Positions 1 to 30,678 of a stretch of 30,678 nt of DNA are shown in pieces. Every line of letters starts with the position of its first letter. Within the stretch, counting starts at the first letter, position 1. A program made the translations under genes and the position numbers. Source of the stretch: a virus; the IMG/VR virus record IMGVR_UViG_3300046517_001446, positions 1 through 30,678 of that record, one strand, 5' to 3'. The notes under the pieces are model-generated. The model made no database searches and was not told where the DNA came from. It saw only the letters and a program-made list of their open reading frames with translations.

Positions 1-765
1 CTGACGTTTACCGACGTTGTTCTAGGTTCAACCGGCACGTCCTTTGCCCATGTTCGCGCAACCAACGCAGCTACGGTTGTTATTTCCGGCAGCCTGACGG
101 TTTCCGGTAATTCCACCAATGGATTTTCCGCAAGCAGCGCCAGCCAGATTATTTTCAGTGGCGGCACGATCACGATCAGCGGCAATCCAACGATCGGCAC
201 TTTGCTGAATGCAATCGACAACAGCACGGTCGTTGTGGCGAATGCCACGACTTGGGTCGGCACTCTTACGGGCGCACGGTATTCGCTCGCCCTTGGCGGG
301 ATGATCGATACAGAGCAAAATGATACGCCATTGCCCGGCTCGTTGCTTGGTACGGTTGGGCCGACCTCACAATACTACAGAAATGCCGGCAAGGTATGTG
401 TGGGTGGGGCCGCCCTATGCCCGGTTGTGACGGCCCCGACCGGACTTGGAGGCGCCGGAACTGCTGCAATGCTTGCCGGTTCCGGTGATAAGTCCGGGGT
501 TGTCCTCCTCACGGCTCAGGCGGGAGCAGCAGCCCTTGGCGTGGTCCATGTCAGCCTAGCTAGCAATCTGAGCGGCTCGACTGGCGGTTCTGCTTTTTGC
601 ATCGCCGGCCTGGCTGATTCCAGTACGGCCTGGAATTTAGCTGCAGGCGTGCATGCCTTCTTTACGGCCAGCACGACTGCGCCTGACATCAGTATCTCAT
701 GGTTCAATAATGGCGTAGCGCTCGGGGCCGGAAATACCTACGCCATTACATATATTTGTCTATGA
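1..765 (+). CDS. Tail fibre/spike-like protein, 3' part
   Basis: The frame is open from the first base of the window, so the start lies outside; 254 codons are visible before a TGA at 763. The visible N-terminal part is a run of Val/Thr/Ser/Gly-rich short strands (SGSLTVSGNSTN, SGGTITISGNP) as in beta-helical phage fibres. The end is a compact domain with paired cysteines finishing in YAITYICL. The next gene ends in a similar small domain (FKWTYWCPGT), so both probably share a C-terminal trimerisation or receptor-binding module. The stop overlaps an ATG at 762, but the downstream gene more likely starts at 786. Role as a virion fibre or spike is inferred from composition and position beside the tailspike and lysis genes; no catalytic motif is visible. 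Confidence 0.6.
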   Translation: MTFTDVVLGSTGTSFAHVRATNAATVVISGSLTVSGNSTNGFSASSASQIIFSGGTITISGNPTIGTLLNAIDNSTVVVANATTWVGTLTGARYSLALGGMIDTEQNDTPLPGSLLGTVGPTSQYYRNAGKVCVGGAALCPVVTAPTGLGGAGTAAMLAGSGDKSGVVLLTAQAGAAALGVVHVSLASNLSGSTGGSAFCIAGLADSSTAWNLAAGVHAFFTASTTAPDISISWFNNGVALGAGNTYAITYICL

Positions 766-785
766 GAAACATCATGAGGGATACT

Positions 786-2951
786 ATGAAACGCATTCTC
801 GCTGTTTTAGCCACGCTCTGCCTTACATTCCTGACCATTGCGCCAGTAGCAATGTCACAGGCCCCATTTGTCGGGCTTGTTTTCCCGCCTCAGACCGTAA
901 TGGGGAATCCATCATCACAATCCGGCTTTGGCCAGGCCATTCCGTTTGCAAGGCTGACTGCCACTCTATTCGGACTGACGATACGCGGCAATGCCGACTA
1001 CACGATTCTGTCGACCGACTATACGATCGTCACCAATGCGGCATTCACTGCACCGCGTACATGGACATTGCCGGCTGCATCGACCATCACAAGCGGTAAG
1101 TCGATCTGCGTTTACGATGCGTTTGGTGGCGTGAATGCTACCAACACGCTTACGGTTGTGCGTACCGGAGCCGATACGATCAGTGGCGGCACCAGCATTG
1201 TTGCGGACAGTCCGTTCTATATCGCGTGCTTCACGTCGGACGGATCCTCCAAGTTCACGGCCGAGAAGTCGCCGCTCAATCCGACTTTCACGCAGACCGG
1301 CACCGGCGCGGTCCAGCAAACGCTTGATGCATGGGCCAAGCAGCAGCACGTTCATCTGAGTGACTTTGGTGGCGTGGCGGATGGAACTGCCATCTCTACC
1401 GGTACTGTCAGTATCACTACCGGAACGGGCGCTCTGACGGTCACCGCGGCAACATTTACCTCTGCCGATGTTGGCAAGATCATCCGGGTTGACGGGGCTG
1501 CCGCAGCTAGTTCCCAGTATTTTGGAACCATCACCGTCTTCACTAGCGGCACGCAGGTCACTGTCAGTCCGAACGCCGGCACCACGCTGACCACCGCCGC
1601 GCTTGGTGCGAATGCACAAGTCGTCTACGGCACAGACAATGCGACTGCGCTGCAGAACTGGATCAATCGATGCCAGAGTTCTGCTGAAACCTGCATGTTA
1701 AATCAGGGAGCTTATGCGTTCGGGTCGACGCTGAACGTTACCAATGCGTTGACGGTTTGGGGACATGGTAGGCAGTCCAGTATTCTCTATCCGCTCAATC
1801 CTTCCATCACTGAAATTTCCATCAACACCAACAATCCGGTGCGGCTGTCCTCATTCGCCATGTGGGGCTCGACCATTGCCGGCATCTCAAACACGTTTCT
1901 CAGCATCACCGGGTCGACGCAGAATTATGGCAGCGTTCTTGACGATCTGTATTGGATTGGCGGCAATACTCAGGTTGCCTGTACCAATTGTCAGAATCTT
2001 CGGATCGACAAGGCTACAATGATCAATGCCATCAACAATGGTATTGTTCTCGGCAACGCCAACTCACCGCTTTCCGGTCAATATTTCATTTCCAATTCCG
2101 AGTTCGCACTTTTCCAGACTGCCTCGGTTCGCCAGTCGTGTATCACGTTGCAAAGCGGTGGCAATCTTGTCATCGCGAGCAGCATGGTGCATTTCTGCAA
2201 TGTAGGACTTCACGTTCAGCAGAACAACGGAACATTGCTGGGCGACATCTTCATTACTGGAAGTAGCTTTGAGCAGAGCGACAATGCCGGCATTATCTTT
2301 GACAAAGGAACTTCTACGACTGTTCAGACAATACAAATCGTTGGCAATGACTTTGGTGGCGGCACACCAAGCGGTATTGTTGTCAATGGGGCTACGGCAT
2401 TCCTTCAGGATATGTCGATTCAGGGGAATACGTTCTATCCGAATAATTCGTCGGCAATAATACTTCCCAATGGTGCATCGCTTGGCGATGGTGCGATCAC
2501 CATCACTGGCAACGTCTTTGCAACTGGCGGCGGTACACCGACTGGCATCAACGTCACTGGCAACGCCGTCAAAGGCATGGCGGCTGGCAATACGTTTCGT
2601 GGGCTGACTACCAATGTGGCGAACGCCTCGCCGTTCTTCCTGGCGGAGAACTTGGTCAATGGCCATACCAGCTATGTCGGTGTTGCGCCAACCCTGACGG
2701 CCGGGTGTAACGGAGCTGGGCAGGTCACTACTGGTGCGACGGATCGATCTGGAACTATCACGGGACAGACAACGGCACATACAACCTGCACCCTGACCTT
2801 CGCGCAGGCATACGCCGTTGCACCGAGCTGCGTTGCGATGGGGATCAGCTCGCCATTGACGACCACTGCTGTCTCAACCACGACAACTCTCGTAGTCAAC
2901 TTCGCCAATACAGCAAACTTCAAGTGGACCTATTGGTGTCCTGGCACATGA
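786..2951 (+). CDS. Beta-helix tailspike-like protein with N-terminal signal-like segment
   Basis: 721 residues. The start at 786 is preferred because GAGGG lies six bases upstream; in-frame ATGs at 762 and 774 are possible. Residues 1-25 look like a signal peptide (MKRILAVLATLCLTF then APVAMSQ), which is odd for a virion protein made in the cytoplasm. Near residue 195 is HLSDFGGVADG, the typical opening of the pectate-lyase-3-like right-handed beta-helix of tailspikes, followed by repeated short Asn/Gly/Ile-rich coils to about residue 620. The last 90 residues form a Cys-containing domain ending FKWTYWCPGT that parallels the end of the preceding gene. Expected role is host polysaccharide binding or degradation; no catalytic residues could be assigned. 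Confidence 0.7.
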   Translation: MKRILAVLATLCLTFLTIAPVAMSQAPFVGLVFPPQTVMGNPSSQSGFGQAIPFARLTATLFGLTIRGNADYTILSTDYTIVTNAAFTAPRTWTLPAASTITSGKSICVYDAFGGVNATNTLTVVRTGADTISGGTSIVADSPFYIACFTSDGSSKFTAEKSPLNPTFTQTGTGAVQQTLDAWAKQQHVHLSDFGGVADGTAISTGTVSITTGTGALTVTAATFTSADVGKIIRVDGAAAASSQYFGTITVFTSGTQVTVSPNAGTTLTTAALGANAQVVYGTDNATALQNWINRCQSSAETCMLNQGAYAFGSTLNVTNALTVWGHGRQSSILYPLNPSITEISINTNNPVRLSSFAMWGSTIAGISNTFLSITGSTQNYGSVLDDLYWIGGNTQVACTNCQNLRIDKATMINAINNGIVLGNANSPLSGQYFISNSEFALFQTASVRQSCITLQSGGNLVIASSMVHFCNVGLHVQQNNGTLLGDIFITGSSFEQSDNAGIIFDKGTSTTVQTIQIVGNDFGGGTPSGIVVNGATAFLQDMSIQGNTFYPNNSSAIILPNGASLGDGAITITGNVFATGGGTPTGINVTGNAVKGMAAGNTFRGLTTNVANASPFFLAENLVNGHTSYVGVAPTLTAGCNGAGQVTTGATDRSGTITGQTTAHTTCTLTFAQAYAVAPSCVAMGISSPLTTTAVSTTTTLVVNFANTANFKWTYWCPGT

Positions 2952-3048
2952 TGTTCAGCGTGGGCTCGACGCATCGGAACCAGATCGTCAGCCCACCGAC
3001 GATCACGCCGGCAAGAAACCCGGATGCGAACACAATTACCGTCAGCAT
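2920..3048 (-). CDS. Candidate 42-residue single-span membrane protein
   Basis: A short minus-strand frame between two plus-strand late genes. It starts at ATG 3048 with GAGGG six bases upstream. The product begins MLTVIVFASGFLAGVIVGG, one clean transmembrane helix, then a short Cys-containing tail (CVEPTLNIMCQDTN). Its last 32 bases overlap the tailspike 3' end tail to tail. The RBS and hydrophobic profile favour a real gene; the opposite strand within a late region argues against. It resembles in style the small membrane protein at 15117-15311. It could be a lysis or exclusion peptide; nothing shows which. Confidence 0.35.
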   Translation of the reverse strand: MLTVIVFASGFLAGVIVGGLTIWFRCVEPTLNIMCQDTNRST

Positions 3049-3099
3049 GGTGACCCTCAGTGCGTTTGCGGCAATCGCTCATGCTGCCACCTTCCGGCC

Positions 3100-3609
3100 A
3101 TGGAAGCAAACTGGCCGGTCTGCCTGAAAGCCATCCTCGAACAAGAAGGTGGCAACGATGACGACCCGGACGATCCGGGCGGGCGTACCTCACGTGGCAT
3201 CATTCAGCGCGAATACAATGCGTACCGGCAACTTCTGAGCCTGCCAATGCAAGATGTCTGGAAGGCATCTGATAACGAGGTAGCCGACATTTACCACAAG
3301 AGCTATTGGCTGCCGTACTGTCCGCAGATGCCGTCCGGCGTCGATCTGGTGTACTTCGATGAGGCCGTAAACGCCGGTCCACACGAGGCCACGCTGTTAC
3401 TCCAGCGAGCCCTGGGCGTGAATGCGGACGGCCATATCGGTATCGTCACCATGGCGGCGCTCAATCGTGCCGATCCGAAATGGGTTATCAAGAACTTTTC
3501 GGACAGGCGCACAGCCTATTACCGCAGCCTGAAACTGTTCTGGAAGTACGGCAAGGGCTGGCTGCATCGCACTGTGACAATTGAGCACCAAGCTACAGCA
3601 ATCGCTTGA
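3100..3609 (+). CDS. Endolysin, GH108-type muramidase with peptidoglycan-binding tail
   Basis: 169 residues, normal length for the GH108 lysozyme family. The N-terminal motif EQEGGNDDDPDDPGG carries the catalytic Glu (E of EGG) followed by the family's DPGG and TSRGI segment. The middle AVNAGPHEA and QRALGVNADGHIG match the second GH108 half and the PG_binding_3 helix, and FSDRRTAYYRSL...GKGWLHR is the conserved end. It hydrolyses the glycan strand of peptidoglycan during lysis. There is no signal peptide or membrane anchor, so it should need the holin encoded just downstream. It is followed by two small membrane protein genes, forming a lysis cassette. Confidence 0.88.
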   Translation: MEANWPVCLKAILEQEGGNDDDPDDPGGRTSRGIIQREYNAYRQLLSLPMQDVWKASDNEVADIYHKSYWLPYCPQMPSGVDLVYFDEAVNAGPHEATLLLQRALGVNADGHIGIVTMAALNRADPKWVIKNFSDRRTAYYRSLKLFWKYGKGWLHRTVTIEHQATAIA

Positions 3610-3651
3610 CGGTGCGTTGGTCCAGACTGATCACACTACGATCCTGCCGTC

Positions 3652-3861
3652 ATGAACTGGATCTGGACATTCTGGCTAGCCATCATCGTGGTGTCGTTCA
3701 TCGCGTTCGAGGGCTATGCGCTCGCGAACGGCAAGACGACGTTGTCCCGCTACACCTGGGACCTCACCAAGGCGTGGCCGCCCCTGCCGCTCATCGTCGG
3801 GCTGCTAATTGGCTTTGTGACCTGCCACTTTTGGTGGGGTGGCTCGCTGATCTGTTACTGA
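3652..3861 (+). CDS. Small two-span membrane protein of the lysis cassette
   Basis: 69 residues with two hydrophobic helices, WIWTFWLAIIVVSFIAF at the N-terminus and PLIVGLLIGFVTCHFWWGG near the C-terminus, joined by a short polar loop. It lies between the endolysin and a holin-like gene, 42 bases after the first and 11 before the second. Similar small proteins are common in lysis regions of rhizobial phages. It may be a second holin, an antiholin or a lysis regulator; the sequence does not decide. The Shine-Dalgarno sequence is weak. Confidence 0.65.
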   Translation: MNWIWTFWLAIIVVSFIAFEGYALANGKTTLSRYTWDLTKAWPPLPLIVGLLIGFVTCHFWWGGSLICY

Positions 3862-3872
3862 GAGGAACACCG

Positions 3873-4172
3873 ATGGACCCGCAACTGAAGGCTTCTCTCG
3901 AGCGTGTGCTCACCATCTACGCCACGTATTTCATCATGAAGTACGGCAACCGGATTCCAGGCTTCGACTCTTCCATCGTCCCAGACCTTCTCGTCATAGG
4001 GGGTTCTGGGCTCTCCGCGGCTTGGGGTGCCTACATCAATCGCAAGTCGAACCTCATCGCCGTCACGGCCACGGCCGTGCCCACGGCCAAAATCATTCTC
4101 GATCCCAAAGACCCAGGATCGGCAGCCATGGCGGCGGCTGCTCCTGATAACGTAACCGTGAATCCTAAATAG
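3873..4172 (+). CDS. Putative holin (Pam3-gp28-like)
   Basis: 99 residues, started at ATG 3873 behind GAGAGGAACACC. After the opening MDPQLKASLERVLT come two weakly hydrophobic segments (TIYATYFIMKYG and VIGGSGLSAAWGAYI), then NRKSNLIAVTATA and an Ala-rich, Asn/Val-ending tail (AAAPDNVTVNPK). This layout matches the Pam3-gp28 family of putative holins found in rhizobial phages, where the same Asn-Arg and PxxxxxNI-type tail occurs. Its place two genes after the endolysin supports a membrane-permeabilising role at lysis. Confidence 0.65.
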   Translation: MDPQLKASLERVLTIYATYFIMKYGNRIPGFDSSIVPDLLVIGGSGLSAAWGAYINRKSNLIAVTATAVPTAKIILDPKDPGSAAMAAAAPDNVTVNPK

Positions 4173-4181
4173 GAGGCTTTC

Positions 4182-4862
4182 ATGAAGGCACTTCTGGCAC
4201 TTCTTGCTCTGACCACGTCTGCTTTTGCGGCCGACATGCCGCTCAAGGCACCGCCCGTGCCGTTCGTGCTCGGCTATTCCGGCAATGGCTGGTACAAGGG
4301 CATCGGCACGTTTGCCGAGATGGACGACGCCCAGACAGCCCTTGGCAACGTCAACACGACCGGTGGCGCGCTCAACGCCGTGGTCGGCTATCAATGGGCC
4401 AATGCCACCAGGAGCACCTTCGGGGCTCTGCAGGGCTCGTGCGCCTACCACAACGTCGGCGGCTCCAACATCGTTGGTGCGATCACATCGAAGTGGTCGT
4501 GCGAGCAGATGATCAAGTTTGGTGGCCCGATCACCAACGTGCTGCAGTGGCTGCCGGCCGGGATTCAGATGCCAGCGCTTCCGGCGATCGGTTCAGCCAT
4601 CGGCGGAGCTCATCCGTGGATCGGTGGCGGCGTGCGTGAACAGGATGCCAGGGCCGATGTGGTTGGGGTGACCAAGCACAACATTTCGGCCAAGGGCTTT
4701 CTGGCAGCCGGCATTCTGCAGCAGTACTGCACCACGGCGACAAGCTGCCTGACGACTGATACGTTCTTTGAGTTCAATCCGTCGCAGGATGGCTTCAGCG
4801 TGCTCGGCACCAGTCAGAAGCTCGGCAAGGGCTACCGGGCTGGGATGAACTTTTATTTCTGA
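4182..4862 (+). CDS. Phage-borne outer-membrane porin-like protein
   Basis: 226 residues, start at 4182 directly behind AGGAGGC. Residues 1-16 are a classical signal peptide (MKALLALLALTTSAFA) cut before ADMPLKAPP, the same mature N-terminus seen in Bradyrhizobium-type Omp25/31-like porins. The body has alternating Gly/aromatic strand segments, and the chain ends in Phe (MNFYF), the terminal aromatic that the BAM machinery recognises on outer-membrane barrels. Three cysteine pairs are unusual for a porin. It sits inside the lysis cassette, between the holin and a membrane/coiled-coil gene. Possible roles are superinfection exclusion by masking the receptor, lysogenic conversion, or a lysis-stage outer-membrane disruptor; all are inference. 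Host acquisition is likely. Confidence 0.6.
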   Translation: MKALLALLALTTSAFAADMPLKAPPVPFVLGYSGNGWYKGIGTFAEMDDAQTALGNVNTTGGALNAVVGYQWANATRSTFGALQGSCAYHNVGGSNIVGAITSKWSCEQMIKFGGPITNVLQWLPAGIQMPALPAIGSAIGGAHPWIGGGVREQDARADVVGVTKHNISAKGFLAAGILQQYCTTATSCLTTDTFFEFNPSQDGFSVLGTSQKLGKGYRAGMNFYF

Positions 4863-4867
4863 ACGGA

Positions 4868-5155
4868 ATGTCGATGCCAACCTTCGACTGGTCCATCAAC
4901 TTCGGCCACTTCCTGACCATCATCGTATTAGGAGGTGGCGGTATTGGATTTGTATGGACGATCCGTGGCCGCGTCGATGCCTTGTCGGAACGCATGCTGA
5001 GTCTGGAGTACGAGACCAAGAAGCTCGTTGATGTCCTGATCGCGCAGGGCCGGCAGGACGAACGCCTGACCGCAATGGATCAGCGCATGGTGGCGCAGGG
5101 CCGGCGACTCGATGAATTGGCCGCGCGGTTCAATCGAACATCAGATAAAGATTGA
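4868..5155 (+). CDS. Membrane-anchored coiled-coil protein, possible spanin-like
   Basis: 95 residues with two near-equivalent starts (4868 and 4874). An N-terminal transmembrane helix (FLTIIVLGGGGIGFVWTI) is followed by a long amphipathic helix rich in Arg/Glu/Gln (GRVDALSERMLSLEYE and MDQRMVAQGRRLDELAARF). One span plus a periplasmic coiled coil is the shape of an i-spanin, and the place at the end of the lysis genes fits, but many phages carry similar proteins of unknown use. It is the last late gene before the convergent early operon. Confidence 0.6.
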   Translation: MSMPTFDWSINFGHFLTIIVLGGGGIGFVWTIRGRVDALSERMLSLEYETKKLVDVLIAQGRQDERLTAMDQRMVAQGRRLDELAARFNRTSDKD

Positions 5156-5165
5156 TGCGTCCGCG

Positions 5166-5195
5166 CTATATACAGTTTCGGCTTTCTGTGTATAG
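5166..5195. terminator. Hairpin between convergent operons
   Basis: Arms 5166-5175 (CTATATACAG) and 5186-5195 (CTGTGTATAG) pair over ten bases with one G-U type pair, around a ten-base loop with T-runs (TTTCGGCTTT). It fills the gap between the last plus-strand late gene and the end of the minus-strand early operon, so a bidirectional terminator is the natural reading. There is no clean U-tract after either arm, which lowers confidence. Confidence 0.4.
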
Positions 5196-5196
5196 G

Positions 5197-5628
5197 TCAT
5201 TGTCTACTAAGAGCGGCTATCGCCATCTCATGCGCTTCTTTTCTCGCCTGATGGTTATCCATGGTTCCCAGCATTTTGATACTGCAGATGTGCTTGATCT
5301 GATGAAGTGCCGTCCGTAGCCGATCGATCTCATCGGCGCCGTCATCCATGTCCTGATCAAATACAAGGCCTTCCCTGGCGCGCTCGCGGAGCACCTCAGC
5401 GATATCCTCGCCGTCAATGCGATTATACAATTTTTCTGATTCTACTGCGCTGAAGGGGCCATGCTTTGCATGCTCGCCGTTAGCGATTTCCTTGGCCAAT
5501 TCGGTCAGGCAATATTCCTGATCATCAGCCATCAGCCAATTGGTATTCGCAGGCCCCGTGATCACCATCGCGCCGGCCGCATTGAACCAATCGATGAGCT
5601 TTTCTTCAACCTTGTCGTAAGTCATCAT
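5197..5628 (-). CDS. Hypothetical early protein
   Basis: 143 residues from ATG 5628. This start is chosen because it overlaps the stop of the preceding micro-ORF as TAATG and has GGAG in the short upstream gap; ATG 5637 (AGGA upstream) and ATG 5625 are alternatives. The protein is acidic and helical, with a Trp in WFNAAGAMVITGP near the N-terminus and a C-terminal helix ending EIDRLRTALHQIKHIC then EAHEMAIAALSRQ, a tail style common in small accessory proteins of alphaproteobacterial phages. No domain is recognised. It is the last gene of the minus-strand early operon. Confidence 0.65.
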   Translation of the reverse strand: MMTYDKVEEKLIDWFNAAGAMVITGPANTNWLMADDQEYCLTELAKEIANGEHAKHGPFSAVESEKLYNRIDGEDIAEVLRERAREGLVFDQDMDDGADEIDRLRTALHQIKHICSIKMLGTMDNHQARKEAHEMAIAALSRQ

Positions 5629-5714
5629 TAGCTCCATTCTGCGTTCCTGTGATGTGAACGACTGCGATGATCGATCTCGCGTCCGTCAATGTCCTTTTGA
5701 AGCGCCGTTCCCAC
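5628..5714 (-). CDS. Micro-ORF with perfect RBS, coupled to the next gene
   Basis: 28 codons starting at GTG 5714, five bases after a full AAGGAGG, the best Shine-Dalgarno in this part of the operon. The product starts MGTALQKDIDGREIDHRS and is hydrophilic with many His/Arg. Its TAA overlaps the ATG at 5628 of the next gene. It may be a real peptide or a leader whose translation couples to the downstream gene. No family is recognised. Confidence 0.4.
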   Translation of the reverse strand: MGTALQKDIDGREIDHRSRSHHRNAEWS

Positions 5715-5764
5715 TATGGCCTCCTTGTTATCTCTCGTCTTCCAGTTCTCGATTGCTTAATGAT

Positions 5765-5986
5765 TTAAGGCTTTGGCTTTCGCTGCCACCTAGGCCGGCC
5801 ATCTCTTGGCAGAGCGAGAAGCTTCCTGTGCTCTTCTTCCGGATCGACTCCGCGACATGTAGGGCAGATAAAGGAGCCGTCCTTGTACCGCTCCCAATAT
5901 GCCCAATCCATTGAGTGCAATTCGTGAATGCACGGGCGCCCGCACTCTGTGCAGCTATAACTAAGTGCACCTTGATCCATGTGCAT
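5765..5986 (-). CDS. Small zinc-ribbon-like protein
   Basis: 73 residues from ATG 5986 (ATG 5980 and an upstream GTG 6004, which overlaps the previous stop as TAGTG, are alternatives). It has a CTECGRPC knuckle and a second CPTC knuckle about 29 residues later, a four-cysteine zinc-binding pattern, with His and Trp residues between and a basic end (RPRWQRKPKP). Such small zinc ribbons are frequent in phage early operons; nucleic-acid or protein binding is likely but not shown. Confidence 0.6.
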   Translation of the reverse strand: MHMDQGALSYSCTECGRPCIHELHSMDWAYWERYKDGSFICPTCRGVDPEEEHRKLLALPRDGRPRWQRKPKP

Positions 5987-6003
5987 TCTCTCTTGTGACC
6001 ACA

Positions 6004-6243
6004 CTAATGCCGTTCCTCACCGCGGATCACGAAGACCCTGCCATCTGGATAGTGGAGCTCGGATGTTTCGCCTCGCTCGATACGGGTGAAGATCGCCTCA
6101 AGATCACGGCAGGCAATCTCGAGCCATTCTGTCAATTGCTTGACCTCAAGCTCCAGCTTGCGCTTCTCCATCAGTCCCCGATAGCTCTCGTTATAAATCT
6201 CGAGCCGCTCGGGATGATTAATATTGATGTGGTCCGGTGGCAT
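6004..6243 (-). CDS. Hypothetical helical early protein
   Basis: 79 residues from ATG 6243, with GAGGAGAAGG upstream. It opens MPPDHININHPERLEIYN, continues as a charged helix (GLMEKRKLELEVKQLTEW) and ends in a short strand-rich part (HYPDGRVFVIRGEERH). No domain is recognised. It is followed directly by the zinc-ribbon gene, with which a TAGTG overlap is possible, suggesting shared translation. Confidence 0.6.
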   Translation of the reverse strand: MPPDHININHPERLEIYNESYRGLMEKRKLELEVKQLTEWLEIACRDLEAIFTRIERGETSELHYPDGRVFVIRGEERH

Positions 6244-6342
6244 GTAACTAGCCTTCTCCTCTCTGTGCGGCCCCAGGCGGCTCGCTGCCTATGCAGTCAC
6301 TAGCGGCCCGTTGAATTCGCTCGTTCACCAGTTTACGGTTAA

Positions 6343-6429
6343 CTAATGCGCGATCGTGTGCGCCTTCAGCCCTTGCTCGAGGTCTGTGATGTGCGCCTGC
6401 ACGACCGCTCCGTAGGTGGGAACGGTCAC
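6343..6429 (-). CDS. 28-codon micro-ORF sharing its start region with the cytosine methylase
   Basis: Starts at GTG 6429 with AAGAGG six bases upstream, 16 bases after the preceding stop. The product reads MTVPTYGAVVQAHITDLEQG and ends GLKAHTIAH. Its initiation region (6424-6449) is 22/26 identical to that of the methylase gene at 7761-7786, including the GTG and the two codons around it. That similarity is the main reason to believe in it; a decayed duplicate is the alternative. The 99 bases downstream to 6244 hold nothing I recognise. Confidence 0.4.
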   Translation of the reverse strand: MTVPTYGAVVQAHITDLEQGLKAHTIAH

Positions 6430-6445
6430 TACGGGCCTCTTGATC

Positions 6446-6634
6446 TCAGTCGTGTTTGTCTTGTGCTTGCGCTAGTGTGCGCTCCGCAATTTCGTATTTG
6501 TCCAGTTCAGGCCACACGACCGAAGCCGCCTTGAGCTGACAGCGGAGAGTTTCAAGAACTAACTCAGGCGCGACCGCCCACCAACTTCCGGAGTCAAATC
6601 GCTGTTCATCGCTCATCACGACAGTCATCCTCAT
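6446..6634 (-). CDS. Hypothetical early protein
   Basis: 62 residues from ATG 6634, seven bases after GAGGG. It reads MRMTVVMSDEQRFDSGSWW and continues as a helix (VLETLRCQLKAASVVWPE). It lies 19 bases after the cytosine methylase gene and is probably co-transcribed. No domain is recognised. Confidence 0.55.
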   Translation of the reverse strand: MRMTVVMSDEQRFDSGSWWAVAPELVLETLRCQLKAASVVWPELDKYEIAERTLAQAQDKHD

Positions 6635-6653
6635 GACGATTCCCTCGTTGATC

Positions 6654-7766
6654 TCAAACGTCTTTCTCTTCTGCTTGAGCTAACGCTTTGATGAACTCTG
6701 CCGCGACTTGCGGGACGATCGCGTTGCCGTAGGCGCGCAAGCGTCCCACTCGGCCGGGTACCCCATGAGCCAGCGGGAATGTGCCGGGTTCAACTGGCCG
6801 CGCTTTTCCGTCTGTGCAGGGGAGCCAGTCGATTGCGGACCACGAAGGGTGAGGGTCGCCTGATCGTTCAATGATACTGCGTGCTTCCCTTCCTCGTAGC
6901 GCTCGCCCTGGCCGCTCCGAAAGTCCTTCGCCTGTGGCGTGATCCAGCTCGCTAGGTAAACCGCTTTGCTCAACGCCACGTAGCCGTCGCGGCTGTTGTG
7001 CTGCTGCCTCTCTTCCGCCCGCGGCGTCGGCCAACTCGCAAGCCGTGCCGCGCCTGGCAATTTCAGGGCAATCTTGTTGTGGTCCCCGCCGACGTAACAG
7101 TGGGTACTCCCCGTCGCGTCGTTGCTTACAGGCGTCGGCCAACTCGCTAGTTGCGCTGTCTGTGCTGTCGTTAGCCCAAAGCCGTTCCCGTTGTTTCGCA
7201 ATTTGGCGAACTTCTGGCGTCTGGCTTCCGTCACCTCCGGGTCGGCCTCGTATTGGTTTGCTGTCGGAGTTAGCCACGAACCACAATCGCTGTCTGATGT
7301 GCGGGGCGCCGACGCCGCAAGCTGGAAGTACGGCCGTCCCGCAGGCGTAGCCTTCCTGTTCCAGGTCAGAGAAAACAGCGTCGACCCAGCCCCATCCAAC
7401 TGCCGCCTCAACTTGCTCTCCAAAGACGACTGGAGGGCGGCACTCGGCGATGAGAGGTAGCCACGAAGGCCACAGATGGCGTTCGTCATCGGCCGCCTGG
7501 CCTTTGCCGGCGGCGCTGAACGGCTGGCAGGGGCAGGAGCCTGTCCAAACATGTCGATCGTCGTCCCATCCGGCAAGTCTGAGGGCGAGTGACCATCCGC
7601 CGATGCCAGCGAAGAAGTGGCACTGGGTGTAGCCAGCGAGTTCGTCGGCTCGGACATTGACGATCGATCGCTCGTCAACGTCGCCTGGTGCGATGTGCCC
7701 GGCTGCGATGAGGTTGCGGAGCCATTGTGCGGCATAGGGGTCTATCTCGTTGTAGTAGGCGGTCAC
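6654..7766 (-). CDS. dcm: DNA cytosine-5 methyltransferase
   Basis: 370 residues from GTG 7766, with AAAGG upstream. Residues 1-50 are the phage-type opening ([17 protein letters not shown] and GYTQC), then motif [11 protein letters not shown], motif [13 protein letters not shown] with the catalytic Cys, and motif VIII-like [14 protein letters not shown]. Motif VI, normally ENV, reads EQV here. A low-complexity Arg-rich middle (about 180-300) stands where the target recognition domain belongs, and motifs IX-X ([19 protein letters not shown]) close the fold. The enzyme transfers methyl from AdoMet to C5 of cytosine, probably protecting phage DNA from host restriction. A second long frame runs inside it on the same strand. 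Next gene upstream is an adenine/N4-cytosine methylase. Confidence 0.88.
6680..7735 (-). CDS. Long same-strand ORF fully inside dcm (dual-coding candidate)
   Basis: 351 codons in another frame of the same strand, covering nearly all of dcm. It starts [14 protein letters not shown] and contains [39 protein letters not shown], three copies of a SW(P/I/L)TP-type motif, and ends [17 protein letters not shown] followed by a Ser/Arg tail. I recall proteins of this type as annotated hypothetical proteins in many proteobacterial prophages, and its end resembles the closing segment of some methylases. Each ASWPTP in this frame is the same DNA as an ELADA in the Dcm frame. No clear RBS precedes the ATG. 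Conservation in this frame may be imposed by the Dcm frame, so expression is uncertain. Confidence 0.4.
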
Positions 7767-7816
7767 TACGGGGCCTTTGATTTCAGGAGTCTTTCTCTTG
7801 AGCGCAAGAGAAGTAA

Positions 7817-8506
7817 CTAAGGCGAGAACATGTCTGGTGGTTTGGGCTGCGGCTTTGGACGCTCAATAAACATGTCCGGCGTCCGCACCGCCTCATCGAT
7901 CCGCTTGCAGGCGATATCGAAGTATTTCTGTTCGATCTCGATGCCGTAAAACTTTCGCCCCATTTTCACTGCTGCTACGCCTGTCGTTCCAGAGCCCATG
8001 AATGGGTCACAGATTAGATTGCATTCACTTGGAAGCTGGCCGATTGTCCATTTCATAAGCTCTATAGGCTTTTGGGTTGTGTGCTCGACGCCATCAACAG
8101 CTAGGGCGGCGCGGTTAAGTGTAAAAATCCGTAGCGCGCCATCAATGTTTGTCCAAGCAAGTTCCCCATCAGATTGGTTGATGCGCTGCCCCTTATCCCA
8201 TACAAGCCACTTGCTTTTGGGCGGGAGGCAGTTGGCAAAATAATTGCCGCCCCACACGACAACATAAGGCGCCGTATAGAGAAATAAATCGAAAACGCCG
8301 TCTCTCGGCTTCATCTTCTCCCAAGGGGCAATTTTGATCTCGCGGCGACCTCCGTGGGCTCCATCGCTCTTTTTTTGGTCCTTCAACTCAATCCCATATG
8401 GCGGATCGGTCACAATCGCATCGACCTTGCCGAGCGTCGGCAATATCTCCCGGCAGTCGCCAAGGTAGAGCGTGACGCCTTCGGCTATGGTCTCGATTTT
8501 GGCCAT
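7817..8506 (-). CDS. DNA N6-adenine/N4-cytosine methyltransferase, beta class
   Basis: 229 residues. The catalytic motif IV DPPY is at about residue 34 (AIVTDPPYGIEL) and the AdoMet-binding motif I follows late (DPFMGSGTTGVAA, about 165-177), an order typical of beta-class amino-methylases of the N6_N4_Mtase family. HTTQKPIELM precedes it, as usual. The C-terminus is a Pro/Lys-rich tail (ERPKPQPKPPDMFSP). It would methylate adenine N6 or cytosine N4 at a specific site. No restriction enzyme gene is next to it, so it is an orphan methylase, likely anti-restriction or regulatory. Start at ATG 8506; RBS weak. Confidence 0.88.
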   Translation of the reverse strand: MAKIETIAEGVTLYLGDCREILPTLGKVDAIVTDPPYGIELKDQKKSDGAHGGRREIKIAPWEKMKPRDGVFDLFLYTAPYVVVWGGNYFANCLPPKSKWLVWDKGQRINQSDGELAWTNIDGALRIFTLNRAALAVDGVEHTTQKPIELMKWTIGQLPSECNLICDPFMGSGTTGVAAVKMGRKFYGIEIEQKYFDIACKRIDEAVRTPDMFIERPKPQPKPPDMFSP

Positions 8507-8537
8507 GACTGACTTGACTATTGCCCCTTTGTTTTAT

Positions 8538-8723
8538 CTAGCCTTTTGACTCTTCGCGTTGTGCGCAAGTTAGCTCCTGCAGCCTCGGCAACTGCGATCT
8601 AACCAATCGGAGATAGTCCCAATCGGGCGGCAGGCCGTCGCCCTCGACCATGTTGAGGGCCGAGTTCAGCGCGATCTCGACACGCGCTATGATGCCTCCG
8701 ATTTCCTCGACACGATCGACCAT
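8538..8723 (-). CDS. Hypothetical helical early protein
   Basis: 61 residues. ATG 8723 is chosen because AAGGAG lies nine bases upstream; an in-frame ATG at 8750 lacks an RBS. The protein is one or two helices (VDRVEEIGGIIARVEIALNS, YLRLVRSQLPRLQELTC). No domain is recognised. It lies between the queD-like gene and the adenine-type methylase in the modification block. Confidence 0.55.
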   Translation of the reverse strand: MVDRVEEIGGIIARVEIALNSALNMVEGDGLPPDWDYLRLVRSQLPRLQELTCAQREESKG

Positions 8724-8768
8724 AACTATTTGCTCCTTGGTTTCACTCATTAGTTTCTTTGGGAGAGG

Positions 8769-9071
8769 TTAAGGCGCCGACCATTCGCAGGTCAGCCCCT
8801 CAAGCGGTCTTCTGACAATCACGTTCTCTGCGCCCGCAAGGTTCGCGGCTACAAACTCAGCGATCTTTTCCATGGTCGGGGGAGAGAGGATGTCGTTGAG
8901 CATCTTGTGGTCTAGCCTTTTGCAAACTGATTGCAGTTTCCGTTGTAGTTCTTCCACGCATGGCCCCTCTTTGACGTAGGCCCAGACCTCATAGGAATGG
9001 CCGTGTATATCGCCGTGCTGTGGCAGCTTATGCCCAGCGCAGAATTGAGCTCTCGCGCCGACGAGGATCAT
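8769..9071 (-). CDS. queD: QueD-like 6-carboxytetrahydropterin synthase homologue
   Basis: 100 residues starting at ATG 9071, which overlaps the queE stop as ATGA; a longer upstream frame only runs through queE. The PTPS-fold zinc site is present: H14 in FCAGHKL and H23/H25 in DIHGHSYEVW; RLDHKMLND near residue 70 carries the conserved Asp-His pair and PTMEKIAEF follows. Normal role is conversion of dihydroneopterin triphosphate to 6-carboxytetrahydropterin, the QueE substrate. Oddities: the catalytic Cys normally just before LHGH is replaced (QHGDIHGH), a Cys appears instead at position 11, and the late Glu (VKET in E. coli) reads VRRP. It is also about 20 residues short. It may be divergent or altered in activity. 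Confidence 0.75.
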   Translation of the reverse strand: MILVGARAQFCAGHKLPQHGDIHGHSYEVWAYVKEGPCVEELQRKLQSVCKRLDHKMLNDILSPPTMEKIAEFVAANLAGAENVIVRRPLEGLTCEWSAP

Positions 9072-9685
9072 GCAATTCCCCATCGCTTGTGGTTCTGCTG
9101 GGAAAGTCGCCATTGTGGGCGGCGGCAGCATAAGGCCATAGCGCTGCTGAGGTTGCGGCGGCGCCTCCACCAGCCCCATTCCCATTTCGGCTGAACGTAG
9201 AAGCGATGAAACGGGAGCGCTTCAAAGTCTGCCGGGTTCAAATCAGTCTGCGGCATGACCAGTTTAAGTTCGTCTCCGTCCGCCACCTGAAGCGTTCGCG
9301 TCTTTGGGCTGACCGTGATCCAGTCTGGGTTCGCTTTTAGCGGAACGGTTCCATTGGTCTCGATGGCCGTAAAGAACGATCGATTGCGAAATTCATAGAG
9401 AAGATCCTTATCAAGCTGCAGAGCTGGCTCTCCGCCAGTGAAGACCACAAACCTACTGCGTTGGGATGGGAATAGTTGCTCGGCCTTGGCGGCAATCTCG
9501 CGCGCCGTCAGACGCTTGCCACCGATAAAGTCTGTATCGCAGAAGCGACAGGCGGCGGTCGATCGATCGGCTTCTCTTCCAGACCAGAGATTGCAGCCAG
9601 CAAAGCGCACGAAAACCGCAGGGCGGCCTGCATGGGCGCCTTCGCCCTGTAGAGTATAGAAGATCTCTTTTACGGCGTAATTCAT
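9068..9685 (-). CDS. queE: 7-carboxy-7-deazaguanine synthase
   Basis: 205 residues from ATG 9685, which overlaps the upstream stop as ATGA. It opens YAVKEIFYTLQGEGAHAGRP, the QueE signature, and has the atypical radical-SAM cluster C31-x14-C46-x2-C49 that marks QueE rather than the usual CX3CX2C. VFTGGEPALQ and FFTAIETNGT are further QueE motifs. The C-terminal PQWRLSQQNHKRWGI matches the family end, although the WEWGWWRRRR stretch just before it is unusual. It turns 6-carboxytetrahydropterin into 7-carboxy-7-deazaguanine (CDG), the base or precursor for 7-deazaguanine modification. Flanked by a DpdA-like gene and queD with overlapping stop/start codons, so the three are one translational unit. 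Confidence 0.9.
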   Translation of the reverse strand: MNYAVKEIFYTLQGEGAHAGRPAVFVRFAGCNLWSGREADRSTAACRFCDTDFIGGKRLTAREIAAKAEQLFPSQRSRFVVFTGGEPALQLDKDLLYEFRNRSFFTAIETNGTVPLKANPDWITVSPKTRTLQVADGDELKLVMPQTDLNPADFEALPFHRFYVQPKWEWGWWRRRRNLSSAMALCCRRPQWRLSQQNHKRWGIA

Positions 9686-10362
9686 ATCATTTCCAGTTGC
9701 TTGGCCGATACGCGCCACGTTGCCTGACATTGAACGGCGTCCCATCGGTCGGCCATCTTGCGCGGAGTGTTCTGAGGGCGGTTGTGGTTCCTGGCGATGT
9801 CGGTGCTGTCAACGGATGCGAATGGCCAGCGCTCGCCGCTGCATTGCATCCCGCGAAGCATGTGGACCCATGGCAGCATGTGATGCTGTTTCGCGACGGC
9901 GTCCCAGGCATCGTCCATGCGCCGGCACCAGTTCTCCGACATCACCTCGGCATAGACAGATGTCGACCCGACGCAGACCTTCGACCACTCGCCGGATAGC
10001 CTCACAAGGCGGTCTATGGGCTCGTCCATGTGCCAAACGGGGGCACCCCGCAGGCCAAATGGCCATTGCCGAATTAACGCGTCCTGTGCCTCCGCGCCCG
10101 CGTCTATGTGGTCTGGAATGACTGCCCAGGTCGTCGGGTAGGCAAGCCATTCCTCCGCCCATTCGTAGTATCCAGGCCAGTTCGTCGGCTTTCCCGCCTT
10201 CCATAGGGAGAATGCGCCATTGTCCAGCATCACGGACTGTCCAATGAGGTGGCAGCGCCGAACATCTTCTGGTGCGGCGAATGACACGCAGAAAGAGCGA
10301 CCAGCGAGTTCATAGAGTGCAGTCATCGGCGTGATTGGGGTTCCGTGGTAGTGGATCGTCAT
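9682..10362 (-). CDS. DpdA-like DNA guanine transglycosylase (tentative)
   Basis: 226 residues. It starts MTIHYHGTPITPMTALYELA and has VMLDNGAFSLWKAG at about 44-57, which resembles the DSGGFQ active-site loop of tRNA-guanine transglycosylases with D47 as the counterpart. A second Asp lies in ASVDSTDIARNHN (D185), near where the nucleophilic Asp would be. PWVHMLRGM and WAVIPDHIDAGA are strand ends of a TIM-barrel-like fold. Phage DpdA enzymes exchange guanine in DNA for a 7-deazaguanine, and this gene is stop/start coupled to queE and queD, which supports the call. It is short compared with bacterial TGT (about 375), as some phage DpdA forms are. No RBS is obvious. Confidence 0.65.
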   Translation of the reverse strand: MTIHYHGTPITPMTALYELAGRSFCVSFAAPEDVRRCHLIGQSVMLDNGAFSLWKAGKPTNWPGYYEWAEEWLAYPTTWAVIPDHIDAGAEAQDALIRQWPFGLRGAPVWHMDEPIDRLVRLSGEWSKVCVGSTSVYAEVMSENWCRRMDDAWDAVAKQHHMLPWVHMLRGMQCSGERWPFASVDSTDIARNHNRPQNTPRKMADRWDAVQCQATWRVSAKQLEMI

Positions 10363-10540
10363 TGACTAAGTTGCTGTTGATTTCTCAGGAGTTGCCGTTA
10401 ACCCTCAGCTAGTGATGAAAGCGTTCGCTTACTTTCTGGCGTTGTAGGCGATCGCTGGCGGCAACGGCACGACGCTCACCCCCTGACGGCCCCGCCCTGC
10501 GGACACGACTCACGCAGGACAGGGCCGCCAAGCCGCCGCA
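10363..10540. other. Gap between dpdA-like and SSB-like genes, with a 15-bp hairpin
   Basis: Arms 10487-10501 and 10513-10527 pair over 15 positions with two non-Watson-Crick pairs around an 11-base loop; no U-tract follows on the minus strand, so an attenuator or processing stem is likelier than a terminator. Further on, GTTGCCG (10391-10397) and CGGCAAC (10459-10465) form long-range arms around 61 bases that contain an inner AAGCG/CGCTT stem. A 16-codon minus-strand frame (GTG at about 10476, after GGGGG) is possible but unsupported. Confidence 0.4.
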
Positions 10541-10990
10541 TCAAAACGGAATCGGATCGTCCAGCTCGTTGTTGCCGGGCGCGTTCGGGTGACGGTCGGT
10601 TGTGGACGTTACAACACCGCTGTGCTGTTGCGTCACGACGTTACCTTGCTGTACTGGAAAAGCTTCTGACGTATCTTCCGGCAGATCAGGCAGCATCACG
10701 CTCAGCCCCTCAACCATCTTGCCTTGAAAGTTCTTGAGCTCGGCGTAGAGGATGATTTCCTTGCCAGTCCAGCCGCTGATTTTCGGGCCATAACGCCATC
10801 CGATTTTCTTAGCGTTGGTCTGATTGCAGACAAATTCCTTCTTGGTATTCTGGAAGGTGATGAGGACTTTGTTGTCGCCGTTATTGAACTGCTTTGGTGT
10901 CGCGGTTGCGATACAAAGCTTTACCTTGCGGCCCTTTAAGTCTGCCGCTTTGAGTGTATTGCTTGGAAAGATTTCAGATAGGTCGTCCAT
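10541..10990 (-). CDS. Single-stranded-DNA-binding-like protein
   Basis: 149 residues from ATG 10990, five bases after AAGGAG. The N-terminal two thirds are strand-rich (DLKGRKVKLCIATATPK, NKVLITFQNTKKEFVCN, GKEIILYAELKNFQGK), consistent with an OB-type fold found in many phages. Then comes a Gln/Thr/Asn-rich linker and an acidic end LDDPIPF. That tail is the hallmark of SSB proteins, which use it to recruit replication and repair partners. It is not an obvious classical SSB, so it may be a phage analogue. It lies six genes from the methylases and beside a Gp157-family gene, a common phage recombination/replication pair. Confidence 0.6.
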   Translation of the reverse strand: MDDLSEIFPSNTLKAADLKGRKVKLCIATATPKQFNNGDNKVLITFQNTKKEFVCNQTNAKKIGWRYGPKISGWTGKEIILYAELKNFQGKMVEGLSVMLPDLPEDTSEAFPVQQGNVVTQQHSGVVTSTTDRHPNAPGNNELDDPIPF

Positions 10991-10999
10991 GTCTGCTCC

Positions 11000-11494
11000 T
11001 TACTTGATCCTGATTGAGAGCGTTCGACTTCCATTGCTGAGCGTGGCTCCCGGCACGTCTCCAACCTCGAGCATTTGTTTTATTGCAACCTTGTCCGGTT
11101 CGCGTTTGAACCGGCATGCTGCATCTGGTAGCTGGTTTTCATCGAGAATGATTACAGACGGCGGCACGGTTCTCATTGAGTACGTTGCCTCCGGCAGCAT
11201 CATCTTCTCAACGTCCGCCGCGTACAGCAGCTTCATTGCCAATGCGCGCATGGCCTCCTGCCGTTTGTCGAAACGATACTGCCGCAACTTCAAGTCCTTG
11301 ATGTTCTGGTTCAGGGCATCGGAGTTGCATGCCGCTTCCTGCCGGGCACGTTCGAGCTTGCGCAGAAGCTCTGTCAGGTCCGTTTCGCTCTGCAATGTCA
11401 GCAGCCATGACTCCTCGTCGTCGAGCAGCTCCGGGAAGCTCAGCTTCAGAGCTTCGATGGTCTGCAGGATGGCGTTGGCGTCGAGCTTCAGCAT
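11000..11494 (-). CDS. Gp157-family protein (Siphovirus Gp157)
   Basis: 164 residues. The helical N-terminal half (SFPELLDDEESWLLTLQSET) and the C-terminal half with VPPSVIILDENQLP, DKVAIKQMLEVGDVPGATL match the Gp157 family, often found with phage SSB and recombinase genes. Biochemical role is not firmly known. The start ATG 11494 lies 24 bases after the last of the array of 30-nt-loop hairpins (11518-11573), so that stem-loop would sit in its 5' untranslated RNA. It is nine bases from the SSB-like gene. Confidence 0.8.
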   Translation of the reverse strand: MLKLDANAILQTIEALKLSFPELLDDEESWLLTLQSETDLTELLRKLERARQEAACNSDALNQNIKDLKLRQYRFDKRQEAMRALAMKLLYAADVEKMMLPEATYSMRTVPPSVIILDENQLPDAACRFKREPDKVAIKQMLEVGDVPGATLSNGSRTLSIRIK

Positions 11495-11628
11495 CGGCTT
11501 GCCTGTGCGTGAGAGTTGGGCGGGGAAGGCATGATATCTGTGGGTGATAGGCAGGCGCTGGCCTTCCCCGCCCGGCGCAAGTGCAACACTTCATTTGGTA
11601 TCATTCTGGGACTGGCGCTTGCGTGTAA

Positions 11629-11787
11629 GTGGCTGACGACATCAACGGCCTGGGTTTCATATTGATCCTGGTCGTCAACCTTGCTCTCACGAGCAAATTG
11701 GTTGGGGGCGGCATGGCCCGTGTGGGTGACATGTTTAAGGTGGCCGCCCCCATCGCGGGCATGGTGGCAGTGGTGTTCAACAAATGA
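11629..11787 (+). CDS. Doubtful small hydrophobic ORF on the opposite strand of the array
   Basis: 52 codons from GTG 11629, which directly follows an in-frame TAA. The product has a hydrophobic stretch (GLGFILILVVNLALTSK) and a second one (AAPIAGMVAVVFNK), so it reads like a small membrane protein, but there is no RBS and it runs against the operon. It overlaps four array hairpins. Recorded because the hydrophobic pattern is better than chance shadows usually show; I would not rely on it. Confidence 0.2.
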   Translation: MADDINGLGFILILVVNLALTSKLVGGGMARVGDMFKVAAPIAGMVAVVFNK

Positions 11788-11971
11788 ATGGCCCGCGAAT
11801 TGGGATTGCCGGACAGGCGCAGCCTGGCCATGGTCCTTTCGGACAACTGACACCTGGCGCCCGCCCGGCAAATGAAAGGGTGACGGCGGATTCAAGCGCT
11901 CCGTTGGTTCCATGGTACAAATGGAATCCGCCGTCAGCGAGGACAAGAACCCAATGGTGCTCATCCGACAT
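11777..11971 (-). CDS. Doubtful 64-codon ORF running through the hairpin array
   Basis: Starts at ATG 11971 with GAGG five bases upstream, inside the loop of the hairpin at 11937-11982, and runs through three further array hairpins. It reads MSDEHHWVLVLADGGFHLY and ends in a Cys/Pro-rich part. The RBS and opening look real, the second half does not. If translated, ribosomes would have to unfold the stems. It could also be a chance frame in GC-rich DNA. Confidence 0.25.
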   Translation of the reverse strand: MSDEHHWVLVLADGGFHLYHGTNGALESAVTLSFAGRAPGVSCPKGPWPGCACPAIPIRGPFIC

Positions 11972-11996
11972 CTGGTCCTCGCATTACTGTGTTGCA

Positions 11997-12932
11997 TCAC
12001 ACTTGTTCCCGGGCCGGCGGCAGGGTCATTCGCTTGCTTGAATTCAAACATTCCGTGGACCCTGCCGCCGGCTTCTGCGGAGACACATCTTGTCCAGTGG
12101 ACACAAACTGCCTAGTCTCCACATTCCAACACTTCCACAAATCATTGATCACCGTGGCCATCATGATCCGCAACGCATCGGACTTCGCATGCCCATCCGT
12201 CCAATCTGGGTGCACGGTGTCGTCATGCTCACGCCGACGTACATAGACCGCGCCGTAAGGTCCCAGCGGCTCGCCATGCTTGGTGCCGGACTTTGCCTTT
12301 GACTTGATCTGTGCCCGCAACAGAGAATCGGCAATCGTGAAGATGCGTGCGTAGCGCCGCCCATCGAACGGATGAGCCATCCATTCTTCTTTGGTGAGCG
12401 TCCGTGGCCGCCACGTCGTGCGCTTCCACGTGGAACCCGCGTGCCCATCATAGGGCGCGAAGTACAGTCGCGACCGCAGATGCCCCGCACTCGGAAAGTT
12501 GCCGTTCTCAGGCGGCAGGTTCGGGTCGGCGGTTTTCAATCCGCTTTCCGCAACGATGATGGCCAGTCCTTTTGCGCCGAGCCCGCGCACGCTCTCGATC
12601 CATGGATAGACTGGCAATTGCTTGGCTAGCGCCTCCATCTCCTTCTCACGGGCATTCTTTGCATTGCGCGGGAGTTCTATTGCCGCATCACTCACCGCGA
12701 CTTCCGCAATGATGTCAGGATCGCCTTGCCCTTCGCGGGCCAGCTTGATGATGCGAGTGACCTCGTCATTGCATTTCTTGCGCTCGGCTTCCGGCATGTC
12801 GAATGCCCAGTCCGTTGCATTCCGCCGTATGAAGCTGCGGAGACGGTTTTCCAACGTGAATTCGGTGGACATGTTGTAGATGCAGCGGCGCTGCATGGCA
12901 CGGATCTGGTCAACCATTTCAGTGATTTGCAT
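11997..12932 (-). CDS. IS110-type transposase-like HhH protein of prophages
   Basis: 311 residues. The core LPVYPWIESVRGLGAKGLAI then IVAESG resembles the helix-hairpin-helix segment of the Transposase_20 (IS116/IS110/IS902) domain, followed by an APYDGH segment, GRRYARIFTIADSLL and a conserved end (HAKSDALRIMMATVINDLWK). I know related proteins from Rhizobiales and Acetobacteraceae prophages, usually called hypothetical or transposase. The RuvC-like DEDD catalytic half of IS110 enzymes is not seen, so it is not a complete transposase. The last 40 residues are encoded by DNA of two array hairpins (12013-12123) and look non-conserved. Its start overlaps the preceding gene by 14 bases. Nucleic-acid binding is likely; recombination is speculative. 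Confidence 0.6.
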   Translation of the reverse strand: MQITEMVDQIRAMQRRCIYNMSTEFTLENRLRSFIRRNATDWAFDMPEAERKKCNDEVTRIIKLAREGQGDPDIIAEVAVSDAAIELPRNAKNAREKEMEALAKQLPVYPWIESVRGLGAKGLAIIVAESGLKTADPNLPPENGNFPSAGHLRSRLYFAPYDGHAGSTWKRTTWRPRTLTKEEWMAHPFDGRRYARIFTIADSLLRAQIKSKAKSGTKHGEPLGPYGAVYVRRREHDDTVHPDWTDGHAKSDALRIMMATVINDLWKCWNVETRQFVSTGQDVSPQKPAAGSTECLNSSKRMTLPPAREQV

Positions 12933-13743
12933 TGAGTTCCCCCTCGATCAGCCGTGGCAGATTGTCGGTGTACATCTTGATGCCCTTCGCGATCATCTTT
13001 GGAGCCAATTCGCTGGTCCTGTTCTGGAAACCAATTAAATCCTTCTCGGTGATCACGTTGCGAACAATCTCATCGTTGTTGACCACTACACAGTGCGCGT
13101 CGATCATACGCATCAGAAGGAAATCCATTGTCTGGTGAAGCCCATGACGGAGGCCGCTGGCTGCACCGGCAGCGGCTTCCGCCATCTCGGCACGCAGGCT
13201 GCCCATCGTCAGATTGCCGATTGCCCGGCCCCTGATTTTGTAAAGATCGAAGGCGGATGTTCTCGCGACGGCAAGCTCAGCCTTCTTCTGGCTGGCGGTT
13301 GGCATCTTCGGCGGCTTCCCCGCGGAAGTGTGGCGAGCGGGCGGGGCCAGCAGACGGTTTGGTTTCAGCAATGGAATGGGCCTCGCCTCGCTCGCCGTCG
13401 CAGGAGAGGCCAAAGCGTCCGTGGGTTTCATTCGGGGGTTGGGCCTCGCCGTACTGGTAGTCGCCGCAGGCGGGGGAGCAGCAAGTGCCTGGGGCTCATC
13501 AACCATCTGGCTCCCCACACCTACGGTTTTGTTGTCCATGTCGGCCAGCACCGAGCGCCCGCAAGCGAGCAGGCAGCCGAGCAGCAGATCATCGTCCTTG
13601 CGAATCTCCTGCATGGCGGCGCGCATGGCCTTCATCAGGTCACGATCGTGCTTCTGCAGATAGAAGACCAGCTTGCCGAACACGCGTATCTCGCGCGGGT
13701 AGCCACCGACCTTGTCGAACGCTGCTTTCATCGATGCGACCAT
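12919..13743 (-). CDS. Unknown two-domain helical protein of the hairpin-flanked module
   Basis: 274 residues, ATG 13743 with CGGAGA seven bases upstream. The N-terminal 75 residues are helical (MKAAFDKVGGYPREIRVFGK, DLMKAMRAAMQEIRKDDDL). Residues about 80-150 are a Pro/Ala-rich linker with repeated phrases (ARPNPRMKPTDAL, ARPIPLLKPNRLL). The C-terminal 120 residues are helical again (NLTMGSLRAEMAEAAAGAAS, MIAKGIKMYTDNLPRL). No domain is recognised. The gene overlaps the IS110-like gene and follows two 30-nt-loop hairpins by 25 bases, so the pair lies between hairpin groups on both sides. A partner role to the IS110-like protein is inference from this arrangement. Confidence 0.6.
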   Translation of the reverse strand: MVASMKAAFDKVGGYPREIRVFGKLVFYLQKHDRDLMKAMRAAMQEIRKDDDLLLGCLLACGRSVLADMDNKTVGVGSQMVDEPQALAAPPPAATTSTARPNPRMKPTDALASPATASEARPIPLLKPNRLLAPPARHTSAGKPPKMPTASQKKAELAVARTSAFDLYKIRGRAIGNLTMGSLRAEMAEAAAGAASGLRHGLHQTMDFLLMRMIDAHCVVVNNDEIVRNVITEKDLIGFQNRTSELAPKMIAKGIKMYTDNLPRLIEGELNANH

Positions 13744-13767
13744 TTGGAAATCTCCGTTGGAATGAGT

Positions 13768-13872
13768 GGCGGCGGATTCACGTGGCTCCAGGGTTTCAGC
13801 AAGGTGATGGAATCCGCCGCCGTTGCGATGACAAAGACGAGTTAGCGTTCATGATCGAAGTGGTCATCGCAA
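13768..13872 (-). repeat. Two adjacent stem-loops of the 30-nt-loop family
   Basis: Copy one has 12-bp perfect arms at 13768-13779 and 13810-13821; copy two has 10-bp perfect arms at 13823-13832 and 13863-13872. They are one base apart and both loops are exactly 30 nt with the same signature as the copies at 11518-12123. The first copy has arms close to those of the hairpin at 11881-11936 (shared GGCGGATTC), the only clear arm similarity in the family. They form the leader upstream of the 274-residue gene, 25 bases before its start, in the gap after the gene ending at 13940. Confidence 0.85.
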
Positions 13873-13939
13873 TTTCCATCTCTGTTCAAACGTCTGCAAC
13901 TGCGGACATGGCCCGCCGCACAGCGCCTCGAATGCACCA

Positions 13940-14530
13940 TCATGGCTTCCATCCCGTCATCCGTTCCCAGTACGCATCGAACGAGAAGTACGACTCGGGC
14001 TTGCCCGACAACGCCAGCACGGCATCGTCCTCGATCGTTGCCGTGAAGTTAGTTCTGTGTGCGTCCCCCGCGGTCGGAATCAAACCGACCGGCACTACCT
14101 GTGCTCGCGTTTCCTGGGTTTCCGTCCGAGCAGGCTTGGCCGCCATCATGGCGCGGGGAATGAAATCGGATTTGGGGGCAACGGCTTTGCTGACGTACCA
14201 GCACTTCTCGCCCTTGACCTCCCGGTACCGGGGCGAACCGATCTTCTTGCCCTTGTACGTTGCGATCGCCTGTTCAAGCGTCAGGCACACCCGGAACGGC
14301 ACCGGCTTGTCCGCCGCGTGCGCGCCGGTCGCCCACAGCAACAGCCCGGCCGCGGCGGCCGCCATCACGGCGCCGATCAGCCAGGGGCGGCGACGGTGCG
14401 GTGCGAGCGCAGCCTTGCGGGCCTCGAACTTGGACGTGTAGACCCAGCGGCCGGACGAGACGAGCAGCGCAGCGTCGTCATTCGCCAGACGCAGGAACTG
14501 TTCGTGGTGGGCGTGGCGGATGGCTTTCAT
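13940..14530 (-). CDS. Membrane-anchored hypothetical protein
   Basis: 196 residues from ATG 14530, behind GGAGG with five bases spacing; upstream in-frame ATGs lack this. Residues 1-50 are cytoplasmic and basic, then one transmembrane helix (PWLIGAVMAAAAAGLLLWAT) followed by GAHA, and a periplasmic part with two cysteines (FRVCLTLEQAIATYKGKK, REVKGEKCWYVSKA). Similar domains with a KCWYV/HxCW ending occur in Bradyrhizobium genomes, function unknown. The gene is 17 bases from its left neighbour and 68 bases before the hairpin pair. Confidence 0.6.
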   Translation of the reverse strand: MKAIRHAHHEQFLRLANDDAALLVSSGRWVYTSKFEARKAALAPHRRRPWLIGAVMAAAAAGLLLWATGAHAADKPVPFRVCLTLEQAIATYKGKKIGSPRYREVKGEKCWYVSKAVAPKSDFIPRAMMAAKPARTETQETRAQVVPVGLIPTAGDAHRTNFTATIEDDAVLALSGKPESYFSFDAYWERMTGWKP

Positions 14531-14540
14531 AATTGCCTCC

Positions 14541-14723
14541 TCAGTCATTGACTGCACGTGGATAGATAGTGAGTTGCGTAGAACCTTGTTGCTCGACAAG
14601 ATCGCCTCTGAATTCACATGCGCGCTTGATATGGCGCACCCAATAGATGACATCCAAGGCGTGCTTGCCGGTCACAACGACCTGGACAGGTTGCGGCTGC
14701 CGTCCGAATGGCTCGTCTGTCAC
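14541..14723 (-). CDS. Hypothetical early protein
   Basis: 60 residues from GTG 14723, which overlaps the previous stop as GTGA and has GGGAG upstream. It reads MTDEPFGRQPQPVQVVVTG with a later WVRHIKRACEFRGDLV. Beta-rich with a basic patch; no domain recognised. Translational coupling to the coiled-coil gene upstream is likely. Confidence 0.5.
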   Translation of the reverse strand: MTDEPFGRQPQPVQVVVTGKHALDVIYWVRHIKRACEFRGDLVEQQGSTQLTIYPRAVND

Positions 14724-15106
14724 GCCGTTTCTCCCGTGCTCGGCCGCAGCGCTTCCAGCCCCGCCACCTCCGCATCGTGCGTGGCTTTCTTGGCGGCTAT
14801 CTCCTCGTCGATCTTGACTTTCAGTTCGGTCTGCAGCTCGGCTTCCTTGGCTTCACCCTTGGCAACCAGCTCACGCGCATTGGTCAGCTCGTTGCGGAGG
14901 TGTGCGAGCTCGTCCGCGATATATTGTGCGGTGCGGACCGGCGCGCCGAACGGCTCGTCGAGCGCGGCTGCAAGATCACGCTGCAGGTCTTCCGGGAGCT
15001 TGAGACGGCCGCGCGGGCCAAGATATTCGGCAGGCTCACCGATGATTTCCTGATCTCGCGATCGTGGTTGTCGCTTGGCCCATTTGGGCAATTCAACGAG
15101 ACTCAT
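14720..15106 (-). CDS. Coiled-coil hypothetical protein
   Basis: 128 residues from ATG 15106, with GAGGAG six bases upstream; longer upstream frames have no RBS. The N-terminal part is basic (SLVELPKWAKRQPRSRDQE), then PAEYLGPRGRLKLPEDLQRD, and the C-terminal 60 residues are a strong coiled coil rich in Glu/Lys/Ala (LRNELTNARELVAKGEAKE). It may be a scaffold-like or DNA-associated early protein; no family was recognised. Confidence 0.6.
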   Translation of the reverse strand: MSLVELPKWAKRQPRSRDQEIIGEPAEYLGPRGRLKLPEDLQRDLAAALDEPFGAPVRTAQYIADELAHLRNELTNARELVAKGEAKEAELQTELKVKIDEEIAAKKATHDAEVAGLEALRPSTGETA

Positions 15107-15116
15107 GTCACTCTCC

Positions 15117-15311
15117 TCACCAGTTGTGGACGCGGCGTTCATCGGGCAGTCCATCCCGTACCTGGATCCCGCGCTGCCAGCCATCAGACCAGCCGGCGTG
15201 GTGACCCTTGGCCCAGCCAATCGCCAAGCCGAGAAAGAAGAACACGCACCCGCCGGCAATGAAGCCCGATACGAACGGCAACTGACCCATGGCGTGCAGG
15301 ATGTCAGTCAT
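15117..15311 (-). CDS. Small single-span membrane protein
   Basis: 64 residues from ATG 15311, which overlaps the previous stop as ATGA and follows GGAG. One transmembrane helix, VSGFIAGGCVFFFLGLAIGW, is followed by a His/Trp/Arg-rich tail (AKGHHAGWSDGWQRG). Unknown function. The TM-plus-charged-tail form recurs in several small genes of this operon. Confidence 0.6.
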   Translation of the reverse strand: MTDILHAMGQLPFVSGFIAGGCVFFFLGLAIGWAKGHHAGWSDGWQRGIQVRDGLPDERRVHNW

Positions 15312-15478
15312 GACAATTTCTCCTGCATCATCCGTTCCCACACATCATTGCGTTGTTCCTCAGCGGCTCTAAGCCGGTCATATGCCTCAAACCAAATGAC
15401 GTAATACTCACCGACTTTTTGTCGTAGGTCTTTTATCTCTGCGGTCAGCTCGTCGAAAAGCTTCTGATCGTCAGTCAT
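15308..15478 (-). CDS. Small coiled-coil protein
   Basis: 56 residues from ATG 15478. It reads MTDDQKLFDELTAEIKDLRQ then a helix with aromatic residues (KVGEYYVIWFEAYDRLRAA) and a charged end. Heptad-like spacing of Leu/Ile suggests a short coiled coil. It overlaps the gene before it by eight bases and the gene after it by four, so translation is coupled through this run of genes. Confidence 0.5.
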   Translation of the reverse strand: MTDDQKLFDELTAEIKDLRQKVGEYYVIWFEAYDRLRAAEEQRNDVWERMMQEKLS

Positions 15479-15581
15479 GGCCCTGCCCCTCCGCGGCGCG
15501 CATCAGCAGCACCGCAATTGCGAGCATTGCCGGTGTCCAGCCGAGCATCACTCCAAGTAATAGCCATTGCCACCAGCTCAT
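15471..15581 (-). CDS. 36-residue membrane peptide
   Basis: Starts at ATG 15581, overlapping the previous stop as ATGA, and reads MSWWQWLLLGVMLGWTPAML followed by AIAVLLMRAAEGQGHD: nearly all of it is one transmembrane helix. Tight overlaps on both sides (four and eight bases) support a real gene despite the length. Function unknown; membrane peptides of this kind in early operons may act in exclusion or inhibition of host functions. Confidence 0.5.
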   Translation of the reverse strand: MSWWQWLLLGVMLGWTPAMLAIAVLLMRAAEGQGHD

Positions 15582-15925
15582 GACCGACTCCGCAGCTTCA
15601 TCTCGAGCCGGTGCCGGCGCATGCTGATCTCGGAAATGGCCATGACGTAGTCGGTCGCAGTCGGACCGTTCGTCTCGTCGTACCGGCCCTCGGCCACGTT
15701 GTTGCGGAACGCGAGGTACCGGAGTGTCCAGCGATGCTCGGACGCCTCCAGCACCCGCAGGCGCGTGGCGTCGTCCGGCATGGCCGGCAACTGGGCATCG
15801 ATCGCCCGCACCAGGCGCTCGACAAAGCCGGGCGCCTCGGGCTTGGACGGGAATGGGATGACGGCGGCGGTCATGGTGCCCTTGCTGGTGCCATGGTGGG
15901 GAAGCTTTCCATCCCCTGTTGCCAT
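15578..15925 (-). CDS. First gene of the CI-controlled leftward operon, hypothetical
   Basis: 115 residues from ATG 15925 behind GAGGA; an internal Met (TMTAAVIPFPSKPEAPG) is another possible start. The body is helical (FVERLVRAIDAQLPAMPDDA, EHRWTLRYLAFRNNVAEG) and ends with basic residues (MRRHRLEMKLRSRS). No domain is recognised. It is the first gene after the promoter at 15977-16005, so it should be the earliest leftward product when the repressor is lifted. Confidence 0.6.
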   Translation of the reverse strand: MATGDGKLPHHGTSKGTMTAAVIPFPSKPEAPGFVERLVRAIDAQLPAMPDDATRLRVLEASEHRWTLRYLAFRNNVAEGRYDETNGPTATDYVMAISEISMRRHRLEMKLRSRS

Positions 15926-15976
15926 GGTGTCCTCATGGTTCGAACCGGAACTGGTTCCAACGCAGTGTGCCCGGCA

Positions 15977-16005
15977 AAGGTACGTCACGTCCCGTGAACA
16001 GTCAA
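15977..16005 (-). promoter_or_regulatory. Leftward early promoter with operator in its spacer
   Basis: On the minus strand TTGACT (16005-16000) and TACCTT (15982-15977) are separated by 17 bases. The spacer holds the palindrome TCACGTCCCGTGA (15985-15997), an inverted TCAC/GTGA pair. A repressor bound there would block RNA polymerase directly. The first gene starts 52 bases downstream. Confidence 0.65.
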
Positions 16006-16015
16006 GTGAAATCAA

Positions 16016-16050
16016 TCACGCCACGTGAACAACATGGTCACGCTGTGTGA
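16016..16050. promoter_or_regulatory. Two further CI/Cro operator palindromes
   Basis: TCACGCCACGTGA (16016-16028) and TCACGCTGTGTGA (16038-16050) share the form TCACG-N3-(C/T)GTGA with the sites inside both early promoters (15985-15997 and 16403-16415). Centre-to-centre spacings of 31 and 22 bases from 15991 suggest cooperative binding. They lie between the repressor gene and the leftward promoter. Confidence 0.65.
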
Positions 16051-16073
16051 TCGTTCCCGAAATGTGAACGTTA

Positions 16074-16340
16074 TCAGGCCGCTATGGCGAGCTTGATTTT
16101 GGCGCGAAGGTTGTGGGGAAGACCGGACGGGTCAGCCCGGTAGATCCAATCAAGGGTGATTCGGAATTCATCGCAGAGCCGATTCGCGATATCGAGCGTA
16201 ATTGCTCGCTTTCTGGTCTCGTATTGGCTCCAGCGATTCGGCTTGCAATCGATCCGCCGGCACAGCTCGGCCGGCGTGAGCTCGAGTGCCTGGCGCGTGG
16301 CGACAAGCCTGATGCCGAGAACCTTAAGGCGATCAGCCAT
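16074..16340 (-). CDS. CI-like repressor, XRE-type helix-turn-helix
   Basis: 88 residues from ATG 16340; the longer upstream frame crosses the control region and is rejected. The helix-turn-helix is LRLVATRQALELTPAELCRR-type in order: RLVATRQALELTPAELCRRI, then DCKPNRWSQYETRKRAITLD and IANRLCDEFRITLDWIYRAD, the XRE pattern of short lambdoid-like repressors without a cleavable C-terminal domain. It is divergent from the Cro-like gene at 16429 and is flanked by matching operators on both sides. It is the likely lysogeny repressor; lacking the LexA-like domain, induction must work in some other way than RecA-stimulated self-cleavage. Confidence 0.8.
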   Translation of the reverse strand: MADRLKVLGIRLVATRQALELTPAELCRRIDCKPNRWSQYETRKRAITLDIANRLCDEFRITLDWIYRADPSGLPHNLRAKIKLAIAA

Positions 16341-16393
16341 AAGGCTTTTTGAGCCCAGAATCGTGGTGTGATCCACTGCCAACGCGTGATCTC

Positions 16394-16422
16394 TTGACAC
16401 GATCACGCGGTGTGAATATTCT
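16394..16422 (+). promoter_or_regulatory. Rightward early promoter with operator in its spacer
   Basis: TTGACA (16394-16399), 17-base spacer, TATTCT (16417-16422). The spacer contains TCACGCGGTGTGA (16403-16415), the same operator form as at the leftward promoter. CGCGTGATC (16383-16391) and GATCACGCG (16401-16409) also form an inverted repeat across the -35 box. The -10 box ends six bases before the cro ATG, so transcription should begin at or next to the start codon, giving a leaderless mRNA. Confidence 0.75.
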
Positions 16423-16428
16423 GGCGCC

Positions 16429-16644
16429 ATGCTCAACACGGTCGATGAAGTGATCGAGGCGGTCGGTGGCGAAGAAGTCGCGGCTGATCTTGCTGGCGTA
16501 GGCATTACGGCCGTCCTGAACTGGAAGGGACGGGACAAGAAGATTCCGCCCAAGCATTTCTTCTTGTTCTCAACGGCATTAGCGCGGCGGCGCTTGAAAG
16601 TGGCCCCATCGGTTTTTGGCTGGAATGACAGGATGCCCGCATGA
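16429..16644 (+). CDS. Cro-like regulator (YdaS/carph-isopro type HTH)
   Basis: 71 residues. VDEVIEAVGGEEVAADLAGV followed by GITAVLNWKGRDKKIPPKHF is the small Cro-like helix-turn-helix in which the recognition helix carries an AVxNW motif. It is divergent from the CI-like gene with the operators between them. There is no ribosome binding site upstream; the promoter geometry predicts leaderless translation. It probably represses ci and commits to lytic growth. Confidence 0.75.
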   Translation: MLNTVDEVIEAVGGEEVAADLAGVGITAVLNWKGRDKKIPPKHFFLFSTALARRRLKVAPSVFGWNDRMPA

Positions 16645-16865
16645 CGCGGCCTGAAACGCAACACAATACCCATACTGGGCTCCCCGGAGCGGCCCACCCA
16701 ACGGCACTAGAATGCCTTACAACCATCACGCGTACAACCACACAACAGTACCACTCACGGGGTCTTGACAAGCGCGCGAATCGTTTGCCTGCGCAACAAC
16801 ATAGTCAAGTCCCTGCCCAATACCGTCCTTGCGTTTCTCCGTCGGGGGGACACCCGAGGTGGTGA
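16641..16865 (+). CDS. Low-confidence ORF after cro
   Basis: 74 codons starting at ATG 16641, overlapping the cro stop as ATGA. The product (MTRPETQHNTHTGLPGAAH, later TTTQQYHSRGLDKRANR) is Thr/Gln/Pro-rich with no recognisable fold. The coupling geometry is the only support. The stretch 16645-16931 may instead be an untranslated, structured leader. Confidence 0.25.
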   Translation: MTRPETQHNTHTGLPGAAHPTALECLTTITRTTTQQYHSRGLDKRANRLPAQQHSQVPAQYRPCVSPSGGHPRW

Positions 16866-16884
16866 CCGGCAAAGCCCCTGTTCC

Positions 16885-16919
16885 TCCCGGCTGAGTTGGT
16901 TGCCGCCTCGGGATTTTTT
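16885..16919 (+). terminator. Weak terminator-like stem with T6 tract
   Basis: TCCCGG (16885-16890) and a CTCGGGA-type arm ending at 16913 form a 5-6 bp stem around a loop of about 17 bases, followed directly by six T (16914-16919). It precedes the gene at 16932 by 13 bases. The short stem makes it a possible attenuator in the rightward early transcript rather than a strong terminator. Confidence 0.35.
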
Positions 16920-16931
16920 GAAGGAAATGAC

Positions 16932-17138
16932 ATGAGACCAGCAAACGACGAGATGATCGAGGGTTACACGGATGGACTGGACTTGGATTGCCCTGAACCG
17001 TCTGCCAACCGCTCTCTGAGCTATCGTCATGGGTTTGCAAACGGCCGTGACGATCGATCGGGAAAACCTCGCAGTAGTTACTCGCAACTTTGCGAAATGG
17101 CTGAACTGGCCATGGCGCAGGATGAGGCTGCCTACTGA
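16932..17138 (+). CDS. Ribosome-modulation-factor-like small protein
   Basis: 68 residues from ATG 16932, AAGGA six bases upstream. Motifs EGYTDGLDLDCPEPSANRS and YRHGFANGRDD are typical of the small phage/bacterial proteins with a GYxxG...RxGFxNGxxD pattern related to ribosome modulation factor. Function in phages is unknown. It lies 45 bases before rusA in the rightward operon. Confidence 0.65.
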   Translation: MRPANDEMIEGYTDGLDLDCPEPSANRSLSYRHGFANGRDDRSGKPRSSYSQLCEMAELAMAQDEAAY

Positions 17139-17183
17139 ATTTTGTTCGTGTTGTGTGCGTGATCCCAACATCGAGAGACAGCA

Positions 17184-17606
17184 ATGCCGCGCGCGCGAGC
17201 AGCAACAATCAGCACAGCCGACAGACCATTTGCACTGCCGCCGCGCGAGCTGGTGACGACCATAGTTGACCTGCCGTTCCCAATCTCGACCAACAAGCTT
17301 TGGACCTACGGCAGACGCACGGTGCGACCATCCCTGGATTACACGCGCTGGAAACGCACGGCCGATGCGCTCTTCCTGACACAGAAGATTCGCCGCATGG
17401 CCTGCATCGAAGGTCCGTTCCGTGCCGAGCTGCTGCTGATCGAAGGTCGCCGGATGGACTGCGACAACATCAAGTGCGTGCTCGATGCCGCGCAGCGCTG
17501 GAACCTGATCGTCAACGACAGGTACTGCCGCGAGTACACGATCAAGTTCGTGGCCACGCATCTCGCCCCGCACGGTGCGCGGCTGACATTGGTGGAGCTC
17601 GCATGA
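17184..17606 (+). CDS. rusA: RusA-family Holliday junction resolvase
   Basis: 140 residues. Conserved features are the N-terminal PFPISTNKLW segment (binding face), the acidic active site RRMDCDNIKCVLDAAQ with the DxDN motif, and NRYC/NDRYCREYTIKF where the last acidic/basic residues lie. RusA cuts four-way DNA junctions symmetrically; in phages it resolves replication and recombination intermediates before packaging. Length is close to the usual 120-140. The stop overlaps the next start as ATGA. Confidence 0.88.
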   Translation: MPRARAATISTADRPFALPPRELVTTIVDLPFPISTNKLWTYGRRTVRPSLDYTRWKRTADALFLTQKIRRMACIEGPFRAELLLIEGRRMDCDNIKCVLDAAQRWNLIVNDRYCREYTIKFVATHLAPHGARLTLVELA

Positions 17607-17974
17607 TGTTGTGTCCATGCTGCAGACAGGAACTGCCGGACCGGCCTGCCATCAGCGTGAGCCTTGAAAACAATGTCGCGGTTGCGCGCGGCCATTTTGT
17701 CGAACTCGAGCCCGACATGGCGTGCGTGCTGGAAGCGCTGGCCAAGGCATGGCCGAACAGTGTCGCGTATGAGCGCCTGATCTTTGCGGTCTGGGGATGC
17801 GCGTCACCTCAGTATGCAATCAACACGCTGCGCGTCCACATCACGCGCCTTCGTAAAGTCATCGCACCACTTGGCTACACCGTCGTGGTGGTGTGGGGTG
17901 AAGGCTATCGCCTACTTGACAGCGGCGTGCCGGTGAAACGTCCGAAAGTTGTGATGATGGGTGTGCGCGCATAA
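17603..17974 (+). CDS. Winged-helix regulator with N-terminal Cys knuckle
   Basis: 123 residues from ATG 17603, coupled to rusA. The N-terminus has CPCCRQELP, a possible half zinc ribbon. Residues 35-110 match an OmpR/PhoB-type C-terminal winged helix: MACVLEALAKAWPNSVAYER, LIFAVWG, INTLRVHITRLRKVIAPLGY and VWGEGYRLL. There is no receiver domain. It probably binds DNA and may regulate the rightward or late operon; targets are unknown. Confidence 0.75.
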   Translation: MMLCPCCRQELPDRPAISVSLENNVAVARGHFVELEPDMACVLEALAKAWPNSVAYERLIFAVWGCASPQYAINTLRVHITRLRKVIAPLGYTVVVVWGEGYRLLDSGVPVKRPKVVMMGVRA

Positions 17975-18019
17975 ATATCCACAGCTTGCAATCATTGGCG
18001 ACCGCATAGGCAATACAGC

Positions 18020-18196
18020 ATGACCTATCCCAAGAACCATCTGTACAAGCGGCTATGGAAGGTCAAGCCGGCCGATCCCGACAGTGCCGACAACGACGAG
18101 TCATTGCCGGCGCACATCGCGCAGGACATGGCGTTCTGTGAGGCGATGCGAAGGGCGGGGTATCGTCTGGTGGAGCTGGAAGAGGTGCGGAAGTGA
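18020..18196 (+). CDS. Hypothetical small protein
   Basis: 58 residues from ATG 18020 reading MTYPKNHLYKRLWKVKPADP, then an acidic middle and a C-terminal helix (CEAMRRAGYRLVELEEVRK). Its stop overlaps the GTG of the next gene. No domain is recognised; weak RBS. Confidence 0.45.
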   Translation: MTYPKNHLYKRLWKVKPADPDSADNDESLPAHIAQDMAFCEAMRRAGYRLVELEEVRK

Positions 18197-18399
18197 GTCA
18201 GCCGTTCGAATGCCGGACATGCGGTGCAACGCCTTGCGTCAATCTCTCGTTCTGTTTCGCATGTCGACGTGCAGACATTAATAGGAAGCTTGGAATAGCA
18301 CCGCGCTTTCCAAAGCAGATCGGTGAGTACAGTGCCGTGGAACTGGAAGCAGCAATGCGGCGCAATTTGACACCACTTGAGAAGTCTTTGTTGAGGTGA
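18193..18399 (+). CDS. Small zinc-knuckle protein
   Basis: 68 residues from GTG 18193, overlapping the previous stop. ECRTCGATPC and CFACRRAD give a CxxC...CxxC zinc-binding pattern like those in many phage regulatory proteins. The rest is basic (LGIAPRFPKQIG, MRRNLTPLEKSLLR). Nucleic-acid binding is likely but not shown. Confidence 0.55.
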   Translation: MSQPFECRTCGATPCVNLSFCFACRRADINRKLGIAPRFPKQIGEYSAVELEAAMRRNLTPLEKSLLR

Positions 18400-18708
18400 G
18401 TGACTGTTTGCTGTCGGTCAATGACGACAGGGCAAGCAGTGACAATGCGCTACTGTGGGGCTCGACACAGCGCAATCCCGGTCCGAAAGGCGCGAGGGAT
18501 GGTCGACGGGGCGGCAAGTGCTCCGAGATAGTTGGCGCCAAGCTGATCCGCACGCCGCGAGATCAGCGTCCTGATGCGACGGGCCTGGCTCCGGTCAGCA
18601 GATCGCAAAGGACTAGGAACCACCTCAGCTACATGCTGGGGCTGGTCGTCCTATGTCCTTTCGCTTCCGAACCTTCACCAGTCAGCAGGCTCAGCAGGCA
18701 AGCGAAAA
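18400..18708. other. 309-base stretch before the replication-type gene, no convincing gene
   Basis: A plus-strand frame to 18749 and the upstream extension of the next ORF cross it, but neither has an RBS or protein-like composition. AAAGGAC near 18608 and GTCCTTT near 18655 can form a 7-bp stem around about 41 bases, and CAGCAGGC repeats lie just before 18709. An origin or structured leader beside the initiator gene is possible; nothing decisive is seen. Confidence 0.35.
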
Positions 18709-19374
18709 ATGATCTCGATTTCGATCCTGCGAGCCGCTGGACTGACTGACGAGCAGATTGTGCGCGTAATTGAGACCGAACAGACCGAACGGATGCTGAC
18801 CAGGCGTGAACAGAACAGGCAATCGGCACGACGCTATCATGAAAAGAAAACTCAACGAAATCAACGATCGTCTCAGCAAAATGGTGATTTACGTGCTGAT
18901 ATTGCTGAGACGAAAACCGATGTTGCACTGCCGAAGGCTGACCGGTTCGACGAGCTCTGGGCTGCCTACCCGAAGCGGGGTGGTGCTTCGAATCCAAAGA
19001 AGCCGGCTCGGGACAAGTTCGAGCGCGCGGTCAAGGCGGGTGCTGATCCTGATGCAATTATCGCGGCGGCTCGGCGCTATCACGAGATCGAACGCCAGGC
19101 CGGGCGAGCGGGGACTGACAAGATCGCGCAGCTCGTCACTTGGCTCAATCAGCAGCGCTGGAACGACTACCCGATGCTGTTCTCTGACGTGCCGGTCACG
19201 CTGACACACGGCACCAAGCTGCAAGACGGCGTCTACGTGAAGGCTGACACACCGGAGTGGGAAGCATGGTGCAGACATCTGCGGCGACAGGGCAAGGCGA
19301 CACCACCGACCGACAAGGCGGGCGGCTGGCGGTTTCCAACGCTGGAGCCACCCACACTGGCACCGGTCGTGTGA
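18709..19374 (+). CDS. Phage replication initiator-like protein
   Basis: 221 residues from ATG 18709. The N-terminus is a small helix-turn-helix-like segment (ILRAAGLTDEQIVRVIETEQ), then a basic/Gln linker, then a C-terminal module FDELWAAYPKRGGASNPKKP, FERAVKAGADPDAIIAAARR and QLVTWLNQQRWNDY. That C-terminal module closes many phage replisome-organiser proteins of alphaproteobacterial prophages. It probably recruits host replication proteins to the phage origin. No helicase gene follows. The end overlaps the next start as GTGA. Confidence 0.6.
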   Translation: MISISILRAAGLTDEQIVRVIETEQTERMLTRREQNRQSARRYHEKKTQRNQRSSQQNGDLRADIAETKTDVALPKADRFDELWAAYPKRGGASNPKKPARDKFERAVKAGADPDAIIAAARRYHEIERQAGRAGTDKIAQLVTWLNQQRWNDYPMLFSDVPVTLTHGTKLQDGVYVKADTPEWEAWCRHLRRQGKATPPTDKAGGWRFPTLEPPTLAPVV

Positions 19375-19538
19375 GCAACGTCGGCCGCAACATGGTGCAC
19401 GTCAGCCACCGGCGGCCGTACTACTTCGACCTACTGTTGCGGGCGCGGCGTGAGGATCGCCGGCTGAGCCTGGTGGAGCATCATGTACAGGCAGTGTGGG
19501 TCCCCGCTGAATGGCTAGACGAGTGGAAGGCACGCTGA
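19371..19538 (+). CDS. Hypothetical basic protein
   Basis: 55 residues from GTG 19371, overlapping the previous stop as GTGA. It reads VSNVGRNMVHVSHRRPYYFD, followed by RARREDRRLSLVEHHVQAVW and VPAEWLDEWKAR. Basic with a Trp-rich end. No domain is recognised. Coupled at its own stop (TGATG) to the next gene. Confidence 0.5.
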   Translation: MSNVGRNMVHVSHRRPYYFDLLLRARREDRRLSLVEHHVQAVWVPAEWLDEWKAR

Positions 19539-19789
19539 TGACCATGACTCGCCGATCATTGTTTGGGCTGGCACTGCTGCCGGTGATGCCCGCGCCGGTA
19601 TTGGCCAAGCGTTCAGGTTTGGCACCCGGTCACATCAGTGCTGATCCGCCCTTGCTCGTTGACAGCCCGACTGCATGGAATGAGCTGTGCCGTTCATATG
19701 CGCGTGTCAATAACATCAGATGGCGGGTTGTGTCTGATTCCAATCGCCCAGAAACGGCCACTGGTGCGGAAATTGGGCAGGGTGGGTAG
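19538..19789 (+). CDS. Small exported protein with twin-arginine-like signal
   Basis: 83 residues from ATG 19538, GGAAGG seven bases upstream and TGATG overlap with the previous gene. TRRSLFGLALLPVMPAPVLA is a twin-arginine-like signal sequence with an AxA-like cleavage site. The mature part of about 60 residues (SADPPLLVDSPTAWNELCRS) has no recognised domain. An exported protein in the early region may act at the cell surface, for example in exclusion; that is inference. Confidence 0.5.
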   Translation: MTMTRRSLFGLALLPVMPAPVLAKRSGLAPGHISADPPLLVDSPTAWNELCRSYARVNNIRWRVVSDSNRPETATGAEIGQGG

Positions 19790-19790
19790 A

Positions 19791-20270
19791 ATGACCAGCC
19801 GGGAAAATGAACGTATGGGCGGGCTTCCTATCGAGGTCCGGGACTATGCGCAGTTGATTCGGGCGATTCGGTCCTGGATTGCCGAGCTCGGGACGGCCGG
19901 CGAGACGATTGACGACGTCGCCGGGCTGCCGCTGCGGTACACCATGAAGCTGTTGGCGCCTGTGCCCGTGAAGGGTATTGGCCGCACCAGCTTGGGGCCG
20001 CTGCTGGGCGCGCTGGGGCTGAAATTGGTGGTGGCGGTGGATCATGAGCAGCTCGAGCGAATCAGGCATCGTCTGATTGCCCGGCATCATGCTAGCACAG
20101 CGATGCTAGCACAAGGAAAGCCAAGAAACAGGCACTACTTGGCATTCAAGGGTGATCCGGATATTGCCAGGATATTTGTGGCGCACCGAGTTTTGTCTCA
20201 ATCGCCCAGACAGCGATCAACAGTAGCCAGGATTGCGGCCAAGGCAAGGTGGGCGAAGGTCAGGCAATGA
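19791..20270 (+). CDS. HTH-type phage regulator
   Basis: 159 residues from ATG 19791. The N-terminal half reads DYAQLIRAIRSWIAELGTAG then ETIDDVAGLPLRYTMKLL and SLGPLLGALGLKLVV, a recognised layout of small prophage proteins with an XRE-like fold that starts with a helix and a DDVAGLPxxY turn. The C-terminal half is basic (HRLIARHHAST, ARIAAKARWAKVRQ) and may contact DNA. Probably a transcription regulator of the rightward operon. Confidence 0.55.
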   Translation: MTSRENERMGGLPIEVRDYAQLIRAIRSWIAELGTAGETIDDVAGLPLRYTMKLLAPVPVKGIGRTSLGPLLGALGLKLVVAVDHEQLERIRHRLIARHHASTAMLAQGKPRNRHYLAFKGDPDIARIFVAHRVLSQSPRQRSTVARIAAKARWAKVRQ

Positions 20271-20449
20271 CTGATTCTAAAAAGGTGCAATCTGATGGGC
20301 TGTGTGTGGCTGAGGCATATGGCAGCAAACGGTGTATTGGGAGATGTATGGATCACCAAGATTGCAGTGCAAGGCCACGTCCATGGCGTGATTGTCTAGC
20401 GCATGATGTGCCTGGGGCTACGTGTCAATGGCCGAAATGTGATTGTTGA
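20267..20449 (+). CDS. Cysteine-rich small protein
   Basis: 60 residues from ATG 20267, overlapping the previous stop as ATGA. Eight cysteines, among them CIGRCMDHQDC and CQWPKCDC, suggest a metal-binding mini-fold. The organisation is not a standard zinc finger. It is the last gene of the rightward early operon. Confidence 0.5.
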   Translation: MTDSKKVQSDGLCVAEAYGSKRCIGRCMDHQDCSARPRPWRDCLAHDVPGATCQWPKCDC

Positions 20450-20502
20450 ATGCCGGGCGAAATGCAGCAGTTTGACAGTCCGGCCATAAGGCTCGAAAAG
20501 GT

Positions 20503-20511
20503 TGCTATAAT
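20503..20511 (+). promoter_or_regulatory. Extended -10 promoter candidate
   Basis: TGC followed by TATAAT (20506-20511) is a perfect extended -10 element; the TTGACA at 20472 is too far away (28 bases). It points into the 3' end of a minus-strand HTH gene, where no plus-strand gene is seen, so it could drive an antisense or non-coding RNA. Confidence 0.35.
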
Positions 20512-20554
20512 TCAGGTCTGATGCCTGTGAGGCGCCCTTCCCCCCGATTGGCAC

Positions 20555-20767
20555 CTAGGTGTTTTTTGGCGGCTTTGCCGCTCCCTCGGGCAGCCCGTGC
20601 GCGAGGTACATGGCCAGCAGCAGGGCGATCGGTACCGGCACGTCCTGGTCGCCCGCGGACAGGCGCGCGAGCTGTCGGCGCGAGAGGCCTAGCGCGGCTT
20701 GGGTTTCCTGCCCATATGGACGCAGGTTGAGTTCGCGCAGGGCTTTGAGGTATTGTGTACGTGTCAT
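20555..20767 (-). CDS. Small HTH DNA-binding protein
   Basis: 70 residues from ATG 20767; GAGGGG lies about nine bases upstream. YGQETQAALGLSRRQLARLS then AGDQDVPVPIALLLAMYLAH is the short helix-turn-helix found in small prophage regulators of alphaproteobacteria. It lies after a terminator at the end of the ribozyme-containing operon and could be its regulator. The gene ends facing the extended -10 promoter on the other strand. Confidence 0.65.
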   Translation of the reverse strand: MTRTQYLKALRELNLRPYGQETQAALGLSRRQLARLSAGDQDVPVPIALLLAMYLAHGLPEGAAKPPKNT

Positions 20768-20820
20768 TGTGTGTGTCCCCTCACGGGCCTGGTAACAGGT
20801 TGATACGGTGACCCGCAATG

Positions 20821-20855
20821 AAAGAGCCCGGCCGGGAGGCAACCTGGCCGGGCTC
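20821..20855 (-). terminator. Intrinsic terminator after the 95-residue gene
   Basis: Perfect 10-bp GC-rich arms (20824-20833 and 20846-20855) with a 12-base loop; on the minus strand the stem is followed by TTTCATT. It lies 8 bases after the gene ending at 20863 and separates the ribozyme operon from the HTH gene. Confidence 0.65.
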
Positions 20856-20862
20856 GCATGGT

Positions 20863-21150
20863 TTAGGCTTTGTATGGCGGCAAGGGCGGCATATTGGGGC
20901 GTATCCTTTCAACAATTTCTCGCGCTTGCTCCCGATACTCTCGGATCAGTTCTTCCTTAGCTATTGCGTCCATGTGGGCGAGTGCTTGCTCATCAAGACC
21001 GGCTATGTTGCAGGCCAAATCTTTCATGGCATTGATCACGTCCAGGCACATGTCTGCTTGGTCGGATGGACTGTCATTGCTTTCATCCGGGATTTCAACG
21101 CCAAGCGCATTGATGATGCTGTCAGCGAAGTCTGTGCATGAATAGGTCAT
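20863..21150 (-). CDS. Hypothetical acidic protein of the ribozyme cassette
   Basis: 95 residues from ATG 21150, preceded by GTGAGGAC. It reads MTYSCTDFADSIINALGVEI, is acidic and helical, and ends in a Pro-rich tail (NMPPLPPYKA) after REQAREIVERIRP. No domain recognised. Its leader contains a hammerhead ribozyme (21169-21230), so the mature mRNA would start about 35 bases before the gene or carry the ribozyme 3' part. Confidence 0.6.
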   Translation of the reverse strand: MTYSCTDFADSIINALGVEIPDESNDSPSDQADMCLDVINAMKDLACNIAGLDEQALAHMDAIAKEELIREYREQAREIVERIRPNMPPLPPYKA

Positions 21151-21168
21151 TGTCAGTCCTCACGGTTT

Positions 21169-21230
21169 GGGCTCATCAGGCACCGTGTCACGGTGCGACA
21201 GTGCCGCATTGGCGCGGCAGTGTTTCGCCC
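21169..21230 (-). ncRNA. Type II hammerhead ribozyme 1
   Basis: Minus strand, in order: GGGC (stem II 5' side, 21230-21227), GAAA core, stem III with one mismatch, cleavage triplet GTC, stem I GCACCG/CGGTGC with a five-base loop, CTGATGA core, and GCCC closing stem II (21172-21169). All invariant core positions (CUGANGA, GAAA, UH) are present and stem II is directly attached, without an extra base. The helix that opens to the flanks is stem II, so this is type II. The first G is the last base of the TAG stop of the upstream gene. Confidence 0.88.
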
Positions 21231-21418
21231 TAGACTTCAGATAGATTGTACGGGTATGCCCAGTATGCGTTGCCGGTACCTTCAAGAATGACAATCACCA
21301 TTCCATCAGGCGCATGGCCTGCAACTACACCATTCGAGCCGACGTTTGACTTGGCGTGTTGATTGGTGGTGGCAATGATAGTCACGAACTTGCCTTGCAG
21401 TTCTTCACATCTGGTCAT
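21230..21418 (-). CDS. Hypothetical protein of the ribozyme cassette
   Basis: 62 residues from ATG 21418 with GAGGAC upstream. The sequence (CEELQGKFVTIIATTNQHAK, GHAPDGMVIVILEGTGNAYW) is beta-strand rich with a KOW/SH3-like feel: GVVAGHAPDGMVIVIL. Unknown role. It is followed without a gap by hammerhead ribozyme 1 and preceded by ribozyme 2. Confidence 0.6.
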   Translation of the reverse strand: MTRCEELQGKFVTIIATTNQHAKSNVGSNGVVAGHAPDGMVIVILEGTGNAYWAYPYNLSEV

Positions 21419-21439
21419 CGTCGCGTCCTCACGTTTGAT

Positions 21440-21502
21440 GGGCATCATCAGTGCAGGTCTCACCTGCAGACACCAGCACATTCGCGTGCTGGCGTTTCGC
21501 CC
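21440..21502 (-). ncRNA. Type II hammerhead ribozyme 2
   Basis: Minus strand: GGGC-GAAA-C, ten-pair stem III with one G-U pair and loop GCGAAT, GTC cleavage triplet, stem I TGCAGGT/ACCTGCA with loop GAG, CTGATGA, one extra T, GCCC. Compared with copy 1 there is an extra base between A9 and stem II. The 3' side can alternatively fold as TGATG/CATCA, which would hide the core. It begins inside the TAG stop of the 32-residue gene. Confidence 0.85.
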
Positions 21503-21600
21503 TAGAAGATTGGTGGCAGCACTGCGCTGGCACACCACGCGGCTGCATTGATCAGGGCAGCCACGATCAGGAACTCCAGGATGGCGCGGTGCAGTGTCAT
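21502..21600 (-). CDS. 32-residue membrane peptide
   Basis: From ATG 21600, three bases after the previous stop: MTLHRAILEFLIVAALINAA then AWCASAVLPPIF. One hydrophobic helix. The stop TAG is shared with the first G of hammerhead 2. Tight packing between a coupled gene and a ribozyme supports a real gene. Confidence 0.5.
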   Translation of the reverse strand: MTLHRAILEFLIVAALINAAAWCASAVLPPIF

Positions 21601-21603
21601 GGT

Positions 21604-21786
21604 TCACCGCCGATCCAGGAGTTGAATCACGCCTTCCAGGTCGATCACCCACACGGCGCGGATGTTGGCGAGGTCGTAATATGACTTCACGAGATCGGTG
21701 ATCCTTTCAAGGGAATCACCGCTCATCATTCCCAGTGATTTGATGACGCGGCCATTCGTGCCGCCCATGACGTAGAGGTGATACAT
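21604..21786 (-). CDS. Hypothetical protein of the ribozyme cassette
   Basis: 60 residues from ATG 21786 with GTGAGG five bases upstream. It reads MYHLYVMGGTNGRVIKSLGM and SGDSLERITDLVKSYYDLAN then a strand-rich end (IRAVWVIDLEGVIQLLDRR). No domain recognised. Unlike the other cassette genes it is followed directly by another gene instead of a ribozyme. Confidence 0.55.
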   Translation of the reverse strand: MYHLYVMGGTNGRVIKSLGMMSGDSLERITDLVKSYYDLANIRAVWVIDLEGVIQLLDRR

Positions 21787-21858
21787 GGTAGCCTCACGGT
21801 TGAGCCATTGAATGTTCACAGGGGTAAGTCTGTGAGCACGTAATGGAACATTGCTGAT

Positions 21859-21922
21859 GGGCATCATCAGGAGGTGCCTCACACCTCGACGGTCAGGATG
21901 TCCGGTCCTGACCGTTTCGCCC
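21859..21922 (-). ncRNA. Type II hammerhead ribozyme 3
   Basis: Minus strand: GGGC-GAAA-C, perfect ten-pair stem III, GTC, stem I GAGGTG/CACCTC with five-base loop, CTGATGA, extra T, GCCC. It starts two bases after the TAA of the 76-residue gene. About 70 bases separate its 3' end from the next start. The CTGATG/CATCAG six-pair alternative hairpin over the core is perfect here. Confidence 0.88.
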
Positions 21923-21924
21923 TG

Positions 21925-22155
21925 TTACTCGGCAGTGGCAGCAAGCTCCTGCCCTGCCTCGTCCGGTACGGTCACCGATGCCTCGGTCACCTTAGGTGGA
22001 CGCATGGCAACATTGATCTTGACAACACGAAGCGGAAGACATCCACCGATATTGTCGTTGTAGTTGGTGATTGCCGTTTCTTCGTCGCAGCCAGTCTCGT
22101 AGTCGCCATCGCTGTCCATCGCGATCCAGAGCTCAGCGGTCTTGAGGTCAGTCAT
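21925..22155 (-). CDS. Hypothetical protein of the ribozyme cassette
   Basis: 76 residues from ATG 22155 with GAGGAG six bases upstream. MTDLKTAELWIAMDSDGDYE has an Asp-rich loop (DSDGDYETGCDEE) that might bind a cation, followed by CLPLRVVKINVAMRPPKVTE. Proteins with an LWIAMDxxGDY opening occur in many phages, function unknown. Flanked by hammerheads 4 (upstream) and 3 (downstream). Confidence 0.6.
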   Translation of the reverse strand: MTDLKTAELWIAMDSDGDYETGCDEETAITNYNDNIGGCLPLRVVKINVAMRPPKVTEASVTVPDEAGQELAATAE

Positions 22156-22178
22156 GGTATTCTCCTCACGTTGCTGAT

Positions 22179-22243
22179 GGGCATCATCAGTGCTGGCCTT
22201 ACCAGCAGACGAGCGGGGCATTTGCGCCCCATCCGTTTCGCCC
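22179..22243 (-). ncRNA. Type II hammerhead ribozyme 4
   Basis: Minus strand: GGGC-GAAA-C, eleven-position stem III with two G-U pairs and one mismatch, loop GCAAAT, GTC, stem I TGCTGG/CCAGCA with five-base loop, CTGATGA, extra T, GCCC. It begins two bases after the TGA of the 59-residue gene and carries the same CTGATG/CATCAG alternative hairpin as copy 3. Confidence 0.85.
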
Positions 22244-22245
22244 TG

Positions 22246-22425
22246 TCAGTCCTTGGCAGGTGGATCAATTCCAAGCCCCTCATAGTCGCTGGTAGGCTTG
22301 GCGCAGAAACTCATTTCACCATTTGCGGCCGCTACGATCTTGGTTGCCATTTCACTTTCCATGATCATTCCGTCTTGTACGTGTTGTAGACATTCCGCGA
22401 CGTATTGGGTGAATGTGATTTTCAT
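22246..22425 (-). CDS. First gene of the ribozyme cassette, hypothetical
   Basis: 59 residues from ATG 22425; GTGAGGA lies seven bases upstream, the same leader motif as the other cassette genes. It reads MKITFTQYVAECLQHVQDGM, then MATKIVAAANGEMSFCAKP and SDYEGLGIDPPAKD. No domain recognised. The leader (22426-22541) has several GC-rich stems but no hammerhead core; the operators at 22544-22603 suggest the promoter lies there. Confidence 0.55.
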   Translation of the reverse strand: MKITFTQYVAECLQHVQDGMIMESEMATKIVAAANGEMSFCAKPTSDYEGLGIDPPAKD

Positions 22426-22543
22426 GTCGGTTCCTCACGGTCTCGGCTCCTTGCGGAGCTGGCCGGCGAGGCATTCACCGGCACGCCCAACATGCACCAG
22501 CTCGCCAGTGGTGTCAATCCGGCATCACGGTGCCAGGACGGCA

Positions 22544-22603
22544 TCACACATTTGTGATGGATTGTAAATGCAATGGAATTCCATGCGTCTCACGCATTCG
22601 TGA
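22544..22603. promoter_or_regulatory. Operator cluster upstream of the ribozyme cassette
   Basis: TCACACATTTGTGA (22544-22557) and TCACGCATTCGTGA (22590-22603) are 14-bp palindromes with the shared form TCAC-R-CATT-Y-GTGA, 46 bases apart. Between them lies the 12-bp palindrome ATGGAATTCCAT (22573-22584). The half-sites resemble the CI/Cro operators (TCAC...GTGA) but the spacing is one base longer, so either the same or a related regulator may bind. No confident -35/-10 pair could be set. Confidence 0.55.
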
Positions 22604-22664
22604 TGAACGACACAATTGCGTCACAGGTTTTGCACAATCATCGCCATAATGCCAGCGAATCATT

Positions 22665-22765
22665 CGCAACAAATACGCAACATTATTGCGCAAACAAACG
22701 CAATCGCGCAACAATATTTCAAATCAACGCAACATCGCCTGGCGAGTGAATGTGGCGGCACGCAA
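22665..22765. repeat. CGCAA iteron cluster in AT-rich DNA, possible origin
   Basis: Seven CGCAA copies in the same orientation start at 22665, 22676, 22689, 22699, 22707, 22728 and 22761, within DNA clearly richer in A/T than its surroundings (ACAATATTTCAAATC, AATAATATTT). Directly repeated short boxes plus an AT-rich stretch are the features of iteron-type replication origins. No initiator gene is adjacent, the nearest candidate being at 18709. Confidence 0.45.
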
Positions 22766-22825
22766 TAATATTTCGTGCTGCCACAATTACTGATGTCAAG
22801 TGATTGATATTGCAAGGTAATAATA

Positions 22826-23083
22826 ATGCTTGACAACCATTCAAATACCGGCAAGTGCCTTAGAGCTGTACGGTCCGGTCAATGGCACGGCCAGGACTGG
22901 ACTGTAAAGGTCCGGTCCGTGGCATTCACTACAGCCGGCAAGAGCGTGCAAGCACAGCCACACAGCAAGCGGACATCCGAGCAAGCAAGGCAGGAAGAAA
23001 GCAAGAGCAGTCATGTGCTGGTAAGCACCAGTGCAGTGCAGCACAATGACAGGCCAAGAGCGGTGCTGACACGGGCGTTGTAG
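22826..23083 (+). CDS. Low-confidence ORF in the control region
   Basis: 85 codons from ATG 22826 with AAGG eight bases upstream. MLDNHSNTGKCLRAVRSGQW continues as a basic, Ser/Gln/Lys-rich chain without a recognisable fold, and it crosses an inverted repeat at 22894-22918. The RBS is acceptable, the protein unconvincing. Confidence 0.2.
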   Translation: MLDNHSNTGKCLRAVRSGQWHGQDWTVKVRSVAFTTAGKSVQAQPHSKRTSEQARQEESKSSHVLVSTSAVQHNDRPRAVLTRAL

Positions 23084-23199
23084 CTCATAAGCACTTGTTA
23101 TGACGTAACCAATAATAGTTATTGGTTCGCACATCCTTAACAGCACATTAATGCTGCCCGGTTATGCAAACCCCTGGTCAGGACTGTAAAGGTCAGGAC
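22894..23199. repeat. Repeats and palindromes of the control region
   Basis: GGACTGTAAAGGTC occurs identically at 22899-22912 and 23181-23194. Around the first copy GGACTGGAC/GTCCGGTCC (22894-22902, 22910-22918) form a stem. Around the second copy GGTCAGGAC is directly repeated at 23176 and 23191, 15 bases apart. At 23107-23127 AACCAATAA/TTATTGGTT is a perfect 9-bp inverted repeat around TAG. These look like protein-binding sites near the packaging or replication start. No late promoter could be assigned with confidence; TATAAT occurs at about 23357. The rest of 22604-23506 holds no gene I can support. Confidence 0.45.
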
Positions 23200-23506
23200 A
23201 ATCAAGTACTTAACTGTACAGTACAGTGCGTCAGGGTAACAGCGGGGTAACAGATCAGTCACGATGCGAGGCGCAATGACGCGCGCAAGGCGTGACGTGG
23301 CTCCCAGGAAAGACCGGGGTGGGGTGGCCGGTACCCCCCAAGTTGTCGGCCGAGCGTATAATTTACCTGCCCCCTCATTTTCGCGCGGCTTTGGTGAAAG
23401 GTGTGTCATTTCTGCAACTTATCATGACACTGATATGACATTACCGGCGCTTATTTAAGCTTGTCCGCGACTTTCCGGTCGGTGCGTTGATTTGACGTAA
23501 CGGGTT

Positions 23507-24076
23507 ATGCGGTTTGGCTGCATGCACGAGCTGGTGACGGCGATTCCGGCTGAAATTCTTGGTCCGAAGATGCTGGCGTTGCGGGATGACCGTCGCCGCC
23601 GGTTCGCGTTTTTCATGGCGTGTGGGGATTTGAACGCCACGGAGGCTGCCCGGCAGGCTGGGTTTTCGGATATTGGGGATGCTTGCAAGGTCCGGGCGCA
23701 CGAGTTGATGCACGATGAGACGGTTCTGGACGCTGTTGACGAAGCGAGTCGGAAGATATTGCGCGGTCTTGTGCCTTTGGCGGTCAGGCGGGCGCGGGGA
23801 ATTCTGGACAACCCGGACCATCCCCATCACGCTCGCATGATCGAGGCGGTTTGGGACCGCACCGGCTATTCATCCAAGACCGAGCATACCGTGAAGGTCG
23901 AGCACACCGTTGACATGAAGGAGCTCGAGGCTCTTGCGCGGCGGCTCGCGCAGGAGAGTGGCATCCCGGTGCAGCGGCTGCTGGGTGTGGATGCGGCAGG
24001 CGCGGCAAAAGTCATTGAAGGTCAGGTAGTTGATAGCAATGTTTCACGTGAAACATTAACGGATGGTGATACATGA
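23507..24076 (+). CDS. terS: Terminase small subunit-like protein
   Basis: 189 residues from ATG 23507 (23522 is an alternative). RRRFAFFMACGDLNATEAAR then QAGFSDIGDACKVRAHELMH is the N-terminal helix-turn-helix for packaging-site recognition, and PLAVRRARGILDNPDHPHHA with HARMIEAVWDRTGY is the central oligomerisation helix of this phage family. The C-terminal tail (about 140-189) includes the coding sequence of a perfect parS palindrome. It opens the late operon and is coupled (ATGA) to the next gene, three genes before terL. Confidence 0.75.
   Translation: MRFGCMHELVTAIPAEILGPKMLALRDDRRRRFAFFMACGDLNATEAARQAGFSDIGDACKVRAHELMHDETVLDAVDEASRKILRGLVPLAVRRARGILDNPDHPHHARMIEAVWDRTGYSSKTEHTVKVEHTVDMKELEALARRLAQESGIPVQRLLGVDAAGAAKVIEGQVVDSNVSRETLTDGDT
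24038..24057. promoter_or_regulatory. parS-like ParB-binding palindrome
   Basis: AATGTTTCACGTGAAACATT is a perfect 20-bp palindrome containing the 16-bp bacterial parS consensus TGTTTCACGTGAAACA without mismatch. It lies in the 3' part of terS and is translated as NVSRETL. No parA or parB gene is visible in the window, so host ParB would be the reader. Confidence 0.8.
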
Positions 24077-24306
24077 TTGATCGCAAATACAGCTTGGATG
24101 AGATCGATCGGATGCGTGAAGCTGTTCAATATTTTCACATCTCAAATTGGACTTCTGGTGAAAGGTTGGACAGGATCATCGAGGATCAGCTGCGGACTTA
24201 CATGACGGCCGGCATTGACCCGGCGGAGCTTGAAGCCAAGGCCGCTCCCATCAAGGATAAGATGTTCAGGGGATATCCGCCAGTGTCAGCAATCGGTGAG
24301 CCATGA
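24073..24306 (+). CDS. Hypothetical protein between terminase genes
   Basis: 77 residues from ATG 24073, overlapping terS by four bases. Helical, with DEIDRMREAVQYFHISNWTS and ERLDRIIEDQLRTYMTAGID, ending MFRGYPPVSAIGEP. No domain recognised. Coupled to the next gene by an overlapping stop. Confidence 0.6.
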   Translation: MIDRKYSLDEIDRMREAVQYFHISNWTSGERLDRIIEDQLRTYMTAGIDPAELEAKAAPIKDKMFRGYPPVSAIGEP

Positions 24307-24587
24307 ACATTCCACTCACCCCTTCCGAGCGCCACCGTGCGGACGATCCTGGTATCAGGGAGGCCTGTCGTGTTACTTTGCTGGCCCATAAGATCATGGG
24401 TGATTTATCGGATGAGCAGTTGTTTAATTGGCTGCCATTGAAGCATCAGCGTCGACTTTGCAAGAAGTTCAAGCATGATCCGGCATTGCATCATTTTGCA
24501 CTTACGATGTTTTCATGGGAATGGATTCATTATACTTTGGAAATCATGGGAATGTTCAAGGCCGCATCGGAAAGAGATGATCATTGA
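24303..24587 (+). CDS. Hypothetical protein sharing its N-terminus with TerL
   Basis: 94 residues from ATG 24303. The first residues MNIPLTPSERHRA match MNVPLTPNERRRA at the start of the next gene (terL), after which the two diverge. The rest (LSDEQLFNWLPLKHQRRLCK, FALTMFSWEWIHYTLEIMGM) is a helical protein of unknown role. Probably a partial duplication at the terL 5' end captured this gene, or both proteins keep a common docking peptide. Confidence 0.55.
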   Translation: MNIPLTPSERHRADDPGIREACRVTLLAHKIMGDLSDEQLFNWLPLKHQRRLCKKFKHDPALHHFALTMFSWEWIHYTLEIMGMFKAASERDDH

Positions 24588-26029
24588 TGAATGTCCCATT
24601 GACACCAAATGAGCGCCGCCGTGCGCTGGAATTTATCGCCTATAGGCAGAAGTACTGCCACATGGCGTACTTCATCCCGTACCCGAAGCAGGCTATCTTC
24701 CTGCTGCTCGGCGCCATCAAGCGCGAGCGGCTGTTCATGGCCGGGAATCGGTGTGGAAAGACGGAGACGGGGGCATATGAAGCAGCGTTACACGCGACTG
24801 GTGATTATCCGGCGGATTGGAAGGGCAAGCGCTTTAGTGGCCCCACTATCGGGTGGGTTTGCGGCCAGACTTCGTTGGCGGTACGCGACATTTGCCAAGC
24901 AAAGCTACTCGGCAGCCCGGGAGTTGTCAGTGCGCAAGGCACCGGGATGTTACCGAAGGATTCGATACACGACACTTCCCTGGCACGTGGGGTCACTGAT
25001 GCAGTCGACACCGTACAGGTCCGTCATATATCGGGTGGTATCTCGATTATTCGCTTCAAATCTTACGAACAGGGCCGGGCAAAGTTCCAGGGTGAAGGGC
25101 TCGACTGGATCTGGTTCGACGAGGAGCCGGATCTCGACATCTACTCGGAAGGCCTGACCCGCATCGGTGAGAAGGACGGCATTGCGTGGATGACGTTCAC
25201 GCCGTTGCTCGGCCGGTCCGCGGTGGTGCTGCGATTTCTCGAGGAGCCATCGGGTGATCGAGATACTGTGACGATGTCGATCGATGACATTCCACCAGAC
25301 GGGCATATCTCGCTGGAAGGTCGTCGCAAGATCATCGAGGGCTACCTGCCGCATGAACGCGAGGCGCGATCGCTCGGCATCCCGTTTCTTGGCTCTGGTC
25401 GTATCTTCATTACGCCGGAACAATACCTGATCGAGCCCCCGATCGAGCATATCCCGTCTTACTGGAAGAAGCTCTGGGGCATCGACTTCGGCATCGGACA
25501 TCCTTTCGCGGCAGTCCTTATTCTATGGGATGTCGACAACGACGTGATCCACGTTCACGAGACGGTCAGGATGGCTGACACTTTGTCGATTGTGCAGGCC
25601 GCCGCCATGAAGAAGATCGCGGTCGGAGTCCCGGTGGCATGGCCGCGCGACGGTACCGAGCGTGACCGCAACACCGGCAAGCCGCTGAGCGACGGATATA
25701 AGAAGCATGGGATCAAGATGATCGACCATCACGCCACCTGGCCGGACGGGTCGGTGAGCACGGAGGCCGGCATCGAGGAGATTGACGAGCGTGAGAAGAC
25801 CGGCCGGCTCAAGTATGCGGCGCAGAAATCGGACATCCTGGAGGAACGGAGGTTCTACCACAGGAAGGACGGCAAGATCGTCAAGATCAAGGATGATCTG
25901 CTCAGCGCTTTGAGGATTGCCATCATGATGAAGCGCTTCGCCCGTGCGGTATCGCTTGGTGCGGTCGATAACCGGCCACCGGATGAGTCAGGTGGGTTGG
26001 CGAAGAACGTGGATTTCGATTTGTTCTAA
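24587..26029 (+). CDS. terL: Terminase large subunit
   Basis: 480 residues from ATG 24587 (overlap TGATG with the gene before). The ATPase has Walker A AGNRCGKT at 52-59, Walker B WIWFDEEP at 174-181 and a coupling motif FTPL near 204. The RNase H-like nuclease starts with WGIDFGIGHPFAAV (first Asp near 300) and its further acids lie in LLSALRIAIMM and the DFDLF region. It cuts concatemers and drives DNA into the prohead with TerS and the connector. The family is that of terminase_6-like proteins in podoviruses with T7-type connectors. Confidence 0.92.
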   Translation: MNVPLTPNERRRALEFIAYRQKYCHMAYFIPYPKQAIFLLLGAIKRERLFMAGNRCGKTETGAYEAALHATGDYPADWKGKRFSGPTIGWVCGQTSLAVRDICQAKLLGSPGVVSAQGTGMLPKDSIHDTSLARGVTDAVDTVQVRHISGGISIIRFKSYEQGRAKFQGEGLDWIWFDEEPDLDIYSEGLTRIGEKDGIAWMTFTPLLGRSAVVLRFLEEPSGDRDTVTMSIDDIPPDGHISLEGRRKIIEGYLPHEREARSLGIPFLGSGRIFITPEQYLIEPPIEHIPSYWKKLWGIDFGIGHPFAAVLILWDVDNDVIHVHETVRMADTLSIVQAAAMKKIAVGVPVAWPRDGTERDRNTGKPLSDGYKKHGIKMIDHHATWPDGSVSTEAGIEEIDEREKTGRLKYAAQKSDILEERRFYHRKDGKIVKIKDDLLSALRIAIMMKRFARAVSLGAVDNRPPDESGGLAKNVDFDLF

Positions 26030-26034
26030 ATGGT

Positions 26035-26232
26035 TTATTCCATTCCATCATTCTCGTGTTGCTCGATCATGAGTAGCAATTGCTTGAGCGACTTTGCTCC
26101 GAAATTTGGCATGTATTTAAGTTCATGGAGCGGTATTTTACTGGCTTTATACCAGTCGATTTTATCGGGATTTTCAGCACAGCCAAGGTTGTAAAGGACG
26201 TTCAGGATTCTGGTCGGCATGTCCTTGGCCAT
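26035..26232 (-). CDS. Small HhH protein resembling the RNA polymerase alpha C-terminal domain
   Basis: 65 residues, minus strand, tail to tail with terL (5 bases apart). AGGA precedes ATG 26232; ATG 26220 is an alternative. TRILNVLYNLGCAENPDKID then IPLHELKYMPNFGAKSLKQL closely follows the alpha-CTD pattern (N-terminal helix, then ELL-x-PNFG-x-KSL helix-hairpin-helix). Alpha-CTD binds UP elements and activators, so this product could bind DNA or interfere with host transcription. It is the only minus-strand gene in the late region, so it is probably expressed apart from it. Confidence 0.6.
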   Translation of the reverse strand: MAKDMPTRILNVLYNLGCAENPDKIDWYKASKIPLHELKYMPNFGAKSLKQLLLMIEQHENDGME

Positions 26233-26551
26233 GATGTCCTATATATAATGTGTCTCGCGGGCCGGGCGCTACTCCGGCTTCCTGGCTACCCGACTTGCAC
26301 GACCTTTCGGTTCGGGGCGACTCGCTGACGATTGCCCGTCAGTCCAGGTCAACGCGCTCGCGTGTCTGCTTTCCACGCCGCCGCGAGACAAATCAGTCCA
26401 TATCACAGTCTTTGACCGTCTGACAGTGCGTTGCTGCACTGTCCACCCACACACACCCTGACCACGCTCAGCAATGAGCTAAGGCCCCTCACTAGCCGGG
26501 CGGGGCGGTGGCCGTTTCACCGCTCCGTTCTTCCCGGACGGGAATACGGTC
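26233..26551. other. 319-base gap in the late region with hairpins
   Basis: No gene is visible on either strand. GACAGTGC/GCACTGTC form an 8-bp perfect stem with six-base loop at 26421-26442. CTGACG/CGTCAG pair around ATTGCC at about 26325-26342. Just before the next start, TTCCCG/CGGGAA plus outer CCGT/ACGG fold over the probable ribosome binding site at about 26526-26549. The region must hold the promoter of the minus-strand alpha-CTD-like gene and could hold a late promoter. No tRNA fold was found. Confidence 0.4.
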
Positions 26552-26767
26552 ATGGCAGATCTAGCGGTTCCTAAAAAAGGTCAAGGTCCTGCAAAGCAGC
26601 ATCCAATGCAGGAGCATCTGGACAATATCAAAAAGAGCCATGACGAAATGGACAAGTACTTTCGTGGCCAGATGGAATCACAGTTTGAGGCTGAAGCCGA
26701 TCAGGACCGGCAAGCGAAGCGCCCGACCCGAGAGATCGGTGGCGTGAAGTATCTTGGCGAGGAATAG
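26552..26767 (+). CDS. Hypothetical charged protein
   Basis: 71 residues from ATG 26552. Very polar and helical (HPMQEHLDNIKKSHDEMDKY, QMESQFEAEADQDRQAKRPT) with a short end IGGVKYLGEE. Small charged proteins at this place are common in podovirus head gene clusters. No function is known. GGGAA seven bases upstream serves as RBS and lies in a hairpin. Confidence 0.6.
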   Translation: MADLAVPKKGQGPAKQHPMQEHLDNIKKSHDEMDKYFRGQMESQFEAEADQDRQAKRPTREIGGVKYLGEE

Positions 26768-26770
26768 GTC

Positions 26771-27010
26771 ATGGCACTCGGCGGCGGCAATGCTCTTGGC
26801 GGTTACGACATGTTCGGGGCGGTCGGGGATCTGCTCGGCCAGCAGGTCGAGGGTGAGACCGAGGAGATGAAGCGCCGCAAGGCCCTGCTGCAGCAGATGC
26901 AGGAGGCGGTGTCACCGCTCGGCGCCACTTCCACGCTCGGCATGACGGGCGGCGGTGGCAGGCGGTCGGCATTTGGAGGGTTCGGATTCCGTGCAAGCCG
27001 AGGCGGTTGA
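26771..27010 (+). CDS. Hypothetical Gly-rich protein
   Basis: 79 residues, three bases after the previous stop. Gly-rich start (MALGGGNALGGYDMFGAVGD), a Lys/Gln-rich helix (EEMKRRKALLQQMQEAVSPL) and a Gly/Arg-rich end (GGGGRRSAFGGFGFRASRGG). Probably a small virion or assembly protein; no family recognised. The end overlaps the next gene. Confidence 0.55.
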   Translation: MALGGGNALGGYDMFGAVGDLLGQQVEGETEEMKRRKALLQQMQEAVSPLGATSTLGMTGGGGRRSAFGGFGFRASRGG

Positions 27011-27467
27011 GTTCCTTCTGAGCATGCACGCCGACGAGCTGCGCGAGATGTGGCCGGCGAGGGTGATCCATGCAACCAGATACGAGCCAATCGGAATGGT
27101 GGTCCTCTCTATGCTGGCTCATTCATACGACGACGCTATGCCCGTACTGCTCGAATGTGTCTTCCCCGGTTTCCGAAGCATCACAACGCCTTTTATCTGT
27201 TCCTACGGAAAAGTGGATAAGTCTGGAAGAATTATTGCGGATGTCGTCTGGGCCGACTGGGAAGCGCCGACCAGGAACGAAGTGATATTCCGCGATCTGG
27301 CGCACCTGCAGAAGACGTTCCGCAAGCTTGCCGACAAGCTCAAGCTCTCAGATCCCGATCGAATTCAACTCTTTGACTGCGCCAGGAAGTGGGTCACCGC
27401 CGACATGCGGCTTGATCCAGAGATGGACCCGAAGGACCCGGATGCAAAACGACTCACCATCAACTGA
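26991..27467 (+). CDS. Hypothetical head-region protein
   Basis: 158 residues from GTG 26991, with GGAGG ten bases upstream; ATG 27024 is an alternative start. Contains EFLLSMHADELREMWPARVI, VVWADWEAPTRNEVIFRD and helices HLQKTFRKLADKLKLSD and WVTADMRLDPEMDPKDPDA. No domain recognised. It overlaps the next gene by 26 bases. Confidence 0.6.
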   Translation: MQAEAVEFLLSMHADELREMWPARVIHATRYEPIGMVVLSMLAHSYDDAMPVLLECVFPGFRSITTPFICSYGKVDKSGRIIADVVWADWEAPTRNEVIFRDLAHLQKTFRKLADKLKLSDPDRIQLFDCARKWVTADMRLDPEMDPKDPDAKRLTIN

Positions 27468-27633
27468 GCTGACGCGCGAGTTGCGGGACTTCGTGCTCAC
27501 CTATGTTGACCTACCGCCATGGTCTCAAGATGCTCGGACGCTTCAGGCTATTGATGATGCGTGGGGTGCCGGATATCGAACACCGTGGGACCTGGCTATT
27601 CAGGTTCGTCGCCGTCTTTGGGGATGGCGCTGA
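27442..27633 (+). CDS. Hypothetical protein before the connector gene
   Basis: 63 residues from ATG 27442 with AAGGA upstream. TRELRDFVLTYVDLPPWSQD then DAWGAGYRTPWDLAIQVRRR. Small, Trp-containing, helical. It overlaps the preceding gene and its TGA overlaps the connector start (TGATG). Confidence 0.55.
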   Translation: MQNDSPSTELTRELRDFVLTYVDLPPWSQDARTLQAIDDAWGAGYRTPWDLAIQVRRRLWGWR

Positions 27634-29459
27634 TGGCCACTGCCGTCGCAACCATCAGCGAGCGCGCGCGTGCCGGTGTCTACGCATCGCCAGCACTCTT
27701 GCCGGGCCTGCCCCGCACCGTCACGGACGCCGAGCGCGAGGTCGTGCGCGACATCATGCAGGAGTTCAGCCAGTACGTGAATTGGCGTAGCACGTTTGCC
27801 AGCCAATGGGAGGAGGCAGCCGAGCTGATCCTCCCGACTTCACGTAACACGTTCTTCTACCAGAACTTCAGTTGGCCGGGTCAGAAGAAGACGCAACAGC
27901 AGGTCGACGCCTCGGGCATGCTGGCGCTGCACCGGTTCGCGGCGATCTGCGACAGCCTTTTGACCCCGCGTAACATGACGTGGCACGCACTCGAGGCCAA
28001 CGACGACTACGTGATGAAGGATCGGGCAACGAGGTTGTGGTTTGAAAAAGTCACCAAGATACTGTTCAAATATCGTTACGCTCCCAACGCGAATTTCTCG
28101 GCGCAAAACAACTCTAATTTTCAATCCCTCGGTGCATTCGGCAATGCCACCATGTTCGTGGATGCCTTCGACGGTCGCGATTATGGCGGCCAGCTTGGAC
28201 TGCGCTACAAAGCTGTACCTTTGGGAGAAACCTTTTACGGGGAAAATCATCAAGGACGCGTCGACCGTGTAATCCGCTGGTTCCGCATGACTGCCTACCA
28301 GGCGGTGCAGCGCTGGGGCTTTCCCATGCTGCCGGCCGGACTGCACTCAGCACTCGAGCAGCACTCGCAATGGCTGTTCAACTTTCTGCATTGCGTGCGG
28401 CCGCGGCGTGACTACGATCCGCAGCGCATCGATGCCAGGGCACTGCCGTTCGAATCCCACTACGTCTGCATCGAGGGCCAATGCCTGATGCAGCCGGGCG
28501 GCGGCTACCGGACATTTCCGTACTCGGTTTCCCGTTACGACCAGACCCCGCTCGAGGTGTATGGCCGCGGCCCGGCCCAGATGGTGCTGCCGAGCCTGAA
28601 GACTCTGAACGCGCAGAAACGCACATTCCTCAAGCAGGGTCACCGCGCTGCCGACCCGGTGCTGTTGGTTGCTGACGACGGCATTATCGGGATGGATCTT
28701 CGGCCCGGCGCCATGAACAAGGGCGGCGTCGACAGTAACGGCAGGCCGACCGTGCATATCCTGCCGACCGGCAACATTCAGGTCAATGAGAAGATGATGG
28801 ACATGGAGCGTTCCATCATCAACGACGTGTTCCTGGTCACGTTGTTTCAGATCATGGTCGAATCGCCGCAGATGACCGCCACCGAGGTGGTTGAGCGGGC
28901 GAACGAGAAGGGCATCCTGCTGGCGCCGACCGTTGGCCGGCAGCAATCGGAATATCTCGGTCCGATGATCGAGCGTGAGCTCGACATTCTCTCCACGCTC
29001 ACCAACAACGGCGTGCCGATCCTGCCCCCGATGCCGCCGCGGCTGCGCGAGGCCGGCGGCTCCTATGAGGTCGAGTATACATCGCCTATCTCGCGTGCCC
29101 AGAAGATGCAGGAAGTGTCGGCTGCCTTCCGCTGGGTCGAGCAGCTCTCCAAGATTGCCATGGAGACGCAGGACCCGAGCATCATGGACAGGTTCGATGC
29201 CGACACCGCTGCGGCTGACACTGCGCGCACCATGGGTGTGCCCGAAAGTTATGTGGCGGACGACCGTCAGGTTGCTGCCAAGCGCAAGTCACGTGCAGAT
29301 GCGCAGGCTCGTCAGGAGCAGATCCAGGCCGCACCGGCTCAAGCCGGTATCATGAAGGCCCAGGCCGCGCAGGTGAAGGCCGGGATGGGTCCACCACAAC
29401 AAGGTGGCCAGCAGCCGGGCGGGCAGCCGCAACAGCAGCCACAAGGGGCGCTGGGATGA
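27633..29459 (+). CDS. Head-to-tail connector (portal) protein, podovirus type
   Basis: 608 residues from ATG 27633 (27624 is an in-frame alternative; GGGGA spacing favours 27633). ISERARAGVYASPALLPGLP leads into the connector fold: WEEAAELILPTSRNTFFY, CDSLLTPRNMTWHALEAND, FGNATMFVDAFDGRDYGGQL and the clip/wing segments including VYGRGPAQMVLPSLKTLNAQ and PQMTATEVVERANEKGILL. These are hallmarks of the Bacteriophage head-to-tail connecting protein family (T7 gp8-like). Twelve copies form the channel for DNA entry. The C-terminal 60 residues are Gln/Gly/Pro-rich and probably disordered. Length is normal for the family. Confidence 0.9.
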   Translation: MATAVATISERARAGVYASPALLPGLPRTVTDAEREVVRDIMQEFSQYVNWRSTFASQWEEAAELILPTSRNTFFYQNFSWPGQKKTQQQVDASGMLALHRFAAICDSLLTPRNMTWHALEANDDYVMKDRATRLWFEKVTKILFKYRYAPNANFSAQNNSNFQSLGAFGNATMFVDAFDGRDYGGQLGLRYKAVPLGETFYGENHQGRVDRVIRWFRMTAYQAVQRWGFPMLPAGLHSALEQHSQWLFNFLHCVRPRRDYDPQRIDARALPFESHYVCIEGQCLMQPGGGYRTFPYSVSRYDQTPLEVYGRGPAQMVLPSLKTLNAQKRTFLKQGHRAADPVLLVADDGIIGMDLRPGAMNKGGVDSNGRPTVHILPTGNIQVNEKMMDMERSIINDVFLVTLFQIMVESPQMTATEVVERANEKGILLAPTVGRQQSEYLGPMIERELDILSTLTNNGVPILPPMPPRLREAGGSYEVEYTSPISRAQKMQEVSAAFRWVEQLSKIAMETQDPSIMDRFDADTAAADTARTMGVPESYVADDRQVAAKRKSRADAQARQEQIQAAPAQAGIMKAQAAQVKAGMGPPQQGGQQPGGQPQQQPQGALG

Positions 29460-29668
29460 ATGAATTGATAGCAACGGATGGGTTTATGCGATCGATTGAG
29501 TGGAATGATCCGACTCCGGAAATGCTGAACTCACCTGAGTTCGAGGCAATCTGGCAATGCATAAAGAAGTGGGACATCAATGTTCCAGATGCCTACTCAG
29601 GTTATTGCGGCGCCAACGGCAATCATGTCCGAGCGATTCTTGATGCGCTTGCGAAGGTGCCGCAATGA
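29456..29668 (+). CDS. Hypothetical protein
   Basis: 70 residues from ATG 29456, overlapping the connector stop as ATGA. MNELIATDGFMRSIEWNDPT then FEAIWQCIKKWDINVPDAYS and a helical end (GNHVRAILDALAKVPQ). Tiny genes of this form, ending in a helix with xAILDALxK, are common between phage structural genes. No function known. Ends overlapping the next gene. Confidence 0.6.
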   Translation: MNELIATDGFMRSIEWNDPTPEMLNSPEFEAIWQCIKKWDINVPDAYSGYCGANGNHVRAILDALAKVPQ

Positions 29669-29928
29669 CCAACATCAACCCAAAATTCCACCGCGTCGAG
29701 CGCGTCAGCAAGACCGTCGAGATGGGAACCAAGCATGCGCCCATCATCGGCCGGCCCGAGCCTGAGCACCGCATCCGGGTTGAGCGGCATATCACCGGCA
29801 AGTTCATCATGTACATCGACGGCAAGGACCCGATGACGCTCCTGCCAGAGCAGGCATTCCGGCTCGCGGCCGGCATCTTCAAGGGGCTTGGCATCGAGAT
29901 GGAATATGGCTGGGATGGCAGGCCGTAA
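29665..29928 (+). CDS. Hypothetical protein
   Basis: 87 residues from ATG 29665. FHRVERVSKTVEMGTKHAPI, HRIRVERHITGKFIMYIDGK then a helix (PEQAFRLAAGIFKGLGIEME). Strand-rich with a C-terminal helix; no domain recognised. Its TAA overlaps the next ATG (TAATG). Confidence 0.6.
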   Translation: MTNINPKFHRVERVSKTVEMGTKHAPIIGRPEPEHRIRVERHITGKFIMYIDGKDPMTLLPEQAFRLAAGIFKGLGIEMEYGWDGRP

Positions 29929-30116
29929 TGAGCATCTTGACAAAACGCTCTATTAATCACGATGAGGCACGGGCGGCTATGCAGCGGCTCGTCAACACAT
30001 CGTTCCAGAATGGCAAAGAATACGCCAGGTTTGGAATCCCAGCTCGGCCAGATTACGACGATGATTTGGTGCTCAGTGCTTATATTGAGCAGCAACGCTC
30101 TAGGAACTCTGCATGA
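29928..30116 (+). CDS. Hypothetical protein
   Basis: 62 residues from ATG 29928. MSILTKRSINHDEARAAMQR, then VNTSFQNGKEYARFGIPARP and a helix end. Polar, no domain recognised. Coupled to both neighbours by overlapping stop and start codons. Confidence 0.55.
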   Translation: MSILTKRSINHDEARAAMQRLVNTSFQNGKEYARFGIPARPDYDDDLVLSAYIEQQRSRNSA

Positions 30117-30385
30117 AACGTGCGGACGTGATCGAGCAGCTACGGCAGCTCAAGGCCGCCTATCAGGTCGCGCTCTCGGCGGCATCCGGCGAGTTGTTGC
30201 TGCGCGATTTACGCAAGTTCTGTCGCGCCGATGAAAGCTGCTTCAATGCCGATCCACGCATGCATGCGATGTACGAAGGCCGGCGTGAGGTGTGGCTTCG
30301 GATCAATGACCTTTTGACGCTGTCACCGGAAGAACTGGCGAGCTTCATTGCACCGGAGCGGCGGCCAGGAGCCGACGATGATTGA
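30113..30385 (+). CDS. Bbp19-like podovirus protein
   Basis: 90 residues from ATG 30113. LLLRDLRKFCRADESCFNAD and HAMYEGRREVWLRINDLLTL match the short Bbp19 family found next to connector and scaffold genes of Bordetella BPP-1-like podoviruses. Function in assembly is not known. It overlaps the previous gene by four bases and is followed nine bases later by a scaffold-like gene. Confidence 0.7.
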   Translation: MKRADVIEQLRQLKAAYQVALSAASGELLLRDLRKFCRADESCFNADPRMHAMYEGRREVWLRINDLLTLSPEELASFIAPERRPGADDD

Positions 30386-30393
30386 GGACCCCC

Positions 30394-30678
30394 ATGCTCG
30401 GTACGATTGCAGCCATCAAGAACATCTTCACACCGGCGGCACAGCCGGCATCATCGCGCCCGGACGCAAAGGAGACCGCGACCATGACTGATACCTATAT
30501 TTCACCGGCCGCTGCTACGGCCGCAACCGCAGCCGCGCAGCAAGCTGCCGCAGCGGCTGCCGCACCCGCTGTAAGGCCGCCCGGCGACATCACGGATGTG
30601 ACCGCGCCTCCGACCGTTCCGTGGCACAATGTTCTCGATGCCGAGATGCGTACCTATGCGCTCAAGAAGGGCTACGAT
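30394..30678 (+). CDS. Scaffold-like protein, N-terminal part (runs off the window)
   Basis: 95 codons are visible from ATG 30394, open to the last base. The internal ATG 30484 has a better RBS (AAGGAG nine bases upstream) and may be the true start, giving 65 visible codons. It has a long Ala/Pro-rich stretch (PAAATAATAAAQQAAAAAAA) and then DITDVTAPPTVPW. Position after connector and Bbp19-like genes and the low-complexity Ala-rich start are usual for podovirus scaffold proteins; the call rests on that only. Confidence 0.45.
   Translation, partial: MLGTIAAIKNIFTPAAQPASSRPDAKETATMTDTYISPAAATAATAAAQQAAAAAAAPAVRPPGDITDVTAPPTVPWHNVLDAEMRTYALKKGYD

What the first reader, a model, noticed from the sequence alone, without database searches (positions are those of the whole stretch)
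11518..13872. A family of twelve stem-loops with a fixed 30-nt loop, covarying arms and a conserved loop signature
Seen directly: twelve inverted repeats, ten at 11518-12123 and two at 13768-13872. Eight have perfect arms of 8-15 bp, three have one non-Watson-Crick pair, one (11807-11870) has two. In eleven the loop is exactly 30 nt. Arm sequences differ almost completely, so base pairing, not sequence, is what is kept. Aligning the eleven loops in minus orientation: A at loop position 2, T at 12, C at 18 and T at 30 in 11/11; C at 1 and G at 13 in 10/11; the closing pair is C-G in all. The twelfth loop is 36 nt because a small stem with a GAAA tetraloop is inserted between positions 13 and 18, as if a sub-helix closed by G13-C18 can grow. 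Four of five non-canonical pairs are G-U on the minus strand, the transcribed strand, which favours an RNA element. I know no published RNA or DNA repeat with this form.
Basis: seen in the sequence. Interest (0 to 1): 0.95.

Follow-up and report, generated by a model that had tools for sequence, protein, structure and literature searches.

The report
Phage TIGR-TasA stem-loop guide-RNA array
The stem-loops are a tandem array of guide RNAs of the recently described TIGR-Tas kind, encoded by a phage next to the protein that should carry them; relatives show that the guide parts are swapped in place while the stems stay the same, a clue to how such arrays evolve.

Summary
Chance is excluded: 14 units with 30-nt loops against 0.03 per shuffle. 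The arms covary. It is a TIGR stem-loop array (Faure et al. 2025) next to its Nop-domain protein TasA (window 11997-12932, minus strand). That protein matches NCBIfam TIGR_Tas_endo (E 3e-13), the TasR sequence as a family profile, and TasH and TasR by predicted fold (Z 14.1 and 12.8). Each unit reads CCA-N9-UG-N4-CCA-N9-UG inside a variable stem; the odd 36-nt loop keeps 9+9 spacers.

Relatives (nine records besides the window) add four things I did not find in the TIGR text I could read. (1) Orthologous units keep arms (95%) but not spacers (25%, chance), so spacers are replaced in place. (2) The last bases of spacers A and B covary (74/97 pairable, 41.5 expected). (3) Units sit in frame inside tasA or its neighbour. 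(4) An upstream gene is conserved in the relatives; the window's P0001 may be its counterpart.

Most likely function: RNA-guided, nuclease-free binding of rival DNA. No target is established; one candidate lies in phage DNA polymerase motif A.

The parts
11997..12932 (-). tasA-like gene (P0002, 311 aa): Nop-domain protein without a detected nuclease domain
   Evidence: NCBIfam NF052498 TIGR_Tas_endo E=3.3e-13, 50 bits, below its curated cut-off of 100; phrog_4285 transposase 1.7e-8; family profile hits TasR 9MTY E=2.6e-7; AF2 pLDDT 76, pTM 0.71; fold Z 14.1 to TasH, 12.8 to TasR
12919..13743 (-). upstream gene P0001 (274 aa), with its own ribosome-binding site, overlapping the start of tasA; holds three guide units in frame
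   Evidence: ORF; SD before ATG; codon-position GC .65/.35/.81 and .57/.42/.70 on the flanks but flat .67/.66/.68 across the units; only weak similarity to the upstream gene of relatives
13823..13872 (-). guide unit 1 (10-bp stem); spacer A CTTCGATCA, spacer B ACTCGTCTT; candidate target in phage DNA polymerase motif A
13768..13821 (-). guide unit 2 (12-bp stem)
12076..12123 (-). guide unit 6, weakest signature (box C reads CTA), overlaps the 3' tail of the tasA ORF
12013..12072 (-). guide unit 7 (15-bp stem), overlaps the 3' tail of the tasA ORF
   Evidence: fold z -8.1
11937..11982 (-). guide unit 8
11881..11936 (-). guide unit 9 (13-bp stem)
   Evidence: fold z -4.1
11806..11871 (-). guide unit 10: 36-nt loop; spacer A GGTGTCAGT, box D TG, hairpin GTCC-GAAA-GGAC, box C CCA, spacer B TGGCCAGGC
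   Evidence: fold z -5.3
11753..11798 (-). guide unit 11
11703..11752 (-). guide unit 12
11631..11680 (-). guide unit 13
11576..11623 (-). guide unit 14 (one C-A mismatch)
11518..11573 (-). guide unit 15 (13-bp stem), last before the Gp157-like gene

Best explanation
This is a phage-borne TIGR-Tas system of the stem-loop-array type. The minus-strand operon makes TasA (a Nop-domain RNA-binding protein with no detected nuclease) and a string of 15 stem-loop guide RNAs. Shown from sequence: each unit carries box C (CCA), a 9-nt spacer A, box D (UG), a small loop, a second box C, a 9-nt spacer B and a second box D, closed by a variable stem; TasA belongs to the Tas/Nop family by sequence and fold; the spacers are the hypervariable part. 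Inferred from the published system: the transcript is cut between stems, a TasA dimer grips the two C/D box pairs, and spacers A and B pair with opposite strands of an adjacent roughly 18-bp DNA site. Inferred for this phage: with no nuclease, TasA acts by sitting on and bending the target, blocking transcription or replication of rival phages or other mobile elements. The covariation of the last bases of the two spacers fits the two guide halves meeting at their 3' ends, where those bases probably pair with each other.
For: Protein: NF052498 TIGR_Tas_endo hits P0002 at 3.3e-13 and all nine members of alignment A8 (best 2.6e-35); profile to TasR 9MTY E=2.6e-7, or 3.2e-13 with alignment A6, which also hits TasH at 0.012 (9MTY identified); fold Z 14.1 TasH, 12.8 TasR, 10.7-11.3 IS110 recombinases, 7-8 Nop5/Prp31. 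Array: matches the published stem-loop array plan. Synteny: arrays of the same plan flank homologous genes in RHph_X2_25, in five other related contigs or prophages (including Rhizobium esperanzae and Metarhizobium album), and in L015, L029 and L030. Box D is the same letter in edge and loop within a clade: TG/TG in the window, L029 and L030; CG/CG in the X2_25 group, and P0002's best relative is L030, E=4e-30. Spacers hypervariable: L010 against L011, nine orthologous units, arms 95%, boxes 92%, spacers 31% and 19%; 62 pairs with matching arms have 26% spacer identity. A9-B9 covariation z 6.1, the only loop pair to stand out.
Against: No target is established: spacer matches to sibling phages do not exceed controls with A and B swapped between units. 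P0002 scores 50 bits against the 100-bit curated cut-off of NF052498, so it is a divergent member. Transcription, processing, RNA binding and DNA binding are untested here. Faure et al. saw no phage protection with TasR in E. coli, so an anti-phage role is inference.
Confidence: 0.88

Rival explanations
1. Same TIGR-TasA machinery, but its job is regulation of the phage's own lysogeny or of host genes rather than conflict with rival elements.
For: TasA lacks a detected nuclease; in RHph_X2_25 the locus lies between a C repressor and an XRE regulator in a temperate phage. Faure et al. list gene regulation among possible roles.
Against: Spacers of orthologous units are randomised between close relatives, which fits changing targets better than fixed regulatory sites; no 18/18 self match in the phage sequence held (partial for some phages).
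Confidence: 0.3
2. The RNA guides TasA to RNA rather than DNA, as box C/D sRNPs do.
For: The fold is shared with Nop5/Prp31 (Z 7-8), and the C/D box layout is snoRNA-like.
Against: Closest proteins are TasH and TasR, which act on DNA. TasR does not cut RNA. No fibrillarin or L7Ae partner was seen in the ORFs scanned.
Confidence: 0.07
3. A domesticated IS110-type bridge-RNA recombination or integrase-aiding system.
For: The RNA-binding domain is shared with IS621 and ISCro4 (Z 10.7-11.3) and the loop plan is bridge-RNA-like. Faure et al. suggest a possible aid to integrases.
Against: P0002 aligns only from about residue 112 of TasR and 123 of IS621, so no N-terminal catalytic domain is present; many single-loop units instead of one two-loop bridge RNA.
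Confidence: 0.05
4. Not a guide array: structural DNA hairpins (recombination or packaging sites) that happen to lie beside tasA.
For: Perfect palindromes in phage DNA; four G-U pairs are the only direct strand bias inside the window.
Against: Fixed C/D boxes on one strand only, same strand as tasA; 1 against 14 signature hits on the other strand; box letters follow the protein clade; same architecture beside homologous genes in other phages.
Confidence: 0.02

Closest known systems
TIGR stem-loop array with TasA (Faure et al. 2025, PMC12045711; Peromyscus gut contig with 13 stem-loops)
   Different: Here the loop is held at 30 nt (9+4+9 plus boxes) in all but one unit; units also sit in frame inside the upstream gene and, in relatives, inside tasA; spacer ends covary; an upstream gene is conserved in the relatives. 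Supplementary figures of the paper were not available to me, so some of this may be shown there.
TIGR dual-repeat arrays with TasR or TasH
   Same: Tandem spacers, CCA and UG boxes, boxes matching between edge and loop, A-rich tetraloop
   Different: No conserved edge repeat: the arms differ from unit to unit; no RuvC or HNH domain found
IS110 family bridge RNA (IS621)
   Same: Shared RNA-binding domain; internal loop with left and right guides under a hairpin
   Different: No catalytic N-terminal domain; many one-loop units instead of one two-loop RNA
Archaeal box C/D sRNPs (Nop5)
   Same: Nop fold, C/D boxes around two guides
   Different: No K-turn/L7Ae or fibrillarin partner seen; much weaker fold match (Z 7-8)
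VIPR (PMC13142463)
   Same: Phage-encoded RNA-guided system with a repeat RNA
   Different: Vipr is a RAMP protein and its RNA has GGY/NN repeats; neither feature is seen here

Membership tests
TIGR-TasA, stem-loop type | Protein with a Nop / IS110-type RNA-binding domain | tested here: met
TIGR-TasA, stem-loop type | No nuclease domain (TasA rather than TasR/TasH) | tested here: met
   Fold alignment starts after the nuclease part of TasR/TasH (model residue 7 = TasR 112; model 1 = TasH 64); no RuvC/HNH family hit
TIGR-TasA, stem-loop type | Array next to the gene, with variable but palindromic arms | tested here: met
   same in relatives
[quoted passage not shown]
   CCA-N9-UG-N4-C(C)A-N9-UG in the window, CCA-N9-CG-N4-CCA-N9-CG in the X2_25 group
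TIGR-TasA, stem-loop type | Box letters agree between edge and loop positions | tested here: met
   pos 12 and 30: T/T in 27 of 28 window/L029/L030 units, C/C in 56 of 70 of the others
TIGR-TasA, stem-loop type | Array transcribed and processed into single stem-loops bound by Tas | not testable with these tools
   needs pull-down and small-RNA sequencing
TIGR-TasA, stem-loop type | Spacers direct binding to opposite DNA strands | not testable with these tools
   only indirect: A9-B9 covariation
NCBIfam NF052498 TIGR_Tas_endo (endonuclease equivalog) | Score above curated cut-off (100 bits) | tested here: not met
   P0002 50.1 bits, E 3.3e-13: family relative, not filed as the endonuclease
TIGR dual-repeat array | Conserved 8-12-nt edge repeat alternating with loop repeat | tested here: not met
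   arms differ among units
IS110 transposase with bridge RNA | N-terminal DEDD catalytic domain plus C-terminal domain | tested here: not met
   model aligns to IS621 only from about residue 123 on

The most novel reading that the evidence does not exclude
In this phage branch of TIGR-TasA the guide arrays evolve by exchanging both 9-nt spacers inside a fixed stem, not by adding units; the two spacers are physically coupled by pairing of their last bases; and some guide units are dual-use, serving also as in-frame coding sequence of tasA or of its partner gene, which the fixed 30-nt (10-codon) loop permits.
Probability: 0.55. Interest if true: 0.75.

Novelty: new member of a known kind. Interest (0 to 1): 0.55.

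Why it matters
How TIGR arrays gain spacers and what TasA targets are stated open questions (PMC12045711). The relatives found here, some of them temperate phages of culturable rhizobia, give orthologous units whose stems are nearly identical and whose spacers are fully replaced. That makes the origin of spacers testable by resequencing and by spacer matching. The A9-B9 covariation is a concrete, testable detail of how the two guide halves meet.

Tried and rejected
Rfam: no hit in the window. tRNA: none. Pfam on P0002 and its family: only DUF6902 at E 0.001 and Transposase_20 at 0.017, both weak. PADLOC: no hit. First AF2 model of P0002 with 7 sequences was poor (pLDDT 52) and was not used; adding L029 and L030 raised it to 76. 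Spacer targets in sibling phages: no excess over swapped A/B controls (15 hits of at least 16/18 against 10-25; 3 against 2-18). Pattern scan of Rhizobiaceae genomes with one spacer pair gave hits of a low-complexity GTCGTC-type string, not informative. Two of three spacer pairs scanned in IMG/VR gave only scattered hits. The A9-B9 signal was first read as both spacers reading one shared target base; the G-U pairs (25 of 98 units) and the unpaired centre of the one candidate target make RNA-RNA pairing somewhat more likely, but neither is excluded. The first-reader idea of an unpublished RNA family was rejected.

Full report
OBSERVATION. The stem-loops are real. A scan of the minus strand finds every one listed, plus three more with the full loop signature at 13340-13387, 13406-13447 and 13473-13516. 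That makes 15 units. In the 2.6-kb region 14 units have a 30-nt loop, at least 5/6 signature letters and a stem score of at least 6; 300 dinucleotide shuffles give 0.03 on average and never more than 1; the plus strand of the whole window gives 1. On the ungapped 50-column alignment of 14 units the arms pair in 90% of cells, 9 of 10 positions change on both sides, and the covariation score is 0.659 against 0.184 shuffled and at most 0.168 slid.

THE PROTEIN NEXT TO IT. ORF 11997-12932 (-), P0002, ends inside the array. It matches NCBIfam NF052498 'TIGR-Tas system RNA-guided endonuclease' at E=3.3e-13 (50 bits, cut-off 100), and so do all nine members of its alignment, best 2.6e-35. It matches phrog_4285 'transposase' at 1.7e-8. 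A profile of its family hits the solved TasR (9MTY) at 2.6e-7, or 3.2e-13 with a different set of relatives; one search confirms that 9MTY is the TasR RNP of the TIGR paper. The AlphaFold2 model (pLDDT 76, pTM 0.71) matches TasH with Z 14.1, TasR with 12.8, IS110 recombinases with 10.7-11.3 and Nop5/Prp31 with 7-8; the best unrelated helical match is 8.3. Only the Nop part aligns and no nuclease family was found, so it is TasA-like.

WHAT THE UNITS ARE. Faure et al. [quoted passage not shown] Here each unit reads C-CA, N9, UG, N4, C-(C/A/T)-A, N9, U-G, with the first and last letters in the stem. G13-C18 closes the inner loop (13/14). The 36-nt loop of 11806-11871 fits the same reading with 9-nt spacers and an inner GAAA hairpin.

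RELATIVES. Homologous tasA genes with arrays of the same 30-nt-loop units were found in RHph_X2_25 (Sinorhizobium phage; C repressor and integrase annotated), IMG/VR contigs L008, L009 (= Rhizobium esperanzae SEMIA 4089), L010, L011, L012 (= Metarhizobium album NS-104), L015, L029 and L030. Arthrobacter phage Talia1610 has a homolog with less regular stem-loops. Box D is CG/CG in the X2_25 group and TG/TG in the window, L029 and L030; of the relatives compared, the one closest to P0002 is that of L030 (29% identity, E 4e-30). So the box letters follow the protein, as expected if the protein reads them.

SPACERS ARE REPLACED IN PLACE. L010 and L011 share flanking genes at about 90% nucleotide identity. 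Their nine orthologous units have arms 171/180, boxes 66/72, inner tetraloop 24/36, spacer A 25/81 and spacer B 15/81; chance is 25%. Over all phages, 62 unit pairs with at least 17/20 identical arm bases have spacer identity 0.259 against 0.270 for unrelated pairs. No adaptation gene was identified. This differs from CRISPR growth by unit insertion and bears on the open question of spacer origin.

THE TWO SPACERS ARE COUPLED. Among all loop position pairs in 97 units only positions 11 and 29, the last bases of spacers A and B, covary: 49 Watson-Crick (23.4 expected) and 74 counting G-U (41.5 expected), z 6.1 for Watson-Crick; next best 2.4. The X2_25 group plus L015 and the window alone also show it, p<1e-4 and p=0.017. 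Either the two bases pair with each other in the RNP, or both read one central target base pair. Both readings put the 3' ends of the spacers together, as the published 8-nt 3' overhang geometry requires by my derivation.

UNITS INSIDE GENES. In the window three units lie in P0001, whose codon-position GC is gene-like on both sides and flat across the units, and two overlap the tasA tail. In L003, L008, L009, L010 and L011 one to three units lie inside tasA, downstream of a canonical ribosome-binding site and start codon. L008 and L009 have the same in-gene unit with replaced spacers and an intact frame. The relatives share a gene upstream of tasA (alignment A5); P0001 sits in the same place but is only weakly similar.

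TARGETS. Not established. Real spacer pairs do no better than swapped pairs against 391 kb of sibling phage and 928 kb of other viral DNA. One lead: unit 13823-13872 matches, at 16/16 outer spacer bases with two free central bases, the codons for DSSQIEA in motif A of family-A DNA polymerase (motif assignment from my own knowledge) in 27 IMG/VR phage contigs. It is one of three pairs scanned, the site is highly conserved and copy-rich in that collection, and no second unit hits those contigs, so chance is not excluded.

MECHANISM. Shown: array, boxes, stems, Tas-family protein, hypervariable spacers, coupling of spacer ends. Inferred from the published system: processing between stems, TasA dimer on the C/D boxes, spacers on opposite DNA strands. 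Inferred here: without a nuclease the complex blocks or bends target DNA, most likely of competing mobile elements; regulation of lysogeny or host genes is the main rival.

NOVELTY. The thing is a member of a known kind, published in 2025. In-place spacer exchange, spacer-end covariation, in-frame units and the upstream gene conserved in the relatives were not in the parts of the main text I read; the supplement was not available, so I do not claim priority for them.

Noticed in passing
window 13823-13872 (guide unit 1): Spacer pair matches CTTCGATC-TG-AGACGAGT, codons of DSSQIEA (motif A of family-A DNA polymerase), in 27 IMG/VR phage contigs; a candidate target, chance not excluded.
   Followed up: partly
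window 8769-10362 (-): QueD-like, QueE-like and queuine tRNA-ribosyltransferase genes in a row: a queuosine-type pathway, perhaps for modified phage DNA.
   Followed up: no
window 6680-8506 (-): Two adjacent DNA methyltransferase genes.
   Followed up: no
window 756-2951 (+): 731-aa ORF with a pectin-lyase-like stretch, perhaps a tail spike.
   Followed up: no
window 11000-11494 (-): Gp157 / Mu Gam-like gene directly after the array.
   Followed up: no
L003 3543-4142, L008 3862-4455, L009 3999-4598, L010 3860-4462, L011 3242-3847, L012 3936-4538, L015 4248-4790: Conserved gene of about 180-200 aa upstream of tasA, no convincing PHROG match; possible second component.
   Followed up: partly
L010 unit with loop at 3501 and L008 3596-3612: Spacers of an L010 unit match 17/18 to the first stem of the array in the related phage L008, as if one array targeted another; within the range of swapped controls.
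   Followed up: partly
L002 (Arthrobacter phage Talia1610) 4288-4800: Stem-loops with loops of 31-37 nt and CCC motifs upstream of a TasA homolog; a more distant, looser version of the array.
   Followed up: partly
L032 (G165:C12): Distant TasA homolog (E 9e-28) with stem-loops of 34-38-nt loops nearby.
   Followed up: no
upstream of tasA start in L003, L008-L012: Shared leader with AGAGGAGA and CACC-rich linkers before tasA and before the upstream gene.
   Followed up: no
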